Source: Eubacteriales bacterium
GTDB taxonomy: Bacteria > Bacillota > Clostridia > Lachnospirales > Lachnospiraceae
Length of the DNA: 64,000 bases
NCBI GenBank assembly: GCA_030536995.1
Contig: JAUNOY010000012.1
Location: forward strand, 1-64,000
Reading direction: 5' to 3'
How positions within the stretch are numbered: the stretch's first letter is position 1; the number at the start of each line of letters is the position of its first letter. The position numbers and the translations under genes were made by a program. Positions 1 through 64,000 of this stretch are shown here, in pieces. The notes below the pieces were generated by a model. It worked only from the letters and a program-made list of their open reading frames with translations. It made no database searches and had not been told where the DNA came from.

Positions 1-16
1 CTGTGACAGCTCGTTT

Positions 17-45
17 ATTTTATCACTTCGTTTTCATCTTGTCAA
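17..45 (-). promoter_or_regulatory. Strong sigma-A promoter firing off the left edge (proximal)
   Basis: On the minus strand TTGACA (40-45) and TAAAAT (17-22) are separated by exactly 17 bases. It is the second of two tandem promoters reading out of the window, so its gene lies beyond base 1. A tandem perfect -35 pair is typical of rRNA operons, but the product is not visible here. Confidence 0.75.
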
Positions 46-115
46 GTACTTTTTTTAACTTTTTTCAAAATGTTTTTTTGAAGTGTTTTGTGCTGTTGTT
101 TTCAGCAACTCTGAC

Positions 116-144
116 ATCTTATCATGTCCTTCGCTGTTTGTCAA
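116..144 (-). promoter_or_regulatory. Strong sigma-A promoter firing off the left edge (distal)
   Basis: On the minus strand TTGACA (139-144) and TAAGAT (116-121) lie 17 bases apart, about 100 bases upstream of the second promoter at 17-45. Together they form a P1/P2 arrangement. Bases 1-183 hold no convincing gene. Confidence 0.72.
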
Positions 145-183
145 CACCTTTTTTCATTTTTTTAAACTTTTTTGTCGTTTTCA

Positions 184-217
184 AAATGAAAAATCCGCCT
201 CAATCAGAAGCGGATTT
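184..217 (-). terminator. Intrinsic terminator after cvpA
   Basis: On the minus strand an 8-bp stem (AAATCCGC / GCGGATTT at 191-198 and 210-217) is followed by a T-rich stretch. It closes the leftward operon ending with the CvpA gene. Confidence 0.7.
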
Positions 218-305
218 CAGTATAACATTCTCTTTTATATACGTCAAGTGTTTTTTTACAATTTTTTACATTTTTTTCCAAGAAGCACATTATCCTGTCT
301 TTTCT

Positions 306-1019
306 TTATACTTTGACACCATAAAAGATATTCATAAAGATATCTATGAAGATGTCTTTTTCATACAGCCAGCTCAAAATACTGTCTCTCTCAATCATCT
401 CAAGCCCTGCCTTTCCAACCTCTGTATTACACAGAATTGTAAGCACAAGAAATGCTACCCATATGAAGATGACAGCTTTTGCAGCTCCAAGGACACCTCC
501 CGCCAGCTTGTTGGCTCCCTTTATAACGGGAAGTCCGGCAATCAAATTCAACGCCCAGGTAATCATCCGAATCAAAAGCGTCGCCAGAACGAACGATACC
601 AGAAAGGAAATTCCGTTCACAGCTACTCTGGACAGATATCCCGATACATAATCTGTAAAAGTCTCCACTGCAAGATAGCGGTACATTTCTGCCGTATTGT
701 TGATTTCCAGATCATCTACAAGAAACCCCGGCAGATTCAGACTTTCCAGAATATCCTCCTGCTGTTCCCGGTCAGGATGTATTTCTTCTTTTCCCTTCTG
801 CGCAACCATATTTTTACAGCTCTCCTGTATGTTTTCGCAGACAGATGTATTTTCGCAGATAAATTGGTTCACATAAGGATTTATAAACCATACAACTGCC
901 ATGGAAAGCACCACACAAAACAGGGAAACAACTTCTCTTACAAATCCCCTTCTGAATCCCATATAACAGGAGAATACCACAAACACAGCCACTGCAATGC
1001 CAAGCCACGTCCAGTCCAT
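306..1019 (-). CDS. CvpA family membrane protein
   Basis: A 237-residue membrane protein of the CvpA (colicin V production) family. Hydrophobic segments lie near residues 5-22, 28-47, 127-150 and 170-200. A long charged soluble stretch (about residues 50-125) sits between the second and third. The family is widespread and linked in other bacteria to envelope maintenance, but its biochemical role is unsettled. A GGGAGG ribosome site lies 5 bases before the ATG. The gene begins 10 bases after the DUF5711 stop and is the last gene of a LysM-DUF5711-CvpA operon, which fits an envelope role. A terminator follows at 184-217. Confidence 0.8.
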   Translation of the reverse strand: MDWTWLGIAVAVFVVFSCYMGFRRGFVREVVSLFCVVLSMAVVWFINPYVNQFICENTSVCENIQESCKNMVAQKGKEEIHPDREQQEDILESLNLPGFLVDDLEINNTAEMYRYLAVETFTDYVSGYLSRVAVNGISFLVSFVLATLLIRMITWALNLIAGLPVIKGANKLAGGVLGAAKAVIFIWVAFLVLTILCNTEVGKAGLEMIERDSILSWLYEKDIFIDIFMNIFYGVKV

Positions 1020-1029
1020 AGTTTCCTCC

Positions 1030-2271
1030 CTAGCTTAACTTAATCACATGGACTCCATTATCAAGCACCAGAAGATATTTATTCATACCCATTTTAAAGA
1101 AATCCTTAATTGTGCCATCTACAGAGCCCGTATATTTTTCTACACCCCTGCTGTTCATCACACACATTTGAGAACTGTTGTACATCAGTATATATCCATC
1201 GCTCATCTCAATGTGTGTATACGGAATATTGAAATCTTTTTTGAATTTCAATTTTCCGCCTGTAGAATATACTTCCATGGTATACTGCTTATTTTTATCA
1301 TCATTTTTAAAAGCAAGACCAACAAGTTCCTCATTGTAGAATGTGCTGATAATTTCTCTATCCACCTCCACGCTCTCGCTTTCTTTCGGAATCTGCTTAC
1401 CATTATACAAAGTAAAGCCATCATCCCTCAGCGCCACGGAACATCCGCCATCCAAATACTGAATCTGCGGAATCACAACACCATCATACGTAAAGCCACT
1501 GACAATCCTGTCTTCCTCATTCTGCCCTACATCTCCAAAATTATAAAATGCAACATAGCTTGTGGTCTGTCCTCCGTCCACGAACTGATAGGTTACCATC
1601 ATTACAGCTCCATCGTCAGAAACCGCAACATCCAGCGGATAGCCCGGATCCTCGATACGCGTCTGATTTTCCGCAATCAGGCTTCCATCTTCTGCGTAAA
1701 GATTAATCCATGTATCATCGCCTCCATCCAGAATTGCAGCAACAAGACCACTTTCGGAAATTCTGGCTTTTACGATTGTATAAGAAGTCGTCACACTGCC
1801 GGTCCTTCCTTTTTTATCGTAAATCTGAAGCAGAGTACCGTCTCTGTCCGCAATAACAGCTCTTGTGCCGTTTACGTCTGCAACCGGGTTCTGCATCTCA
1901 TATGTTTCGCTCCAGAGCGTCTCCAGTTTATTCGATACAAGAGACACGCCGTCAGGACTGTAGCGCAAAATTTTCCCATCCAGCTCTTCATAATTTGTTG
2001 AAACAATATCTTCCTGTTCACTTGTTTTGAGTATTTTATACTCATTATAACTTCTTTTTTCCACATAAAGAAAGACGAGCAGCACTGCCGCAGCCGCAGT
2101 TCCAGCCGTTATCAGCGCTTTTCTCAAGGCTTTTTTTCTATGGCGGCTCAGCTTTATCTGATAGCTGTCTGCCGCATCTCCTCCGCTTTGTCCCCTTGCC
2201 TGCTTCGCCTTTTCAGCCATTAACTTTCTTTTTTTGTATTTTCTTCGTATATTCTTGAATGTATTTGCCAT
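1030..2271 (-). CDS. DUF5711-type membrane-anchored protein
   Basis: A 413-residue protein resembling DUF5711, a family of unknown function common in Lachnospiraceae. The N-terminus is very basic (about residues 1-50, rich in K and R). One membrane span follows (about 52-70), then an extracytoplasmic region made of short beta-like units with repeated DG/DDG turns, suggestive of a beta-propeller. No catalytic motif was recognised. It sits between the LysM protein (81 bases upstream) and cvpA (10 bases downstream) on the same strand, so I infer an envelope-associated function. The family name is from memory of its pattern; function is unknown. Confidence 0.7.
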   Translation of the reverse strand: MANTFKNIRRKYKKRKLMAEKAKQARGQSGGDAADSYQIKLSRHRKKALRKALITAGTAAAAVLLVFLYVEKRSYNEYKILKTSEQEDIVSTNYEELDGKILRYSPDGVSLVSNKLETLWSETYEMQNPVADVNGTRAVIADRDGTLLQIYDKKGRTGSVTTSYTIVKARISESGLVAAILDGGDDTWINLYAEDGSLIAENQTRIEDPGYPLDVAVSDDGAVMMVTYQFVDGGQTTSYVAFYNFGDVGQNEEDRIVSGFTYDGVVIPQIQYLDGGCSVALRDDGFTLYNGKQIPKESESVEVDREIISTFYNEELVGLAFKNDDKNKQYTMEVYSTGGKLKFKKDFNIPYTHIEMSDGYILMYNSSQMCVMNSRGVEKYTGSVDGTIKDFFKMGMNKYLLVLDNGVHVIKLS

Positions 2272-2352
2272 CTTTCATCCTTACCTTATACTTTTTGTGC
2301 ACATTTATATGCTCCTGCTGTTTTTATAACAGAAGCATTATAACATACTTTT

Positions 2353-3612
2353 CTAGGGTAATACAATTACTTGTCCCGGATAAATGATTTCCTCCAGTGA
2401 AAGCCCGTTAAGACGGCAAATCTCAGCCATAGCGTCCATATTCCCGTAACGCGCCATACTGATTTGAAAAAGCGTGTCTCCCGGTTTAATCACATAAGAT
2501 TCATGTATTCCCCCGGAAGAAACCTCGGTTTCATTTTTCTTTTCCTCAAGAGCCTTTCGTCTCTGCGCTTTCCTGACATCAGACTCTTCCCTGTAAATTT
2601 CATCTCCCGACGCTGCACTATCCTCTTCTTTTTGTATTTTTTCCCGTTCAAGCGATTTTGTCACAGAAGGACTTCGTGTCGGACTTATCTCTTTTTTCTC
2701 TGGAAGCTGAGTCGGAATCGTTTTTTTCTTCAATTCAGTTCCCTCTGAGTTCTTTTTCCCCTTCTCAGGCACAGGGGTCACTTCTTCCACAATAACAGAG
2801 GATGCCTGACGGATTTCCGTTTCAATACTTTTCACACTCTGGTAATTACGATAAAAATTCACACCAACAAAAAGTACCGCAGCCGCCAAACAGGCCGTTG
2901 CCGCATAAGAAAAAACAGAAGCTCTTTCCTGGGCATCCTGTTTCTTATCTGTTATGATCCTTCGGAAGTTCTTCACAGCCTTATCTTCACATTTCTCCGC
3001 CTCTCCAGTCTGCAGTTCGCTGTTTTTTTCTATCATGTATGCCTGCATCTGCGGATTTTTTTCATAAAAAATATAATACCCGCTTTGCTTTTCCATAATT
3101 CCGCTTTCATAACGAAAAAAAGCATCTTCCTTTTCCTGCGGTTCCATGATCATAAGCACTTTTTCTCCTCCAAAGTGCTTATGATGAACTCTGGCAAAAA
3201 TTTCACTTGACTCTACCGGAATCTGAGGCTGAGAAAAGAACCACCCTGCAACTTCCTGCTCTGCAAAATATTTTCCCTGCTCCTCATGTATCTTCTGCCA
3301 GATTTCATCCGTAAAGTCAATATGGTCTGCTGCCACCTCCATATTCTCCACCATCATAGCTCCCCTGATAAAAAGCCATGAGGTTCCGGCATACCATCTG
3401 GCTTCTCCGGTAAGCACTGCCACCCTGGCTTTCTGACCGTCTTTCTCCTCTGCAGAGCGAGCCAGACGAACCAGAAACGTATATACATAATCTTCAATGT
3501 AAATTTTGCAGTTTTCATCTGACTGACCAATCTGCCGTATATTTCTCGGAATCTGAACAGCCGTTTCTTCCTGTTCTTCCCTGTTTTCCTCTTTATAAAT
3601 GACCTCTATCAT
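2353..3612 (-). CDS. Membrane protein with decayed JAMM/MPN-like domain and C-terminal LysM
   Basis: 419 residues in three parts. Residues about 30-200 resemble an MPN/JAMM fold: the segment VAGWFFSQP aligns with the family signature GWYHSHP, but both metal-binding histidines are gone. One membrane span follows at about 228-250, then a charged K/E/S/T-rich linker. The last 48 residues form a LysM domain (YVIKPGDTLFQIS ... LNGLSLEEIIYPGQVIVL), which binds peptidoglycan. The protein is therefore probably anchored in the membrane with LysM outside and the inactive MPN-like domain inside, acting as a scaffold rather than a protease. It is the first gene of the operon with DUF5711 and CvpA. LysM is certain; the MPN-like reading is inference from one motif and context. 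Confidence 0.75.
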   Translation of the reverse strand: MIEVIYKEENREEQEETAVQIPRNIRQIGQSDENCKIYIEDYVYTFLVRLARSAEEKDGQKARVAVLTGEARWYAGTSWLFIRGAMMVENMEVAADHIDFTDEIWQKIHEEQGKYFAEQEVAGWFFSQPQIPVESSEIFARVHHKHFGGEKVLMIMEPQEKEDAFFRYESGIMEKQSGYYIFYEKNPQMQAYMIEKNSELQTGEAEKCEDKAVKNFRRIITDKKQDAQERASVFSYAATACLAAAVLFVGVNFYRNYQSVKSIETEIRQASSVIVEEVTPVPEKGKKNSEGTELKKKTIPTQLPEKKEISPTRSPSVTKSLEREKIQKEEDSAASGDEIYREESDVRKAQRRKALEEKKNETEVSSGGIHESYVIKPGDTLFQISMARYGNMDAMAEICRLNGLSLEEIIYPGQVIVLP

Positions 3613-3810
3613 ATCACCTCACCCCTTCGGGTATCAGCATAACATATGAAAAACGCAGATTTTAGCATTTCCTGCACTGGAAATCCAATAATTTAACGAC
3701 AGTTTTTGCACCTTCGCTTTCCTGATTCTGATTTTCGGAGGCAGTGCATATTTTTTCCAGAAACGGGATATGATAAAGCAACAGTTACCAAACGGAAGGA
3801 AATAAATCCC

Positions 3811-4398
3811 ATGACATTTTTTGTAAACGCCAGCAAAGAACACTCTCCCAGCCAGATTGCCTATCTTCTGAAAAAATGTATCCTGCACCATCCCGGTCAA
3901 TGGTCCGATCTTGTTTTCCTGTGCATCGGTACAGACAGAATGACCGGAGACTGTCTGGGACCTTACATCGGCAGGGAATTAAGCCGATTGGAAAAACAGA
4001 ACATGTTTGTTTACGGAACTCTGGAACACCCGGTTCACGCCCTGAATCTTGGAAAAATATTAAAGACAGTGAAAGCCGCGCATCCAAACGCCCTGATTAT
4101 TGCCATCGACGCCTCTCTCGGACAAAAAAAGCACCTGGGGTATGTGACCATCGCAAATGGAGCACTTTACCCAGGCGCCGGAGTTCAAAAGGAGCTCCCC
4201 CCTGTAGGAGATATTCATATCACAGGTATCGTAAATATCGGAGGTATTCTGGAACAGCTTACGCTCTCCACTACCAGACTCTCCACTGTGATCTCTCTTG
4301 CAGATACCATCACACAGGGAATCCTTCTGCTGCTGTCTGCGTCAAATGCCGCACAGCCTCAGAAGCAGGATTATACGAACTCTTTTATCTGTTTGTAG
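3811..4398 (+). CDS. yyaC: YyaC-like spore protease family protein (DUF1256)
   Basis: 195 residues, matching the YyaC/DUF1256 family, which is related to the germination protease Gpr and made during sporulation. Recognisable pieces are FLCIGTDRMTGDCLGPYIG (about residues 34-52), a PVHALNL segment, AIDASLG (about residues 100-106) and a glycine-rich C-terminal region (about 134-146). The start is the ATG at 3811 with GGAAGGA 10 bases upstream; longer in-frame starts lack a ribosome site. The gene is monocistronic and its last 28 bases overlap the end of the convergent transketolase gene. It supports a spore-forming lineage; no sporulation promoter was confidently identified. Confidence 0.82.
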   Translation: MTFFVNASKEHSPSQIAYLLKKCILHHPGQWSDLVFLCIGTDRMTGDCLGPYIGRELSRLEKQNMFVYGTLEHPVHALNLGKILKTVKAAHPNALIIAIDASLGQKKHLGYVTIANGALYPGAGVQKELPPVGDIHITGIVNIGGILEQLTLSTTRLSTVISLADTITQGILLLLSASNAAQPQKQDYTNSFICL

Positions 4399-5309
4399 AT
4401 GCCTTCTGCATCAAGACCATATTTCTCAAGAAGAGCTGCTGCAGGACCTGATTCACCGAATACATCATTTACACCGATACGTTTCACAGGTACCGGAGCT
4501 TTCTCAGCAAGGCACTCGCATACAGCGCCGCCAAGACCACCGATAATGGAATGTTCCTCTACAGTCACTACCTTTCCTGTTTCTTTGGCTGCTGCTGTAA
4601 CCAGTTCTTCATCAAGAGGTTTGATTGTATGAATATTGATTACTTTTGCTTCAATTCCATCAGCAGCAAGTTTCTCAGCAGCTTCAAGAGACGGAGCAAC
4701 ACAAAGACCATTCGCAATGATTGTAAGGTCTTTTCCTTCACGGAGAACAATACCTTTACCTAATTCGAATTTATAATCCGGCTTGTCATTGATAACCGGA
4801 ACTGCAAGACGTCCAAATCTCATATATACAGGACCAACGTGCTGATAAGCTGCCTCTACCATAGCTTTGGCTTCAATATCATCTGAAGGGCAGGCAACTA
4901 CCATGCCCGGAACAGCTCTCATAAGCGCAAAGTCTTCACAGCACTGATGAGTAGCGCCGTCTTCTCCTACAGAAATTCCGCCGTGAGTAGCGCCGATTTT
5001 TACATTTAATTTCGGATATGCAACAGAGTTACGAACCTGCTCGAAAGCACGGCCTGCCGCAAACATCGCAAAAGTACTTGCAAAAGGAACTTTCCCTGTA
5101 GCTGCAAGTCCCGCTGCAATACCAACCATGTTACACTCTGCAATACCGCAGTCGATGTGGCGTTCCGGGAATTCTTTTTTAAACATTCCTGTCTGGGTAG
5201 CTGCAGCAAGGTCAGCGTCAAGAACTACCACGTTATCATATTTTTTTCCTAATTCAATCAGAGCCGCACCGTAGCTTGCTCTTGTAGCGATTTTCTTTAC
5301 TTCTGACAT
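4371..5309 (-). CDS. Transketolase C-terminal subunit
   Basis: 312 residues forming the pyrimidine-binding and C-terminal domains of a split transketolase. It completes the thiamine-diphosphate enzyme encoded with the N-terminal subunit just upstream. Features include VLDADLAAATQT (near residue 30), GIAECNMVGIAAGLA and GISVGEDGATHQ, as in transketolase/DXS-type central domains. The start overlaps the upstream N-subunit gene by 13 bases, so translation is probably coupled. The enzyme moves two-carbon units between sugar phosphates in the non-oxidative pentose phosphate pathway. The split form is common in Firmicutes and is not a frameshift. Confidence 0.9.
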   Translation of the reverse strand: MSEVKKIATRASYGAALIELGKKYDNVVVLDADLAAATQTGMFKKEFPERHIDCGIAECNMVGIAAGLAATGKVPFASTFAMFAAGRAFEQVRNSVAYPKLNVKIGATHGGISVGEDGATHQCCEDFALMRAVPGMVVACPSDDIEAKAMVEAAYQHVGPVYMRFGRLAVPVINDKPDYKFELGKGIVLREGKDLTIIANGLCVAPSLEAAEKLAADGIEAKVINIHTIKPLDEELVTAAAKETGKVVTVEEHSIIGGLGGAVCECLAEKAPVPVKRIGVNDVFGESGPAAALLEKYGLDAEGIYKQIKEFV

Positions 5310-6136
5310 AATGCTTCACCTGCCTTTTCTAAGTCTGCCATAGCAACTGCATACTCCTCATCGTTCGGAGCTTTTCCGTGCCAGCCTGCCTGGTTTTCCA
5401 TGAAGGAAACGCCTTTTCCTTTTACTGTTTTCATGATAATTGCCGTAGGCATTCCCTTTGTAGCCTTCGCTTCGTCAAAAGCTGCTTTTAACTGTTCCAT
5501 ATCATTTCCGTCCGCAACATTAATTACATGGAAGTTAAATGCTTCAAATTTCTTGTCGATTGGGTATGGAGAACATACGTCGTCGATTTTTCCGTCAATC
5601 TGCAGTCCGTTGTTATCCACGATTACCACAAGATTGTCAAGCTGTCTGTGGCCAGCGAACATTGCCGCCTCCCAAACCTGTCCTTCCTGAATCTCTCCAT
5701 CGCCGAGAAGTGTATATACGCGATAGCTTTCATTGCTCATTTTAGCAGAAAGAGCCATTCCTACTGCCGCAGAGATTCCCTGTCCGAGAGAACCGCTGGA
5801 CATATCTACACCCGGAATATGTTTCATATCCGGATGTCCCTGTAAATAGGAGCCGAGGTGACGGAGTGTCTTTAAATCCTCAACCGGGAAAAAGCCTCTG
5901 TGGGCAAGGGTGGAATACAGTCCCGGAGCAGTGTGTCCTTTGGAAAGAACGAAACGGTCGCGGTCTGCCTTCTTCGGGTCTTTCGGGTCAATATTCATTT
6001 CTTCAAAATATAAGTAGGTGAACAGGTCTGCTGCTGATAAGGAACCGCCCGGATGGCCGGCTTTTGCAGCATGAACGGATGTTACGATGCCCTTGCGGAC
6101 TTCGTTTGCAATTTTCTGAAGTTCTAATTTCTCCAT
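5297..6136 (-). CDS. Transketolase N-terminal subunit
   Basis: 279 residues, the thiamine-diphosphate-binding half of a split transketolase. Visible landmarks are SKGHTAPGLY, the GHPDM-VDMSSGSLGQG segment, and the cofactor motif LLGDGEIQEGQVWEAA...VIVDNNGLQ. It pairs with the C-terminal subunit, which overlaps its end by 13 bases. It lies 34 bases behind the fructose-6-phosphate aldolase-like gene in the same leftward operon, so the operon supplies both transketolase and transaldolase-like activity for pentose and hexose phosphate interconversion. Confidence 0.92.
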   Translation of the reverse strand: MEKLELQKIANEVRKGIVTSVHAAKAGHPGGSLSAADLFTYLYFEEMNIDPKDPKKADRDRFVLSKGHTAPGLYSTLAHRGFFPVEDLKTLRHLGSYLQGHPDMKHIPGVDMSSGSLGQGISAAVGMALSAKMSNESYRVYTLLGDGEIQEGQVWEAAMFAGHRQLDNLVVIVDNNGLQIDGKIDDVCSPYPIDKKFEAFNFHVINVADGNDMEQLKAAFDEAKATKGMPTAIIMKTVKGKGVSFMENQAGWHGKAPNDEEYAVAMADLEKAGEALCQK

Positions 6137-6170
6137 TTTATACTTCTCCTTTAATTATTTGCAGATACTA

Positions 6171-6824
6171 TTATTCCCCAAAGACTGCAATGTAGTCTTT
6201 CTGGAATTTTTCAATACCCGCGTCTGTCAGAGGATGTTTTGTCATCTGCTCAAGTACGCTGTAAGGTACAGTCGCAATGTCAGCGCCTGCAAGCGCACAG
6301 TCTGTTACATGGATTGGATTTCTTACGCTTGCCGCAATAATCTCTGTGTCGATTCCCGCTACCGCAAAAATCTCTGCAATCTCACGGATAAGGTCTGTTC
6401 CTCTTACGGAGATATCATCCAGTCTTCCAAGGAACGGAGATACATAAGTAGCGCCTGCTCTTGCTGCCAGAAGCGCCTGATTTGCAGAGAAAATCAGGGT
6501 TACATTTGTTTTGATTCCTTCTGCTGTAAGAGCTTTACATGCTTTCAGTCCCTCTACTGTCATAGGGATTTTAACTACCATGTTCGGATGAATTGCTGCA
6601 ATCTCGCGGCCTTCTTTAATCATTCCTTCTGCATCAACAGTTGTTGCTTTTACTTCGCCGCTGATTGGTCCGTCTACGATAGAAGCGATTTCTTTGATAA
6701 CTTCGTTAAAATCTCTTCCTTCTTTTGCGATCAGAGACGGGTTTGTTGTAACGCCGCAGATGATTCCCATGTCGTTTGCTTTTCTGATGTCTTCTACCTT
6801 TGCTGTGTCAATAAAAAATCTCAT
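6171..6824 (-). CDS. fsa: Fructose-6-phosphate aldolase / transaldolase-like protein
   Basis: 217 residues, the compact TalC/FSA type of transaldolase. N-terminal [25 protein letters not shown] (about residues 24-32) and the Schiff-base lysine in NMVVKIPMT (Lys85, the same number as in E. coli FSA) are all present, followed by [17 protein letters not shown]. In Firmicutes this family often serves as the pathway transaldolase, so either activity is possible. It is the first gene of a three-gene operon with the split transketolase and has a good promoter at 6873-6900. Confidence 0.88.
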
Positions 6825-6872
6825 TTCTTTTTCCTCCTGTTTTTAGCTTTTGCCGTGTTTTCTGATGATTTC

Positions 6873-6900
6873 ATTATAGCAAATTCTATTCACAGGTCAA
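6873..6900 (-). promoter_or_regulatory. Promoter of fsa-transketolase operon
   Basis: On the minus strand TTGACC (6895-6900) and TATAAT (6873-6878) are separated by 16 bases, about 50 bases before the fsa start. The rest of the gap, 6901-7070, is very A+T rich with TTATTAATAA-like palindromes. These could be regulator sites, but I cannot assign one. Confidence 0.72.
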
Positions 6901-7070
6901 GATAAGGCAATTTTTATTAATAAATATTCTATTAATAATTATCATTTTTATTAATTCAAACAGCGATAAAAGCCATTTTTTTAACATGTGTATATATTTT
7001 TTTGTATTTTATTGACGGTTCGTTCAAAATTATTAATAATAATTTTTATACGAATATTAAATTAATTTTT

Positions 7071-8168
7071 TTACAGTTCTTTCCTTACCCGGGCATACCC
7101 CGTAGTTTTTCTTGAGATCAGCTTCGGCGTATACTCGATATTGTACAAACTCGCAGGCATCATATCCATAAGAAAATGGTCGCTTGTATCAATCTTGCGG
7201 ATAATGATGTCGCAGGCATCCCTTCCCTTAAGCGCAACAAAATGGTCTATCGTCGTAAGAGAAATCCTCTGGATACCGGAATAAAAAATATTGTCGCATC
7301 CGATAACGGATACGTCTCTGGGCACGTGAAGCCTTGCTTCCCTCAGAGCATCCAGCGCTCCAATCGCCATCATATCATTCTGTCCGGCAATCGCCGTAAA
7401 TTCCTCTCTGTCACGAAGAAGCTCCATCGTAAGACGGTATCCCATAGAATATTCTGTATCCATAGAAGGACTTTGTCTGTCTATAGCCTCGTCTGCAGCT
7501 TTAATAATCACACAGTTCTTCAGCCCTTCTTTTTCGAATTCCCGGACAAAACCGTCTACCCTTTTGCTTCTCTGCCACTGCCTTTTCGTAAGAGGCGGAG
7601 TAATAAACGCCACTTTACGGTGCCCCAGATCAAGGAGATGACGGGCCATCATCTTCCCCACCACTGTGTTGTCCTGATTAATGGCATCCACCGTGGTAGT
7701 TTTTTCTTTGTTGCTGATGATTACAAGGGGAATTTCTTTTGCAAGCTCTTCTACCTGCCCCTGAAAATCAGGATGAGGATTACATGCGTAAATAATCCCC
7801 TGAGGCTGCATTGCAGGCATCATTTTCAGATATTTTTCTTCCAGCTTTGCATCCCTTTGCGTATTACAGATAAACACGCCGAACCCCTGCTTATTAGCCA
7901 CTGATTCTATTCCCTGAAGCAAAAGTACATAATAGGGGCTTGTCAGAGTCGGGCAAAAGACAACTATAAGCTTTTCTTTCTTATTTTCTTTTCGATTTTT
8001 CCGGCTTGGAAGCCGATAGCCAAGTTCTCTTGCCGCCTGCTCCACCCGCTCTACGGTTTCTCTCGAAAAAGACACATTATACTTTTTGTTCAGAACCATA
8101 GACACGGTAGCCTGAGAAACACCGGCTCTTTTTGCAACATCTGAAGACGTTGCTTTTTTTCTGGCCAA
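7071..8168 (-). CDS. LacI family transcriptional regulator
   Basis: 365 residues. The N-terminal helix-turn-helix (SSDVAKRAGVSQATVSMVLN, residues 7-26) and the hinge-helix region ending LGYRLPS are those of LacI/GalR regulators. A periplasmic-binding-protein-like effector domain follows (about residues 65-345; VIGCDNIFYSGIQRISLTTI is typical). The effector is unknown. It starts 12 bases after recR and so may be transcribed with the dnaX-ybaB-recR operon, but its position 246 bases upstream of the fsa-transketolase operon makes that operon a plausible target. Confidence 0.88.
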   Translation of the reverse strand: MARKKATSSDVAKRAGVSQATVSMVLNKKYNVSFSRETVERVEQAARELGYRLPSRKNRKENKKEKLIVVFCPTLTSPYYVLLLQGIESVANKQGFGVFICNTQRDAKLEEKYLKMMPAMQPQGIIYACNPHPDFQGQVEELAKEIPLVIISNKEKTTTVDAINQDNTVVGKMMARHLLDLGHRKVAFITPPLTKRQWQRSKRVDGFVREFEKEGLKNCVIIKAADEAIDRQSPSMDTEYSMGYRLTMELLRDREEFTAIAGQNDMMAIGALDALREARLHVPRDVSVIGCDNIFYSGIQRISLTTIDHFVALKGRDACDIIIRKIDTSDHFLMDMMPASLYNIEYTPKLISRKTTGYARVRKEL

Positions 8169-8180
8169 AGAAATTCCCCC

Positions 8181-8777
8181 TTAAAGTTCTACTCTGCCTT
8201 CCAGCGCACGCAAAAGCGTTACTTCATCAATATACTCCAAATCTCCGCCCACCGGAACTCCGCTCGCAATACGGCTCACCTTAATCCCGGTAGGTTTGAT
8301 AAGCTTACTGATGTACATCGCTGTAGTTTCTCCCTCCAGACTGGAGTTCGTAGCAATAATCACTTCTTTTACATCTCCCACCAGACGCTTCATCAGTTCT
8401 TTTAATTTAATATCGTCAGGACCGATTCCCAGCATGGGGGAAATAGCGCCGTGGAGCACATGATAAACGCCCTCGAATTTGCCTGTTTTTTCGTAAGCCG
8501 CAAGATCTCTGGTGTTTTCCACTACCATAATCGTAGAATGATCTCTTCTGGGATTGCTGCAGATTGGACAGAGTTCTTTATCCGTGAGGGTATAACAGTT
8601 TTTACAATACTGAACATTTTCTCTTGCATTTATAATAGATTCCGTAAGCTGTTCCACCTGCTCTTTCGGCATATTCATAATATGAAAAGCCAAACGCTGG
8701 GCAGATTTTGCTCCGATACCGGGAAGATGGGAAAGCTGTTCAATCAATTTATTGATATGACTGCTGTAGTATTCCAT
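8181..8777 (-). CDS. recR: Recombination mediator RecR
   Basis: 198 residues, the full family length. An N-terminal helix-hairpin-helix ([18 protein letters not shown], about residues 16-33) is followed by a four-cysteine zinc motif (CKNCYTL...CPIC) and a Toprim domain beginning [16 protein letters not shown]. RecR works with RecO/RecF in loading RecA at gaps. Its ATG shares one base with the ybaB stop codon, so the two are translationally coupled in the classical dnaX-ybaB-recR order. Confidence 0.96.
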
Positions 8778-9124
8778 CAGAATGGAAATCCTCCGCCAAG
8801 TCCGCCTGTAAGCTTGGACATAACGGCCGTGGACTCTTCCTCCACCTTACGCAGAGCCTCATTTGTGGCTGCTACGATAAGATCCTCCAACATCTCAATA
8901 TCATCCGGATCTACTACTTCTTCTTCCAGTTTCACCTTTGTCACTTCTCTTTTACCGGAGATTGTCACCTCGACAGCTCCTCCGCCTGCAGTTGCTGTAA
9001 ACTCCTTCTCTTCCAGAGCTTTCTGATTTTCTTCCATCTGACGCTGCATCTTCTGCGCCTGTTTCATAAGATTGTTCATGTTTCCCGGCATACCCATGCC
9101 CGGGAATCCACCACGTTTAGCCAT
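8777..9124 (-). CDS. ybaB: YbaB/EbfC family nucleoid-associated protein
   Basis: 115 residues with a glycine/methionine-rich N-terminus ([20 protein letters not shown]), a coiled segment and the conserved [15 protein letters not shown] core. This family forms dimeric DNA-binding tweezers of uncertain role. It lies 14 bases after dnaX and touches recR, the conserved bacterial arrangement. Confidence 0.95.
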
Positions 9125-9138
9125 AGTGATAATCCTCC

Positions 9139-10743
9139 TTATTCTTCCTCTTCTTTATCTTCCTCAATGATCACATCCATGTGAATGTTCTCACGAATCG
9201 CCTGATCTACGGTAATCTGTGCAAGATTGCTGTGCTGATGTTCTTTGGCAACAAGCATTTCTATGTTCACAGTTTTTCCGGTCTGCGCAGCGATAATATC
9301 CTGAAGTTCCTTTTGTGCTTCTGAATTTTCCGCATAATTTTTGCCAAGAAAATCCTGAAATTCCACATATAATGTTGCATCTTCTGTTTCACCGTTATAT
9401 TTAGGAATGGATTTCTGAAGCATCTGACGGAAAAGGCCGGTCGTCTGACCAATAATTCCTTTCCAGTTAGCCACTATTTTCTGAAGATCTTCCGGCGCTG
9501 CCTTCGAAGGCTTATAAGCCTGAGGTTCCCCAGAATTTTCTTTTCCTTCTGCCGGACTTCCCGCTGCAACGACAACCTGCTGCACAGGACGCTCCTCCAT
9601 CTGTTTTTCAAGGACACGGATTCGGTCAAGTACAGAATCCAAATTTGTCTCCATTGCAGGACGGCAAAGTTTAATCAGCGCAATCTCCACAAGAACCCTT
9701 TTCTGTGTAGCGAAGCGAATCTGACTTGACAGTTCCGAAAAAATCCTGATATACCGCATCAGAGTTTCCGCATCTGTCATCTGACTCTCTTCTTTAAGAA
9801 GCTCCAGATTCTCAGACGAAACATCAATCGCCTCCTCCGGATTTTCTGAAGTTTTTACAAGAAGAAGATTTCGCATATACCATGTAAAATCTCCGACAAA
9901 CTGACTCAGTTCTCTTCCTCCTACAATCAGTTCCTCCAGAATCCTGATTGAGCCGGTAACATTTCCGGCAAGAACCTGCCTCAAAAGCTTACTGAACACT
10001 TCCGTATCTACAGCGCCCAGCACTTCCAGGACTTTATCATAAGTCAGTGACTGACCGAGATAAAAAGCAATGCACTGGTCAAGAAGACTCAAGGCATCTC
10101 GCATGGAGCCATCGCCTGCTTTCGCAACATAGCGCACAGCTTTTTCTTCTGCTTCCACTCCTTCTGCACAAAGAAGCTCCTGAAGTCTCGCAGCAATGGT
10201 ATCGATTGTGATTCGGTGAAAATCATAACGCTGACACCTTGAAAGAATCGTAATAGGAATCTTATGCGCCTCTGTGGTAGCCAAAATAAATATAACATAT
10301 GACGGCGGTTCTTCCAACGTCTTGAGAAGAGCATTAAATGCTCCCGTGGAAAGCATATGAACCTCGTCGATAATGTATACTTTATATCTGCCTTCCGTCG
10401 GACGATAGGATACCTCCTCTCTTATCTCACGGATGTTATCCACACCATTGTTAGACGCAGCGTCAATCTCGATCACATTCATAGAAGTTCCTGCCTGAAT
10501 CGCTTTACACATTGCACATTCATTACAGGGGCTTCCATTTATCGGATGTTCACAGTTTACAGCTTTCGCCAGTATCTTTGCAACAGAAGTCTTACCGGTT
10601 CCTCTTGTGCCGCAAAACAGATAGGCGTGACCAATTCTGTCATGGGTAATCTGATTTCTCAAGGTTGTCACAATGTGATCCTGACCTTTCACTTCATCGA
10701 AGCTGTCCGGTCGAAATTTTCTGTAAAGGGCAGTGTAACTCAT
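9139..10743 (-). CDS. dnaX: DNA polymerase III subunit gamma/tau
   Basis: 534 residues. The clamp-loader AAA+ core has Walker [15 protein letters not shown] (about residues 43-56), a four-cysteine zinc module ([16 protein letters not shown]), Walker [11 protein letters not shown] and the SRC motif [11 protein letters not shown] tau-like C-terminal region of about 150 residues follows. The protein organises the replicative polymerase and loads the beta clamp. It heads the dnaX-ybaB-recR operon and has its own candidate promoter and a GC-rich leader hairpin upstream. Confidence 0.95.
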
Positions 10744-10765
10744 AAACAGACTCCTTTAACATTAC

Positions 10766-10792
10766 AGTCGCCGCGGAAAAAAACCGCGGCGG
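10766..10792 (-). other. GC-rich hairpin in the dnaX leader
   Basis: A perfect 8-bp stem, CGCCGCGG / CCGCGGCG, closes a seven-base loop of U residues on the minus-strand RNA. It lies between the dnaX promoter candidate and the dnaX start. No T tract follows the stem in the dnaX direction, so it does not look like a pfkA or dnaX terminator; in the plus direction a TAATTTTTT stretch follows it. Confidence 0.55.
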
Positions 10793-10810
10793 TAATTTTT
10801 TGTCTTATTA

Positions 10811-10840
10811 ATAATAATGGAAAAGACCATGTTCCGTCAA
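10811..10840 (-). promoter_or_regulatory. Candidate dnaX promoter
   Basis: On the minus strand TTGACG (10835-10840) and TATTAT (10811-10816) are separated by 18 bases in the short gap between pfkA and dnaX. Placing transcription start near 10804 leaves the GC-rich hairpin inside the dnaX leader. Confidence 0.5.
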
Positions 10841-10853
10841 GTCCGGAAATGCT

Positions 10854-11936
10854 TTAATCACCAAAGCTGATTCCGATTTCCTTGGCAGCAAGTACAGTCT
10901 GATCTTTTGGCGATACCATCTTTAATTTGCCTGCACAGTCAGCCAGCGGCACACGTGTAATCTTTCCGTCAACAATTCCTACCATAATACCGAATTCACC
11001 ATCAATAATAGCCTGAGCTGCTCCTGCTCCAATTCTTGTGGAAAGCACACGGTCATATGCGCACGGTTCACCGCCTCGCTGTGTATGCCCCGGAACTGTG
11101 ATACGAACCTCTGCCCCTGTCTCCTTAAAGATACGATCCGCAATCTCATAAGAAACTGAAGGATATTTTTTCGCTCTTGCTTCCAGTTTCTCTTTATATT
11201 TTTTCTTAGGAAGCTCTGCATCCTCTTTGGAAATTGCACCTTCCGCAACTGCAAGAATCGTAAAACGCTTTCCGGCCTTTGCTCGTTTTTTGATTGCATC
11301 TACCACTTTTTTGATATCATACGGAATTTCCGGAATCAGAATTATGTCTGCTCCTCCGGCTATTCCTGCATGAAGAGTAAGACTTCCTACTTTATGTCCC
11401 ATAACCTCCACAATAAACACACGCCCATGAGAAGCTGCCGTTGTATGGATACAGTCAATAGCGCTTGTAGCAATGTTTACTGCACTCTGAAAACCGAAGG
11501 TCATATCTGTACCGTAAATGTCATTGTCGATTGTCTTTGGGAGATGAATAATATTCAGCCCTTCCTCGCGGAGAAGGTTCGCTGTCTTCTGCGTTCCGTT
11601 TCCACCCAGAATCACAAGACAGTCCAGACAAAGTTTATAGTAAGTCTGCTTCATAGCAGCTACTTTATCAAGACCTTTTTCGTCCGGAACACGCATCAAC
11701 TTAAACGGCTGCCTGGACGTCCCCAGAATCGTTCCGCCCTGCGTGAGGATTCCGGAAAAATCTTTCGATGTGAGCATACGGTATTTACCATAGATCAGTC
11801 CCTTATAACCATCATCGAAACCGTATACCTCCAGTTCATCCAGATTGTTTGACAGCCCCTTTACAACACCTCGCATAGTTGCATTTAATGCCTGACAGTC
11901 ACCGCCGCTTGTCAGCAATCCGATTCTTTTTACCAT
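10854..11936 (-). CDS. pfkA: 6-phosphofructokinase (group III-like)
   Basis: About 360 residues. The start is the ATG at 11936 with GGAGGG 8 bases upstream; the longer reading frame is leader. Core motifs are GLLTSGGDCQALNA, GGTILGTSR, ILGGNGTQKTA, PKTIDNDIYGTD and VPGHTQRGG. The lysine in PKTIDND is the form seen in pyrophosphate-type and group III enzymes, where classical ATP enzymes have glycine. The residue after the GGN, however, is Gly, which goes with ATP use. I therefore call it probably ATP-dependent, of the group III type. It commits fructose-6-phosphate to glycolysis. Confidence 0.9.
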   Translation of the reverse strand: MVKRIGLLTSGGDCQALNATMRGVVKGLSNNLDELEVYGFDDGYKGLIYGKYRMLTSKDFSGILTQGGTILGTSRQPFKLMRVPDEKGLDKVAAMKQTYYKLCLDCLVILGGNGTQKTANLLREEGLNIIHLPKTIDNDIYGTDMTFGFQSAVNIATSAIDCIHTTAASHGRVFIVEVMGHKVGSLTLHAGIAGGADIILIPEIPYDIKKVVDAIKKRAKAGKRFTILAVAEGAISKEDAELPKKKYKEKLEARAKKYPSVSYEIADRIFKETGAEVRITVPGHTQRGGEPCAYDRVLSTRIGAGAAQAIIDGEFGIMVGIVDGKITRVPLADCAGKLKMVSPKDQTVLAAKEIGISFGD

Positions 11937-11987
11937 AGTGATTCCCTCCAGTTTTATTGTATAGTATTTATCCTTCAAAGTATATTT

Positions 11988-12016
11988 ATTATATAATATT
12001 TTCAAAACACACACAA
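11988..12016 (-). promoter_or_regulatory. Promoter of pfkA
   Basis: On the minus strand TTGTGT (12011-12016) and TATAAT (11988-11993) lie 17 bases apart, about 50 bases before the pfkA start. It is back to back with the SRP RNA promoter at 12110-12138. Confidence 0.65.
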
Positions 12017-12109
12017 TAGAAACTCTGTATTCTTTTATGAATCCACGCAAAAGCCTATTAATTCATTGTCCCCCCGCGAAGTATATCTCTTGGAATTTCC
12101 GGTATTCTA

Positions 12110-12138
12110 TTGACAAACTCTTTAAAAACGTCTATACT
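12110..12138 (+). promoter_or_regulatory. Promoter of the SRP RNA
   Basis: TTGACA (12110-12115), a 17-base spacer and TATACT (12133-12138) form a near-consensus promoter ending about 6 bases before the SRP RNA. Confidence 0.85.
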
Positions 12139-12143
12139 TAAAG

Positions 12144-12406
12144 TCCGCGCAGCCGGGGAGTTAGCGGTGCCCTATACCTGCAATCCGCTACAGCAGGGGT
12201 GATGCCAATCCGAGGCTTGTCTCCTGTGGAGCTGCCCTTTGTAAGTGGCGTTGACGTCTGGGTCTTACGCAACAGGAATCTGTGAACCGTGTCAGGGCAG
12301 GAATGCAGCAGCACTAAGCAGAAGCTCTTGTGTGCCGTAAGGGCGCCTGGGCCGAGTTAACTGCAGAGGTAACGTCTGTGGGACCATTCCGAAGTGCGGC
12401 GCGCGT
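12144..12406 (+). ncRNA. ffs: Signal recognition particle RNA, large bacterial type
   Basis: About 263 bases, the Bacillus-type RNA with an Alu domain. The universally conserved Ffh-binding region reads GAACCGTGTCAGGGCAGGAA then TGCAGCAGCACTAAGC, followed by TGTGCCGTAAGGGCGCCTGG and GCCGAGTTAACTGC, as in Bacillus scRNA. The two ends (CCGCGC and GCGCG) pair to close the long arm. With Ffh it targets nascent membrane and secreted proteins to FtsY. In Bacillus the gene also neighbours dnaX; here pfkA lies between. It has its own promoter and terminator. Exact ends are estimated to within a few bases. Confidence 0.93.
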
Positions 12407-12418
12407 AATAAAAAATAA

Positions 12419-12457
12419 CAATCTCCATCCGGAATTTCCGAATGGAGATTTTTTTAT
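12419..12457 (+). terminator. Intrinsic terminator of the SRP RNA
   Basis: AATCTCCATCCGGAA pairs with TTCCGAATGGAGATT and is followed by a run of seven T. The hairpin ends just before the stop of the convergent MATE gene and may serve both. Confidence 0.85.
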
Positions 12458-12462
12458 GCTTT

Positions 12463-13815
12463 CTATACTGTTTTTGTTCCATACTTTTTCTTCATAACAT
12501 AAATATAATAAGGAATCAGCGGAATCAAAGCCGCAAGCCACGCAGCCGGGTCAGACAGACAAACTCCGGCAAAACTGGTACGCCCGGCAACCAATATAAC
12601 AATTCCTGCCCTTGCCACCAGCTCAAAAATTCCTCCCAACATAGGCACCAGACCATACCCCATTCCCTGCAGGGCATTTCTGTAAATAAAAATACTTCCA
12701 AGAAATGGATATGCCCAGAAAACAGTATGGAAATATGTCACCGCAACATTAATCACATCCGTTTCCGAAGGACTCACAAACAGATATGTAAGATATTTTC
12801 CCAGGAAAAACATAACCACCATAGTAAACACGCTCCATGCAAGCACCATATACTGAGTATAACGAACACCTGCACGCACTCGTTCCATTTTCCCTGCACC
12901 ACGGTTCTGCCCCACATAAGTTGCAAGCGTTGCGCCAAATGCCACAAACACCGTAGCTACGATATTCTGTATTTTTCCTGCCGCGGAAAAGCCTGCCATA
13001 TGCGCAGGGCCATAAATATTTACCGCGCCCTGTACCATAATCGTTCCAATCGCAGTAATCGAAAACTGAAGTCCCATGGGAATACCAAGTGCCAGAAGTC
13101 TCTTGAAGCTGTCCATAGATACCTGAAAATCCTCTTTTTTCAGATGGAGAATCGGAAATCTTTTTACAATGTAAACAAGACAGAATATCGCAGAAATCCC
13201 CTGCGCGATTACTGTTGCGTATCCGCAGCCTTCTACTCCCATTCCAAAAACTACAATAAATACGATATCAAGGATTACATTGATCACCGCAGAAATAATC
13301 AGGAAATAGAGAGGGGATTTGGAATCTCCCAAAGCCCTGAGAAACGCTGCAAGGGCATTATAAAGGGCAGTCACACCAAGCCCCGCATAAATAACAGCCA
13401 TATATCCTTTCACATCGCCGAAAACTTCCGCAGGAGAATTCATCATATGAAGGATTGTGCCGTTTGCCATTTCGAATCCAACCGTCATAACAATGGAGAA
13501 CACTGCCATCAGGTAAACAGACATCGCTACATAATGGCGCATTCTGTCATATCGTTTCGCCCCAAACATCTGTGCTACAATAATCGCAAATCCGCTCGCC
13601 AACCCGTTCAGCCAGCCGGTCACAAAAAACATCAACGAGCCTGTACTCCCGATTGCTGCCAATGCATTTACTCCGATAAACTGTCCGGCAACTATAGAAT
13701 CCGCAATGTTATAAAACTGCTGAAAAATGTTTCCGAGACACATGGGGATCATAAATGAAATAATCAGCTTCACCGGATTGCCCACGGTCATGTCATTTGT
13801 GGTATTTTTCGCCAT
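12463..13815 (-). CDS. MATE family multidrug exporter (first)
   Basis: 450 residues with about twelve membrane spans and the two-fold repeat of MATE transporters; each half opens with an IPMCLGNIFQQFYNIADSIV-like or GIPMGLQFSITAIGTIMVQ-like segment. It probably exports cationic drugs or metabolites using a sodium or proton gradient. The ATG at 13815 has GGAGG seven bases upstream. Its leader holds a strong promoter, a short upstream reading frame and an intrinsic terminator only about 18 bases before the gene, so expression is probably controlled by attenuation. A second MATE gene lies at 15487-16845. Confidence 0.9.
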   Translation of the reverse strand: MAKNTTNDMTVGNPVKLIISFMIPMCLGNIFQQFYNIADSIVAGQFIGVNALAAIGSTGSLMFFVTGWLNGLASGFAIIVAQMFGAKRYDRMRHYVAMSVYLMAVFSIVMTVGFEMANGTILHMMNSPAEVFGDVKGYMAVIYAGLGVTALYNALAAFLRALGDSKSPLYFLIISAVINVILDIVFIVVFGMGVEGCGYATVIAQGISAIFCLVYIVKRFPILHLKKEDFQVSMDSFKRLLALGIPMGLQFSITAIGTIMVQGAVNIYGPAHMAGFSAAGKIQNIVATVFVAFGATLATYVGQNRGAGKMERVRAGVRYTQYMVLAWSVFTMVVMFFLGKYLTYLFVSPSETDVINVAVTYFHTVFWAYPFLGSIFIYRNALQGMGYGLVPMLGGIFELVARAGIVILVAGRTSFAGVCLSDPAAWLAALIPLIPYYIYVMKKKYGTKTV

Positions 13816-13898
13816 ACACTTCCTCCCTCTTCAAAAAAAATGCCCCGGCACTTTCTGATTCTGCCGAGACACATACCTCTAAACAACCAAAAACACAT
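13788..13898 (-). CDS. Putative upstream ORF (leader peptide) of the MATE gene
   Basis: A short frame begins ATG at 13898 with MCFWLFRGMCLGRIRK and reads through the terminator stem, then ends at a TGA inside the MATE coding region, in a different frame (about 36 codons). Translation over the stem would prevent the terminator from folding. No ribosome site is visible upstream and the predicted RNA start is only about 10 bases before the ATG, so translation would be leaderless or inefficient. This is inference from position, not a recognised family. Confidence 0.35.
   Translation of the reverse strand: MCFWLFRGMCLGRIRKCRGIFFEEGGSVWRKIPQMT
13833..13870 (-). terminator. Intrinsic terminator inside the MATE leader (attenuator)
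   Basis: On the minus strand GTCTCGGCA pairs with TGCCGGGGC (9 bp including two G-U) around an 11-base loop, then A and eight T. It lies downstream of the MATE promoter and just upstream of the MATE ribosome site, the place expected for a transcription attenuator. Confidence 0.75.
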
Positions 13899-13914
13899 TT
13901 GAAATGCGGATTTT

Positions 13915-13942
13915 ATTATAGCTCATTTTTCCCAGATTGCAA
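13915..13942 (-). promoter_or_regulatory. Promoter of the first MATE gene
   Basis: On the minus strand TTGCAA (13937-13942) and TATAAT (13915-13920) lie 16 bases apart, directly after the DUF1284 stop. A start near 13908 gives a leader of about 93 bases carrying the attenuator. Confidence 0.7.
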
Positions 13943-13967
13943 GAGGGATTTTTATTTTATTTTTCAT

Positions 13968-14378
13968 TTATTTCCAGCGGCTCTCCTGATTTTCACAGAT
14001 TGTATTCCACTGACACTCACCACAGATTTGCTCTCTTTTTCCAACAGACAGAATTCTGCTCTCTACAGCTTTTACAAATGTGTCAAAGCTCATTTCCTGC
14101 CCTTCCTCAAAACCACACAGCCCCAAAACAGCCCTGTCATACTTTTCAACCTTTCTGAAATCTCTACAAAGCTTCTCTCTGTTATTCGGACAGGCAGAAC
14201 AGATTTCATCAGTCTGAATCTGAAGAACAATTTCTGCGCCTTTTTCAAAAATCTCAAGCATTTCCGCCATATGCGCGGAAAAACTGCCGCTGTATCCCTC
14301 ACCTTTGAAATAAGCAAGGCACATCCCGTGATGAGGACGAAGTGGAATGCACCTTTTTTTGCTTTCACATGACAACAT
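13968..14378 (-). CDS. DUF1284 domain protein, cysteine-rich
   Basis: 136 residues from the ATG at 14378 (a TTG at 14411 is possible). It matches DUF1284: an N-terminal LRPHHGMCL segment and cysteines grouped as CSACPNNREKLC and CGECQWNTIC. Two cysteine clusters suggest an iron-sulfur or zinc site. Function is unknown. The start overlaps the end of bioY by 14 bases, so the pair is probably co-transcribed and translationally linked. Confidence 0.75.
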   Translation of the reverse strand: MLSCESKKRCIPLRPHHGMCLAYFKGEGYSGSFSAHMAEMLEIFEKGAEIVLQIQTDEICSACPNNREKLCRDFRKVEKYDRAVLGLCGFEEGQEMSFDTFVKAVESRILSVGKREQICGECQWNTICENQESRWK

Positions 14379-14919
14379 ATTTACGAATTCTTCCCGCCAG
14401 TATATACGCAAGCCCGATCTTGATCAGATCCGGGATAATAAACGGTATGACACACCAGCCCAAAACTGTAATAAGTCCCACGCTTCCCGTTGTTCCCGCA
14501 TAAACTGCCATGAACCATAATGTTCCGAACGCATAGCATACCAGCAGTCCTGCAAGCATGGAAATAATCTGTATTACGCTTCTTTTGCCCGGAACCTTTT
14601 CAAGAGCCCACATTACAAGAGCAGAGCCCAGGAATCCAAGAATATATCCTCCGGTATTCCCCATAAGAACACCTACTCCTCCTGTGAATCCGGCAAATAC
14701 AGGAATTCCCACTGCCCCAAGAAGAATGTAAACCAGAACTGCTACCGTTCCCCTTTTCCCTCCAAGAACGCCAAAAGCCAGAAATACGGCAAATGTCTGT
14801 AAAGTAAACGGAACCTGAGCAGGTATGGAAATCCATGAACAAATTGCCATAATTACCGCAAAAACAGCGATATACGCCATATCATAGGTTTTACTTTTCG
14901 TTGCTGCCACTGTTGACAT
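14365..14919 (-). CDS. bioY: BioY biotin ECF transporter S component
   Basis: 184 residues, about six membrane spans. The N-terminal WISIPAQVPFTLQTFAVFLA and GVLMGNTGGYILGF are the BioY signatures for biotin binding. As an S component it works with shared energizing subunits (EcfT/EcfA) encoded elsewhere. No biotin synthesis gene is nearby, which fits scavenging. A promoter lies at 14952-14980. Confidence 0.92.
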   Translation of the reverse strand: MSTVAATKSKTYDMAYIAVFAVIMAICSWISIPAQVPFTLQTFAVFLAFGVLGGKRGTVAVLVYILLGAVGIPVFAGFTGGVGVLMGNTGGYILGFLGSALVMWALEKVPGKRSVIQIISMLAGLLVCYAFGTLWFMAVYAGTTGSVGLITVLGWCVIPFIIPDLIKIGLAYILAGRIRKYVVM

Positions 14920-14951
14920 ATTAACTCCTCCAATAACTTCTTTGTAACCTT

Positions 14952-14980
14952 AATGTATCACCAAGCGGAATAATTGTCAA
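14952..14980 (-). promoter_or_regulatory. Promoter of bioY
   Basis: On the minus strand TTGACA (14975-14980) and TACATT (14952-14957) are separated by 17 bases, immediately after the tadA stop. TTGTAACC-like half sites are present but are not arranged as an inverted BirA operator. Confidence 0.65.
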
Positions 14981-14998
14981 CTATTTTCATTCAGCGGT

Positions 14999-15490
14999 TT
15001 ACAATTCATCTTCACTTTTCTTTTTCATAAGTTTTTTCTTTTTGCGAAGAGCTTTAAAAAAAGAACTGAGCATCGTTGAACACTCCTCCTCTAAAACCCC
15101 CCGGGTAACTTTCACTTTATGATTAAATCCATCCATTTCCAAAATGTTGATAACCGAACCCGCGCATCCCGCTTTGGGATTCATACTTCCGATGACCACT
15201 TCATCAATACGGGACTGCACAAGAGCCCCTGCACACATCTGACAAGGTTCTAATGTCACATACATGGTACATCCTTCCAGCCTCCAGTCCCCCAGCTTTT
15301 TACTTGCTTTACGAATGGCATTAAGCTCTGCATGAGAGAGCGTGTTCTTGTCTGTATTTCTTCTGTTGTAACCTCTGGCAATAATTTTCCCCTCGCACAC
15401 AATGACGCATCCGATGGGAACTTCCTCCAACGCCTCCGCTTTTTTTGCCTGACGAATAGCTTCCTTCATAAAACGTTCCTGTTCAGTCAT
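14999..15490 (-). CDS. tadA: tRNA-specific adenosine deaminase
   Basis: 163 residues from the ATG at 15490, which overlaps the MATE stop as ATGA. The cytidine-deaminase fold has the zinc and catalytic motif HAE (His53, Glu55) and PCQMC (Cys83, Cys86). TadA converts A34 to inosine in tRNA-Arg(ACG). The C-terminus is unusually lysine-rich (KALRKKKKLMKKKSE). Translation is coupled to the upstream MATE gene. Confidence 0.93.
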   Translation of the reverse strand: MTEQERFMKEAIRQAKKAEALEEVPIGCVIVCEGKIIARGYNRRNTDKNTLSHAELNAIRKASKKLGDWRLEGCTMYVTLEPCQMCAGALVQSRIDEVVIGSMNPKAGCAGSVINILEMDGFNHKVKVTRGVLEEECSTMLSSFFKALRKKKKLMKKKSEDEL

Positions 15491-16845
15491 AACTCTTCCT
15501 CCACTGCAGTCTGCACCAGTTTTTTTCTGTTTTTCATATAATAAAGAATCCCTGCAATATCTGCAATCGCCCATCCGACAGGAACAGAAATCCAGATTCC
15601 CTTCACTCCAAATACCGGAACCGCAGAAAGAATATATGCAAGGAGCACTCTTGTTCCAAGCGAGAACACCGTAAGTACCACGGACATCCCCGGTCTTTTC
15701 ACAGCACGGTAAAAGCCATACAGAAGGAACAAAAGACCGATTCCAAAATAGAATGCCCCTTCTATACGAAGGTAACCTACGCCGACACTGATAATCTCTG
15801 TTTCTGTACTTTTTACAAAAATCTGCATCAGAGGACGGGCAAACATACACACAATCGCACTTATAACAAGACAAAATACAAACGACGCTGCCGTTGCTTT
15901 TTTTATCCCTTCTCTGATTCGTTTTCCCTTCCCCGCACCGTAATTCTGGGCAACAAAAGTAGAAAACGCATTCCCGAAATCCTGTACAGGCATATACGCA
16001 AACGAATCTATTTTTACAGCCGCTGCAAATGCTGCCATGACCACCGATCCGAAACTGTTTACCAGCCCCTGTACCATCAGGATTCCAAAATTCATAACAG
16101 ACTGCTGAATACAGGTTAGAAAAGACAATGATGAAATTTCTCCTAGCACGCCTTTATCAAAACGCAGCTCTGTTTTCGAGATTCGAAACTGAGGGAATTT
16201 TCCCAATGTATACACCACAATGCCAATGCCCGATACATACTGAGCAAGAACCGTTGCCTCTGCCGCCCCGCGAACGCCTCGCCCCAGCACAAGAATAAAC
16301 ACCAGATCAAGAACAATATTCATCACTGCCGAAATCCCGAGAAAAACAAGGGGAACCATAGAATTCCCCACTGCCCGAAGAAGTGCCGCAAAAAAATTAT
16401 ATAAAAAAGTTGCGGCAATCCCCAGAAAAATCACCTGAAGATATTCCCTCATAAAAGGCATCACTTCCTCTGGTACCTGAAGAAGGAGCAGAATCCGTCC
16501 CAGACCTCCCACTGCAGCCACGTTCAGAATCAGTGTTACAATCCCTATCAGCACAAAGGAATGCACAATCGCAGCTTTCAGCTTCCCGGAATTTTTCTCT
16601 CCGAACGCAATGGAAAACACTGCGCTGCTGCCCATACACATTCCAATCATAATAGAGGTCAAAAAGGTCATAAGGGTGTATGACGAACCCACTGCCGCAA
16701 GTGCATTTGCTCCGAGAAACCGTCCCACAATCAGCGTATCCGCCACATTATAGCATTGCTGCAGCAAATTTCCAACCATCATGGGAAGGGCAAAGTAGAT
16801 AAGATTTTTTGTTATATTTCCTTCTGTCAAGCTTCTTTGTTTCAT
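15487..16845 (-). CDS. MATE family multidrug exporter (second)
   Basis: 452 residues, about twelve membrane spans, with the MATE opening ALPMMVGNLLQQCYNVADTL and a second-half repeat near residue 240. It is clearly related to, but diverged from, the exporter at 12463-13815 and lacks that gene's attenuator. It is translationally coupled to tadA at its end. The substrate is unknown. Confidence 0.9.
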   Translation of the reverse strand: MKQRSLTEGNITKNLIYFALPMMVGNLLQQCYNVADTLIVGRFLGANALAAVGSSYTLMTFLTSIMIGMCMGSSAVFSIAFGEKNSGKLKAAIVHSFVLIGIVTLILNVAAVGGLGRILLLLQVPEEVMPFMREYLQVIFLGIAATFLYNFFAALLRAVGNSMVPLVFLGISAVMNIVLDLVFILVLGRGVRGAAEATVLAQYVSGIGIVVYTLGKFPQFRISKTELRFDKGVLGEISSLSFLTCIQQSVMNFGILMVQGLVNSFGSVVMAAFAAAVKIDSFAYMPVQDFGNAFSTFVAQNYGAGKGKRIREGIKKATAASFVFCLVISAIVCMFARPLMQIFVKSTETEIISVGVGYLRIEGAFYFGIGLLFLLYGFYRAVKRPGMSVVLTVFSLGTRVLLAYILSAVPVFGVKGIWISVPVGWAIADIAGILYYMKNRKKLVQTAVEEEL

Positions 16846-16900
16846 AGTTCCCCCCTCTGCTGTAACTTCTGTTGTATATTTCTTGATTACTATTGTAATA

Positions 16901-16935
16901 CAAAAAAAGACCGGAAATCAATTTTGATTTCCGGT
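16901..16935 (-). terminator. Terminator of tRNA-Pro
   Basis: On the minus strand CCGGAAATCAAAA/TTGATTTCCGG forms a 10-11 bp stem followed by TCTTTTTTT. Confidence 0.85.
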
Positions 16936-16949
16936 GCCCCTGCCAAGAG

Positions 16950-17023
16950 TCGAAGCGACGGGATTCGAACCCACGACCTCTGCGTCCCGAACGCAGCGCT
17001 CTACCAAACTGAGCCACGCTTCG
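16950..17023 (-). tRNA. tRNA-Pro (anticodon CGG)
   Basis: 74 bases on the minus strand. The acceptor stem is CGAAGCG / CGCTTCG with discriminator A. The D arm has GTGGCTCAGTTTGGTAGAGC, the anticodon arm CTGCG-TTCGGGA-CGCAG gives anticodon CGG, and the T arm contains GGTTCGAATCC. CCA is not encoded. It is a single-gene unit with its own promoter and terminator. Confidence 0.96.
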
Positions 17024-17064
17024 ATTTGCACTTTTACGACTGCTTCATCGCTAATGCATGAGTT

Positions 17065-17093
17065 ATTATATGGTATAAATTGTATTTTGTCAA
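17065..17093 (-). promoter_or_regulatory. Promoter of tRNA-Pro
   Basis: Perfect TTGACA (17088-17093) and TATAAT (17065-17070) on the minus strand with a 17-base spacer, about 40 bases before the tRNA. Confidence 0.88.
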
Positions 17094-17182
17094 CATATTT
17101 TTTGAATTTTTTTAAATATTTTTTACATATTTTCAGTCTAACGAACATATACATGAATGAATGAATTTTACGGAGGCATGTT

Positions 17183-18238
17183 TTGTCCGGATATCAGCGT
17201 TTTATCGCATATGTATATGAATATCAGAAAGGAAAAAAGACCGAAAACTGCGGTTTTCTTAAGGTCGAAATAAAAAGCTCCTCATGCAGGATTGAAATCC
17301 ACCTTCATTGTCCCGGGATTCCTCCCGAAATCGAAGCTCAAATATACGGTTTTTTCAGAAAGGACGGTCTAATGAACGGAATTCTTCTCGGCAGCTGTCA
17401 CACCAGCGCAGATATGGCAGAATGTGTCATTGAATGTGATGCGGAAAACCCGGGCAACACCGGAATTCCCTTCAAAAACATCGGCGGCATTGTAATACAG
17501 ACACAGGCCGGTGGTTTCTATGGAACCGAATGGGATGACCAGCCTGTACGCCCGGATAATTTCCGCGAAGTCAAATCCATAGAATCTGAAAAATCCTTTG
17601 CCCAACCGCAAAAGGAAAATGACATGCCCAAGACAGCACAAGAGCCGGAACCTCCTGTACACAGAGCGCCTTCCCCTGAAGAGGAACCCGCTGAAAGTCC
17701 TGCCCCGAATACAGCCCCCTCTCCCAATACCTTTGTCCAACCGGAAAAACGCATGACTCCTGATTCTTCTTTCCGGCATACAGAAACTTACAAAACGCCG
17801 GAACCTCCTGTTTCCCAGCCTCAGGAAGAACCCTCTTCAAAAGAAAAAGCTCCGACTAATGTCGAAGCTGTTTCTGCTGTCTCTGTCAGACAGCCTTATT
17901 CTTTTTCCGGAAAAGAATTTACCCCTTTTGATGATACCGACTTTCTCTGTTGCTGGAAAATCCATCCCAATGACCTGATACAGTTCTCTTCGGGCACACG
18001 CACCCTTCGGAACAATCGCTTTCTGCAATATGGTTTTTATCATTTTGGTCATCTTTTGCTCGGCGTTCGCCCCGGCGAAAAATACATTCTCGGTGTCCCG
18101 GGCAGTTACGACCAACAGGAGCGTTTTATGGCAAATATGTTCGGATTCCCCTATTTCAGAGAATCCCGCACAATCCAGCTCCCCAGAAGCCGCGGAGGCT
18201 ACTGGTACCGCTCAGTCGATTCCCCGAATTTCCACTAA
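17183..18238 (+). CDS. DUF6128-like protein of unknown function
   Basis: 351 residues in three parts: an N-terminal globular domain (about 1-125), a proline/glutamate-rich disordered linker (about 130-240) and a C-terminal domain (about 245-351; CCWKIHPNDLIQF ... RSRGGYWYRSV). I believe the C-terminal part corresponds to DUF6128, known mainly from Lachnospiraceae, but that is from memory. No signal peptide or membrane span is visible, so it should be cytoplasmic. The start is TTG at 17183, six bases behind GGAGG; a nearby ATG at 17178 is out of frame. Its last 27 bases overlap the convergent activase gene. Confidence 0.7.
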   Translation: MSGYQRFIAYVYEYQKGKKTENCGFLKVEIKSSSCRIEIHLHCPGIPPEIEAQIYGFFRKDGLMNGILLGSCHTSADMAECVIECDAENPGNTGIPFKNIGGIVIQTQAGGFYGTEWDDQPVRPDNFREVKSIESEKSFAQPQKENDMPKTAQEPEPPVHRAPSPEEEPAESPAPNTAPSPNTFVQPEKRMTPDSSFRHTETYKTPEPPVSQPQEEPSSKEKAPTNVEAVSAVSVRQPYSFSGKEFTPFDDTDFLCCWKIHPNDLIQFSSGTRTLRNNRFLQYGFYHFGHLLLGVRPGEKYILGVPGSYDQQERFMANMFGFPYFRESRTIQLPRSRGGYWYRSVDSPNFH

Positions 18239-18907
18239 TGAAATGGTTTCCAGAAGAATTTCACGAAATCCCTTCAGTTCCTCCAGAGAATAGCTGCTAA
18301 AACCAGGCTTAAGGACTCCATCGGAGTCCCTGTAAGCCTGCAGGTAATATGCTTTCGCCCCTTTGAGCCACTGCCCGATTTCCTGAAAATCTTTTTCTGT
18401 ATGAAGCTCCCGTACTACAGTAGTACGAAATTCATAGTCCAGATTTCCTTTCATCAGAAATTCTGCCGTTTCCTTCACAGCATCCACATCCGGATTCGCA
18501 AGCCCGGTCAAAGCTTTGTAATTGTCCGGACATGCCTTGATATCCATAGCCACCTTATCTACCAGCCCTTCTGCTGCCAGCCTCTTCACTACCGAAGGTT
18601 TCGACCCATTAGTATCCAGCTTGATTTCATATCCAAGCTCTTTTATCTTCTCAAGAAACTCCGGCAGCTCCGGTTCGATTGTCGGCTCACCGCCCGACAC
18701 ACACACACCATCCAGAATCCCCTTTCTTTTTTTCAAAAATCCGAGAATTTCCTCTTCTTTATAAGTCTGTTCTTTTTCCGGCGCAAGAACAAGACTGCTG
18801 TTCTGGCAAAAAGGACATCTGAAATTACATCCACCCAGAAAAATTGTACAAGCAACCCTGCCCGGATAATCGAGCAGGGTTGTTTTATTAAATCCACAAA
18901 TTTTCAC
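18212..18907 (-). CDS. nrdG: Anaerobic ribonucleotide reductase-activating protein (radical SAM)
   Basis: About 231 residues. The iron-sulfur motif CNFRCPFC near residue 27 gives the CxxxCxxC of radical SAM enzymes, within LLDYPGRVACTIFLGGC. It belongs to the NrdG2-like branch, which generates the glycyl radical of anaerobic class III reductase NrdD. No nrdD is adjacent, so the partner is inferred. The frame can start at GTG 18916, but the ribosome site GAGGAA abuts that codon. GTG at 18907 is nine bases away and gives the usual MKI family start, so I chose it. Confidence 0.83.
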   Translation of the reverse strand: MKICGFNKTTLLDYPGRVACTIFLGGCNFRCPFCQNSSLVLAPEKEQTYKEEEILGFLKKRKGILDGVCVSGGEPTIEPELPEFLEKIKELGYEIKLDTNGSKPSVVKRLAAEGLVDKVAMDIKACPDNYKALTGLANPDVDAVKETAEFLMKGNLDYEFRTTVVRELHTEKDFQEIGQWLKGAKAYYLQAYRDSDGVLKPGFSSYSLEELKGFREILLETISLVEIRGID

Positions 18908-18920
18908 TTTTCTCACTTCC

Positions 18921-20117
18921 TCAGTTCAACCTGTATACATCAGCGCTCTGAAGTCCGAAGCTCAAAGCCTCTGCATGTGAGTTAAAATAAATATCCACAT
19001 GTCCGTAAGGTGTTCCCAAATCTTCCACTGTATATACATTTCCGTTTATCAAAAGCTGTGTTCCAAAAGGCACTCCTGCCATAGCAACTGTGCGTCCTGC
19101 AGCAGGAACCGTCCCGCTTGCTGTAAGATTTCCAGCTGTTCCGCAGCACTGGGCGCAGTTACAATATGCAGTCAGTGTGAAATTCCCAAGATAAGTGCCT
19201 TCACCTGAACTTCCTGCTTCCTCCTCCATGCCGCTGTCCTGAGACTCTGAACTCTCTTCCGAACTATCACTTTCTTCCGAAGAATCCTCATAAGACTCCT
19301 CACTGGACGTTTCACTATCCTCTTCATAAGATTCTTCATAGTTCTCTTCCTGACTCTGAGCCTCTTCCTCCTCGCGGGCAGCTTCTTCCTCCGCCTGCTG
19401 TACAAGAGCTGCTATGCTCATATCTGCACTTGCAATTTCCTGTCTCAGAGCTGCTGCCTCTTCCTCACTGGCGCTGATCTGAGCGATATAATATGCAATT
19501 TCATCCCCTGTACCGGATACCATATTCTGTACCTCCTGCTTTTTCGCAGAAGTTTCCGTCATCATCGCATTTACGGCATCCACTTCCTCTTTCATTTCTT
19601 TTTCCTTCTCGCGGATACTTGCCTGAAGACTCTCATATTTCTTCAGCATTTCTCTGTCATACCGGGAAATCTGGGAAATATTGTCTGCCCTGTTGATAAA
19701 TTCAGCTACACTCCCTGACGAAAGCAACAGCTCCAGCGTATTGGTTCTGCCTTTCTCATACATATATACAATACGCATTTTCATCGCCTCATACTGCTTC
19801 TCTGCCGCCTTCTTAGCCTTCACCAGATCCAGACGAAGCTTCTTCAACCCATCTTCCTTCTTTGCCGCTTCTATACTTAATTCCGAAATACTGTTAGTCA
19901 GTTCTTCATATTGTGCATTCAAATCTGCCAGGTAAATCTCCAGCTCCTGTTTCTTATCTTCCAGGCTTCCGATATTAGCCTGCGCTGCTTCCAGTCCTGC
20001 TTCTGCCTCCTGCTTCCACGCCTGCATATCTGCAATTTCATCCTCTGCCGCATAAGCAACAGATGAAACACTTAATATCCCTGCCAGCAACAATGAAACA
20101 ATGATGCCTTTTTTCAT
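18921..20117 (-). CDS. Secreted coiled-coil protein with C-terminal 3D domain
   Basis: 398 residues. A signal peptide (about 1-23, ending VAYAA) leads into a long coiled coil (about 28-240) like that of CwlO/PcsB-type cell-wall hydrolases. An acidic serine/glutamate linker (about 240-300) follows, then a 3D domain (about 308-398). The latter has TAYCNCAQCCG and the DLGTPYGHVDIYF segment carrying the catalytic aspartates. 3D domains resemble lytic transglycosylase MltA cores, so it probably cuts or remodels peptidoglycan outside the membrane. A promoter with a palindromic spacer lies just upstream. The downstream activase gene is unrelated. Confidence 0.87.
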   Translation of the reverse strand: MKKGIIVSLLLAGILSVSSVAYAAEDEIADMQAWKQEAEAGLEAAQANIGSLEDKKQELEIYLADLNAQYEELTNSISELSIEAAKKEDGLKKLRLDLVKAKKAAEKQYEAMKMRIVYMYEKGRTNTLELLLSSGSVAEFINRADNISQISRYDREMLKKYESLQASIREKEKEMKEEVDAVNAMMTETSAKKQEVQNMVSGTGDEIAYYIAQISASEEEAAALRQEIASADMSIAALVQQAEEEAAREEEEAQSQEENYEESYEEDSETSSEESYEDSSEESDSSEESSESQDSGMEEEAGSSGEGTYLGNFTLTAYCNCAQCCGTAGNLTASGTVPAAGRTVAMAGVPFGTQLLINGNVYTVEDLGTPYGHVDIYFNSHAEALSFGLQSADVYRLN

Positions 20118-20150
20118 AAATCAAACTCCTCTTACTTTTTTCTAAAAGCA

Positions 20151-20178
20151 AGTATAACATATTTCGAAATATTTTCAA
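20151..20178 (-). promoter_or_regulatory. Promoter of 3D-domain gene with 14-bp palindromic spacer
   Basis: On the minus strand TTGAAA (20173-20178) and TATACT (20151-20156) are separated by 16 bases. The spacer contains the perfect palindrome ATATTTCGAAATAT (20159-20172), well placed for a repressor. Confidence 0.6.
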
Positions 20179-20233
20179 CACTTTTATTTAACTTTCGTAA
20201 TAATTGCGTAATATTTTAATGTGTACAGGTACT

Positions 20234-20265
20234 AAAAAGCGGCGCTCCTTTTCACGGAACGCCGC
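20234..20265 (-). terminator. Terminator after spoVG
   Basis: On the minus strand GCGGCGTTCC pairs with GGAGCGCCGC and is followed by TTTTT, 37 bases after the spoVG stop. Confidence 0.8.
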
Positions 20266-20301
20266 CAGTTCTGTTTTCATGCATGATTAAGAATTGTTGT
20301 A

Positions 20302-20586
20302 TTATTCAGCCGTTTCTTCTTCCTCTTCTGCAGACATCACTTCCTGAAATTTCTCCAGAATGATACCCTGTATTCTGTCTCGGGTTGCAGAATTAATCGG
20401 ATGAGCAATATCACGATATTCACCGTCAGCAGCCTTACGGCTCGGCATAGCAATAAAAAGACCTTTTTCTCCTTCAATCACTTTAATATCATGTACCACA
20501 AACTCTTCGTCTATCGTAATGGAAACAACCGCTTTCATCTTACCTTCTTTTGCAACTTTTCTCACTCGTACATCTGTTATATTCAT
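20302..20586 (-). CDS. spoVG: Septation/sporulation regulator SpoVG
   Basis: 94 residues with the family start [10 protein letters not shown], the [19 protein letters not shown] core and the [12 protein letters not shown] segment. SpoVG is a small RNA/DNA-binding regulator affecting septation, sporulation and envelope genes in Firmicutes. The C-terminus is acidic ([10 protein letters not shown]). It is a single-gene unit with a terminator downstream. Confidence 0.95.
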
Positions 20587-20673
20587 TTTTGCCTGGCCCC
20601 TTTCGCCTTCCTTTATAGTTACCTTTCTCTTTCGGGATAATACCGCATAAACAGTAACATCTCGAAGATTTAA

Positions 20674-21792
20674 TTACAGCTCATATCGCTCATTCTTTTC
20701 TACTACAATTTTCACGCCGTCTTCTCCACAGTAGTAGGAATTTGCACGGATTGTATCGCGGCTTTCAACAACACAGTTTTCGATATGCGTATTATCCCCC
20801 AGATATACGTTATTCAAAATAACCGAGTTCTTGATCACACAGTTATTTCCCACAAATACATCCTTAAACAAAACAGAATTTTCTACCGTACCGTTAATGA
20901 TACAGCCGCTGGCAACAAGACTGTTCTTTACAACCGCACCCGGATTATATTTTGCCGGTGGAAGATCATCAATCTTTGTCTTAATGGCAGGCTCCTGTTT
21001 AAAGAAATAGTTTCTGATCTCAGGTTCCAGAAACTCCATGTTTGTTCTGTAATAAGAGTCTGCTGTAGAAATATTGCTCCAATAGGTATCAATTTTATAT
21101 CCATAAATCCTCTTCAGATTCTTATATCTGATAAGAATATCTCTTACAAAATCATGTCTTCCGTCCTGAGCAGCCTTCTCAATCAGCTCGATAAGCTGTC
21201 TTCTGCGGATTACATAGATACCTGTGGAAACCGTATTGTAAGCAGAAACCATAGGTTTCTCTTCGAATTCCTCAACTCTGCAGTCTTCATTCATGCGGAT
21301 AACGCCGAATCGTTCTACTTCGTTCTGATCTCTGCAGGTTGTACATACCACTGTCACATCTGCCCGCTTTGCAATATGATATTCCAGCACCTTATTGTAG
21401 TCCAGCTTATAAATACCATCTCCGGAAGCAATCACCACATACGGTTCATGGCTGTTTTTAAGGAATGACAGATTCTGATAAATCGCATCAGCCGTCCCCT
21501 GATACCAAAGACTGTTCTCCTTGGTAATTGTCGGTGTAAATACATAAAGACCGCCCTGCTTACGTCCAAAGTCCCACCATTTAGAGGAACTTAAATGCTC
21601 ATTCAGGGAACGCGCATTATACTGAGTCAGAACCGCGACCTTCTGAATATGGGAATTCGCCATATTGCTGAGGGCAAAATCAATACTTCTGTAGCTTCCT
21701 GCGATAGGCATTGCCGCAATCGCTCTTTTATTCGATAATTCTCTCATGCGGTTGTTATTTCCACCCGCTAAAATAATACCAATTGCTCTCAT
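20674..21792 (-). CDS. glgD: Glucose-1-phosphate adenylyltransferase regulatory subunit GlgD
   Basis: 372 residues, the Firmicute partner of GlgC. It has an N-terminal nucleotidyltransferase-like domain ([19 protein letters not shown]) in which the usual GGxGxRL loop is changed to GGNNNRM, and a C-terminal left-handed beta-helix (hexapeptide repeats, about residues 285-360). Loss of the substrate loop fits a non-catalytic, regulatory subunit of ADP-glucose pyrophosphorylase. Its ATG overlaps the glgC stop by four bases. Confidence 0.9.
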
Positions 21793-23066
21793 GCTTTGTC
21801 ACCGTCCTTTGCTGCTATTACCTGTCCGCCTGCCAGTTCACCATCCGGGTAGTCTTCTAAAGCAGTAACACCGGAAATGGCGGTGTTCTTGCCGATACGC
21901 ACGTTGTTCGGTATCACACTGTGCTCACCGATAGTAGCAATTCCAAATGCGTAAACTGCCGGTTTAAGCACATTCGAAACTTCCTCGCCGCATCCGATCA
22001 CGACATTGTTTCCGATTATTACATCTTCAGCGACAATTGCCTTATCCATCACAGTATTTTCACCTACGGCAGAGTTGCGCATGATAATAGAATCCCGGAT
22101 CACACTTCCTTTTCCAATCACAACATTCGGTCCGATTATAGAATTATGTACCTCTCCGTAAATTTCCGCACCTTCACCAATCAGACATCTGTCAACAACT
22201 GCTTCAGCTGAAATATACTGCGGAGGAATAATATCGCCTTTTGTATAAATCTTCCAGAATTCCTCATAAAGATTAAATTCGGGGATAATGTCAATCAGCT
22301 CCATGTTTGCTTCCCAGTAAGAACCGAGAGTTCCAACATCTTTCCAGTATCCGTTATATTCATATGCAAAAAGACGATCCCCCTTTTCTTTGCAATACGG
22401 GAGAATATGTTTACCAAAATCGCATCCGTTCTGGTCTTTCAAAGCAATCAGCGCATCTCTCAGTACCGGCCAGCTAAAGATATAAATACCCATGGAAGCC
22501 AGATTACTGCTTGGATGCTCCGGTTTCTCTTCAAATTCCGTAATCCTTCCGGTGTCATCTGTTACCAGGATTCCGAAACGGCTCGCCTCCTCCATTGGAA
22601 CCGGCATACAGGCAATCGTAATATCCGCCTTGTTTGCCTTGTGGAAATCAAGCATAACCTCATAATCCATCTTATAAATATGGTCACCGGATAAAATAAG
22701 CACATAATCAGGATTATACTGCTCCATGTAATCCATATTCTGGAAAATTGCATTCGCTGTTCCTGTATACCACTCACTGCTTGTACTCTTCTCATATGGA
22801 GGAAGTACGGTTACACCGCCCTCATTCCTGTCGAGATCCCACGGAATACCGATACCGATATGTGTGTTCAGCCTTAACGGCTGATACTGTGTAAGCACAC
22901 CAACTGTATCTATACCCGAGTTAATACAGTTACTTAAAGGAAAGTCTATGATACGGTACTTTCCACCGAAAGCAACTGCAGGTTTTGCTACCTTTTCTGT
23001 AAGTACACCCAGCCTGCTGCCCTGGCCGCCAGCTAAAAGCATGGCTATCATCTCTTTCTTAATCAT
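21789..23066 (-). CDS. glgC: Glucose-1-phosphate adenylyltransferase GlgC
   Basis: 425 residues with intact [13 protein letters not shown] loop (residues 11-23), the [11 protein letters not shown] segment, [10 protein letters not shown] (catalytic Asp) and FEEKP, then a C-terminal beta-helix. It makes ADP-glucose, the committed step of glycogen synthesis. It is the first gene of a glgC-glgD operon; glgA and branching enzyme are not in the window. A candidate promoter is at 23098-23126. Confidence 0.95.
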
Positions 23067-23097
23067 GCAATCACCTCTTGTACATTATGATTTTTCA

Positions 23098-23126
23098 ATT
23101 ATACCATACTTTTATCTATTAGTGAA
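23098..23126 (-). promoter_or_regulatory. Candidate promoter of glgCD
   Basis: On the minus strand TTCACT (23121-23126) and TATAAT (23098-23103) lie 17 bases apart, 32 bases before glgC. The rest of the 352-base gap to murC (23127-23350) shows only A+T-rich sequence and a small hairpin near 23341-23368. Confidence 0.5.
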
Positions 23127-23350
23127 CATATTTTACAATTTTTTCATCTCTCTTTTATTCTATTTTACATCATCTTTTTCTATATCCAGTTTTTTACTTA
23201 TGCAATTTTTACATATATTTTGTCTTATCAATTGTTTTTTTGTCGAATTATAATACCCTATCCAGACATATTTACACATTCCCATCTGCCCATCACCTGG
23301 AATAGAAACACTCCTTCGGAGCTTCCCCCCGCAAAACAACTAAGAAGGAC

Positions 23351-23379
23351 TTTTCATTTAAGCTTCTTGGGGTTATAAT
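23351..23379 (+). promoter_or_regulatory. Candidate promoter of murC
   Basis: A good TATAAT (23374-23379) with a weak TTTTCA -35 (23351-23356) at 17 bases, 40 bases before murC. Confidence 0.4.
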
Positions 23380-23418
23380 AGTTTTATATTACTCATTTAT
23401 TTACTTAAGGAGATTATT

Positions 23419-24798
23419 ATGTATCAAATAGACTTTCATAAACCGCTTCACATCCATTTTATCGGAATTGGCGGAATCAGTATGAGCGGTCTTGCAGAAA
23501 TCCTGCTTGGCGAGAATTTCATGGTTTCCGGCTCTGATGCCAAAGAAAGTCCGCTCACCAAATCCCTCGAAAAGAAGGGTGCAAAAATTTATTACGGACA
23601 GCGCGCTTCCAATATTACAGACGAAGTAGAGGTTGTTGTCTACACAGCAGCTATCCACCCCGATAATCCGGAATATGCCTGCGCTGTTTCCAAAAATCTG
23701 CCAATGCTCACACGTGCGGAGCTTCTGGGCCAGATTATGCGCAACTATGAAACCCCCATCGCCATTGCAGGCACTCATGGCAAAACCACAACAACCTCTA
23801 TGGTTTCCCATATTCTTCTCGAGGGCAAATGCGACCCCACCATCAGTGTCGGGGGAATTCTTCCTGCTATCGGCGGAAATATCCGTGTAGGTGAATCAGA
23901 AACTTTTGTCACCGAAGCCTGCGAATACACAAACAGCTTTTTAAGCTTTTTTCCAAAAATCAGTATTATCCTGAACATTGATGCCGACCATCTCGATTTC
24001 TTCAAAGACCTTGACGATATCCGCCTCTCTTTCCGCCGCTTCGCAGAACTTCTGCCTGCAGATGGAACTCTGATCATAAATGCGGATATTCCTGACTACG
24101 AGGAAATCACACACGAACTTCCATGCAACGTCATCACCTACGGAATTAACAGCCCGGCAGATTACACAGTCTCCAATATTGCGTATGACAAGTACGGCCG
24201 CGCCTCCTTTGATGTGCTAAGAGACAATATTAAAGTCGGAAGCTATTACCTGAAAGTTCCGGGACTCCATAATGTTTCCAATGCTCTGGCATCCGCAGCC
24301 CTCGGGCATCTTCTCGGGCTTGATGAAGAAAGCATTATTAAAGGTCTTGGAAGCTTCACAGGAACAGACCGCCGTTTCCAGTATAAGGGCGAAGTCGGCG
24401 GTGTGACCGTAATTGACGATTACGCGCACCACCCTACAGAAATCGAAGCCACTTTAACTGCTTCACAAAATTATCCTCACAAAAAAATATGGTGCGTCTT
24501 CCAGCCTCATACATACACCCGTACCAAAGCTCTGCTCCCGGAATTTGCCCAGGCGCTTTCCCACGCAGACCATGTTGTTCTTGCCGATATTTATGCAGCA
24601 AGAGAAACTGATGACCTTGGAATCTCATCTGCCGATCTTCAAAAACTTATTGCAGAACTCGGCACTCCCTGCGAATACTTTGCAACCTTTGATGAGATTG
24701 AGAATTTTCTCCTTGAAAACTGCATCTCCGGAGACCTGCTCATCACTATGGGGGCCGGTGATGTCGTCAACATCGGAGAACATCTTTTAGGAAAATAA
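23419..24798 (+). CDS. murC: UDP-N-acetylmuramate--L-alanine ligase
   Basis: 459 residues. The N-terminal FIGIGGISMSGLAEILL binds the UDP moiety, AIAGTHGKTTTTSMVSHILL (about residues 115-134) is the ATP P-loop, and IDDYAHHPTEI is the conserved Mur ligase C-terminal motif. It adds L-Ala to UDP-MurNAc in peptidoglycan synthesis. AAGGAG lies seven bases before the ATG. The gene is alone, away from any division cluster, and has its own terminator. Confidence 0.96.
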   Translation: MYQIDFHKPLHIHFIGIGGISMSGLAEILLGENFMVSGSDAKESPLTKSLEKKGAKIYYGQRASNITDEVEVVVYTAAIHPDNPEYACAVSKNLPMLTRAELLGQIMRNYETPIAIAGTHGKTTTTSMVSHILLEGKCDPTISVGGILPAIGGNIRVGESETFVTEACEYTNSFLSFFPKISIILNIDADHLDFFKDLDDIRLSFRRFAELLPADGTLIINADIPDYEEITHELPCNVITYGINSPADYTVSNIAYDKYGRASFDVLRDNIKVGSYYLKVPGLHNVSNALASAALGHLLGLDEESIIKGLGSFTGTDRRFQYKGEVGGVTVIDDYAHHPTEIEATLTASQNYPHKKIWCVFQPHTYTRTKALLPEFAQALSHADHVVLADIYAARETDDLGISSADLQKLIAELGTPCEYFATFDEIENFLLENCISGDLLITMGAGDVVNIGEHLLGK

Positions 24799-24807
24799 AA
24801 ACTTTTA

Positions 24808-24860
24808 ACGGATCTGAACAAAGCCATGACGTACACCATGCGCTGTCAGATCCGTTTTTT
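24808..24860 (+). terminator. Terminator after murC
   Basis: AACGGATCTGA pairs with TCAGATCCGTT across a 28-base loop and is followed by a T tract. Confidence 0.65.
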
Positions 24861-24880
24861 GATGTGGAAAACAGGTAGAT

Positions 24881-25132
24881 TTATACACGTTTTATCCACA
24901 CCTTCAAAAGCCTTTATTTTCAAGGGCTTACAAAAGTTATCCACATTATCCACAGCGTTATACACATTTAACTCGTGAAATCTCTGTGGATTCTGATGTG
25001 TATAATTCACTTAACATAATCTGACATTTTTCTACAACAGAATTTGCGTATTTCTTACATTCTTCTTACATTTACCGGTTTCCAATAATTTATGACGGTT
25101 TACGTTTTTCCACATTATCCACATTATCCACA
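24881..25132. promoter_or_regulatory. Dense DnaA-box cluster upstream of helicase-loading genes
   Basis: Within 252 bases there are seven perfect matches to TTATNCACA. Six are on the plus strand (24892, 24937, 24946, 24958, 25115, 25124) and one on the minus strand (24997-25005). One-mismatch copies sit at 24881 and 25106. Several are directly abutting (24937/24946 and 25106/25115/25124), which favours cooperative DnaA assembly. Two subclusters flank a T/A-rich stretch (about 25006-25105). No dnaA, dnaN or rpmH lies nearby, so a DnaA-responsive promoter or titration site is more likely than the chromosome origin. The neighbouring genes encode helicase loaders. Confidence 0.85.
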
Positions 25133-25191
25133 CAGGATTGTGGAATAATCCGACTAAGACAAAATCAACTATTCTCTTTTAAAAGGGGTTG

Positions 25192-25200
25192 TGCTATAAT
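25192..25200 (+). promoter_or_regulatory. Extended -10 promoter of the dnaD-like operon
   Basis: TGCTATAAT is a perfect extended -10 (TGnTATAAT), about 48 bases before the dnaD-like gene and 60 bases after the last DnaA box. The -35 region (TTCTCT near 25172) is weak, as is common for activated promoters. Confidence 0.6.
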
Positions 25201-25247
25201 CCATGTAGTCTCAGTATAAGGAACTGGAATTTTAAAGAAAGTGAGCT

Positions 25248-26276
25248 GTGTTTCGAATGATTACTCTTCGAAATTCCTCCCCAACGGAGGTTACTGTTTT
25301 ATCAAATTTATTTATTGACAACTATATGCCGAAAGCGAACGGCGAATTCGTCAAGGTTTACATCTATCTTCTCCGAACCCTCTCCTCCTGCGAAGAGCTC
25401 AGACTGGAGCAGATGGCAGACCGCCTTCTCTGTACAGAAAGAGATATTACCCGCGCCCTGAAATACTGGGAAGAAAAAGAACTGCTTTCACTGGAATGCA
25501 GCTCTCAGGGTGAACTTACCGGAATTCTTATGAAGTCGCCATCTTCCGACTCCTCCTGCGCTCCTTTGCAGGAAACAGCACCTCCCGTGAAGACAACCTC
25601 TCTCACTGCAGACCGTGTGAAGGAACTGAAACAGAACGAAGAAATCGTTCAGCTTCTTTATATAGCAGAACAATACCTTGGCAAAACTCTCACACCGGGC
25701 GAAATGAAAAAAATTCTGTTTTTCTACGATGAACTGAAGCTTTCCCCTGACCTAATCGAATATCTGATTGAATACAGTGTAAGCCGAGGGCGCAAAAGCA
25801 TCCGTTACATCGAAACCGTGGCGATGGCATGGGCACAGGAAGGCATTACCAGTGTCGCAATGGCAAAAGAAGCCAATTCCCGCTATGCCAAAGAATATTA
25901 TACCATCCTGAAAGCTATGGGAATCAGCAACCGAAACCCTATCGATACCGAAGTTTCCTTTATAAACACATGGCTTCACGATTACGGATTTACTATGGAT
26001 ATCATTCAGGAAGCCTGCAGCCGGACCGTTCTCCAGACAGGACAGCCAAGTTTCCAATATGCAGATAAAATTCTCTCAGGATGGAAACATAAAAGTGTAA
26101 AGAATATAGAAGATATACGTCGCTTAGATGCCCAGCACAAGCAGCGAAAACTGGAAAAAAGTCGGCAGCAAAGCAGCGCCAGACAGCAAAAACCTTCCAA
26201 TAATAACCGTTTCAATAATTTCCACCAGAGGGAATATGATTTCGATGAATATGAAAAAAAGCTGCTGAATCATTAA
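25248..26276 (+). CDS. DnaD-like replication initiation protein
   Basis: 342 residues. The N-terminal winged-helix-like region (about 1-90) resembles DnaD_N. Two copies of the DnaB_2/DnaD C-terminal domain follow, each carrying the hallmark Yxxx(I/V)xxxW: YIETVAMAW (about 183-191) and YADKILSGW (about 273-281). The C-terminal tail is basic and glutamine-rich. DnaD/DnaB proteins help load replicative helicase at DnaA-bound origins and during restart. Start is GTG 25248 or ATG 25257, three codons apart; the ribosome site does not decide. It is followed after 44 bases by the DnaC/DnaI-like ATPase. Confidence 0.86.
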   Translation: MFRMITLRNSSPTEVTVLSNLFIDNYMPKANGEFVKVYIYLLRTLSSCEELRLEQMADRLLCTERDITRALKYWEEKELLSLECSSQGELTGILMKSPSSDSSCAPLQETAPPVKTTSLTADRVKELKQNEEIVQLLYIAEQYLGKTLTPGEMKKILFFYDELKLSPDLIEYLIEYSVSRGRKSIRYIETVAMAWAQEGITSVAMAKEANSRYAKEYYTILKAMGISNRNPIDTEVSFINTWLHDYGFTMDIIQEACSRTVLQTGQPSFQYADKILSGWKHKSVKNIEDIRRLDAQHKQRKLEKSRQQSSARQQKPSNNNRFNNFHQREYDFDEYEKKLLNH

Positions 26277-26320
26277 AGTATAACAAGCAGCAGGCAGCAT
26301 AACAGAAAAGGAGTCAGCCT

Positions 26321-27307
26321 ATGCCTTTGCAAAATTTTCAGTATGATACTATCATGAGGGAATATAATAAGATACAGGCCAAAAATCGGCATCTTTTGGA
26401 AGTACGCACAAGAGAAGCCTATAACAAAATTCCCCGTCTCCGAGAAATAGATGAAGAAGTGGCCTCTTTAAGCGCTTCCAAAGCACGTGCTTTGTTGAGC
26501 GGAAGCAACGAAAGTCTCTCTGATCTAAGGGAATCCATAGCTCTTCTGGCACAGGAGCGTTCTGCTCTCCTTGCCTGCGGAGGTTATCCCGACAATTATC
26601 TGGAACTTCCCTATGACTGTTCTTTATGTCAGGATACCGGCTATGTAGGGAGCAAAAAATGCACCTGTTTTAAAAAAGCAGAGATAGAATTGCTCTATAC
26701 ACAGTCAAATTTGAAAGAAATTCTTAAAAAAGAGAACTTTGACCACTTTTCTTTTGATTACTATTCTGATACAATGAAGAACGAAGCAACAGGGCTCACC
26801 GAGCGACAGACTGCACGGCGCGCCTATGATATAGCCAGAAGCTTTGTCAAAAATTTTGACACCTCCTTTGAGAATCTCTTTCTCTACGGGGATACGGGAG
26901 TTGGCAAAACATTTCTTTCCCACTGCATTGCCCATGAGCTTCTGGAATCTGCACATTGTGTTATGTATTTCTCTGCATTCGACCTTTTCGATCTCCTTGC
27001 AGGGTCTGCATTTTCCCGAAAGGAAGACACAAGCGCAGAGGAATTTGTTTTTGACAGCGATCTTCTGATTATTGACGACCTGGGAACTGAACTCACCAAC
27101 AGTTTTGTCTCTTCCCAGTTGTTTTTGTGCATTAATGAGAGGATTATGCGCAGAAAGCCAACAATTATTTCTACAAACCTGAAACTTGAAAACTTTTCGG
27201 AAACCTATTCCGAGAGAACTTTTTCCCGAATCGCCAGCAATTACCATATGGTAAAATTAGTCGGGAAGGATATCCGAATACAGAAAATTTTTTTAGGAGG
27301 AAAATAA
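26321..27307 (+). CDS. DnaC/DnaI-like helicase-loader ATPase
   Basis: 328 residues. A zinc-binding motif sits in the N-terminal half (CSLCQDTGYVGSKKCTC, about residues 91-108), as in DnaI. The AAA+ domain has Walker A YGDTGVGKTFLSH (about 189-201), Walker B LLIIDDLGTE and a C-terminal arginine-finger segment YSERTFSRIASNYH. It loads the replicative helicase onto DNA. AAGGAG lies seven bases before the ATG. It is co-transcribed with the DnaD-like gene and runs into prs after three bases. Confidence 0.9.
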   Translation: MPLQNFQYDTIMREYNKIQAKNRHLLEVRTREAYNKIPRLREIDEEVASLSASKARALLSGSNESLSDLRESIALLAQERSALLACGGYPDNYLELPYDCSLCQDTGYVGSKKCTCFKKAEIELLYTQSNLKEILKKENFDHFSFDYYSDTMKNEATGLTERQTARRAYDIARSFVKNFDTSFENLFLYGDTGVGKTFLSHCIAHELLESAHCVMYFSAFDLFDLLAGSAFSRKEDTSAEEFVFDSDLLIIDDLGTELTNSFVSSQLFLCINERIMRRKPTIISTNLKLENFSETYSERTFSRIASNYHMVKLVGKDIRIQKIFLGGK

Positions 27308-27310
27308 CGC

Positions 27311-28495
27311 ATGGCACAGGTAACTACAAAAGATTTAACTACACTCCCGGTTGGAAGACTTGGTCTGATACCATTAGTAAGCTGCAAGGATCTTGGTGAC
27401 AAGGTAAACGACTGGCTTGTAAAGTGGCGTCATGAACGTCAGCATAAAGAATTGGAATCCTTTGCGTTTGAAGGATATCAGCGAGATTCTTATGAAATCC
27501 AGGTTCAGAACGCCCGTTTCGGTTCCGGTGAAGCGAAATGCTCCATTTCCGAATCCGTTCGCGGCGACGATATCTATATCATGGTAGATGTATGCAACTA
27601 CAGCATCACCTACTCCATCGGACAGTACACAAATCTGATGTCCCCTGATGACCATTTTCAGGATCTGAAACGTGTAATCGGCGCCATCAGCGGAAAGGCA
27701 AGAAGAATCAACGTAATCATGCCTTACCTCTACGAGAGCCGCCAGAGCATTCGTCAGGGAAGAGAATCTCTTGACTGCGCTACCGCTCTTCAGGAACTGG
27801 TAAACATGGGTGTTGAGAACATCATTACTTTCGACGCACACGATGCACGTATTCAGAATGCCACACCTCTCCACGGCTTCGAAACTGTTCAGCCTTCCTA
27901 TCAGTTTATCAAGGCTCTTCTCAAAAATGAAGAAGGTCTTCATATTGACAACGACCATTTTATGGTTGTCAGCCCTGATGAAGGAAGCATGAGCCGTGCC
28001 ATTTATCTTGCAAATATTCTCGGCGTCGATATGGGTATGTACTATAAACGTCTTGATTACTCCAAGCTGGTAAACGGACGTCATCCTATCGCAGCTTACG
28101 AGTTCCTTGGCCCTAACCTCAAAGGAAAGGACGTTATGCTTGTAGATGATATGATTTCCTCAGGCTCTACCATCCTTAAAATCGCCTCTCTTCTGAAAGA
28201 AAGAGGAGCCGGCAGAATTTATATCTGCTCAACTTTTGGTCTGTTTACAAACGGTCTGGAAAAATTCGATGAGGCACAGAAAAACGGCATATTTGACAAG
28301 CTCCTTACCACAAACCTGATTTATCAGGCTCCGGAGCTTCTTGCACGTGACTACTATATCACCTGTGATATGAGCAAATATATCGCTCTGATCATTGACA
28401 CTCTGAACCACGACTTATCTGTCAGCCATCTTCTCAATCCTGTTGACAGAATTAAACGCTGCGTAAACAACTACATGGCACAGTATGAAAAATAA
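27311..28495 (+). CDS. prs: Ribose-phosphate pyrophosphokinase (long clostridial form)
   Basis: 394 residues, longer than the usual 310-320. It contains the N-terminal segment NARFGSGEAKCSISESVRGDD-like region (about residues 70-90, the Prs nucleotide loop), MPYLYESRQ, and the PRPP-binding motif DVMLVDDMISSGST (about 275-288). It makes PRPP for nucleotide, histidine and tryptophan synthesis. It starts three bases behind the helicase loader with GGAGG, so PRPP supply and replication initiation genes share one transcript here. Confidence 0.88.
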   Translation: MAQVTTKDLTTLPVGRLGLIPLVSCKDLGDKVNDWLVKWRHERQHKELESFAFEGYQRDSYEIQVQNARFGSGEAKCSISESVRGDDIYIMVDVCNYSITYSIGQYTNLMSPDDHFQDLKRVIGAISGKARRINVIMPYLYESRQSIRQGRESLDCATALQELVNMGVENIITFDAHDARIQNATPLHGFETVQPSYQFIKALLKNEEGLHIDNDHFMVVSPDEGSMSRAIYLANILGVDMGMYYKRLDYSKLVNGRHPIAAYEFLGPNLKGKDVMLVDDMISSGSTILKIASLLKERGAGRIYICSTFGLFTNGLEKFDEAQKNGIFDKLLTTNLIYQAPELLARDYYITCDMSKYIALIIDTLNHDLSVSHLLNPVDRIKRCVNNYMAQYEK

Positions 28496-28506
28496 GACTT
28501 GATAAA

Positions 28507-28550
28507 GAACAGACGGCTTCCATTGGAAGCCGTCTGTTCTTTATTACTTT
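28507..28550. terminator. Bidirectional terminator between prs and the YhaN-like gene
   Basis: GAACAGACGGCTTCC and GGAAGCCGTCTGTTC form a 15-bp stem with a three-base loop, followed by a T-rich run on the plus strand and an A/T-rich run on the other side. Confidence 0.85.
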
Positions 28551-30103
28551 TATTCTTTTGTCAACAGAAGTTTATTATAGGGAATCCCTTCTTTTTCCAG
28601 AATTTCCATTTCCCGCTTATGGCAGGTACTGATAATAATCTGTTTCTGCTCTTTATGCAGCCATCTGAGAACTGCTGCCAGGCGCTCCTCATCGTACATG
28701 CCAAAAACATCGTCGAGGATTACAGGAAATGGCTCTGAGCCGCACAGAAGCTCTCCTGCTGCCATTCTCAGGGCAAAATAAATCTGTTCCATAGTACCAC
28801 GGCTCAAGCGCTCCAGCGGCACTGTACGGTCACTGGTATTTACCGTCATATGAAAGTTCCTGTCCATCAGAACTTCCTGATATTTACCACCTGTAATTTC
28901 ACTGAGAATCTGAGATGTCCGTTTCTTCAGGCGGATCCCAACCTGATCATGGATATTTCCCGAAAGAGCCGCGATTGTATCCATAGCCATATTAATCGCC
29001 CGAATTTCCATTTCCTCCAAGCTGGGCAGATATGCATTTTCCACATATTCCTTATATTCCGCCTGGAGATTTCGAAATGCTGTTTCTTTCTCATTACAGG
29101 CTTCTCCAAGCGTTTCTTTATTCCATTTAATTTTTTCCTGCTTGGAAAGCCATCTTGCTTTCAGTCGTGTCCTGCGCTCCAGTTCCTCACCCAGCCGGAT
29201 ATTATACACAAATCCCGCTGCCGAAAGAACGATTCCTGCTGCAATACACAAAATTCCCGGAATCAGCATGTCCATAGCCGCAATAAGCGCAGCTCCGCTT
29301 CCTGCCCCTGCAAAAAGAGCAAGAACGGTTCCCATTCCCACAACTGCTTTTTTTCCGCGAATTTTGTCAATCCTCTCATCAAGGATCGCCTCTCCGTCAT
29401 CCTCTCCCGGTTTCATACGGAGAGATTCCTCTTTCTTTTCCACCTGAGCGCTTTTTTCCCGAAGCTCCTCCAGTTCTCCCCGAAGGTACTCTATTTTTGT
29501 CCCGATTTTCTCTTGCTCTTTTTCCAGTTCCTTTTTCTTACGGTCTTCCTGAACCTGAAAGCCTTTTCTGGACATTTTCAACATCTGCATGGCCCGCCCC
29601 AGATCAATAGAATTATCTCCTGTCCCCTGATAACTAGCCATATAATTCTGAAGCTCACGCACAAGATCCTGACCTGTAACACTCTTTAACTGCGCCACAG
29701 AAACAGTATTGTCATATACCGCCTCGCTGACGCCCAATATTCCCTCTACTGTCCCCTGCTCAGGGTCCAGCAGACTTCCGTCATCCTCGCACAGAAGCTC
29801 TCCCTGCACATTCGCTCTGGAAAAATTCCTCATAAGTCGGAAATTTCTGCCTTTGTGCGAAAACCACATGATCCCGCCGTATACGGAAGGATTTTCCCAC
29901 GGCTCATAACTGGAATACGCATCGTTTCTCGCTGCTTTTCCCCTCATTCTAGTCATCCCGTACAGCATTCCCTTAATAAAAGTATGCACCGTAGTCTTTC
30001 CGCTTTCATTTTCACCGTAAAGCACGTTTATTCCCGGAGAAAACGAAAGTGTCCGGTCGTGGATTTTACCGAAATTCTTAATAACCAATTGTCTGATAAT
30101 CAT
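28550..30103 (-). CDS. Short YhaN/SbcC-like ATPase with two membrane segments
   Basis: 517 residues. The N-terminal half has the SMC/Rad50-type P-loop YGENESGKTTVHTFIKGML (about 30-48). A short coiled coil (about 185-240) follows, then two adjacent hydrophobic segments (about 262-310), a second coiled region, and a C-terminal ABC signature (LSRGTMEQIYFALRMA) with Walker B PVILDDVFGMYDEERL. YhaN-type proteins are about twice as long; this one keeps both ATPase halves but has a very short coiled coil and membrane anchor. It is translated just after the SbcD/YhaO-like nuclease, its expected partner in DNA end processing. Confidence 0.82.
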   Translation of the reverse strand: MIIRQLVIKNFGKIHDRTLSFSPGINVLYGENESGKTTVHTFIKGMLYGMTRMRGKAARNDAYSSYEPWENPSVYGGIMWFSHKGRNFRLMRNFSRANVQGELLCEDDGSLLDPEQGTVEGILGVSEAVYDNTVSVAQLKSVTGQDLVRELQNYMASYQGTGDNSIDLGRAMQMLKMSRKGFQVQEDRKKKELEKEQEKIGTKIEYLRGELEELREKSAQVEKKEESLRMKPGEDDGEAILDERIDKIRGKKAVVGMGTVLALFAGAGSGAALIAAMDMLIPGILCIAAGIVLSAAGFVYNIRLGEELERRTRLKARWLSKQEKIKWNKETLGEACNEKETAFRNLQAEYKEYVENAYLPSLEEMEIRAINMAMDTIAALSGNIHDQVGIRLKKRTSQILSEITGGKYQEVLMDRNFHMTVNTSDRTVPLERLSRGTMEQIYFALRMAAGELLCGSEPFPVILDDVFGMYDEERLAAVLRWLHKEQKQIIISTCHKREMEILEKEGIPYNKLLLTKE

Positions 30104-30124
30104 ATTTTCCTAATCACCTGTCTG

Positions 30125-31177
30125 TTATCTGCTTGTCTCAAGCAACGCCTGAAGCCCGTAATACAGAGCCTTTTCTTCCACCACATTCCTGTCACGAGCA
30201 AGAAAAAAGCTGATGTAATCGCCAATCAGCGTACCGCTGTACTGCTTACCCAGCTCCTCCAGGTTATAAGACGGTCTGGACTCATCCAGAATCTCTGTCA
30301 CATTCCCCAGAGACTTTAGCTTTTCCGGAATCAGAAGAAGTTCCGGCGCGCGGTCACCTTTCAGAATTACGCGAAAAATATTACATCTGCCTCTTTTGCC
30401 CATCTCAGCGTCAAGCGCATCTTCAAGAGACGCCTGTGTAGAATCCTCATTCAGCGTCAGAATAATCTGTTCATAGGAACTTGATGCAAAAGGCACGAAG
30501 TTTGTACGAAGTCTTCCGTTCTCCAGATGCCCCTCAACATAGCCGTGCGCTCCCAGGTCATTTCTGTCAATAGGCTCCAGAGCCCCTGAATATGCTGCCT
30601 TATCTCTCAAAATAATCTGAGGCTTATGAATATGCCCCATAGCAATATAATCAAAGCCTGATGCAGATATGCCCTTTACATTCATAGGTATGTGCTGTGC
30701 ATCTCCTCCATGCGCCAGAAGAATATGAAGCCCTTCTCCGTCTTTAGGACGCAGATCGTCATAAAGAGGCGCCGTAATCTCCTGATGCTCATAGCTCAGA
30801 CCGTACACATACACATCAAGCTTTTCATCCTTTACACAAACCGGTTTCTCTTCTTTAAAAAAGGTTACATTACTCTCCCACTGAAAGTCTCTGTAAAAAG
30901 ATCCCGGCTTTATATAATCATGGTTTCCGGCCATCAGATAGACTCTCGTCTCAGGAATGGTGGAAAACAAATAATTTACTTCTTTTAATTCCCTTAAAAG
31001 AGGCTGACGGTGAAACAAATCTCCCGCTATAAACAGCAAATCCACCGGATTCTCACGGATAACCGCAATAACCCGGCGGAAAGTTTCCCAGATTTGTCCC
31101 TCCCGCCAACTGCTCCAGGTACAGCCCCTGTCAGGGACTGCACCCAAATGTACATCTGCAAGATGAATAAATCTCAT
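30125..31177 (-). CDS. SbcD/YhaO-like metallophosphoesterase (DNA repair exonuclease)
   Basis: 350 residues. The calcineurin-like nuclease domain has all blocks: HLADVHLGA (5-13), FIAGDLFHRQ (50-59), MAGNHDY (81-87), LLAHGGD and MGHIHKPQ. Such proteins form Mre11/Rad50-like complexes with an SbcC/YhaN ATPase, encoded next (21-base gap). The gene follows asnS by 29 bases and is probably in one transcript with it. Confidence 0.88.
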   Translation of the reverse strand: MRFIHLADVHLGAVPDRGCTWSSWREGQIWETFRRVIAVIRENPVDLLFIAGDLFHRQPLLRELKEVNYLFSTIPETRVYLMAGNHDYIKPGSFYRDFQWESNVTFFKEEKPVCVKDEKLDVYVYGLSYEHQEITAPLYDDLRPKDGEGLHILLAHGGDAQHIPMNVKGISASGFDYIAMGHIHKPQIILRDKAAYSGALEPIDRNDLGAHGYVEGHLENGRLRTNFVPFASSSYEQIILTLNEDSTQASLEDALDAEMGKRGRCNIFRVILKGDRAPELLLIPEKLKSLGNVTEILDESRPSYNLEELGKQYSGTLIGDYISFFLARDRNVVEEKALYYGLQALLETSR

Positions 31178-31206
31178 GCCAATCTCTCTTTCTTATTCAA
31201 ACCTGA

Positions 31207-32598
31207 TTATAAATCACAGTTCTTAACTGTTCTTGGGAACGGAACAACGTCACGGATATTGCCCATACCTGTCAGATACATCACGCAGCGTTCAAATCCA
31301 AGTCCAAAGCCTGCATGACGGGTAGAACCGTATTTACGCAGGTCAAGATAGAACTGATAATCTTCTGCTTTCAGTCCAAGCTCGTCCATACGGTTTTTCA
31401 GCTTGTCGTAATCGTCCTCTCTCTGGCTTCCGCCGATGATTTCTCCAATTCCCGGAACAAGACAGTCCATAGCGGCAACTGTCTTTCCATCCTCATTAAG
31501 CTTCATATAGAAAGCCTTGATTTCCTTCGGGTAGTCTGTTACAAAAACAGGTTTCTTGAAAATCTCCTCTGTCAGATAACGCTCATGCTCTGTCTGCAGA
31601 TCGCAGCCCCAGAATACCTTGTAGTCAAATTTATCGTTATTTTTCTCAAGAAGTTCCACTGCCTCTGTGTATGTCACACGCGCAAAATCAGATGTCATAA
31701 CATGGTTCAGTCTGTCAAGAAGCCCTTTATCTACAAAAGAGTTGAAGAAGTTCATCTCCTCCGGAGCATTCTCAAGAACATAACGAATCACATATTTCAG
31801 CATAGATTCTGCCAGATCCATGTTATCTTCCAGATCTGCAAAAGCGATTTCCGGCTCAATCATCCAGAACTCTGCTGCATGACGTGTTGTATTGGAGTTT
31901 TCAGCACGGAATGTCGGTCCAAATGTATAAACATTACGGAATGCCTGAGCGAATGTCTCACAGTTAAGCTGACCGCTTACAGTAAGGTTTGTCTCCTTGC
32001 CGAAAAAGTCCTGTGTATAATCAATATTTCCATCCTCTGTCATTGGAATGTTCTTCATATCCATAGTTGTAACCTGGAACATCTCTCCTGCGCCCTCACA
32101 GTCGCTTCCTGTGATAAGCGGAGTATGGACATAAACGAATCCTCTCTCCTGGAAGAACTGGTGGATTGCATATGCGCAGAGGGAACGCACACGAAAAACA
32201 GCCTGGAATGTATTGGTTCTCTGGCGAAGATGTGTCATTGTCCTCAGAAACTCAAGGCTGTGACGTTTCTTCTGCAGCGGATAATCGGATGCGGAAGCAC
32301 CTTCTACAGTTACCTCTGTCGCCTGAATCTCGAACGGCTGCTTCGCCTGAGGAGTTGCCACCAGAGTACCCTTTACGATAATCGCAGCGCCAACATTTAA
32401 TTTACAGATTTCTGCGAAATTCTCCATGCTGTCATGGTAAACAATCTGTAATGTTTCAAAGAAAGTACCATCGTGAAGTACGATAAATCCGAAAGTCTTG
32501 GAATCACGGACACTGCGTACCCATCCTCCTACGGTCACTTCTTTGTCCAGGAATTTCTCCCGTTCTCTGTAAATCTCTTTTACTGTAGTCAACTTCAT
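31207..32598 (-). CDS. asnS: Asparaginyl-tRNA synthetase
   Basis: 463 residues from the ATG at 32598 (GAGGAA seven bases upstream; the upstream in-frame ATG lacks a site). An N-terminal OB-fold ([19 protein letters not shown]) and class II motifs 2 and 3 ([34 protein letters not shown]) are clear, with the Asn-type NTTRHAAE signature. It charges tRNA-Asn. No T-box leader is visible upstream. Confidence 0.96.
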
Positions 32599-32679
32599 AT
32601 CTATTCCTCTTTCCTCATAAAAATTATATTTTATCACGCCCCTGCGAGGCTGTTTATTAACTGTTTTACTGATAAGAAC

Positions 32680-32718
32680 AAAAGGCGAAACGGTGTTCCA
32701 ATAACAACCGTTTCGCCT
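32680..32718 (-). terminator. Terminator after the secreted SGNH gene
   Basis: On the minus strand GGCGAAACGG pairs with CCGTTTCGCC around a 14-base loop, followed by TTTTGTT. Confidence 0.75.
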
Positions 32719-32807
32719 ATTATAGACTATTCCAGAGTATCATGCAAGGAGTATCCGGCGATTTTTACAGATTGTTGCTGTTTACTCCGTTCACAATAAC
32801 TTCAGAT

Positions 32808-35255
32808 TTATCCAAGAGTTTTCATGCAGTAGGTGAAAATTCTCTTATATGTTTTCGCCGTATAATGAAGCCCGTCGTCGTTTCCTCCCGTGCCAGTGCT
32901 GCTGCTGTCAAAACCGTATCCCTCTTTTTTCAGTTTAGAATACGTATCAATATAACTGTACTGCGCCCCCAGCGCACTGCGCAGGGCATTGTTGAACAGA
33001 CGAACCTTTGCCTCGCTCCTGTCTTTTTTTCCTGCTCCCTTCAGCATGGAACGGTTAACCGGATTCAGCGACATGAAAAACAGTTCACAGTTGTGTTTTT
33101 TCAGTTCTTTTGCAATGGAATTCATATACAGTACATACCCATTCTGATTTTCCAAATCGTTGATTCCAAGATTAATGACAACTGCCGTAGGCTTCGCAAG
33201 GATACTGGCTGTTTCGTTTTTCACTATACTGTAAAGCTTCGGGTAGGCAACTGTCTTAAACCAGTCCAATCCTCCCCCTACTTTACTAATAAACTCGATT
33301 CCCTCTGTACGGGCTCCGGCATTTTTCAGCACATTTTCCATGTAAGCCGTTCTGGAATCGCCGACAAATACAACTCTCTTATACTTGTAGTTATTCCACT
33401 GGGGGAGCTTGTCTGCAGGCAAATCCGGCTCATCTGACTTTCGAAATACTGCTGCATATAAATCCATGTCTTCTTCCACCGTAATTTCCATCTCCGGCTC
33501 ATACTGAGGATTTACTGACTGTTTTGGTTTGTCCGACCATCCCATAAACGTATATCCGGCAGCGTTCCTTACACAGGGCAGGGTATAAACGGATCCCTTC
33601 GCCATAGTCGTAGACCTGTAGAAATCTCCCGACTCTTTATACAGAGTCACCTTTACTGCCTTCACCTGCACAGAATAAAATTTCACATTCCTGCGCACTG
33701 TGTAAGTCTTTCTGCTTGTTGCCACAACCGGATTTTTTCTGGTTGACCAGCCCTTGTTAATGTAGCCGTTTCTTGCCGGAACAAGAGGAAGTTTGATTTC
33801 TGTCCCCTCCTCCACGCGCATCTTCAGCTTCTTATATGCAGAATTGCTCTTTCCGTTTCCATAGAAAAATTCCACATTATAATAATTGCTCTTCCTGCGC
33901 ACTGTATAGAACTTCATGTTCTTTGTTACTTTCACTTTGGAACCGGCTTTATAAACAGGAGTTGTTTTCCCCTTGGCAGTTGTCCATCCTACATTCTGAT
34001 ATCCCTTTGCATTCGGAAGCTCCGGAAGAGTTATCGTCTGATTCTTAGCCGCATACATTTTAAGATCCGCATAGGTCTTGCTTGTACTTGTTCCGCTGTT
34101 ATTATTGAACGATATACTGTAAGGAAGCTTTGACTGTACTGCATAAAGCGTCATATTTCCGGATATCGTAATGGTCTGTCCCTGTTTATAGGAAACGCTT
34201 CCTTTGTTCTTCGTTTTTGACCATCCTTTCCCCGTATATCCTGTTCTCTGCGGAATCTCCGGCAATTTTACTTTATCGCCTTTTACTGCGGTAATCGTCA
34301 GTCCGGAATATGCGCTGTTGGAAGAACCATTCAGCAGGCGGAATTCCACTTTAAGAGCTGTATAACGAATCATATACAGGTCAAGATCGTCCAGAATGCG
34401 GTACCGGGAATTCAGCTCAAATTCTACTTCCCTTCCGCCCTTTACGCTTGTCCATCCGTAATTTACATATTTGCTTCCCGGCATATCAGGCAAAACAACA
34501 GTCTGACCTTCATAAGCCTCCAGAATTCCTCCATCATATATACTTGTACCGGAATTATTATAAAGGGTGACTCTGCACTTCTTCGCAGCATAGAAAGTCA
34601 GGACTCTGTCTTCCATGTAATCGCCCCAGGGTTCGTCCCTCCTGATAGGCACCTTTGTACCGGCATCTTCGCAGAGTATACTGTTATCCAGATTTTTGTC
34701 CTCCTCCAGTTTCCAGAAGTTTCCTTCCGTACCTGCTCTTCCTGGAACATCCGGCAATTCTACTTCCTCATCCCAACGGATCATTTTATCCAGACCTTCA
34801 TAATAATTGTCTTTCGATTCCGCAAAACGCACTAGAATATATCCTTCAGGAACAGGCGTAGGGGTTACGGTCGGAGTCGGCGTAATCTCCGGTGTCGGGG
34901 TCACATCTGTCTCATCCGTGACACCCGGTGTCGGAGTCAAACTTACTTCAGGTGTAACATCCGGTGTCAGAGTCGCGTCTGGTTCCGGCGTAACACTCAA
35001 CTGTGGCTTTTCTGACGGGGTCTCATCCGGCGTTCCCGTGGGAAACGGCGTTACCGTTGTCTCCGTATCCCCTGCATTATCTGTGAAGATATCTTCTGTT
35101 TCTCCAGCAGAAAAGATGTCCTCAACATCGGAATATGCTTGCGCATTCCCTTCGAAATCCGCCGCCTGAACAGGAATTCCTCCTGTCAATAGTACCGCCA
35201 CGAGAATCCATGCCAGTACTCTCGTTCCTCTAATATTTATTCTGCCTTTATTCAT
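32808..35255 (-). CDS. Large secreted protein: InlB-type repeats plus SGNH hydrolase
   Basis: 815 residues. A signal peptide (about 1-31, VLAWILVAVLLTGGIPVQAA) leads to a Thr/Pro/Glu linker rich in TPTP repeats (about 60-145). About six beta repeats of roughly 70-75 residues (about 150-590) resemble InlB B / Listeria-Bacteroides repeats, each ending in a GW-S-K turn and a LYAV-like strand. The C-terminal 190 residues are an SGNH/GDSL esterase: FVGDSRTAY (block I Ser), INLGIND (block III Asn) and DDGLHYT (catalytic Asp-His). It probably binds the surface or host material and removes acyl groups. No sortase or choline-binding anchor is present. Confidence 0.85.
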   Translation of the reverse strand: MNKGRINIRGTRVLAWILVAVLLTGGIPVQAADFEGNAQAYSDVEDIFSAGETEDIFTDNAGDTETTVTPFPTGTPDETPSEKPQLSVTPEPDATLTPDVTPEVSLTPTPGVTDETDVTPTPEITPTPTVTPTPVPEGYILVRFAESKDNYYEGLDKMIRWDEEVELPDVPGRAGTEGNFWKLEEDKNLDNSILCEDAGTKVPIRRDEPWGDYMEDRVLTFYAAKKCRVTLYNNSGTSIYDGGILEAYEGQTVVLPDMPGSKYVNYGWTSVKGGREVEFELNSRYRILDDLDLYMIRYTALKVEFRLLNGSSNSAYSGLTITAVKGDKVKLPEIPQRTGYTGKGWSKTKNKGSVSYKQGQTITISGNMTLYAVQSKLPYSISFNNNSGTSTSKTYADLKMYAAKNQTITLPELPNAKGYQNVGWTTAKGKTTPVYKAGSKVKVTKNMKFYTVRRKSNYYNVEFFYGNGKSNSAYKKLKMRVEEGTEIKLPLVPARNGYINKGWSTRKNPVVATSRKTYTVRRNVKFYSVQVKAVKVTLYKESGDFYRSTTMAKGSVYTLPCVRNAAGYTFMGWSDKPKQSVNPQYEPEMEITVEEDMDLYAAVFRKSDEPDLPADKLPQWNNYKYKRVVFVGDSRTAYMENVLKNAGARTEGIEFISKVGGGLDWFKTVAYPKLYSIVKNETASILAKPTAVVINLGINDLENQNGYVLYMNSIAKELKKHNCELFFMSLNPVNRSMLKGAGKKDRSEAKVRLFNNALRSALGAQYSYIDTYSKLKKEGYGFDSSSTGTGGNDDGLHYTAKTYKRIFTYCMKTLG

Positions 35256-35305
35256 ATGTCATTCTACCTCCAAATGCCAGGTTCCTCTGAGCCTTACAGG
35301 CAGTT

Positions 35306-36796
35306 TTACAGTGTTTCAATAAATCTCATAAATGCATTTCTGCCTTCTTCTGTACATTTATACACACCTGCATCTTCAAGCACATGTACAAAAACATTTC
35401 CAACCTCAAGTCTGAGAATATCCTGAATATTTTCTTTATCAATCTTCTCATATTTCGGCAGAAATTCTGCCACCCACGCGGCATGCTTCTCAATCTTTTC
35501 ATTGGAAGAAATATCCTTACCCTCAAGAATATACTCTTCCAGAATTTCCAGCTCTTCTTTTAATCTTGCCGGAAGAACCGCCAGTCCCATAACTTCAATC
35601 AGACCTATATTCTCTTTCTTAATGTTATGATACTGCGCATGGGGATGATAAACTCCCAAAGGATTCTCCTCTGTTGTAATATTATTTCTGAGTGTAAGAT
35701 CAAGCTCAAAAAGTTCTCCTGACTTACGTGCAATTGGTGTTATCGTGTTATGAGGCTCCCCGTCTGTCTCTGCATAAATAAATGCAGCTTCATCGGTATA
35801 GCCTCTCCAGCATTCCAACACATGAGTTGCCAGCTCAATCAGTCTCTTTTCATCCTTATGGCGGATTCTAAGCACAGAGAGAGGCCATTTCACGATTCCC
35901 GCTTCCACATCTTCATATCCCGGAATCGTTACGTGTTTCTCAATCTCAGCCTTTTCCATAGCGAAGGTATAATGTCCGCCCTGGAAATGGTCATGACTTA
36001 AAATAGAACCTCCTACAATCGGCAGGTCTGCATTTGAGCCAAGGAAATAGTGAGGGAAAAGCTTCACAAAGTCGAACAGTTTCACAAACGTGTTTCTCTC
36101 AATCTTCATCGGCGTATGCTGGCTGTTAAATACAATACAGTGTTCATTATAGTACACATATGGAGAATACTGGAATCCCCACGGGCTGTCATTAACCGTA
36201 ATCGGGATGATTCTGTGATTCTCTCTTGCCGGATGATTTGCTCTCCCTGCATATCCTTCGTTCTCCGGACAGAGAAGACATTTTGGATAGCTGCTCGCCT
36301 TCGCAAGCTTCGCAGCAGCAATCGCCTTCGGGTCCTTCTCCGGCTTGGAAAGATTAATCGTAATATCAATTTTTCCAAATTCACTGTCCACAGACCATTT
36401 CTGATCTCTGCATACGCGGTAACGGCGGATATAGTCGCTGTCCTGACTTAATTTATAAAAATAATCGGTTGCATCCTCCGGGCTCTTTTCATATCTGTCC
36501 CAGAACTCTTTCTGAACCTGCGCCGGACGCGGCATCAGACAGTTCATCAATCTTGTATCAAACAAATCCCTATATACAATACTATCCTCTATAAGGCCTC
36601 TTTCCACCGCCTCATCAAGAAGTTCTCCAAGAACCTCTTCCAGATTGATATCACTGTATTCCTCCTCTGTCTCAACATATTCGTCTTCCTTAAATACATC
36701 GAGAAGAAGGTTAATGGTATAATTTTTTTCACAGGCAGGTGTAAGCCCTGTCTCAATTCCATACTGTACAAGTTTCTTGATATTTTCGCTTAACAT
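35306..36796 (-). CDS. galT: UDP-glucose--hexose-1-phosphate uridylyltransferase, class II
   Basis: 496 residues, the long Gram-positive GalT type. The N-terminal half carries LMPRPAQVQKEFW and CLLCPENEGYAGRANHPARE-like Cys/His residues. The catalytic region SHDHFQGGHY holds the histidines that form the uridylyl intermediate. It transfers UMP from UDP-glucose to galactose-1-phosphate in the Leloir pathway. It lies 19 bases after galK in the same operon; galE is not in the window. Confidence 0.93.
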   Translation of the reverse strand: MLSENIKKLVQYGIETGLTPACEKNYTINLLLDVFKEDEYVETEEEYSDINLEEVLGELLDEAVERGLIEDSIVYRDLFDTRLMNCLMPRPAQVQKEFWDRYEKSPEDATDYFYKLSQDSDYIRRYRVCRDQKWSVDSEFGKIDITINLSKPEKDPKAIAAAKLAKASSYPKCLLCPENEGYAGRANHPARENHRIIPITVNDSPWGFQYSPYVYYNEHCIVFNSQHTPMKIERNTFVKLFDFVKLFPHYFLGSNADLPIVGGSILSHDHFQGGHYTFAMEKAEIEKHVTIPGYEDVEAGIVKWPLSVLRIRHKDEKRLIELATHVLECWRGYTDEAAFIYAETDGEPHNTITPIARKSGELFELDLTLRNNITTEENPLGVYHPHAQYHNIKKENIGLIEVMGLAVLPARLKEELEILEEYILEGKDISSNEKIEKHAAWVAEFLPKYEKIDKENIQDILRLEVGNVFVHVLEDAGVYKCTEEGRNAFMRFIETL

Positions 36797-36815
36797 TACT
36801 GAATCCCCCTGTTTT

Positions 36816-37985
36816 TTATGCTAGTACATGAGCGCCGTCACCAATCTCAACTACATAAAATTCCGCTTCATGTCCAACTTTTTCTTTATATTTTTTTCCG
36901 ATACTTTCAATAAAATTATCTACTGCATCATTCTCCACAATACTCACTGTACATCCACCGAAACCGCCGCCTGTAATACGGGATCCAATCACTCCCGGAG
37001 TTTCCCATGCCAGATTTACCAGAACATCGATTTCTTCACAGGATACCTCATAATCATCGCGAAGAGAGACGTGAGATGCATTCATCAATCTTCCAAATTC
37101 TTCAATATTATTATTTTTCAAAGCCTGAACTGCTTTTACCGCTCTCTGATTTTCATAAACCGCATGTTTCGCGCGTTTACGGCATATATCGCTTTTAATA
37201 ACTGCTTTATTAGATTCAAATTCCTCTTCCGTCAGCTCCCCAAGCGATTTAATGTCAAGAACCGTCTGCAAATCTTTCAATGCTGTTTCACATTCGTTTC
37301 GTCTGTCATTGTATGCAGAACTAACCAGACTATGTTTTACTTTACTGTTTGTGATCACGATTTTGGCAGTCGGAAGCTTCACCGGTGCATATTCAAAATT
37401 AAGGGTACTTGTATCAAGGAAGATTGCACAGTCCTTTTTTCCCATCGCACTTGCAAACTGATCCATGATACCGCAGTTCATTCCATTGAAATTATTTTCA
37501 GAATACTGTCCTATAATTGCAAGATCCTGCATAGTGAGAGCATCAAATCCATATTCTTCTCTCAGCATCAGTCCTGTAAGAACCTCCAGAGACGCAGAGG
37601 AGGAAAGCCCTGATCCATTTGGAATATTTCCATATATAAGGAAATCTACACCACATGGCATCTTGAAACCTCTCTTTTCAAACGCCCACATAACTCCTTT
37701 CGGATAATTTGTCCATCCCGCACTTTCGGATGGAATTAAATCCTCAAGAGATGTTTCGATAACCCCAAGTCTCTCGAAATTAACAGAATAGAAACGAAGT
37801 TTATTATCCTGCCTCTTACGAGCCAGTCCGTAAGTACCGATGGACAGCGCGCATGGAAAAACATGCCCACCGTTATAATCGGTGTGTTCTCCGATCAGAT
37901 TCACCCGCCCCGGTGCAAAATAGCTGTGAACTTCGCCTTCTCCACCAAAAATGTCATTAAACTTTTTTAATAACTTATTCTGCAT
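36816..37985 (-). CDS. galK: Galactokinase
   Basis: 389 residues from the ATG at 37985. The upstream in-frame ATG at 38000 reads MGGRE, which is the ribosome site itself (GGAGGAAG). Motifs are GRVNLIGEHTDYNGG (the galactokinase signature), GLSSSASLEVLTGL (ATP loop) and GGGFGGC near the C-terminus. It phosphorylates galactose and pairs with galT downstream. Bases 37986-38133 show no gene. Confidence 0.95.
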   Translation of the reverse strand: MQNKLLKKFNDIFGGEGEVHSYFAPGRVNLIGEHTDYNGGHVFPCALSIGTYGLARKRQDNKLRFYSVNFERLGVIETSLEDLIPSESAGWTNYPKGVMWAFEKRGFKMPCGVDFLIYGNIPNGSGLSSSASLEVLTGLMLREEYGFDALTMQDLAIIGQYSENNFNGMNCGIMDQFASAMGKKDCAIFLDTSTLNFEYAPVKLPTAKIVITNSKVKHSLVSSAYNDRRNECETALKDLQTVLDIKSLGELTEEEFESNKAVIKSDICRKRAKHAVYENQRAVKAVQALKNNNIEEFGRLMNASHVSLRDDYEVSCEEIDVLVNLAWETPGVIGSRITGGGFGGCTVSIVENDAVDNFIESIGKKYKEKVGHEAEFYVVEIGDGAHVLA

Positions 37986-38133
37986 TTCTCTTCCTCCCAA
38001 ATTATATTACAGCACGTTCCCGCTTTTATCTCTTTCCATATTTCCACCGAGATAGAAAACCACCTGTTTCTTAACTTTAAACGATTATTTCTGAAAAGTA
38101 AATAAGTTCCATGGAAAATTTTTCATGGTGTGT

Positions 38134-40587
38134 TTAATAGGCAAAATTTTCTATATAGCTTATAAAAATATTACCCGCCTTTTCAAAAAGCGCTGTACTG
38201 TCATTCATTCCATATGGATAAACTTCTTTTTTATTCGGGTCATAAAGATAAGTATTGTATTCATCGTATCCCACAATAACAACACTTGTCTTTTTACCTG
38301 TCTTTGCAACTACCGGTCTCTGAGCGCTTACCTCATAGAGAACACTGTCCAATGTACAGCCGGAAAGATCAATAACTGTTCCTTCTCCTTCAAGCTCCTT
38401 CTGTATCTTCTGAGCTTTCCAGACTCCTTCTTTCATAACCTTGGGAACATCATCAATGTTAAGCTGTATCTTTGTCTTTTTATTTCCCCTCTCCCACACA
38501 TACTGCTGGTTGCGGTTTAATACAACTCCCATCTTTTTGTCTGCACACTTAACTGCTTCTCCCGGATTCGTATAAATACTGTCAAGTCCTCCTTGTGCGT
38601 ATACATAATAAATATCGTCCTTTGGAATCTGAGTATCAAGAACAATCTCTCTCTCTTCCATACTGCGCATTTTTGCACGCACTACAAGAGGCTCTTCTGT
38701 CTCCGGTTTCTCATCAAGAGCAAGACGAACCACAACACCGGTTCCTGATGCATTAACAAGCTCTACGGACACACGGTTTGATGCCGCCTTTTTGTTATTC
38801 ATAATATTATCTTTTTTCTGCGGAACATAAGCACTGTCGCCCGACTTTGCCGAAAGCTCAAACTCCATAAGAGTATTTCCTACCGTAACATCTGTTACGT
38901 ATAATCCATCTTTATGGTATTCTTTTTTAATTTCCCCGTCAAAACCTTCTATGCGTAAAGTATGAAATCCCTCTTTTATATATCCGTTGTGGTCGGTAAG
39001 AATATCTCCTTCGTTAAGAAGTCCATAGATGATATCTTCATTCATAAATCCTACAGTTCGAAGCTGCTGTCCCTGCTGAGGAGATAGTGTTCTCGTCTGC
39101 AGCGTATCGAAATCAATCTCTTTAATCTCTCCATTGCCTTTTTCGCCAGTCAGCAGCCACGCCGCATGAGCGTTTGTTTCAGATACTATAAATGTTTCCT
39201 CATCAATTCCCTCTTCCAGAACCTGATAAGTTCTCTCATTGATATCTATCTGATAAAGTTTCTGGGCAAACAGAAGGAACAGTTTATTCTCTTTATTGAC
39301 AAACGAGAGGGTTCCAAGATCTTTTTTCAGAAACTCATATGATTCTGTTGTCGGAATAAAAACCTTCTCCTCAACTACATTCTGATCATTGCTGTAATGG
39401 TATACACACACACCACAGTGCCCCTCATGGATTCCCCTGTTCATATAACCATAAAGAACAAAATCAATATCTCCTTGATCTCCGACACGGATAATTTTTA
39501 TATCATGTTCCACTCTGGAATCTCTGAAATCTCCATTTTCCTCCTTACGGAAACTGAAAATCTTGGAAATTTTTCCATTAACAGGAGAATACGACCACAA
39601 ATCGCCCTGCTGAACAAAAACAATCAGCGTCCCTTCTTCATTCATCATATAACTGACTGCCTTATCTCTGATTCCCAAAAGTAATCCCTCGTCAGATACC
39701 ACAGATGCCTCAGGATTAAACACACGATTTGCCGAACGTTTAAAATCCAGAAGGCGAATTCTTGCCTCCGTATATCGCATTCTGTAGAATTCCGTAACAT
39801 CATAAATTCCCGTATCTCCACTGCTGTCCTTCGCGGATATCTGATATTCCATAGCAACGCTCGCAGTTGTTTCATTTATATCTTTAATAACAGGAATTCC
39901 TTTTCTGTAAATCTTAGGACTTAATTCTCCCCAGCTCACCTCCGACAAAGACGAGTGAATCGTTATATTTGAAAAGTTTGTCGGATTCCCGCTACTGTCA
40001 GGTTCCAAATAATCTGCCAGATCATCCGCAGTGGCCTTATCCATACATTTTTCATAAAATCCTTTTACAAATGTCAGATAATGTTCTGTATTAAGCTGTG
40101 CTCTGGAAATCACTCTTGTATAATAGTAGACAGTTCCCTTGTCCGTATCCAGCGAAATCTGCATGGAATACTCCTGATTCATTCTGAGGTCATTGTCAAT
40201 CGCTATGATTGCCTTCAGATAGCTGTCAGCCTCTCTCAGTTTCTTTATCTTTTTATTTTCAATAACCTTACTCCCATCCGAAGTTCGGATTTCATAAGAA
40301 AGACTCTTAACTTTTGTATCATATGGCTGAATCACAAAGGCAAGCTTCTTCGACGTATCCAGCGGAGTGATGCTGTCCCTGGTAAAATCAGCCTGCATAG
40401 GCTGTGCATATCCATACATCCGGTTGGCATAATTCCCGCCTATATCCACCATCAGTTCCGGAAATGTCGAATCATTCATGTCTGAACGGTCATCTGTCGT
40501 CTCACTGTTCAGCAACAGCGCAGTTCCTGCCACCCCAAGCACAAACACCAACAGAAGAACCACGATTCTCCCCAGGATTCTCTTCAT
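38134..40587 (-). CDS. Large membrane-anchored protein with C-terminal C39-like domain
   Basis: 817 residues from the ATG at 40587 (AAGGGG upstream). A single N-terminal span (about residues 5-26) precedes a long extracytoplasmic region with propeller-like repeats (DYFVL/YFLF-type strands) that I cannot assign to a family. The last 110 residues (IDLSGCTLDSVLYEV ... VVIVGYDEYNTYLYDP) resemble a papain-like C39_2 peptidase: Cys is in place, but where the family has His before VVVxGYD this protein has Ser (KTSVVIVGYD). It is therefore probably inactive or altered. It starts one base after the upstream methyltransferase stop, so they share an operon. Function is unknown. Confidence 0.72.
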   Translation of the reverse strand: MKRILGRIVVLLLVFVLGVAGTALLLNSETTDDRSDMNDSTFPELMVDIGGNYANRMYGYAQPMQADFTRDSITPLDTSKKLAFVIQPYDTKVKSLSYEIRTSDGSKVIENKKIKKLREADSYLKAIIAIDNDLRMNQEYSMQISLDTDKGTVYYYTRVISRAQLNTEHYLTFVKGFYEKCMDKATADDLADYLEPDSSGNPTNFSNITIHSSLSEVSWGELSPKIYRKGIPVIKDINETTASVAMEYQISAKDSSGDTGIYDVTEFYRMRYTEARIRLLDFKRSANRVFNPEASVVSDEGLLLGIRDKAVSYMMNEEGTLIVFVQQGDLWSYSPVNGKISKIFSFRKEENGDFRDSRVEHDIKIIRVGDQGDIDFVLYGYMNRGIHEGHCGVCVYHYSNDQNVVEEKVFIPTTESYEFLKKDLGTLSFVNKENKLFLLFAQKLYQIDINERTYQVLEEGIDEETFIVSETNAHAAWLLTGEKGNGEIKEIDFDTLQTRTLSPQQGQQLRTVGFMNEDIIYGLLNEGDILTDHNGYIKEGFHTLRIEGFDGEIKKEYHKDGLYVTDVTVGNTLMEFELSAKSGDSAYVPQKKDNIMNNKKAASNRVSVELVNASGTGVVVRLALDEKPETEEPLVVRAKMRSMEEREIVLDTQIPKDDIYYVYAQGGLDSIYTNPGEAVKCADKKMGVVLNRNQQYVWERGNKKTKIQLNIDDVPKVMKEGVWKAQKIQKELEGEGTVIDLSGCTLDSVLYEVSAQRPVVAKTGKKTSVVIVGYDEYNTYLYDPNKKEVYPYGMNDSTALFEKAGNIFISYIENFAY

Positions 40588-40588
40588 C

Positions 40589-41752
40589 TTATTCCCCTTT
40601 CTCAAGTACGTTTTCTTCCGGATAAAGCAATCTTTCCAGAGTCGGCCTAATCTGCAGGGCATTCATCATTTCCACAGTTTTTTCAGCGCTTCGGTATTTC
40701 CCCGTTTTTACTGCCCGAATCAGGATATTTTTAGGTGTATGCTCCATATCAATAAATTCCAGAAGCTGAGTATCATAGCCTTTACTTTCCAGAAGATTCG
40801 CACGCACACCATCTGTAATCAGCGCAGACATTCTTTCTTTAAGAATACCATATTTGAGCAGAGGTTCCAGTAATTCGCTCTTTACCTGCCGGTTTACCTC
40901 ATGCTGACAGCATGGTACAGACAATATCACCTGCGCTCCCCACTCGACAGCCTTCGCCAGTGCGAAATCTGTTGCCGTATCGCAGGCGTGAAGTGTTACT
41001 ACCATATCTACAGATGTAACTCCCTCATACTCTGCAATATCCCCTTGATAAAAATGCAGCTTCTCATATCCGTATTTCACAGCCAGCTTGCTGCACTTCT
41101 CAATGACATCTGTTTTCAGATCAAGCCCTATAATATTGACATCATATCCTCTCAGTTCTCTGAGATAATAGTACATGGCAAAGGTCAGATAAGATTTCCC
41201 GCATCCAAAATCAAGGATTGTAACCTCCCTGTCTTTCGCCAGTTTAGGCAGAATATCCTCGATAAATTCCAAAAAACGGTTAATCTGTCTGAATTTATCA
41301 TATCTGGAAGTAATGACTTTCCCTTTATCGTTCATAACCCCCAAATCAATAAGAAACGGAACCGGAATCCCCTCCTTCAGGATATACTGCTTCACCCGAT
41401 TATGAGCCATAATCTGAACGGGAGCCTTTACAGGATGACGTTTCGCCTTAATCGTCACTTTGCCTTTTTTGCTTACAAGTACAGTGCCGTCCATCGCAGC
41501 CCCGACTGCCTGCATTTGCCCGAAATCTTCTCTCAGGGCTGTCTTGAGATACTCAATCAATTCTGTTCTCGTATAATTTTTATGAAAAACCTTTGTTCCC
41601 TCTGTAGCAGAGGTCTGGTAAACAATTTCATTTTTTAGCTTCACAGGGCGGATTTTAACCTTTGAAGGCCCATTCCCTCTCGAAGCACTCAGCACTGCCT
41701 GCTGCAGTTGCTCGTTAATCTGTTCTTCTAAATATTCTTTTAATTTTTCCAT
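40589..41752 (-). CDS. SAM-dependent methyltransferase (Methyltransf_32-like)
   Basis: 387 residues. The N-terminal 130 residues are a separate domain. The central Rossmann methyltransferase has VTILDFGCGKSYLTFAMYYY-like motif I (about 178-196), IIGLDLK and VTLHACDTATDFALAKA, then the VPCCQHEVN segment. The HACD...PCC pattern matches the Methyltransf_32 / METTL25-type family, whose substrates include RNA or protein but are unknown here. It is directly upstream of the 817-residue anchored protein and 25-50 bases downstream of a small hypothetical gene. Confidence 0.82.
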   Translation of the reverse strand: MEKLKEYLEEQINEQLQQAVLSASRGNGPSKVKIRPVKLKNEIVYQTSATEGTKVFHKNYTRTELIEYLKTALREDFGQMQAVGAAMDGTVLVSKKGKVTIKAKRHPVKAPVQIMAHNRVKQYILKEGIPVPFLIDLGVMNDKGKVITSRYDKFRQINRFLEFIEDILPKLAKDREVTILDFGCGKSYLTFAMYYYLRELRGYDVNIIGLDLKTDVIEKCSKLAVKYGYEKLHFYQGDIAEYEGVTSVDMVVTLHACDTATDFALAKAVEWGAQVILSVPCCQHEVNRQVKSELLEPLLKYGILKERMSALITDGVRANLLESKGYDTQLLEFIDMEHTPKNILIRAVKTGKYRSAEKTVEMMNALQIRPTLERLLYPEENVLEKGE

Positions 41753-41807
41753 CTGTTTTCTCTATATTCAATCGCTGTGAATCTCTCTTTTAATTTTCTC
41801 CCGCCTG

Positions 41808-42179
41808 TCAGAACAATCTTCTGCAGCGCTGTCTTCTGCACCTTCTTCTGGAAATTTCCTGATATAAAAGCACCTGAATCAGTTCATCCAACCATCCGCT
41901 TTTCATAGCTTCCTGTATTTCCATTTCCGGTTCTGCCTCTTCTCTTATTTTCCGGCACAGATGATACAGCATATACTTATCCGGATGCTCATCGTACAGT
42001 CTGCTTCCCTCATAGTCCAGGCGGCTGCATTCTTCCTCCACCCGTTCCTGAATTCTTCTTACCGCATCCGGATAATAGGATTTCATCAGTTCAAATTCCT
42101 CATCCTGTATTTTTTCCCCATCGTATAACAGGGGATTTATATACGCTGCATGAAATGGGAAGTATTCATCATAATACAT
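41808..42179 (-). CDS. Small conserved hypothetical protein
   Basis: 123 residues, not recognised. Opening MYYDEYFPFHAAYINPLLY is hydrophobic-aromatic but not a signal peptide. The middle is highly charged and helical (EEFELMKSYYPDAVRRIQE), and the end is a basic tail of CRR/RRC units (RRRCRRQRCRRLF). It looks cytoplasmic. It lies 55 bases before the methyltransferase on the same strand. Confidence 0.65.
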   Translation of the reverse strand: MYYDEYFPFHAAYINPLLYDGEKIQDEEFELMKSYYPDAVRRIQERVEEECSRLDYEGSRLYDEHPDKYMLYHLCRKIREEAEPEMEIQEAMKSGWLDELIQVLLYQEISRRRCRRQRCRRLF

Positions 42180-42299
42180 AAAAAATCCTGCATTTCTTTT
42201 ATCATCTATTTCAGTATATGCATAGCTGTATATTTTGTCTCTGTGCCATACATTTCTTCTAATTTCCGCAGGAATCCGCCTAAATCAATGCAAACAAGT

Positions 42300-42998
42300 T
42301 TATAATTCCCTAATCATTCCCAGCGTCAGGTTCACGCTGTGTTCAATCGCTGCCTTTTCAAAAGTCGGATAATCCACAGTTGCACTTCCATCTGCTTTAT
42401 CAGAAATCGCGCGAATAATCAGAAATGGAATCTCATTAAGATAAGCAGCCTGCCCAATCGCTGCCCCCTCCATCTCTACTGCAAATCCACCAAATTCAGA
42501 AATAATAGCATCTTTTACCGCATTATCCGAAATAAACTGGTCCCCGGATGCAATTCTTCCCTCATGCACGTCAATCTCCGGATTCACTTCTTTACATACT
42601 TTCCATGCAAGTTTACGAAGCTTCTCATCCGCTTCAAAAGAAAATGCGTCCATACGCGGAATCTGACCCTTTCTGTATCCAAATCCCGTCGCATCCATAT
42701 CATGATGGAGTACATCTGTAGAAAGCACAATGTCTCCAATATTCACCTCATTGTTCAGACTTCCGGCAATTCCTGTATTAATTACTGCATCTACATGAAA
42801 AATATCTGCAAGAATCTGTGTACACATACCTGCATTTACCTTTCCAATTCCTGAACGCACAACCACTGCTTTTTTCCCCTCCAGTGTTCCTTCATAAAAA
42901 TCCATGGAGGCTTTTTTCGTTATAACCACATCTTTCATCTTTTCTTTTAATCTGGAAATTTCCTCTTCCATAGCTCCAATAATTCCGATACAATTCAT
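42300..42998 (-). CDS. mtnN: 5'-methylthioadenosine/S-adenosylhomocysteine nucleosidase
   Basis: 232 residues from the ATG at 42998 (GAGGTG six bases upstream; a GTG at 43007 is inside that ribosome site). Landmarks are IGIIGAMEEEI, GIGKVNAGM, the catalytic glutamate in AVEMEGAAIGQAAY and the base-contacting aspartate in ISDKADGSA. It clears methylthioadenosine and SAH and makes the AI-2 precursor S-ribosylhomocysteine. No luxS is adjacent. Confidence 0.94.
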   Translation of the reverse strand: MNCIGIIGAMEEEISRLKEKMKDVVITKKASMDFYEGTLEGKKAVVVRSGIGKVNAGMCTQILADIFHVDAVINTGIAGSLNNEVNIGDIVLSTDVLHHDMDATGFGYRKGQIPRMDAFSFEADEKLRKLAWKVCKEVNPEIDVHEGRIASGDQFISDNAVKDAIISEFGGFAVEMEGAAIGQAAYLNEIPFLIIRAISDKADGSATVDYPTFEKAAIEHSVNLTLGMIREL

Positions 42999-43130
42999 TT
43001 CCGGCACCTCTTTCTTTTTTTTGCTATTATAACATAGATATGGCAGATATGCTGTGTTTTTTTACTCTGGAAAAATTTTTTCGTTTCTGATATAATTAAA
43101 TCCATTGAAAAATTAATTGGAGGAATCATA

Positions 43131-43376
43131 ATGATATACAAGACAAAGGGAACCTGTTCTCAGGCTATCGAATTTGAAATTGATGAAAATAAGGTGCTTC
43201 ACAACGTGAAATTCATAGGCGGATGTTCAGGAAATACACAGGGTATCGCAAAACTGGTAGAAGGAATGGATACTGACGAAGTAATCAGACGTCTGGAAGG
43301 AATTAACTGCGGCGGAAGAGGTACTTCCTGCCCGGATCAGCTGAGCCTTGCCCTGAAAGCTGCTTTAACCGAATAA
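43131..43376 (+). CDS. TSCPD domain protein (TIGR03905 type)
   Basis: 81 residues with FIGGCSGNTQGIAKLVEGM and GGRGTSCPDQLSLAL, the TSCPD motif containing conserved cysteines. The domain is also found at the C-terminus of vitamin-B12-dependent ribonucleotide reductases; the free-standing protein has no known function. A GGAGG ribosome site lies eight bases before the ATG. It is a single-gene unit followed by a terminator at 43392. Confidence 0.9.
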   Translation: MIYKTKGTCSQAIEFEIDENKVLHNVKFIGGCSGNTQGIAKLVEGMDTDEVIRRLEGINCGGRGTSCPDQLSLALKAALTE

Positions 43377-43391
43377 GAAGAATTATAAAAG

Positions 43392-43424
43392 ACTTCCGGG
43401 AACAATGTTCCCGGAAGTTTTTCG
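43392..43424. terminator. Bidirectional terminator after the TSCPD gene
   Basis: ACTTCCGGGAA pairs with TTCCCGGAAGT around a five-base loop, followed by TTTTT on the plus strand. The convergent MBL gene ends 18 bases away. Confidence 0.85.
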
Positions 43425-43441
43425 GTTATCTCCATACACCG

Positions 43442-45061
43442 TTACGGCATATCTGTACGATCCCATTTATCACAAAGCGCTTGAATTTCCCTTGAAAATC
43501 TTTCCAAATCTTTATTAGGTGTTCCTTCATTCTTCCTGATAACAGTAAGAAGGCGATGACCAAGACCAAGAAGTTTCTCGAATGCCCGCCGCGCTTTCGC
43601 AGTTCTCGGCGAAACAGACGCTTTCACAATTTTAATTCCTTTTGCTTCATATTCACACACATCCGCAACAAGATCATAAACCGTTCCGCTGAACGGAGCC
43701 ATTGTGTCCAGCCCCAATTCCTCTTTAAGACGTCCGGCAAAAATTTCTGTCACTGTGTCTTCACCATGTGTAACAAAAACCTTCCGAGGTTTCTCCCTAA
43801 AAGCTTTCACCCAGTCAATAAGTCCATTGACGTCTGCATGTCCGCTGATTCCCGGCATCTGGCATATATGAGCCGCTACATATACCGGCTCTCCAAAAAG
43901 TTTTACTTCTTTTGCTCCTTCCAGAAGTGTTCGACCAAGCGTTCCGACTGCCTGATATCCTACAAAAAGAATTGTATTGTTTTCTCCCCACAAATTATGT
44001 TTCAGATGGTGTTTAATTCGTCCTGCGTCACACATACCACTGGCAGAGATAATAACTTTACATTCCTCATCAAAGTTAATCGCTCTGGAATCATCGCTTG
44101 TAACAGAAACACGAAGTCCCGGAAAACTTAACGGGTTAATCCCCTTCTGCGTCAGTGCAATCGCTTCCTCATCATAACAGTCATAATTGTGTTCCGCAAA
44201 AATAGTTGTTGCTTCATTGGCAAGAGGACTGTCCACATAAACCTTAAAGCCATCATGACCATGTACCAGTCCATCCGCTTTAATCTGACGGATAAAATAA
44301 AGCATTTCCTGAGTTCTTCCTACTGCAAAAGAAGGAATTACCAGATTTCCGCCTCTGTCAAATGTTTCCTGAATAGTCCGAGCCAGACACTGTACATAAT
44401 CTGGACGTTCTCCATGACTTCTGTCACCGTAGGTAGATTCCATAATCACATAATCCGCCTCATGAAGATAGGTTGGATCTTTGATAAGAGGCTGATTCAG
44501 ATTTCCAATATCTCCGGAAAATACAAGTTTTTTGGATATATCGCCTTCTGTAATCCTCACTTCTATGCTCGCAGAACCAAGAAGATGTCCTGCATCAATA
44601 AAGCGCACCTCTATCCCCGGAGCAGGCATTATTTTTTTCTCGTACGGACAGTTCACAAAGTTTTGCAGTACCCCCATCGCATCCTGCATGGTATAAGCTG
44701 GTACATAATCCGGTTTTCCCTGACGTCTGGCTTTTCGTGTCCGCCATTCTGCCTCAAACATCTGAATATGCGCACTGTCACGGAGCATAATATCACACAG
44801 ATGGCAAGTTGCATCCGTCGCGTAAATAGGTCCTTGAAATCCTTTGGCATAAATCGCGGGCAGATTTCCGGAATGATCCATATGTGCATGTGTCAGAAGA
44901 ACAAAATCCAAATCTTTGCAGGGAACCGGAATCTCCATATTTTCATAATAATTAGGTCCCTGTTCCATACCGCAGTCTACAAGGAATTTCTTTCCGGCAG
45001 CTTCCAGATAATAACAGCTTCCGGTTACCTCATGGGTTGCCCCGATAAACGTAATTTTCAT
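43442..45061 (-). CDS. MBL-fold RNA hydrolase with beta-CASP domain
   Basis: 539 residues. The metallo-beta-lactamase core has HAHMDHSGNLP (about 57-67) and a later GHLLGSASIEV and SGDIG. A beta-CASP insertion follows (about 245-365; IPSFAVGRTQEML and ISASGMCDAGRIKHH), then the RMMBL segment SGHADVNGL. Such proteins are exo/endonucleases of the CPSF73/RNase J superfamily, here of the bacterial YSH1-like branch. The substrate is probably RNA. Confidence 0.88.
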   Translation of the reverse strand: MKITFIGATHEVTGSCYYLEAAGKKFLVDCGMEQGPNYYENMEIPVPCKDLDFVLLTHAHMDHSGNLPAIYAKGFQGPIYATDATCHLCDIMLRDSAHIQMFEAEWRTRKARRQGKPDYVPAYTMQDAMGVLQNFVNCPYEKKIMPAPGIEVRFIDAGHLLGSASIEVRITEGDISKKLVFSGDIGNLNQPLIKDPTYLHEADYVIMESTYGDRSHGERPDYVQCLARTIQETFDRGGNLVIPSFAVGRTQEMLYFIRQIKADGLVHGHDGFKVYVDSPLANEATTIFAEHNYDCYDEEAIALTQKGINPLSFPGLRVSVTSDDSRAINFDEECKVIISASGMCDAGRIKHHLKHNLWGENNTILFVGYQAVGTLGRTLLEGAKEVKLFGEPVYVAAHICQMPGISGHADVNGLIDWVKAFREKPRKVFVTHGEDTVTEIFAGRLKEELGLDTMAPFSGTVYDLVADVCEYEAKGIKIVKASVSPRTAKARRAFEKLLGLGHRLLTVIRKNEGTPNKDLERFSREIQALCDKWDRTDMP

Positions 45062-45265
45062 ATGCTGACCCCCTTTGCCAAGCGAATCTTTTCATTCGCC
45101 GCATTCATATTAACCAGACAACCATATTTCTGTGTCCTGAATCCCCCCGTAGTTTCTACTTTTTATTATACACTACAATAGGCTGATTTAACAGCATTTT
45201 TCTGACAAATTACATAATTATTTTTCTGCTGCAGGAATCCTGCTTTTCATTTATATTTTCTTCCA

Positions 45266-45730
45266 TCAACCTACCCATACACCGTTAGTCAGGGATGAAA
45301 GAGATTCTAAACCACCGTCTTCCACAGCATGATAGCCTCGTACTCTGTAATAATATCCTTTCGGAACAATAATATTCATACTCCGCGTTATATTATCAGC
45401 ATTTTCTCTGGATAAATCCCAGTTCCTGTAAGTATAATAGCTACCGTTATCTTTTTGTTCCAGATAAAGCTTCAAATATATTTTTTCACAAGTATGATTC
45501 CCCTGAGTAATTCCGGTTATATTTATTTCATTACTGGATAGTACCCTGATATTCCCGGAACCATAATTCAGATCTTCCCCAAGAGATCTGTTACATTTCA
45601 TGTTGTAGGAACGCTTCTCTTCGACTTTAGCCGAATGTGTTTCTCCCCAAGTTCCATACGGCACTGCAGACATTATTATTTCCAGAAATACTATTCCTGT
45701 AACAACAAATATCAGGAATTTCTTATTCAT
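45266..45730 (-). CDS. Small secreted hypothetical protein
   Basis: 154 residues with an N-terminal signal-like segment (about 5-24). The mature part is beta-rich with alternating polar residues, one Cys pair (C46 and C81), and the terminal KGYYYRVRGYHAVEDGG segment, which I recall from short secreted Lachnospiraceae proteins of DUF6147 type. It lies 59 bases after the DUF4367 gene on the same strand, so it may be an output of the same regulatory unit. Function is unknown. Confidence 0.6.
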   Translation of the reverse strand: MNKKFLIFVVTGIVFLEIIMSAVPYGTWGETHSAKVEEKRSYNMKCNRSLGEDLNYGSGNIRVLSSNEINITGITQGNHTCEKIYLKLYLEQKDNGSYYTYRNWDLSRENADNITRSMNIIVPKGYYYRVRGYHAVEDGGLESLSSLTNGVWVG

Positions 45731-45789
45731 TTTTTACTTTATTTCTCCTTCATTTGCAAAAACTCCCTTTGCATTCTTTGTATTTATCC

Positions 45790-46671
45790 TTAAAACAGAA
45801 TATTTTCTACAATTTTTACAAACTCCTGCCTGGGCATTTTTCCCGAAAACAGATAAAACACATCATTTCTATTCCACTGGGCAATAAAGCTCGATTGTCT
45901 ATTGTCCTCACCTTCAATTTCATAAACCTCCATTGGAATCTGTGTTTTGTCCAAACGAAGCTCCTTTGCCTTTTCACCATGGAAATCAAAATACAGACTG
46001 TCCTGAACATCATCTTTACGCTGTACATACAGTGTTGTAAGCATATCCTGATATTCATATTCTACAAAGGCAAAGTTACCGAATTCTCCGACTTCGCAGC
46101 TAATAAAATCAAATCCTCTTGGACGATAATGAATCGTCGGCATCTCTATTCCCAACTTTGTCTCAATTTCCTCTAAAGCTTTATCCTCTGTTTCTTCATG
46201 TCTGTCATTATTCTCTACATTATCAACAATCATCCTGACATCGTCTCCAGCCAGATATTTCATACTGTTAATAAAATACTGCCTGTTTGCTTTGCTGGTC
46301 ATACTTGCGGCAAACACACTAATCAGACAAACTGCTGCCACACCTGCTATTTTCATGCCCCTGTGGAAACACCTGCTGTCCAGGATACATGATTTCTCTT
46401 TACATTTCTGTATTTTTTTCTTTGGTGATTCTTTCTCGCATTTTCCCCTATCCGGAATAGAAACAACCTTTTCGTCCTCTTCCCGATATTCTCCCCTTTC
46501 TTTAAGACGAGATACCAGTTCTTCGTAAGCCGCATCCACTTCCTCTTCCGTTTCTTCTTCATATTCCTCGAAATCGTCAGAGAAAATTGCGTCCTCAATT
46601 GCGTCGGCTTCGTTCAGGAATTGCTCTTCCAGCAGCCTGTCCAATTCTTCATCACTTATTTTTTTCTCCAT
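45790..46671 (-). CDS. DUF4367 membrane protein, probable anti-sigma or sensor
   Basis: About 293 residues from the ATG at 46671 (GGGAG upstream; an ATG at 46683 is possible). The N-terminal 90 residues are acidic and helical (SDEELDRLLEEQF), typical of anti-sigma cytoplasmic regions. One membrane span lies at about 106-124 (IAGVAAVCLISVFAAS), and the extracytoplasmic C-terminal domain matches DUF4367 (about 190-290). Such proteins commonly accompany ECF-type sigma factors; the candidate here is the sigma gene at 47865-48395, separated by murG. Confidence 0.8.
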   Translation of the reverse strand: MEKKISDEELDRLLEEQFLNEADAIEDAIFSDDFEEYEEETEEEVDAAYEELVSRLKERGEYREEDEKVVSIPDRGKCEKESPKKKIQKCKEKSCILDSRCFHRGMKIAGVAAVCLISVFAASMTSKANRQYFINSMKYLAGDDVRMIVDNVENNDRHEETEDKALEEIETKLGIEMPTIHYRPRGFDFISCEVGEFGNFAFVEYEYQDMLTTLYVQRKDDVQDSLYFDFHGEKAKELRLDKTQIPMEVYEIEGEDNRQSSFIAQWNRNDVFYLFSGKMPRQEFVKIVENILF

Positions 46672-46698
46672 TTTCTCTCCCATTATTCTTATCTTTCC

Positions 46699-46727
46699 TT
46701 GACAATTTCTTCACGTGGGTTCATATT
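46699..46727 (+). promoter_or_regulatory. Candidate promoter of murG
   Basis: TTGACA (46699-46704), 17 bases, CATATT (46722-46727), about 50 bases before murG and divergent from the DUF4367 gene. Confidence 0.55.
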
Positions 46728-46779
46728 TATGATTAATGATATAATTAATATCAAAAAGAAATCCTTAGGAGGAACCCCT

Positions 46780-47847
46780 ATGAAACATATCGTACTTACC
46801 GGCGGCGGTACTGCCGGACATGTTACTCCAAATATAGCCTTAATTCCCAGACTTAAAGAGCTCGGCTATCAGATTTCCTATATCGGTTCTTATGACGGAA
46901 TCGAAAAAAAACTCATTGAAGAACTTGGAATCCCCTATTACGGAATCTCTTCCGGTAAATTAAGACGTTATTTTGACCTGAAAAATTTCTCTGATCCGTT
47001 CAGAGTTCTTAAAGGTTTCCATCAAGCCAGAAAACTTTTAAAAGAATTAAAGCCTGATGTAATTTTCTCTAAAGGCGGTTTCGTTACTGTACCTGTTGTT
47101 ATCGCAGCAAAAAAATGCAGGATTCCGGCAATCATTCACGAATCTGATATGACTCCCGGACTCGCAAACAAACTCTGCCTTTCCTCTGCCGCAAAAATCT
47201 GCTGCAATTTCCCGGAAACAGTCAGCAGTCTTCCCAAAGACAAAGCAGTTCTTACCGGTACTCCTATCCGCCGCGAACTGATGGATGGCGATAAGGAAAC
47301 CGCCAGAGAATTCTGCGGTTTCACTGACGAAAAACCAGTTCTTATGGTAATCGGAGGAAGCCTTGGCGCTGCGTCTGTTAACGAAAACATCCGCAAAATT
47401 CTTCCTGAACTTCTGAAAGACTTTCAGGTTATTCATCTTTGCGGAAAAGGCAAAACCGATGAAAGTCTCAAATCAACAGAAGGCTATGTCCAGTTTGAAT
47501 ACATCAAAGATGAACTTCCTGATTTATTTGCCCTTGCAGATATCGTTATTTCCCGCGCAGGCGCTAATGCAATCTGCGAACTTAATGCATTAAAAAAACC
47601 AAATCTGTTAATCCCGCTTTCTGCAAACGCAAGCCGAGGAGACCAGATTCTCAACGCTCGCTCCTTTGAGCGCCAGGGCTTCAGTATGGTTATGGAAGAA
47701 GAAGAGATTACCGCGCAGTCTCTTTTGGATGCTGTTCACAAATTATATGCAAACCGAAAAACATATATCAGCGCCATGTCTGCCAATAAACATATGGACT
47801 CTATCCAGCAAATAACTTCCATTATAGAGGAACTCGTTCGAAAATAG
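46780..47847 (+). CDS. murG: UDP-GlcNAc:undecaprenyl-PP-MurNAc-pentapeptide transferase MurG
   Basis: 355 residues from the ATG at 46780 (AGGAGGAA seven bases upstream; the longer frame is spurious). Motifs are VLTGGGTAGHVTPNIALIP (2-20), the SKGGFVTVPVVIAA segment, GGSLGAASVNENIR and the acceptor-binding RAGANAICELNALKKP. It makes lipid II at the membrane. It is not in a division cluster and inserts between the DUF4367 gene and the sigma factor gene. Confidence 0.95.
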   Translation: MKHIVLTGGGTAGHVTPNIALIPRLKELGYQISYIGSYDGIEKKLIEELGIPYYGISSGKLRRYFDLKNFSDPFRVLKGFHQARKLLKELKPDVIFSKGGFVTVPVVIAAKKCRIPAIIHESDMTPGLANKLCLSSAAKICCNFPETVSSLPKDKAVLTGTPIRRELMDGDKETAREFCGFTDEKPVLMVIGGSLGAASVNENIRKILPELLKDFQVIHLCGKGKTDESLKSTEGYVQFEYIKDELPDLFALADIVISRAGANAICELNALKKPNLLIPLSANASRGDQILNARSFERQGFSMVMEEEEITAQSLLDAVHKLYANRKTYISAMSANKHMDSIQQITSIIEELVRK

Positions 47848-47864
47848 TCATTCTTATCCGGTAA

Positions 47865-48395
47865 TCAATCCGCAATTTTCTGATACTCCTCTTTCAGCCA
47901 GCGCTTCGTTCTCATAATTCTGTTATTCACATTACTGACTGTGATATTGAATTGTTCCGCAACGAAGCCTGGCAAAATATCAAAGATTTTAACTCTGATA
48001 TAAATCTCGTAATTCAATTCATTTTTCTTTCGTAATTCCTGAAAAAGCAACTTAATTTTATGATGAGTTTCCAGTCCCATGATCATATCATCAATCTCAT
48101 AGCTCAATTCCTTAAAACTCTTATCATCTGTGATTTCTCCCACATTATACTCATGCTTCTTATGAGCTCTTCTGTAGTAGTCGCTCACTTTATTAAACGT
48201 AATTGTTTTCACCAATCCATAAATTTTTCTTTCGTTTGACAAATCCAGACCTTCGCCCATATTATAAATACTGGCGAAAACCTCCTGACAGATATCATCA
48301 GCTATGTATTCATCGCGTACAAGCTTCTTTGCCATTTTTCTTGAGAAACCACGGTATTTTTTGTAGAATAGCATAAAATCCGCGTTTGTCATCAT
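47865..48395 (-). CDS. ECF-like sigma-70 family factor
   Basis: 176 residues with sigma region 2 (DDICQEVFASIYN, about 33-45; then YGLVKTITFNKVSDYYRRA) and a region 4 helix-turn-helix (VAEQFNITVSNVNNRIMRT, about 146-164). There is no region 3, so it is ECF-type. It ends 17 bases from the convergent murG stop and starts 25 bases after the HIT gene. The probable partner is the DUF4367 protein; target promoters are unknown. Confidence 0.87.
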   Translation of the reverse strand: MMTNADFMLFYKKYRGFSRKMAKKLVRDEYIADDICQEVFASIYNMGEGLDLSNERKIYGLVKTITFNKVSDYYRRAHKKHEYNVGEITDDKSFKELSYEIDDMIMGLETHHKIKLLFQELRKKNELNYEIYIRVKIFDILPGFVAEQFNITVSNVNNRIMRTKRWLKEEYQKIAD

Positions 48396-48420
48396 TTGTA
48401 TCTCCTTGTCAGCAAAACCC

Positions 48421-48825
48421 TCAAGCTTTTACTTTCGCAAGAATTTCCTCTTTTTCCTCTTCTGTCAGTTTACCGGGTGTCCAGGTAATTCCAACTCCGT
48501 CATTTTTATATCTCGGAATCAGATGCATATGAAAATGGAAAACAGTCTGACCAGCCGGCTCTCCATTATTCTGAACAATATTAAGTCCATCACATTTCAA
48601 AGTTTCCGTCATCACTGTTGCCATCTTCTTTGCGAGAACCATCGCTTTCGCCGCCAACTCATCAGACATCTCATAAATATTTGCCGCATGAGTTTTAGGG
48701 AGAATCAGTGCATGTCCCTTGCTTGCGGGTCCCAAATCCAGAATAACGCGGAAATCTTCATCCTCATACAGTGTAGCTGCCGGGATTTCCCCATTTGCGA
48801 TTTTACAAAAAATACAATTTTCCAT
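48421..48825 (-). CDS. HIT family nucleotide hydrolase
   Basis: 134 residues from the ATG at 48825 (GGAGAGGG upstream; the frame-initial ATG is leader). The motif HFHMHLIP is the HIT histidine triad, and CIFCKIANGEIPA is the zinc/Cys start of the family. It probably hydrolyses adenosine monophosphoramidates. It is just upstream of the sigma gene, probably co-transcribed. Confidence 0.92.
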   Translation of the reverse strand: MENCIFCKIANGEIPAATLYEDEDFRVILDLGPASKGHALILPKTHAANIYEMSDELAAKAMVLAKKMATVMTETLKCDGLNIVQNNGEPAGQTVFHFHMHLIPRYKNDGVGITWTPGKLTEEEKEEILAKVKA

Positions 48826-48971
48826 GTTTATTTCCCTCTCCTTTTTCAATTTCATTATTATTTTATATGATAAAAAACAGAAACCCGCAATCCCTTATAT
48901 TTTATGCGTTTTCCTGTTATTATCCCTTTATGATTTGTCGTTTTTATGCGAATTTTTCAGTACGGATTTTG

Positions 48972-49000
48972 TTGATATTAAAAAACCTAAGTGATACACT
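48972..49000 (+). promoter_or_regulatory. Promoter of the orphan histidine kinase
   Basis: TTGATA (48972-48977), 17 bases, TACACT (48995-49000). RNA start would fall about 12 bases before the ATG, with the ribosome site at the very end. Confidence 0.55.
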
Positions 49001-49018
49001 TTTTCATGAGGTGATGAT

Positions 49019-49693
49019 ATGCAGGTTAATACCACAGCAGAACAATTAAAAAATGAGTTTCAAATTACATTATCAAAATTCGCCCATGAAATCCGCAATC
49101 CACTGGCGCTGATCAACAGTGAACTCCAATTAATGGCCTCCTCCCATCCGGAGCTCATTAATGATCCGCAATGGGAAGATTTACAGGACAATCTGGACTA
49201 TGTAAAAGAACTGCTTAATGAATTCTCAAATTACAACAATGCCGACAAACTGTCTTTACATCCTGTTGCTCCCGATGAATTCCTCCGCAATATTTTATCC
49301 AGTGAACAAGCAACACTGGACTATCTGGGAATTGCTCTGGACACAGATATTTCAGACAGCACACGTTCTTTCCCTATAGACAGACTCAAAATGCGTCAGG
49401 CTCTTTTAAATCTGCTCCGAAATGCGACCGAATCTATTACACATACTCACGGTCGGATTAAAGTCTGTCTCAGAAACACAGGACAAGGTATCTGTATCTC
49501 TATCGAAGATAACGGATGCGGCATGACTCAGGAACAAATGAACCACATTTTCTCCCCCTTCGTTACCTCCAAACCAACGGGAACCGGACTGGGTCTTGCC
49601 ATAACTGAGCAGATTATTCAGGCACATGGTGGTCATATTGAAGTAACAAGCCAACCTGATCAAGGCTCTGTTTTCAAACTTTTTCTGGGATGA
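49019..49693 (+). CDS. Sensorless cytoplasmic histidine kinase (orphan)
   Basis: 224 residues with only a kinase core: a HisKA helix with His23 in FAHEIRNPL, the N box NLLRNATES, G1 DNGCGM and G2 GTGLGLAI. There is no membrane segment, PAS or GAF domain, and no response regulator nearby. It could be a phosphotransfer or sporulation-type kinase that takes its signal from another protein. The last 34 bases overlap the rhomboid gene on the other strand. Confidence 0.85.
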   Translation: MQVNTTAEQLKNEFQITLSKFAHEIRNPLALINSELQLMASSHPELINDPQWEDLQDNLDYVKELLNEFSNYNNADKLSLHPVAPDEFLRNILSSEQATLDYLGIALDTDISDSTRSFPIDRLKMRQALLNLLRNATESITHTHGRIKVCLRNTGQGICISIEDNGCGMTQEQMNHIFSPFVTSKPTGTGLGLAITEQIIQAHGGHIEVTSQPDQGSVFKLFLG

Positions 49694-50259
49694 TACAAAA
49701 GCACGGCTAATACAAACCCGCCGAACAATCCTCCAACGTGTGCGGCATTATCCACACCGCTGCTGGCAAAACCAAAGTAAAGCGATAAGGCAGCCATGAT
49801 TACCATTTGTCTGACAGAAAGGTCTCCCACCCTGCCCCTATGTCGAAGCAGTGCATAAATCATGGCTCCCATCACCGCAAACACTGCTCCTGAAGCGCCA
49901 GCTGACACTGCAAACTCATTTTTTTTCAGTTCTATATACAGAGAAAGGAGATTTCCTCCGATTCCTCCGAACAGATAAATGATCAAAAATCTGATTTTTC
50001 CGGCAATCTGTTCCAGTCTTCCGCCCAATACAAAAAGCACCAGCATATTATTAACAAGATGCCGAGATCCAAAGTGCAGAAACATACTGGTAAATATCCT
50101 GTATACACCGCCGTTCAGAATTTCCGGTGCATATGCAGCTCCGCATTCTACCATATGCATGGTATCATCTGTCCCGCCAGTCAGTTCCACAAACAGAAAA
50201 ACCAACACATTTATAAGAATCAATGCAACTGTCACTGGTTCTTTTTTTAATTCTTCCAC
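49660..50259 (-). CDS. Rhomboid family intramembrane serine protease
   Basis: 199 residues, six membrane spans. The catalytic dyad is visible as Ser123 in GASGAVFA and His174 in NAAHVGG; the oxyanion Asn is in HLVNNML (near 70). It cleaves membrane substrates, unknown here. It lies 130 bases downstream of the FHA protein that ends the pilus operon, on the same strand, so a pilus-related role is possible but unproven. Confidence 0.9.
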   Translation of the reverse strand: MEELKKEPVTVALILINVLVFLFVELTGGTDDTMHMVECGAAYAPEILNGGVYRIFTSMFLHFGSRHLVNNMLVLFVLGGRLEQIAGKIRFLIIYLFGGIGGNLLSLYIELKKNEFAVSAGASGAVFAVMGAMIYALLRHRGRVGDLSVRQMVIMAALSLYFGFASSGVDNAAHVGGLFGGFVLAVLLYHPRKSLKTEP

Positions 50260-50389
50260 TGTTAACCTCTTTTCTGCTTTTTCAATTTCACAGAAACATT
50301 TTATCAGACCTGGCTGATTTTTTCAAAGTATTTCTTGATAAAATCCATTTCATCCTTATAAAATTCTATTTTCAAGATTTGTCCTTCTT

Positions 50390-51838
50390 TCATTCCAAAA
50401 AAACGTATCTTGCCTGGGCAAATGCAACCTCATCTTCGTTTTGCAGACAATACTCTTCCTCTGCTTTCAAAAGCCTTCCGTTTACTGTTGTTCCGTTTCT
50501 GGAATTTAAATCTGTCAGATAATATCCCTCTTCTTTCTTTTTTATTTTCGCATGGACACGACTCACTGTAGGAAGATCAATGACTGCATCTGACGCAGTC
50601 TGAAGCTTTCCGATAACCACCAGTTCTTTTTCAATATAAATTGTTGCAAGCTCTCCCGGTTCTCTGCTTACCAGGCTGGGCGGTCCATTTGTATTGTTCA
50701 TAGAAAGAACTACTGTTTCTCCGACGTTTTTCGTCGACTTATTCTCCTGTATTGTTCCTGCCCGAAACTGCAACGGCATTCGCCCCAAACCTTCCGTATC
50801 CCTTTCTGTTTTTTCCCTAAAAACATTCTTTTCTTCCTGTTCTTTCCTTTCCGCTTTCGCATGTGCTCTTCTCAAATCCCTCTCCGAATCCTGTTTTCTT
50901 TCTTCTTCTTTTTTCTTTTTTAATTTTTTTGCAACTGTATAAGCAAGCATTCCTGCCCCCATTACCGTAATTAAAATCCCAAGAATTACTGAAAGTTCTA
51001 TTCCTGACAGATATCCCAACATCTTCGCAGCCAGAATCATACTCAAAACCAGACTTCCCCCCGCAATACCTGCAATTTTTTTCAAAATCCCGTAACTGTT
51101 CTTTTTATTTCTGAATTTTTCATTCTTATCATCCATGCTTTGCCTGCAACTATCTCTCCAGAACTGTTCACTTTTAATATCAGTTGCCCCTGTTCCAAAT
51201 ATAGCTGTCTCTTCTGTCTGTATCTTCTGCTCCTCTCTTTCTTTTTCGTGCGGTCTCAATGCTATGTCCTCATCCTTGTCCGCTTCTCTGTCACGTCCTC
51301 TGTACAGTTCTTCCTTTATATGCTCCAGATGAAAACTGTCTTCCATTGCTCTTCTGTATATTCCATATCCAATCCTGACCGCCATATCGTCCTCATGGTT
51401 TATTTTAGGAAGAATATATTCTGTAAGTTCCTGAAATTGTTCTCTCAGATCTTTCTTATATCCCGGAAGAAAACAAAAACCTATTTCTCTTTTTTCCACT
51501 TCCAGAAACATATACTCCGGCATGAGCACAAGCTGTTCAGGATTCATCAGATATTCCGCCATATCTTCCATAACCCGGATAAATTCCCCAAAAATCAATT
51601 TCACTTCATCCTGTCCTAGCTTTCTGTTCTCATAAAAAGAAGCAAGCGCCTGGCGTGATGTAATATCGTAATATACAGAAAAATCCCCATTCACCCCCTG
51701 AATCCTGCATTTTATCAGAGACGGGACAACATTCCCAACCATCATTCTGACCTGATAAGAAGAAGTATCAATTTCTTTTTCACCATGAAGCACAAGATAA
51801 TTATGATTCATATCCCGTTTATATTCTGTATACATCAC
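50390..51838 (-). CDS. DUF6382 plus FHA domain protein, last gene of the pilus operon
   Basis: 482 residues. The N-terminal 170 residues match DUF6382 of Tad-associated proteins, followed by a charged linker, one or two membrane spans (about 260-310), another charged stretch, and a C-terminal FHA domain (about 405-482: LPTVSRVHAKI ... NSRNGTTVNG). FHA domains bind phosphothreonine, so this couples the pilus to Ser/Thr kinase signalling. It overlaps the second TadE-like gene by four bases. Confidence 0.83.
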   Translation of the reverse strand: MMYTEYKRDMNHNYLVLHGEKEIDTSSYQVRMMVGNVVPSLIKCRIQGVNGDFSVYYDITSRQALASFYENRKLGQDEVKLIFGEFIRVMEDMAEYLMNPEQLVLMPEYMFLEVEKREIGFCFLPGYKKDLREQFQELTEYILPKINHEDDMAVRIGYGIYRRAMEDSFHLEHIKEELYRGRDREADKDEDIALRPHEKEREEQKIQTEETAIFGTGATDIKSEQFWRDSCRQSMDDKNEKFRNKKNSYGILKKIAGIAGGSLVLSMILAAKMLGYLSGIELSVILGILITVMGAGMLAYTVAKKLKKKKEEERKQDSERDLRRAHAKAERKEQEEKNVFREKTERDTEGLGRMPLQFRAGTIQENKSTKNVGETVVLSMNNTNGPPSLVSREPGELATIYIEKELVVIGKLQTASDAVIDLPTVSRVHAKIKKKEEGYYLTDLNSRNGTTVNGRLLKAEEEYCLQNEDEVAFAQARYVFLE

Positions 51839-52266
51839 TGCCCCCCAAATTCACCCAGAACTGCTTTTGCAGAGCGGATTTTACGTATCCAGCCTACAGG
51901 GCGTATAACCTGTGATGTTCCCTCGGTACGTAAGTGCCAGTTAAAAATCCCATATCCGGAAATCGTATCCAAATCATAGGTTACCTGAACTTCTCCCCCG
52001 ACATTCGTCTGTGTACTCAGATTTTCTGCTCCGAAAAATCCCTGATTCCCAAGAACTTCACTTCTCATTCTTGCATTTTCATATATCTGACCCTGCTTTT
52101 TTATTCCCTCCATACTTCCGCTGACTGCAGACTCATATGCCGCTGCAGTCAGCCATGCTCTGTTATGTACGAAAAAGCACAAATAAATAAGCCCCATGAG
52201 AACAAGAAGAATCAAAGGCATCAGACATGCTGTTTCTACCGTCATACTTCCTTTCTTTATTTCCAC
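51835..52266 (-). CDS. TadE-like pseudopilin (second)
   Basis: 143 residues. Near the N-terminus KGSMTVETACLMPLILLVL forms a prepilin-type signal with glutamate at +5 after the predicted G/S cleavage, then a hydrophobic helix and a soluble domain of about 100 residues. It should be cut by a prepilin peptidase and integrated in the pilus machine. It overlaps the adjacent peptidase gene and the FHA gene by 4-10 bases. Confidence 0.8.
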   Translation of the reverse strand: MEIKKGSMTVETACLMPLILLVLMGLIYLCFFVHNRAWLTAAAYESAVSGSMEGIKKQGQIYENARMRSEVLGNQGFFGAENLSTQTNVGGEVQVTYDLDTISGYGIFNWHLRTEGTSQVIRPVGWIRKIRSAKAVLGEFGGQ

Positions 52267-52676
52267 AAAAGCACACCTCCTATATACCCAAGAAAAAGGA
52301 ACGGCACGAAAGGAATCTCGGCTTTTCTCTCTTTATGCAATATCACCAGAAGAATTCCTGCCCATATGGCACTACCTCCCAGACCAATCAGCAGCATTAC
52401 AAGAAACTCTTCTGTTTCCATCGCTATCCCAAGAGCCATCATCAGCCATCCATCTCCCATTCCGAGAGCTCCTTTTGTCACAATGCTTACTACCAGAAAA
52501 AAAGCACTGATTCCCACAGGGATAAAAAAACTCGTAGATATCCTGCCAGTGCAAGCCGTCCAGATCAGACTGCCCGCCGCAAATACCGCCGCTGCAACAA
52601 GGGAAATCTCCTTTCTCCTTATATCTGTCCATGTATTCAATCCCAGAAATCCCAGTATACATATTTCTTTCAGCAT
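52257..52676 (-). CDS. Prepilin peptidase, A24 family (second of two)
   Basis: 139 residues with about four membrane spans. The two catalytic aspartates are in TWTDIRRKEI and LGMGDGW, the latter matching the GxGD signature. It cleaves prepilin leaders at the membrane. A second, distinct A24 peptidase heads the operon at 59299-59811, so one may serve the pilin and the other the TadE-like proteins. Confidence 0.85.
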   Translation of the reverse strand: MLKEICILGFLGLNTWTDIRRKEISLVAAAVFAAGSLIWTACTGRISTSFFIPVGISAFFLVVSIVTKGALGMGDGWLMMALGIAMETEEFLVMLLIGLGGSAIWAGILLVILHKERKAEIPFVPFLFLGYIGGVLLWK

Positions 52677-52694
52677 AATTCTCCTTCTTTCTAC

Positions 52695-53549
52695 TCATCC
52701 ACACCTGCTACAGGCACACACATCCCCAGCTTCTGATTCCTTTACCATACGTACGGAGCGTTTCAACCCGCTGCAGGTACCAAGGTTATGATAGCGGTTT
52801 CCCTGTTTCGTGATGTAAACACTGCCTCCAGGTTTCTGATTCCGACTGCAGGCTTCGCAGGCTGTATACTTTTCACCATACATATTTTTCGTTCCCAGGA
52901 CTGAGTTCCCGGGAATTTGCCTAACAGAAAGATTCAGATAGCTGCATCCCAGCTTCTTGTGATACACGCTTCCGTTTTCTGTCATATACACCATATTTTC
53001 AGGCTCCCTCTGCTCTAGTTCTTCGCTTTCTGTCCCATATTCCTTTCCCGTCCACGCATGGACCTTTACTGTATTATGCATTCGCACGGTCGGAAGAGGT
53101 ATCACTCCCCCTATTGGTTTATAACTGTACATATCCGGCAAAGTAATATCTTCCGGTCCCTCCCCCTCAAGTACATAGGCATACATTCCCGCTTGCTTCG
53201 CCCTTTCACATAGCTTAGTCAGATGTTCCGTCTGAAGCCGGTAAATATCCATAAAGGAAATCAACGTTACCATTCCCATAAAAAACAAGGGCAGGACAAG
53301 AGCAGTTTCAACAGCCAGACTTGCTTTCGCCATTGTTATCCTGCCACAGGCTCTCCCCGAAGAGGTGCAAAAAGATACCTTTCCAGAAAGCATTCTTCTG
53401 CATTTCGGGGGACGCAGAAAAAACCGACATCTTAAAGAGCGTTTCCTTTCTCTTTTTTCTGTTTCCTTACTATTTATGTTACTCTTTCTATTATTTTTCC
53501 CACATCTGTTTATCTGTATTTTTTTCATCGTATCTCTCTGAAAAAGCAT
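52695..53549 (-). CDS. TadE-like protein with two Cys/His modules
   Basis: 284 residues if started at ATG 53549. A basic, Cys-rich N-terminus (1-72) precedes a prepilin-type segment KASLAVETALVLPLFFMGM (about 75-93, Glu at +5). Start at ATG 53333 with AGGA would give a normal short leader and is a serious alternative. The soluble part ends in two copies of a roughly 45-residue module with a YH...C...C..C pattern (VYHKKLGCSYL...ACEAC and RYHNLGTCSGL...CACSRC), probably binding metal. Confidence 0.72.
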   Translation of the reverse strand: MLFQRDTMKKIQINRCGKNNRKSNINSKETEKRERKRSLRCRFFLRPPKCRRMLSGKVSFCTSSGRACGRITMAKASLAVETALVLPLFFMGMVTLISFMDIYRLQTEHLTKLCERAKQAGMYAYVLEGEGPEDITLPDMYSYKPIGGVIPLPTVRMHNTVKVHAWTGKEYGTESEELEQREPENMVYMTENGSVYHKKLGCSYLNLSVRQIPGNSVLGTKNMYGEKYTACEACSRNQKPGGSVYITKQGNRYHNLGTCSGLKRSVRMVKESEAGDVCACSRCG

Positions 53550-53582
53550 CTTTTCGCACCCCTTTCTATAACAATTTTCATG

Positions 53583-55040
53583 TCATTCATAGCAATACTG
53601 TCTGGTCACTGTAAACGTCTTCATTTTATTAACCTCCACATCCGCAGATGCCTCAATAGACGTAATACAGGAATCCAGTTTAAAATCCGGTTTTCCCCCT
53701 ATAGTTCTAACCGACAGTTCTACCATATCCATCGCTCGCATAACCTTTTTTTCTTTTCCAACAGTCATAAGAAATATCTGCAGATAATCTTCATATGACA
53801 TGCCATTTTCACTGCTTCTTCGTACAGAATCCAGCCCTTCCAGGAGATGAGGCAGATTTTCCAGTGAAAGTTGCCAATCTGTGCCGTTCTTCACCAGTGG
53901 TACTTTCCCTCCGTCAAAAAGCTCTCTGACATCCAGAATACTCTCTGCAAATGACCAGCAAAACAAAAGCGCCGCAGTTATGGCTGATGCCGCCGGAGGA
54001 ATCAGAAACCCTGAGGCAATAGCAAGAGCCAGCGCCTCTGCCTGCGCACGTTTTGTACTGTCCGCAGCCAGACATGCAAAATTCACTCCCTCCCTTACAA
54101 GTAAAAGCTTCTTTGCCACAGCTTTCAAGTTGTCCGTATCTGCAGATTTCCCACCCAGAATATATTCCACCTGATATGAGAGTCCACCGCCGGATGGCTT
54201 TCTGAAATTCCCCAGTCTGCTCATAAGATACTGCTGAAATAAAAGCTTCGCCGCATAGGAATCATCATTCTCCAGACCATCAGGAATAGGAAGTCCTGTT
54301 TGTAACACCCTTCCACTGACCAGACTACGCGCATCTGTCTCCTTAGAAGAAATCTCATTTCCTGACGGTATCACAAGCTCCAGAAGCCCCATTTTCATAA
54401 TTCTCCGTATCACAGCTATGGGATTCTCTGCCGGCTGTGCCACCGGAGGCTGTGCCGGAACTTCTCCTGAATTTTCTTTTTCAGCAGCAGCCTCTTTGGA
54501 AGCCTGTTCAGCCTGATTTACAACCGTATCATAGGATTCCAGAGCACCTCCTGATTCTGCACGCCGCCCTTCCTCTTCTGCATCCTTAACTTTATTTTCT
54601 CTTTCCTGCATTTTTCCAAGAAGGAGCTGTATCCCCTGACTTCCCAGTGTTTCTTTCATATAGTTTACAATCTGCTGATAAAATGCCATTCCGCTCTCAT
54701 CTGTTAACAGCCTGTACCCTGTAAACCCTCCTCCTTTCAAGGACAGCTTCTGACTGTTTTGTTTTAAAACAGGCTCCATATAAGAAATCAGATTATCATA
54801 GACCGTCGCCAGCTTCACTTCCCCTCCTCCTCCGGAACCGTCTAATGCAAACAAATCATACTCTTCCAGAAGTTTTCTGTCATACTGCCCAAACAGGGAA
54901 TAAAGCCCAATGTCCATTCCATTTAAAATCTGGACTCTTGCAGCCGCTATTCTGACAGATGTAATACCGGCACAAACCAGAGACACCATAAGACTGAGTA
55001 TCAGCGATAAAAAAACTGTAATACTTCCGCGTCTCGCCAT
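53583..55040 (-). CDS. DUF5702 Tad-locus protein with TadG-like N-terminus
   Basis: 485 residues from the ATG at 55040, since GGAGGTG lies nine bases before it inside the longer frame. The N-terminus RRGSITVFLSLILSLMVS resembles a prepilin signal (G/S), but residue +5 is Phe instead of Glu. A large extracytoplasmic domain follows, with a Pro/Glu/Ala-rich insert near residues 165-210. DUF5702 proteins occur in Firmicute Tad operons; the role is unknown. It follows the Flp1-like gene by 30 bases. Confidence 0.78.
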   Translation of the reverse strand: MARRGSITVFLSLILSLMVSLVCAGITSVRIAAARVQILNGMDIGLYSLFGQYDRKLLEEYDLFALDGSGGGGEVKLATVYDNLISYMEPVLKQNSQKLSLKGGGFTGYRLLTDESGMAFYQQIVNYMKETLGSQGIQLLLGKMQERENKVKDAEEEGRRAESGGALESYDTVVNQAEQASKEAAAEKENSGEVPAQPPVAQPAENPIAVIRRIMKMGLLELVIPSGNEISSKETDARSLVSGRVLQTGLPIPDGLENDDSYAAKLLFQQYLMSRLGNFRKPSGGGLSYQVEYILGGKSADTDNLKAVAKKLLLVREGVNFACLAADSTKRAQAEALALAIASGFLIPPAASAITAALLFCWSFAESILDVRELFDGGKVPLVKNGTDWQLSLENLPHLLEGLDSVRRSSENGMSYEDYLQIFLMTVGKEKKVMRAMDMVELSVRTIGGKPDFKLDSCITSIEASADVEVNKMKTFTVTRQYCYE

Positions 55041-55070
55041 ATGAGAATACACCTCCTCCTGATCCATAGT

Positions 55071-55250
55071 TTAAATAGAATTACTCTGTTTTGTTATCTT
55101 AGAAAGAATCTTCTCAACAAGGGCAGTAAGCTGGTCTTTAAAAATGATAACAAGTCCGATAAGCACCACCAGAATCAGAATAATCTCAACAACACCTACC
55201 GCGTCTTCTTCTCTTGCAAACTCTTCTGCAATTTCCCGAAATTTCTCCAT
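55071..55250 (-). CDS. Flp1-like pilin, 59 residues
   Basis: MEKFREIAEEFAREE leads into DAVGVVEIILILVVLIG and a short charged tail (59 residues). A prepilin cut after DA would leave mature V-G-V-V-E with Glu at +5, and the hydrophobic helix follows; this matches the Flp1 family of Firmicute Tad pilins. It is the main candidate for the fibre subunit. AAGGAGG-type site overlaps the TadC end. It lies between TadC and DUF5702 as expected for the operon. Confidence 0.82.
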   Translation of the reverse strand: MEKFREIAEEFAREEDAVGVVEIILILVVLIGLVIIFKDQLTALVEKILSKITKQSNSI

Positions 55251-55268
55251 ATTATTTCCTCCTTCTCT

Positions 55269-56303
55269 TTATATCCCGCCATAAAACGAAAGAAATGCGG
55301 GTATCATAATCAATGCCATAACTACCAAAAGCATCATAATCATCGGTACAAGAAGTTTTGTTGCTGCCGCTTCTCCCAACACTCGTGCCTTTCTTTTCCT
55401 CTCTTCCCATGCTTCTACAGACTCTTTTTCCAACATGTCAGACAAGTGCCTGCTCCCTTTCTGAAGATTTTGTATAAGCAGAGTTGCCAGCGTCTTGTAC
55501 TTCACCTGTCCGCATCGCTCACCGAATCTTCGATATGCCTCCATCTCCGAAACACCGCTGTCCATTTCATAACAAACGCTTAGAATCTGATCATAAGCAA
55601 AACGGGGTCTAACTTTTTTCTTTCTTTTATAGTCCAGAGAAATTTTCTCAAAAGCCTTTCGTGCTGTCATACCTGCCTGAACAAGCAGAGTAAACTTCAT
55701 AATAAGCCCCGGATAATCCATAAGCAGTTCTTCATATCGTTTCTGAATCTTCACCTCCTCCTCACGTCCTTTCATAATCAGAATAAGCAGTGCAGAAAGA
55801 AAGAACAAACCTGAAATCAAAGCTCCTGTTGTATCTTTCGGTTTTTCCCATTCAAGCCTCTTGCCATCCCATGATTCCGGCAGGTAATAGTAATCCGGAT
55901 CGTTTTTTTTCTGATTGTATCTGGCTATGGCATCTTTTAATTCCAGTTGCCTTTTCTCTTCTTCTGTCAACTTTCTGCTTTCCTGCGGTTCTTTGGATTC
56001 TTCCAGTTCCTTTTCTGGTATCTGCACATATAAAGTTCCTGCCTTCTCTCCATCTACAGACACCAAAAATTCCTGCTCATAAGCTCCTGTTTCCTCCTTT
56101 TTCAGTCTGTACCCCTGCGTATAGACTTTTCCATTTTCACTGCCTGCGCTGAGGAGCAGGCCCAGAATATTCCCTAAAGCTGCCACCAGAAGGAACAATT
56201 TCATTCCTTCTTTTCCACCGATTCCTTCTTTTGGTATCCAGCCTCTTTTCCACCCTGCATAAATTGCCAGAATTATAACAAAAACAACAATATGTATCCA
56301 CAT
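55269..56303 (-). CDS. tadC: Tad platform protein TadC (type II secretion F family)
   Basis: About 344 residues from ATG 56303, seven bases after the TadB stop; a longer in-frame start inside tadB is unlikely. A long charged insert (about 65-165) separates N-terminal spans from the GspF core (LLMDYPGLIMKFTLLVQAGMTARKAF) and C-terminal spans. It anchors the ATPase and pilin assembly in the membrane with TadB. Confidence 0.85.
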   Translation of the reverse strand: MWIHIVVFVIILAIYAGWKRGWIPKEGIGGKEGMKLFLLVAALGNILGLLLSAGSENGKVYTQGYRLKKEETGAYEQEFLVSVDGEKAGTLYVQIPEKELEESKEPQESRKLTEEEKRQLELKDAIARYNQKKNDPDYYYLPESWDGKRLEWEKPKDTTGALISGLFFLSALLILIMKGREEEVKIQKRYEELLMDYPGLIMKFTLLVQAGMTARKAFEKISLDYKRKKKVRPRFAYDQILSVCYEMDSGVSEMEAYRRFGERCGQVKYKTLATLLIQNLQKGSRHLSDMLEKESVEAWEERKRKARVLGEAAATKLLVPMIMMLLVVMALIMIPAFLSFYGGI

Positions 56304-56310
56304 TCTCAGC

Positions 56311-57087
56311 TCACACCTCGATATCCACAATTTTTCTGCCAAGCCAATATGCAGTCCCATAAATTCCAAGACACACTGTCATCGCAATAACCCCAAACGG
56401 ATTTCCGTATAAAACACTCAGAAATCCAGGGGATGTCATTTGCAGATAACAAATAATTCCGGCAGGCATCAGACTCATAACCATTTGCTCGGATTTTTTC
56501 GCTCCCAGAGTCGCCTCTATTTCTTTCTTTACATCAATCTTATCCCCCAGCATTCGCGCAGTTTTCTGAATTACCTTATTCATATCACCTCCTGTACGTT
56601 TCGCTGTGTAAAAAACTGCAGCGAAGTTTTCAATGTCTTCTACCTGACATCGATCTCCGAAATCCAGAAACAACTCCTCCAGAGGAACACTGATATGCTG
56701 CTGGCTCTCAATATAATGGAATTCTTCCAAAATATCCGTTCCCTTTTCATATAACCGTTCCAAATCGCGGACACAGGCGCTCACCGCGCTTTCTGCAGAA
56801 TATCCCGCCTGCACAGCCACACTCAAGGAGGTAAGAGCATCTTTAAACTGATAATTTAAGTCTTTTTTCCTCTTCTTTATCAATTGCTTCCTTCTCCATC
56901 TAAGATAAAAGAAAACTGCAGGCGCCATCAACAGCAACGCCCAGAGGCTCTGATAAAACAAATAATCTGCCAAGAGACACAGCGCCGCTCCCTGTCCTGT
57001 ATATTTCAGAATTTCTTTTGCAGAAAATTGATAATGTTCATAGTCTCTTTTTCCATAGTTTTTTTCTTTCTCTTTCCCATTTTTCAT
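56311..57087 (-). CDS. tadB: Tad platform protein TadB (type II secretion F family)
   Basis: 258 residues with N-terminal spans (about 33-62), the GspF segment LTSLSVAVQAGYSAESAV (about 88-105) and C-terminal spans ending GRKIVDIEV. It is the second platform protein and overlaps cpaF by four bases. Confidence 0.85.
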   Translation of the reverse strand: MKNGKEKEKNYGKRDYEHYQFSAKEILKYTGQGAALCLLADYLFYQSLWALLLMAPAVFFYLRWRRKQLIKKRKKDLNYQFKDALTSLSVAVQAGYSAESAVSACVRDLERLYEKGTDILEEFHYIESQQHISVPLEELFLDFGDRCQVEDIENFAAVFYTAKRTGGDMNKVIQKTARMLGDKIDVKKEIEATLGAKKSEQMVMSLMPAGIICYLQMTSPGFLSVLYGNPFGVIAMTVCLGIYGTAYWLGRKIVDIEV

Positions 57088-58280
57088 AATTCAATCCCCG
57101 CCCGTTCCAATTTTTCCCGGTGAAGAAGGGGCGCTGATTCTACCAAACCTCTCCCTTCCTGCCACCGGTATAGCGGCTGAGTCTGTATCTCTCCCTTTTC
57201 AAAGCCGCATACTTCAGTTATTTCCAAAACCTTTCTGGATTTATCCCGCATTCTTCCAAGGTGAACAAGTATATCTACTCCGGAAGCAATCTGTCTGCGT
57301 ATCGCTTCCAACGGCAGTTCAACTCCCATCAAAGTCATCGTTTCCAGACGGGAAAGCATATCTCTGCTGCTGTTGGCATGAGCAGTACTCAGACTTCCTT
57401 CATGCCCTGTATTCAACGCCTGCAGCATATCCATTGCTTCTCCTCCGCGTACTTCTCCTACTATGATTCTGTCCGGCCTCATTCGAAGAGCCGTTCTGAT
57501 CAACTCACGAATCGTTACAGATGCACCACCGTCCACATTTGCCATCTTCGCTTCCAGTCGTACCAGATTCTCAATTCCCTGTATTCTCAATTCCGCATTA
57601 TCCTCTACTGTGATAATCCTCTCGTCGCAGGGAATAAATTCTGACAAAGCCGCCAGAAAGGTGGTCTTACCGCTTCCAGTGCCTCCGCCAATAACCATAG
57701 AATATCTGGCCTGCACAAGCTTGCGAAGAAACTGTGCACATTCCTGAGAAAGACTTCCCAGTTCAATCAGCTTTTCCATAGTGATAGGATGTTCCGGAAA
57801 ACGCCGGATTGTAAGAATAGGACCATTTAATGCTACCGGATAAATCACGGCATTGACTCTGGCTCCGTTCTCAAGCCTCGCGTCCACAATCGGCATCGAT
57901 TCATTTACAACACGATTGCATTTGCCCACAATCTGCTGAATAACATCCTCCAATTTTTCTCTGGATGTAAAACTCTTATGCCATTTGGACAGTTTCCCGC
58001 CACGCTCTACAAAAATTGTATCCGGTCCGTTAACCATAATTTCCGTCACTGATTCATCCTCAATCAATTCCTGAAGAACGTCCAGCTTACGCACCGAATA
58101 GAAAAGCTCCTGTCTAAGCTGTACCTTTTCTTTCAAAGGCATGCATGACTCCCGCATCTGATTCAAAATCAATTCATCTATAGCATCCAGAATCTCTCCA
58201 TCTGATAACTCTCTGGAAAGATCCAATTGTTCCATCAACATTCCTCGAAGCATCCGAAACGATTCTCTGCTCATTCTCAC
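57084..58280 (-). CDS. cpaF: Tad secretion ATPase (CpaF/TadA type)
   Basis: 398 residues. Walker A GGGTGSGKTTFLAAL (about 200-214), the IIVGEVRGGEAMDMLQA Walker B region and the HANSSRDMLSRLETM motif are those of CpaF hexameric ATPases. It powers pilus extension and probably retraction. It follows the TadZ-like gene by one base. Confidence 0.94.
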   Translation of the reverse strand: MRMSRESFRMLRGMLMEQLDLSRELSDGEILDAIDELILNQMRESCMPLKEKVQLRQELFYSVRKLDVLQELIEDESVTEIMVNGPDTIFVERGGKLSKWHKSFTSREKLEDVIQQIVGKCNRVVNESMPIVDARLENGARVNAVIYPVALNGPILTIRRFPEHPITMEKLIELGSLSQECAQFLRKLVQARYSMVIGGGTGSGKTTFLAALSEFIPCDERIITVEDNAELRIQGIENLVRLEAKMANVDGGASVTIRELIRTALRMRPDRIIVGEVRGGEAMDMLQALNTGHEGSLSTAHANSSRDMLSRLETMTLMGVELPLEAIRRQIASGVDILVHLGRMRDKSRKVLEITEVCGFEKGEIQTQPLYRWQEGRGLVESAPLLHREKLERAGIEL

Positions 58281-58281
58281 C

Positions 58282-59295
58282 TCATTCTCTTTCTGCCCTT
58301 AAAATTTCCCGGACATAATCCCCAAGTTCACTCCATACCAGTTGCTCTATGTAATTTTGATCTGAATCCGTCCCTACATGAAAAGGAGGTCTGATTTTTA
58401 CTGTTTTTTCCAATATCTGAGGAAAATCCCATATCCGCACAAAATTCTCAAACTGCGCGATTTTACAGGCAGACATAGTGTCTGACAGTACCGGCATATA
58501 AATACGTCTGCACATGTCGAGAAGTTGAAGATTCTCATCAATTCCATTTCCAATGTCCAGAATAATCACTTCATAGGAACTTCCCATGACGATCATCTCT
58601 ATCAGTTTCTCCCAGTCCTTCCAGGGAGTACCTCTGACATCCGCAGGAGTCTGCACCGGCGGAATAAAATCCAGATTATTGACAGTCTGCACCATTCCAT
58701 TCATCTTATGAATTAAATTCTGATTATCCTGACGCACATAATAAAGAAGATCACTCAAATTATGTGCAAATCCTTTCCCTATAAGTTCCTCAAATCCGGA
58801 ATACTCCTCCAGATTCAAATATAAGACAGCCTTTTCCCGTGCCAAGATCTGTCCAAGTGCCAGCGCAAAGGAAGTTTTCAGACAGCGTCCTATAGGAGAA
58901 TAAACTCCCAGGATCTCTGTTGTCTTTTTCAATACTGCGAACTGTTGCGGAAGCGCCTTCTTCTCTTCGCCATAACATGCCATAACCTCACGGATCACAT
59001 CAGAAGATGACTGGTATTTATACACACTTGGATATGAATCCAATTCCGGAGGATGTACTCCTTCCGAAAGGATAATCATTTTACCAATATCCAGTTCCCG
59101 TACTTCCCGACACATTGCCTTCCCGGAAATAAGCAGCAACTCTATGTGTGTTTTTCTCCCATATGCAATGAGGCTTTCCACTGTTGTAAAAGCCTGGATT
59201 TCAAATGGAATATTCTTCTTCTGGTTCAGATAATCCATAAAATTCAGTGCATAATCCACTTCCAGATCACATACTGCAAAAATATTCCTTCTCAC
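58282..59295 (-). CDS. TadZ/CpaE-like ParA-family protein
   Basis: 337 residues. The N-terminal 120 residues look like a receiver-type domain without a clear phosphoacceptor. The C-terminal domain is ParA/MinD-like: the deviant Walker A is VYSPIGRCLKTSFALALG (about 133-150), then VIILDIGNGIDENLQL. TadZ localises the Tad machine. It starts three bases after the peptidase gene. Confidence 0.82.
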   Translation of the reverse strand: MRRNIFAVCDLEVDYALNFMDYLNQKKNIPFEIQAFTTVESLIAYGRKTHIELLLISGKAMCREVRELDIGKMIILSEGVHPPELDSYPSVYKYQSSSDVIREVMACYGEEKKALPQQFAVLKKTTEILGVYSPIGRCLKTSFALALGQILAREKAVLYLNLEEYSGFEELIGKGFAHNLSDLLYYVRQDNQNLIHKMNGMVQTVNNLDFIPPVQTPADVRGTPWKDWEKLIEMIVMGSSYEVIILDIGNGIDENLQLLDMCRRIYMPVLSDTMSACKIAQFENFVRIWDFPQILEKTVKIRPPFHVGTDSDQNYIEQLVWSELGDYVREILRAERE

Positions 59296-59298
59296 TGT

Positions 59299-59811
59299 TC
59301 AATAGACACCTCCTGCGTATAACGCGGTACTTAAAAATACCGGTACCGTAAAATGGAAACTCTCCGGAGATAAAATATTGAGTCCACTGTAAGGCATGAT
59401 TTCTCCTGTCTTTACGCTTTCCTCAATATACCGGATAAAATAGTGGAATCTTTGGCTGAAATTGCCCTCAGAAATCAAGATTGCGGCAGATATGCCCGCT
59501 CCAAGAAACAAAGACATAAGAATACATTTCCATACTGTTCGCGGTCCCCAGACGCTGCCCAGAGCACAAAACAGTTTAATATCTCCGGCTCCTATCATAT
59601 GAAAAAAGAAAAGTCCTCCAAGAACCAGAATCGGCAGACTGCTCCCTGCTGCAAAATCCCATATTCCTGCAGCCCCTTTCTTCCATATCTGGATGCCAAA
59701 ACCTATAGCCATGGAAAAGCAGATCCATCCATTGTCAACTTTCGCAGAGCGCAAATCCATAAGAAGCGCCACTGCAGATACCACTACCGGAAAAAGGGTA
59801 CAAAAAAACAT
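59299..59811 (-). CDS. Prepilin peptidase, A24 family (first of two)
   Basis: 170 residues with about five membrane spans and catalytic aspartates in LLMDLRSAKVDN (about 17-28) and MIGAGDIKLF (GxGD). It heads the pilus operon and presumably cuts the Flp1-like pilin leader, though the assignment relative to the second peptidase is inference. The promoter at 59967-59995 drives the whole operon through a leader of about 150 bases. Confidence 0.88.
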   Translation of the reverse strand: MFFCTLFPVVVSAVALLMDLRSAKVDNGWICFSMAIGFGIQIWKKGAAGIWDFAAGSSLPILVLGGLFFFHMIGAGDIKLFCALGSVWGPRTVWKCILMSLFLGAGISAAILISEGNFSQRFHYFIRYIEESVKTGEIMPYSGLNILSPESFHFTVPVFLSTALYAGGVY

Positions 59812-59917
59812 AACTTCACCTCACTTCTCATATGTACTCTTTTCATACTCTAACGGATGGTGCAGTTAAATACTGTTTTTATCTTTCGTACTTTAGTGTA
59901 AAAAATAGTGGAAATTC

Positions 59918-59959
59918 CCGTCTGAATTGACGGATTATGATTACCAGAAGATTTCTGGT
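59918..59959 (-). other. Two hairpins in the pilus operon leader
   Basis: The minus-strand leader RNA contains ACCAGAA-ATC-TTCTGGT (59943-59959, 7-bp stem, 3-base loop) and CCGTC-AATTCA-GACGG (59918-59933). They lie soon after the predicted start and about 110 bases before the first gene. They match no riboswitch class I recognise; bases 59812-59917 otherwise hold nothing clear. Confidence 0.5.
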
Positions 59960-59966
59960 GAGTTTT

Positions 59967-59995
59967 ATTATAGAGCAGAGATATACTTTTGTCCA
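59967..59995 (-). promoter_or_regulatory. Promoter of the Tad pilus operon
   Basis: On the minus strand TGGACA (59990-59995) and TATAAT (59967-59972) are separated by 17 bases. No closer promoter to any gene inside the 9.4-kb operon was seen, but I did not search every gene boundary exhaustively. Confidence 0.65.
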
Positions 59996-60042
59996 GAGGG
60001 CTTTTTTGTCGAATATCTAAAAAAACTATAAACTAAATACTA

Positions 60043-60071
60043 TTGCGCCTTTTGCTTTACTGCTGTATAAT
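60043..60071 (+). promoter_or_regulatory. Promoter of the GNAT gene
   Basis: TTGCGC (60043-60048), 17 bases, TATAAT (60066-60071), 40 bases before the gene and divergent from the pilus promoter. Confidence 0.55.
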
Positions 60072-60111
60072 GATGCATGATTAAATTCAAAATTCAGATA
60101 AGGATACTATT

Positions 60112-60909
60112 ATGAACGAGAAATCAATTGTAAAGGAAACAATAATAAAACAGATTGAAGATATGTCACTGAATGCATGGCCTTCTCATAAAATGGAACT
60201 TTACGACGGCTGGATTTTACGCTTTTCTTATTTTTATACACACAGAACAAACAGTGTCGAGCAGTTTGGAAATTCTGCCCTGCCCTGGAGAGAAAAAATC
60301 CCCTTTTGTGAACAGGAATACAAGCGGCTCGGTTCTCCTGCCGTCTTTAAAATCAGTCCTCTCGTTTCTCCTGATTTCGACTATGTATTGGAAAACCGCG
60401 GGTATTCCATTCAGCATACTACCAACGTTATGGCTGTGAATCTTTCTTCTGCACATTTGAACATTCCTTATCCCCGTGTAGAATTTAGACATAACGAAAT
60501 TCCCTCACTGTGGATTACCAGTCTTTTTGATCTGAAAAGAACTACAAACCCGATTCACAGAAAAGTAGTCCCTTCCATGTATCAGGCGATCCTGAAAGAG
60601 ACTATATGTGCCTGCGTAAAAAAAGACGGCAAAATCATAGCCACTGGACTCGGCATTCTCGACCGTGACTACATCGGCATCTATGCCATTCACGTAAAAG
60701 AATCCTGCCGCGGACAGGGTCTTGCCCGCCAAATCTGCACCGGACTTTTAAAGGAAGGTTTGAAAAAAGGCGTACAGAAAGCCTACCTTCAGGTTGTAGA
60801 GGGAAATACTCCTGCCAGAACTCTTTACGAATCTCTGGGATTTCAGAAAATATACACTTACTGGTTCCGCGTTCAGCCCGGATACCAGTTCAGGGAGATA
60901 CAACAATGA
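60112..60909 (+). CDS. GNAT family N-acetyltransferase
   Basis: 265 residues. The N-terminal 115 residues are a separate domain; the C-terminal GNAT domain has IYAIHVKESCRGQGLARQIC (acetyl-CoA loop R/Q-x-x-G-x-A, about 192-211) and GNTPARTLYESLGFQKIYTY. Substrate unknown. Its stop overlaps the ATG of a broken SGNH esterase gene, which suggests the two were once translated together. Confidence 0.85.
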   Translation: MNEKSIVKETIIKQIEDMSLNAWPSHKMELYDGWILRFSYFYTHRTNSVEQFGNSALPWREKIPFCEQEYKRLGSPAVFKISPLVSPDFDYVLENRGYSIQHTTNVMAVNLSSAHLNIPYPRVEFRHNEIPSLWITSLFDLKRTTNPIHRKVVPSMYQAILKETICACVKKDGKIIATGLGILDRDYIGIYAIHVKESCRGQGLARQICTGLLKEGLKKGVQKAYLQVVEGNTPARTLYESLGFQKIYTYWFRVQPGYQFREIQQ

Positions 60910-61134
60910 ACCATCTGATCTGTTTCGGCGACAGCATTACTGACTGCGGACGTTTCTTCGACGCCACTCCTCTTGGAAACGGTTATGTCAAAATGACAGC
61001 TCTTTCTTTCCCTTCACAGCACGCTTAACCGGCTCGCCTCCCAAAGCGGCTTTGAAGCAGTTACTGCAGACGGCATCCACCTCACTGCTTTGGGACATCG
61101 CATCATATCAGACGAATTGATGAAATTGTTATAA
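60906..61134 (+). pseudogene. SGNH/GDSL hydrolase, internally deleted remnant
   Basis: The start MNHLICFGDSITDCGRFF carries block I (GDS) and the end carries block V (DGIHLTALGHRI), but only 229 bases separate start and final stop, against about 600 expected. The first frame stops at 61026-61028 after 40 codons and the C-terminal part continues in the next frame. Blocks II and III are gone. The likely history is a large internal deletion with frameshift. It overlaps the GNAT stop (ATGA). Confidence 0.85.
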
Positions 61135-61143
61135 ATACACTCA

Positions 61144-61175
61144 AAAACTCCGCCAGATATCTGACGGAGTTTATC
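61144..61175. terminator. Bidirectional terminator between the SGNH remnant and folT
   Basis: AAACTCCGCCAGAT pairs with ATCTGACGGAGTTT (one wobble), followed by a T-rich stretch on the plus strand and A-rich on the other. Confidence 0.7.
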
Positions 61176-61210
61176 TTTGGGGAATCATTTTTTATCAATA
61201 CTGTTTTAAA

Positions 61211-61771
61211 TCATACGGTTTTCTTTTCAAGAACCGACGGTGTGACATTCCCCACTACCATAGCAGTCAGGGGACTGAAATAGAGAAGACAAGTCAGCAC
61301 ACAGTAAATAGGAATCAGGATTGCAAACTGAATAAGACGCCCTGGCATAATCGTATAGAAGTTATAGCCAAGGAAAATTACAAGTCCTGCTGTTGTAAGA
61401 ATCAAGGAGCTTAAAACTGCTGTGAATACAATTGACACACAGATTCCCACTGTTTTGCCTGTTTTCTTTTTATTCACAAAGAAGGGCTTCGCAAGAGCAG
61501 GAATCACTCCCCATAAAATTGCTGCAACAGTGATAAACGGGTTAACTGCATATCCTTTCATCATACAACCAATAAGGTCTGCACAGAGACCGCAGACACC
61601 GCCTGCAACAGGACCAAGCCAGAGACCTGCAAGAATCGTGGTCACACTACCCACAGAAATACGATACGCGCCTAGTTCAATAACAAAAACACGTGTAAGA
61701 ATCAGGTGAAGGGCAATGAGAAGAGCCATATACACCAGGGTTTTTACGTTCCAATATTGTTTTTTCTGCAT
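61211..61771 (-). CDS. folT: Folate ECF transporter S component
   Basis: 186 residues from the ATG at 61771 (GGAGGTG upstream). Six membrane spans with LVYMALLIALHLILTR, YRISVGSVTTILAGLWLGP and GGVCGLCADLIGCMMKG, matching FolT. It binds folate and docks to shared EcfTA subunits coded elsewhere. A probable THF riboswitch precedes it, which independently supports the folate assignment. Confidence 0.88.
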   Translation of the reverse strand: MQKKQYWNVKTLVYMALLIALHLILTRVFVIELGAYRISVGSVTTILAGLWLGPVAGGVCGLCADLIGCMMKGYAVNPFITVAAILWGVIPALAKPFFVNKKKTGKTVGICVSIVFTAVLSSLILTTAGLVIFLGYNFYTIMPGRLIQFAILIPIYCVLTCLLYFSPLTAMVVGNVTPSVLEKKTV

Positions 61772-61849
61772 AATAAAAACACCTCCATAATGTTTTAAAA
61801 ATAGAGTTACAGATAAATAATAATCCCTCCACATTATGAGATGTTCTCA

Positions 61850-61955
61850 CATGTAGCAACGGGTGCGGAAAATATATCGTAAGCAACTATCTGCTTTTCG
61901 TTCCACGGCGACTCCCCAGCCAGTGAACACTTGACGCATAAATTCCTACTTCGCT
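61850..61955 (-). ncRNA. Probable THF (tetrahydrofolate) riboswitch
   Basis: In the minus-strand folT leader, GUAG and CUAC close the element. The conserved run GCGUCAAGUGU then a hairpin CACUGGC-UGGGGAGUC-GCCGUG and AACGAAAAGC match the THF aptamer pattern (RF01831) as I remember it. Downstream, CCGCACCCGUUGCUAC completes it. Exact helix pairing was judged by eye. The promoter at 61973 places it at the 5' end. A short hairpin before the ribosome site may be the expression platform; no T tract follows. Confidence 0.72.
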
Positions 61956-61972
61956 ATTATTTATTTAAGCCG

Positions 61973-62000
61973 ATTATATCACATATCATCAGAATTACAA
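61973..62000 (-). promoter_or_regulatory. Promoter of riboswitch-folT
   Basis: On the minus strand TTGTAA (61995-62000) and TATAAT (61973-61978), spacer 16. Bases 62001-62145 show nothing else recognisable. Confidence 0.65.
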
Positions 62001-62145
62001 TATAATATATGATAATTTTTTCACAAATTTTTCATGCATTTTTTATACATTTCCTCCAAAAACTTCTGTTCGGCAACTTATTTGAAATATTTTCACTTCA
62101 ATTTATCCGAAGAAACCAAAAAAGATTATTTTCCCCTGTTTTTTA

Positions 62146-62174
62146 TTGAAAATCCACCACCGTTTTTGTACAAT
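62146..62174 (+). promoter_or_regulatory. Promoter of the lipoprotein operon
   Basis: TTGAAA (62146-62151), 17 bases, TACAAT (62169-62174), about 145 bases before the first gene. A weak GATCC/GGATT-type inverted repeat overlaps it. Confidence 0.55.
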
Positions 62175-62318
62175 ATAATTTAGGCGGATTTTTAATCCCC
62201 CTCTGTTACCTAAAATGCCAAATTCTGCCGTTCTATCTGCGAAATGCATATACTTATCTTTTTTTCATATAATAACCCTGAAACCAATATGTTATCTTAA
62301 ACACACAGGGAGAAAAAA

Positions 62319-62528
62319 ATGAGACAATTTCCGCATAATTCCCCGGCAGATTCCTACAATGTTCATTATGACAACTATATGGATACTGCCGCAGATACAG
62401 AGTGTACGGGACTTATATACCGGGCTGCAGAAAATCTGGAGGAATGGGAAAATTACAAGGATATCCTTAATTTCATTCCCGCCTCTCCCGGCAGTTATTC
62501 CTTTGCTATATCGGAGGAAAAAGATTGA
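62319..62528 (+). CDS. Small hypothetical protein before the lipoprotein
   Basis: 69 residues, unrecognised, with no signal or membrane segment. It contains tyrosine/aspartate-rich YNVHYDNYMDTAADTE and ends SEEKD. GGGAG lies before the ATG. Its stop overlaps the TTG of the lipoprotein gene, so it is probably a translated, coupled first gene of the operon. Confidence 0.55.
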   Translation: MRQFPHNSPADSYNVHYDNYMDTAADTECTGLIYRAAENLEEWENYKDILNFIPASPGSYSFAISEEKD

Positions 62529-63679
62529 AAATAAAAAAATTACTGGCCGTGTGCATTTGTGCCGGCATGACTGCAGCTCTTTGCGGCTGCAGTCTTGGAA
62601 ATATGCTTGAGAAATTCACCTCTACCGGAGACCTGTCAGCCGAAGCCCCCACTTCAGAAGAAACTCCCACAGCACCCGGAGAACGTGTCTATATAGACGA
62701 ACTTACTGGCAAACTTGATAATTTTACCGGAAGTGCCCTCACTTTATCAGTTGACGATGCCTCCTATATATTCGATGTATCTCAGGCTGCTCTTGAATGT
62801 AAGGCAGGCATGATTGCCGGAGATGAGATCAGCGTCATCTACGAAGGCAAGCTGGAAACTACCGATACCAGTATGGTAAAAGCTCTGAAAGTTGTAGATA
62901 ACTTTCATAAAAAGGCAAAACTGAAAACACATAAACTCTATGGAATGGTACAAAAGCTGACCCCAAACACCATAACTGTTAAATCTGATAAAGGCATCAC
63001 TGCCACATATCCCATCACCGGAACAGCCCAATATTATCAGGGCGGACTAAAAAAAGGCAACTGGGTTTATCTTAAATTCAGAGGAAACGCTCCCTCCGAA
63101 AAGGTTAACGCATCTTCTGATTTAAATACCAGCCCTCTGAAAGTATTAAGCATTTCAGATTCTGAAGATTTCAGCGCCAAAAAAGGGATTCCTTCGCCCA
63201 CTCCGTCAGCAGACGAAAATATCAAGGAATTTCGAGCCGAAATACAGACTGTAGACACTAATGTCCTGCAGATTATCCCAAATGGAAAAAGCGCAATCAT
63301 GAACCTTGATCTGGCATCCTCCCCTGTATATTTCAGTGGCGGAATCTCTCCTGGCGCCAGCATTACCGTTACATATACAGGCGAACTTAAAGAAGATACA
63401 CTGGCTGGAATCACTATCCTCTCAGTCACAGGAGATAATCCAAAAAATCTGAGCAAACGTCATATTTCTTTCTCAGTTACCGGAACTGTAATCGGAACCA
63501 CTGCAAATACTGTGACTACCCGAACATCCGATGGAGTCATGGCAATTTTCCGTACAGACAATGCTTCTGATATTTCCACCGGAGGTCTGGCAGAAGGATC
63601 CGGCGTACGCATCACATTTGACCCCTCTAAATCTGTCACTTCCAATATCTATGAAGCCCTACAGATCACAGACGCCTGA
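62525..63679 (+). CDS. Repeat lipoprotein
   Basis: 384 residues, start TTG with GGAGG upstream. The lipobox ALCGC puts the lipidated Cys at 22. After a Ser/Thr/Glu linker come four units of about 70 residues (near 57-130, 137-200, 236-305, 313-384), each with a G...NTITVK/TVTTRTSDG strand pattern and a GGL..G..V.V.F/Y ending. They look like small beta barrels (OB-like). Function unknown; a surface-anchored binding role is likely. Confidence 0.75.
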   Translation: MKIKKLLAVCICAGMTAALCGCSLGNMLEKFTSTGDLSAEAPTSEETPTAPGERVYIDELTGKLDNFTGSALTLSVDDASYIFDVSQAALECKAGMIAGDEISVIYEGKLETTDTSMVKALKVVDNFHKKAKLKTHKLYGMVQKLTPNTITVKSDKGITATYPITGTAQYYQGGLKKGNWVYLKFRGNAPSEKVNASSDLNTSPLKVLSISDSEDFSAKKGIPSPTPSADENIKEFRAEIQTVDTNVLQIIPNGKSAIMNLDLASSPVYFSGGISPGASITVTYTGELKEDTLAGITILSVTGDNPKNLSKRHISFSVTGTVIGTTANTVTTRTSDGVMAIFRTDNASDISTGGLAEGSGVRITFDPSKSVTSNIYEALQITDA

Positions 63680-63680
63680 C

Positions 63681-63753
63681 GCGCTCCAGATTCACTCCGT
63701 TACTGTCGGCGCATAAAAGACATCCGCCGGATGTCTTGCGCCCTCTTGGAGCG
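63681..63753. terminator. Nested inverted repeat / terminator between lipoprotein and amidohydrolase genes
   Basis: An inner hairpin, AAAGACATCCG / CGGATGTCTT (63716-63737), lies inside GGCGC/GCGCC arms and outer CGCTCCA/TGGAGCG arms. In the minus direction the inner stem is followed by TTTTAT, so it should end the amidohydrolase transcript. Confidence 0.6.
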
Positions 63754-63799
63754 TATATCAGATGAGGATTGAGCTTCTGCTGAAATCAGCAAATGCATA

Positions 63800-64000
63800 T
63801 CAGCTATGTTTAAATCGTTTTTTTATTTCTGTTTCACCATTTTTCAGCCATTCACGAACCTCTTCGTTATCCCCAAGAATATTGAGAAACGCCTGATATT
63901 CGTCCTGAATCCCTTTTCCATGAGGTACCATATAAGCGCCGCCATCGCTCCCAAGGGCAACTTTTGCGCCCATTTTGTAGGCAAGCTTTACATTTTCTTC
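63800..64000 (-). CDS. Amidohydrolase family protein, C-terminal fragment (runs off window)
   Basis: 67 codons are visible on the minus strand, from the right edge to a TGA at 63800-63802. KVALGSDGGAYMVPHGKG carries the metal-binding aspartate of the imidazolonepropionase-like amidohydrolases, followed by YQAFLNILG. The N-terminus and other metal ligands lie outside, so the substrate cannot be judged. The terminator lies just beyond. Confidence 0.75.
   Translation of the reverse strand, partial: EENVKLAYKMGAKVALGSDGGAYMVPHGKGIQDEYQAFLNILGDNEEVREWLKNGETEIKKRFKHS

Follow-up and report, generated by a model that had tools for sequence, protein, structure and literature searches.

Genes at the murC-dnaD locus

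The window, by which we mean the whole 64-kb stretch of DNA that was analysed, is contig C30 of a 2.83-Mb draft genome that is 92% complete. In it, murC, a cluster of DnaA boxes, a dnaD/B-like gene, a dnaI-like gene and prs follow one another co-directionally on the plus strand. murC (23419..24798, +) matches TIGR01082 at 470 bits (cut-off 335), and direct reading of the DNA behind it revealed a terminator-like hairpin on the same strand with a 10-bp perfect stem, a long loop and a T run (24808..24860), which a simple scan missed because it permits loops of only 3-8. The first gene after the boxes (25248..26276, +) encodes a DnaD/DnaB-like co-loader with two DnaB_2 stretches (PF07261, 139 bits); it is listed with a GTG start, with an ATG at 25257, and is the sole DnaB_2-domain gene found in the 92% complete assembly. 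It is followed by a gene for a DnaI-like AAA+ helicase loader of the PRK06835 type (26321..27307, +; NF005304, 365.5 bits, cut-off 215), whose nearest named matches, among the best 80 named loci, are Blautia and other Lachnospiraceae records. Third comes a prs-like gene for a phosphoribosylpyrophosphate synthetase of the PRK06827 type (27311..28495, +; NF005299, 547 bits, cut-off 327). These profile matches bear out the gene calls of an earlier note on this DNA (DnaD-like, DnaC/DnaI-like and prs), as does the position of dnaA on another contig, C3, its statement that no dnaA lies close to the cluster.

Among the best-80 named loci, all 79 with at least 600 bp of sequence after DnaI carry a same-strand prs behind it, at a median gap of 61 bp and a largest gap of 428 bp. 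The co-loader, the loader and the nucleotide-precursor enzyme may be jointly controlled. Since a second prs-like gene is present at G000:C35:758-1207, the prs of the operon is probably not the sole PRPP synthetase gene. An Rfam scan of the window returned only a large SRP RNA (12145-12406, +), a THF riboswitch (61855-61955, -) and tRNA.

Two arrays of DnaA boxes lie upstream of the loader genes

A pattern search of the window located seven exact TTATNCACA sites within 24892-25132, starting at 24892, 24937, 24946, 24958, 25115 and 25124 on the plus strand and at 24997 on the minus strand. The window holds 16 such sites in total, compared with a mean of 2.65 and a maximum of 8 in 100 dinucleotide shuffles. 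The search and the shuffles thus confirmed the seven exact boxes, abutting pairs and two near-matches that had been described.

The cluster begins with the near-match TTATACACG, found by reading the sequence (24881..24889, +), and an exact TTATCCACA box (24892..24900, +). Two exactly abutting boxes, TTATCCACATTATCCACA, then open the distal array (24937..24954, +); these 18 bases are identical in seven of nine aligned Blautia-type regions and carry one mismatch in the remaining two. A third distal box, TTATACACA (24958..24966, +), stands 3 bp further on at a pitch of 12 bp from the second, a pitch counted 20 times over the 139 upstream regions described below, and an exact TTATACACA box in reverse orientation (24997..25005, -), also present in some close relatives, ends the array. 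The proximal array (25106..25132, +) comprises the near-match TTTTCCACA (25106-25114) and the second exactly abutting pair, 25115/25124, so that it consists of three abutting units once the near-match is counted.

The spacer between the arrays (25006-25105) had been singled out as T/A-rich; it is indeed AT-richer than its intergenic neighbours, but only slightly so (70% versus 65-67%). Within it lies TTAACATAA (25011..25019, +), a form of a recurrent TTNACATAA element that occurs in 56 of the 139 regions, while 20 sets of shuffles gave a mean of 3.2 and a maximum of 9. Relative to the first exact abutting pair, which could be placed in 46 of these regions, the element lies 59-63 bp after in 20, 72-74 bp after in 13, 52 bp after in 1 and upstream in 12.

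In the whole assembly (92% complete) we counted 195 boxes versus 74 matches to the reversed pattern. Two same-strand boxes separated by a gap of 0-30 bp are confined to four places, namely oriC/dnaA, C9:1277, C28:51740 and the murC-dnaD locus, and the reversed control gave none. At the second of these (G000:C9:1277-1315, L041) two boxes whose starts are 30 bp apart are inside an ORF that by eye resembles a sensor histidine kinase gene. The third (G000:C28:51740-51769, L003/L004) is a three-box cluster in a convergent gap between two gene 3' ends, which we take to be those of a V-ATPase subunit D-like gene and an NlpC/P60-like gene; it looks like a plain titration-type site.

The cluster is conserved in the lineage

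A match was obtained in 118 of 120 family genomes, the window's own genome included, and upstream DNA was taken from 70 of them. With those of the named loci described below these made 149 regions, one of which is the window's own, and 139 were left once short or identical sequences had been taken out. At least one exact box was present in 126 of these 139 distinct Lachnospiraceae-type upstream regions, at least two in 102 and at least three in 79, and the search of relatives proposed in the earlier note therefore found the cluster conserved in the lineage. Box density was compared at 79 named loci, that is, the best 80 less L086, which lacks a DnaD match; L107, L119 and L136 were kept despite their short upstream DNA. 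At these loci, 233 boxes fell in 46.4 kb upstream of the genes versus 56 in 867 kb of flanking DNA, a 78-fold higher density, and the reversed-pattern control gave 5 and 41 matches, respectively. When one mismatch was allowed, upstream DNA contained 11.4 boxes per kb inside the family and 0.19 outside it, compared with 0.31 and 0.37 in shuffles.

The arrangement of the boxes is conserved as well. Across the 139 regions, 369 of 397 boxes are oriented toward the gene, 341 are TTATCCACA, and the commonest plus-strand pitch is 9 bp, or directly abutting (103 of 145 pitches of at most 40 bp). When nine Blautia-type sequences are aligned, the two arrays and the promoter are retained, with a mean column identity of 50%. 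The distal pair begins no more than 3 bp from the murC stop in 64 of 79 relatives in which this distance was measured; the window differs in having the hairpin and 138 bp in between. Where two arrays are present, the distance from the start of one to the start of the other is 142-192 bp at 63 of 84 loci. These sequences mark the cluster as a promoter element conserved in the lineage.

No exact box was found in 13 of the 139 regions. Of the 14 box-less loci present before duplicates were removed, six have no box within one mismatch, five have one and three have two to seven. The six without any such box in 600 bp are L022, L060, L104 (labelled Blautia), L105, L124 and L143; L105 has five boxes elsewhere in its locus. 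Such box-less members are natural loss variants worth comparing.

The proximal array keeps a stepped distance to a predicted extended -10 promoter

Between the proximal array and the dnaD/B-like gene we predict from sequence an extended -10 element, TGCTATAAT (25192..25200, +; hexamer at 25195-25200), which is preceded at a 17-bp spacer by the weak -35-like hexamer TTCTCT (25172..25177, +); a simple promoter scan of the window missed this predicted promoter with its weak -35. A TGNTATAAT-like extended -10 lies behind the boxes in 102 of the 120 loci that have a box 50-330 bp ahead of the start, compared with 6% in shuffles. The element was identified in 124 of the 139 regions, and the -35 position in these (the window's own included) reads TTCTCA in 27 and TTCTCT in 21, the best match to TTGACA reaching at most 4 of 6 positions in 122. 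The locus thus has several consensus boxes upstream of a predicted promoter, as is expected of a DnaA-regulated promoter.

The proximal array keeps stepped distances of about 66, 76, 86 and 96 bp to the extended -10, steps that are near one helical turn; in the window it starts 89 bp upstream of the -10. Three-box proximal arrays with clean flanks (n=39) start 66, 76, 85-89, 95-97 and 106-107 bp before the -10 (R 0.91 at period 10; jitter null 0/1000), and two-box arrays with clean flanks (n=28) start at 64, 76-78, 84-87 and 97 bp, with outliers at 112 and 119 (R 0.78 at period 11; jitter null 0/1000). The length of the 5'UTR shows no period (R 0.105), and neither do single-box loci (R 0.22 at 10.5, n=24).

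Independent pairs were drawn from a MurC tree. For the proximal register, pairs differing by more than 4 bp (n=16) differed by 7 to 33 bp, with a mean cosine of 0.46 at 10-10.5 bp, which gives the register partial support. Clean arrays only gave a mixed picture: 22 of 30 independent pairs differ by at most 2 bp, and the others by 8, 8, 10, 20, 21, 22, 23 and 26 bp. Boxes that abut repeat every 9 bp, which in part imitates a 10-bp period (R at 9 of 0.46 and 0.75); this pitch is a partial confounder, so we treat helical phasing of the proximal array to the -10 as suggestive. For the distal array, an overall 11-bp periodicity to the -10 (R 0.51) is significant over all loci but is lost on independent pairs (mean cosine 0.15, n=17), and distal phasing was accordingly rejected as unsupported. 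The distance from the murC stop to the array was discarded as a phasing control, being near constant (no difference in 24 of 36 independent pairs). A Spo0A-type box that stands beside TTTACATAAT in some aligned relatives was set aside, since the window is without it.

Box clusters are seen only behind murC

Outside the family, 60 genomes were fetched from 196 class genomes searched, covering 35 families (58 of the class outside the order and 2 of the order). An ORF lies directly before dnaI in 59 of them (L244 has none), and 57 of these ORFs match the family-built DnaD profile (those of L224 and L231 do not); L196 and L213 offered only 170 and 62 bp of upstream sequence. In the 34.4 kb upstream of dnaD-dnaI in these 60 genomes there was no box cluster and just 1 box, equal to the reversed-pattern control, and the 134.7 kb examined around these loci held 9 boxes in all. 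Boxes do occur at 28 of 30 dnaA loci from genomes of the class or the same order, which speaks against an altered DnaA specificity. Lack of conservation, which the earlier note would have held against its reading, thus fails as an objection within the lineage and would apply only beyond it.

The gene upstream differs as well, with MurC on the same strand at all 144 family loci tested and at 0 of 53 loci outside the family. Elsewhere in the order, 51 genomes were found and 42 examined: at least two boxes were present in 18 of 30 sets with MurC upstream and in 0 of 12 without MurC, three of which were poorly testable (L290 and L315 have truncated sequence, L291 lacks a DnaD match). In the genomes examined, box clusters were seen only behind murC. 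The simplest history would be one relocation behind murC with gain of boxes within the order, followed by losses, and a large gut-bacterial group appears to have gained a DnaA-responsive switch before its helicase-loader genes.

Probable DnaA control of loader transcription and its alternatives

We consider it probable that the cluster makes the promoter of the dnaD/B-like gene, the dnaI-like gene and probably prs responsive to DnaA. The earlier note had proposed that DnaA could regulate its own helicase-loading genes, and the conservation of the boxes, their orientation and their register with the predicted promoter lend support to this proposal. DnaA would bind, possibly in a nucleotide-dependent manner, the distal array behind murC and the proximal array, whose start is mostly 76-97 bp upstream of the -10. 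Proximal DnaA would most likely contact RNA polymerase from one helix face, in a class-I-like activation, while the distal array would contribute cooperativity or a loop. Loader supply would then track the amount or activity of DnaA. We favour an action on RNA polymerase because orientation, upstream position, register and a weak -35 occur together, and activation is the sign toward which we lean, with substantial weight left for repression. Since B. subtilis DnaD is described in a passage of PMC5295017 as inhibiting cooperative DnaA binding, feedback is also conceivable: the loader could damp DnaA at its own promoter, if the protein here acts like B. subtilis DnaD.

A fuller account at the level of the order would have the loader genes move behind murC and gain boxes, with DnaA, bound to arrays in helical phase, determining how much is made of the one DnaD/B-family co-loader found, of the loader and of a PRPP synthetase, subject to DnaD-type feedback. 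With all of its parts, this account is plausible but falls just short of an even chance.

A serious alternative, albeit one that we regard as doubtful, is that the same sites repress. DnaA would form a loop or filament over both arrays and shut the promoter, so that high DnaA lowers loader synthesis in a negative feedback like dnaA autoregulation. The 142-192 bp between arrays at most two-array loci and the overall 11-bp periodicity of the distal array are consistent with such a loop, and in a B. subtilis passage of PMC4447404 five of the six DnaA targets named are repressed and one is activated, which counts against activation. However, the boxes lie upstream of the promoter rather than overlapping it, the weak -35 fits an activator, some relatives retain proximal boxes only, and the register is tightest between the proximal array and the -10, while that of the distal array fails on independent pairs.

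Improbable, in our judgement, is that the locus is a DnaA titration cluster (DBC) whose place in this gap is incidental and whose main role is to buffer free DnaA, the genes being little affected. Like a DBC, the locus has several consensus boxes outside oriC, seven in number, and the assembly has just three other clustered places, among them the C28 cluster that resembles a plain titration site. Sites of the datA or DARS type have accessory IHF- or Fis-type sites and act through DnaA nucleotide exchange or hydrolysis. In B. subtilis, removal of six clusters outside oriC leads to early initiation according to a passage of PMC5295017. However, a pure titration site need not keep its orientation, its register with the -10 or its link to one gene set throughout a lineage. 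The suggestion that the cluster titrates DnaA is thus compatible with the cluster itself but leaves its register with the promoter unexplained; titration and promoter control may coexist.

Position relative to the origin

The dnaA gene on contig C3 has boxes on both sides and an adjoining reading frame identified by eye as rpmH; the murC-dnaD locus does not share the linkage to dnaA, dnaN and rpmH that marks oriC in this phylum. In a table of 29 genomes compiled by hand, with rounded lengths for G046, G085 and G273, dnaA and dnaI are 44-1258 kb apart in 12 same-order genomes with both genes on one contig (median 252 kb), against a median of 68 kb for 17 genomes that belong to the class but not to the order. 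G327, an order genome that lacks both boxes and an upstream MurC and has a DnaA-like match roughly 3 kb from dnaI, is left out of the table. Replication meets the dnaD-dnaI genes head-on in 11 of the 12 order and 14 of the 17 class genomes tabulated; because this orientation is common to box-less genomes, we do not tie it to the boxes. No run of the DnaA-trio pattern was found in the region, and the same pattern gave none on the dnaA-dnaN side of oriC. We also considered TTTACATAA, which occurs 25 times on the plus strand in 46 kb upstream of dnaD versus 20 times in 869 kb elsewhere, as an oriC element and rejected it, with 6 matches in 109 kb of dnaA loci.

That the locus is a second or conditional replication origin, or a second initiation zone as had been suggested, is very improbable. 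In its number of boxes, and in having an array on either side of a slightly AT-richer stretch, the locus is like a bipartite origin, and one paper's title reports recruitment of DnaD and DnaB to regions bound by DnaA in B. subtilis. Against this, oriC sits at rpmH-dnaA-dnaN on another contig, the distance to dnaA is variable, and GC skew keeps a negative sign in each of the window's 16 4-kb bins.

Comparison with known systems

If DnaA controls the promoter, as we prefer to read the cluster, the supply of loading machinery would be directly tied to the initiator protein. On the fuller account at the level of the order, the capacity for initiation, beyond DnaA activity, would be licensed by loader transcription across a dominant gut-bacterial group. 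The lineage-wide gain offers a natural experiment, namely the same genes with and without DnaA control, in which it becomes testable whether helicase loading limits initiation in Lachnospiraceae, and the element provides a compact sequence signature for regulatory annotation.

DnaA is already known as a transcription factor. It regulates the dnaA, nrdAB and Caulobacter dnaB helicase promoters, according to passages of PMC8203912, and the locus resembles these in that replication or precursor genes are the targets, but differs in that the targets here would be a helicase loader, a DnaD/B co-loader and prs. The dnaC operon of E. coli is unchanged in a dnaA46 mutant, as stated in a passage of PMC2500167. 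Initiator control of a helicase loader does not appear in the review passages or among the strongest B. subtilis targets in the portions of PMC8203912, PMC5295017 and PMC4447404 consulted, and no title or abstract found in the open literature reports DnaA boxes upstream of dnaD-dnaI.

The multi-box DnaA regions outside oriC of B. subtilis, at ywcI/vpr, gcp/ydiF, trmE, ywlC, yqeG/sda and yydA (passages of PMC4447404), offer a close parallel. These clusters regulate genes or titrate DnaA (passages of PMC4447404 and PMC5295017), several of them acting on adjacent promoters (PMC4447404). They differ in that dnaB-dnaI is absent from the eight strongest regions listed in the passage, out of 269 in the paper (PMC4447404), and in that the boxes at murC-dnaD are mostly abutting head-to-tail, unlike those of B. 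subtilis DnaA-bound regions. Compared with oriC of the same lineage, the box consensus TTATCCACA is common to both, but the oriC/dnaA loci of 26 family genomes favour an 11-bp same-strand pitch (14 of 46 pitches of at most 40 bp, with only 6 of 46 at 9 bp) and use both strands.

A homologous gene pair is known from C. difficile, CD3653-CD3654, in which CD3653 has the domain order DDBH1-DDBH2-DDBH2 (passage of PMC5204125). As in that pair and in B. subtilis dnaB-dnaI, a DnaD/B-family co-loader is adjacent to a DnaI-type loader. The difference, judged from the sampled genomes rather than from those two loci, is that the pair is without a box cluster in the 60 outside genomes and has MurC upstream in 0 of 53. 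As far as the open literature shows, a DnaA-controlled loader operon would represent a new target and a new architecture within a known kind of regulation.
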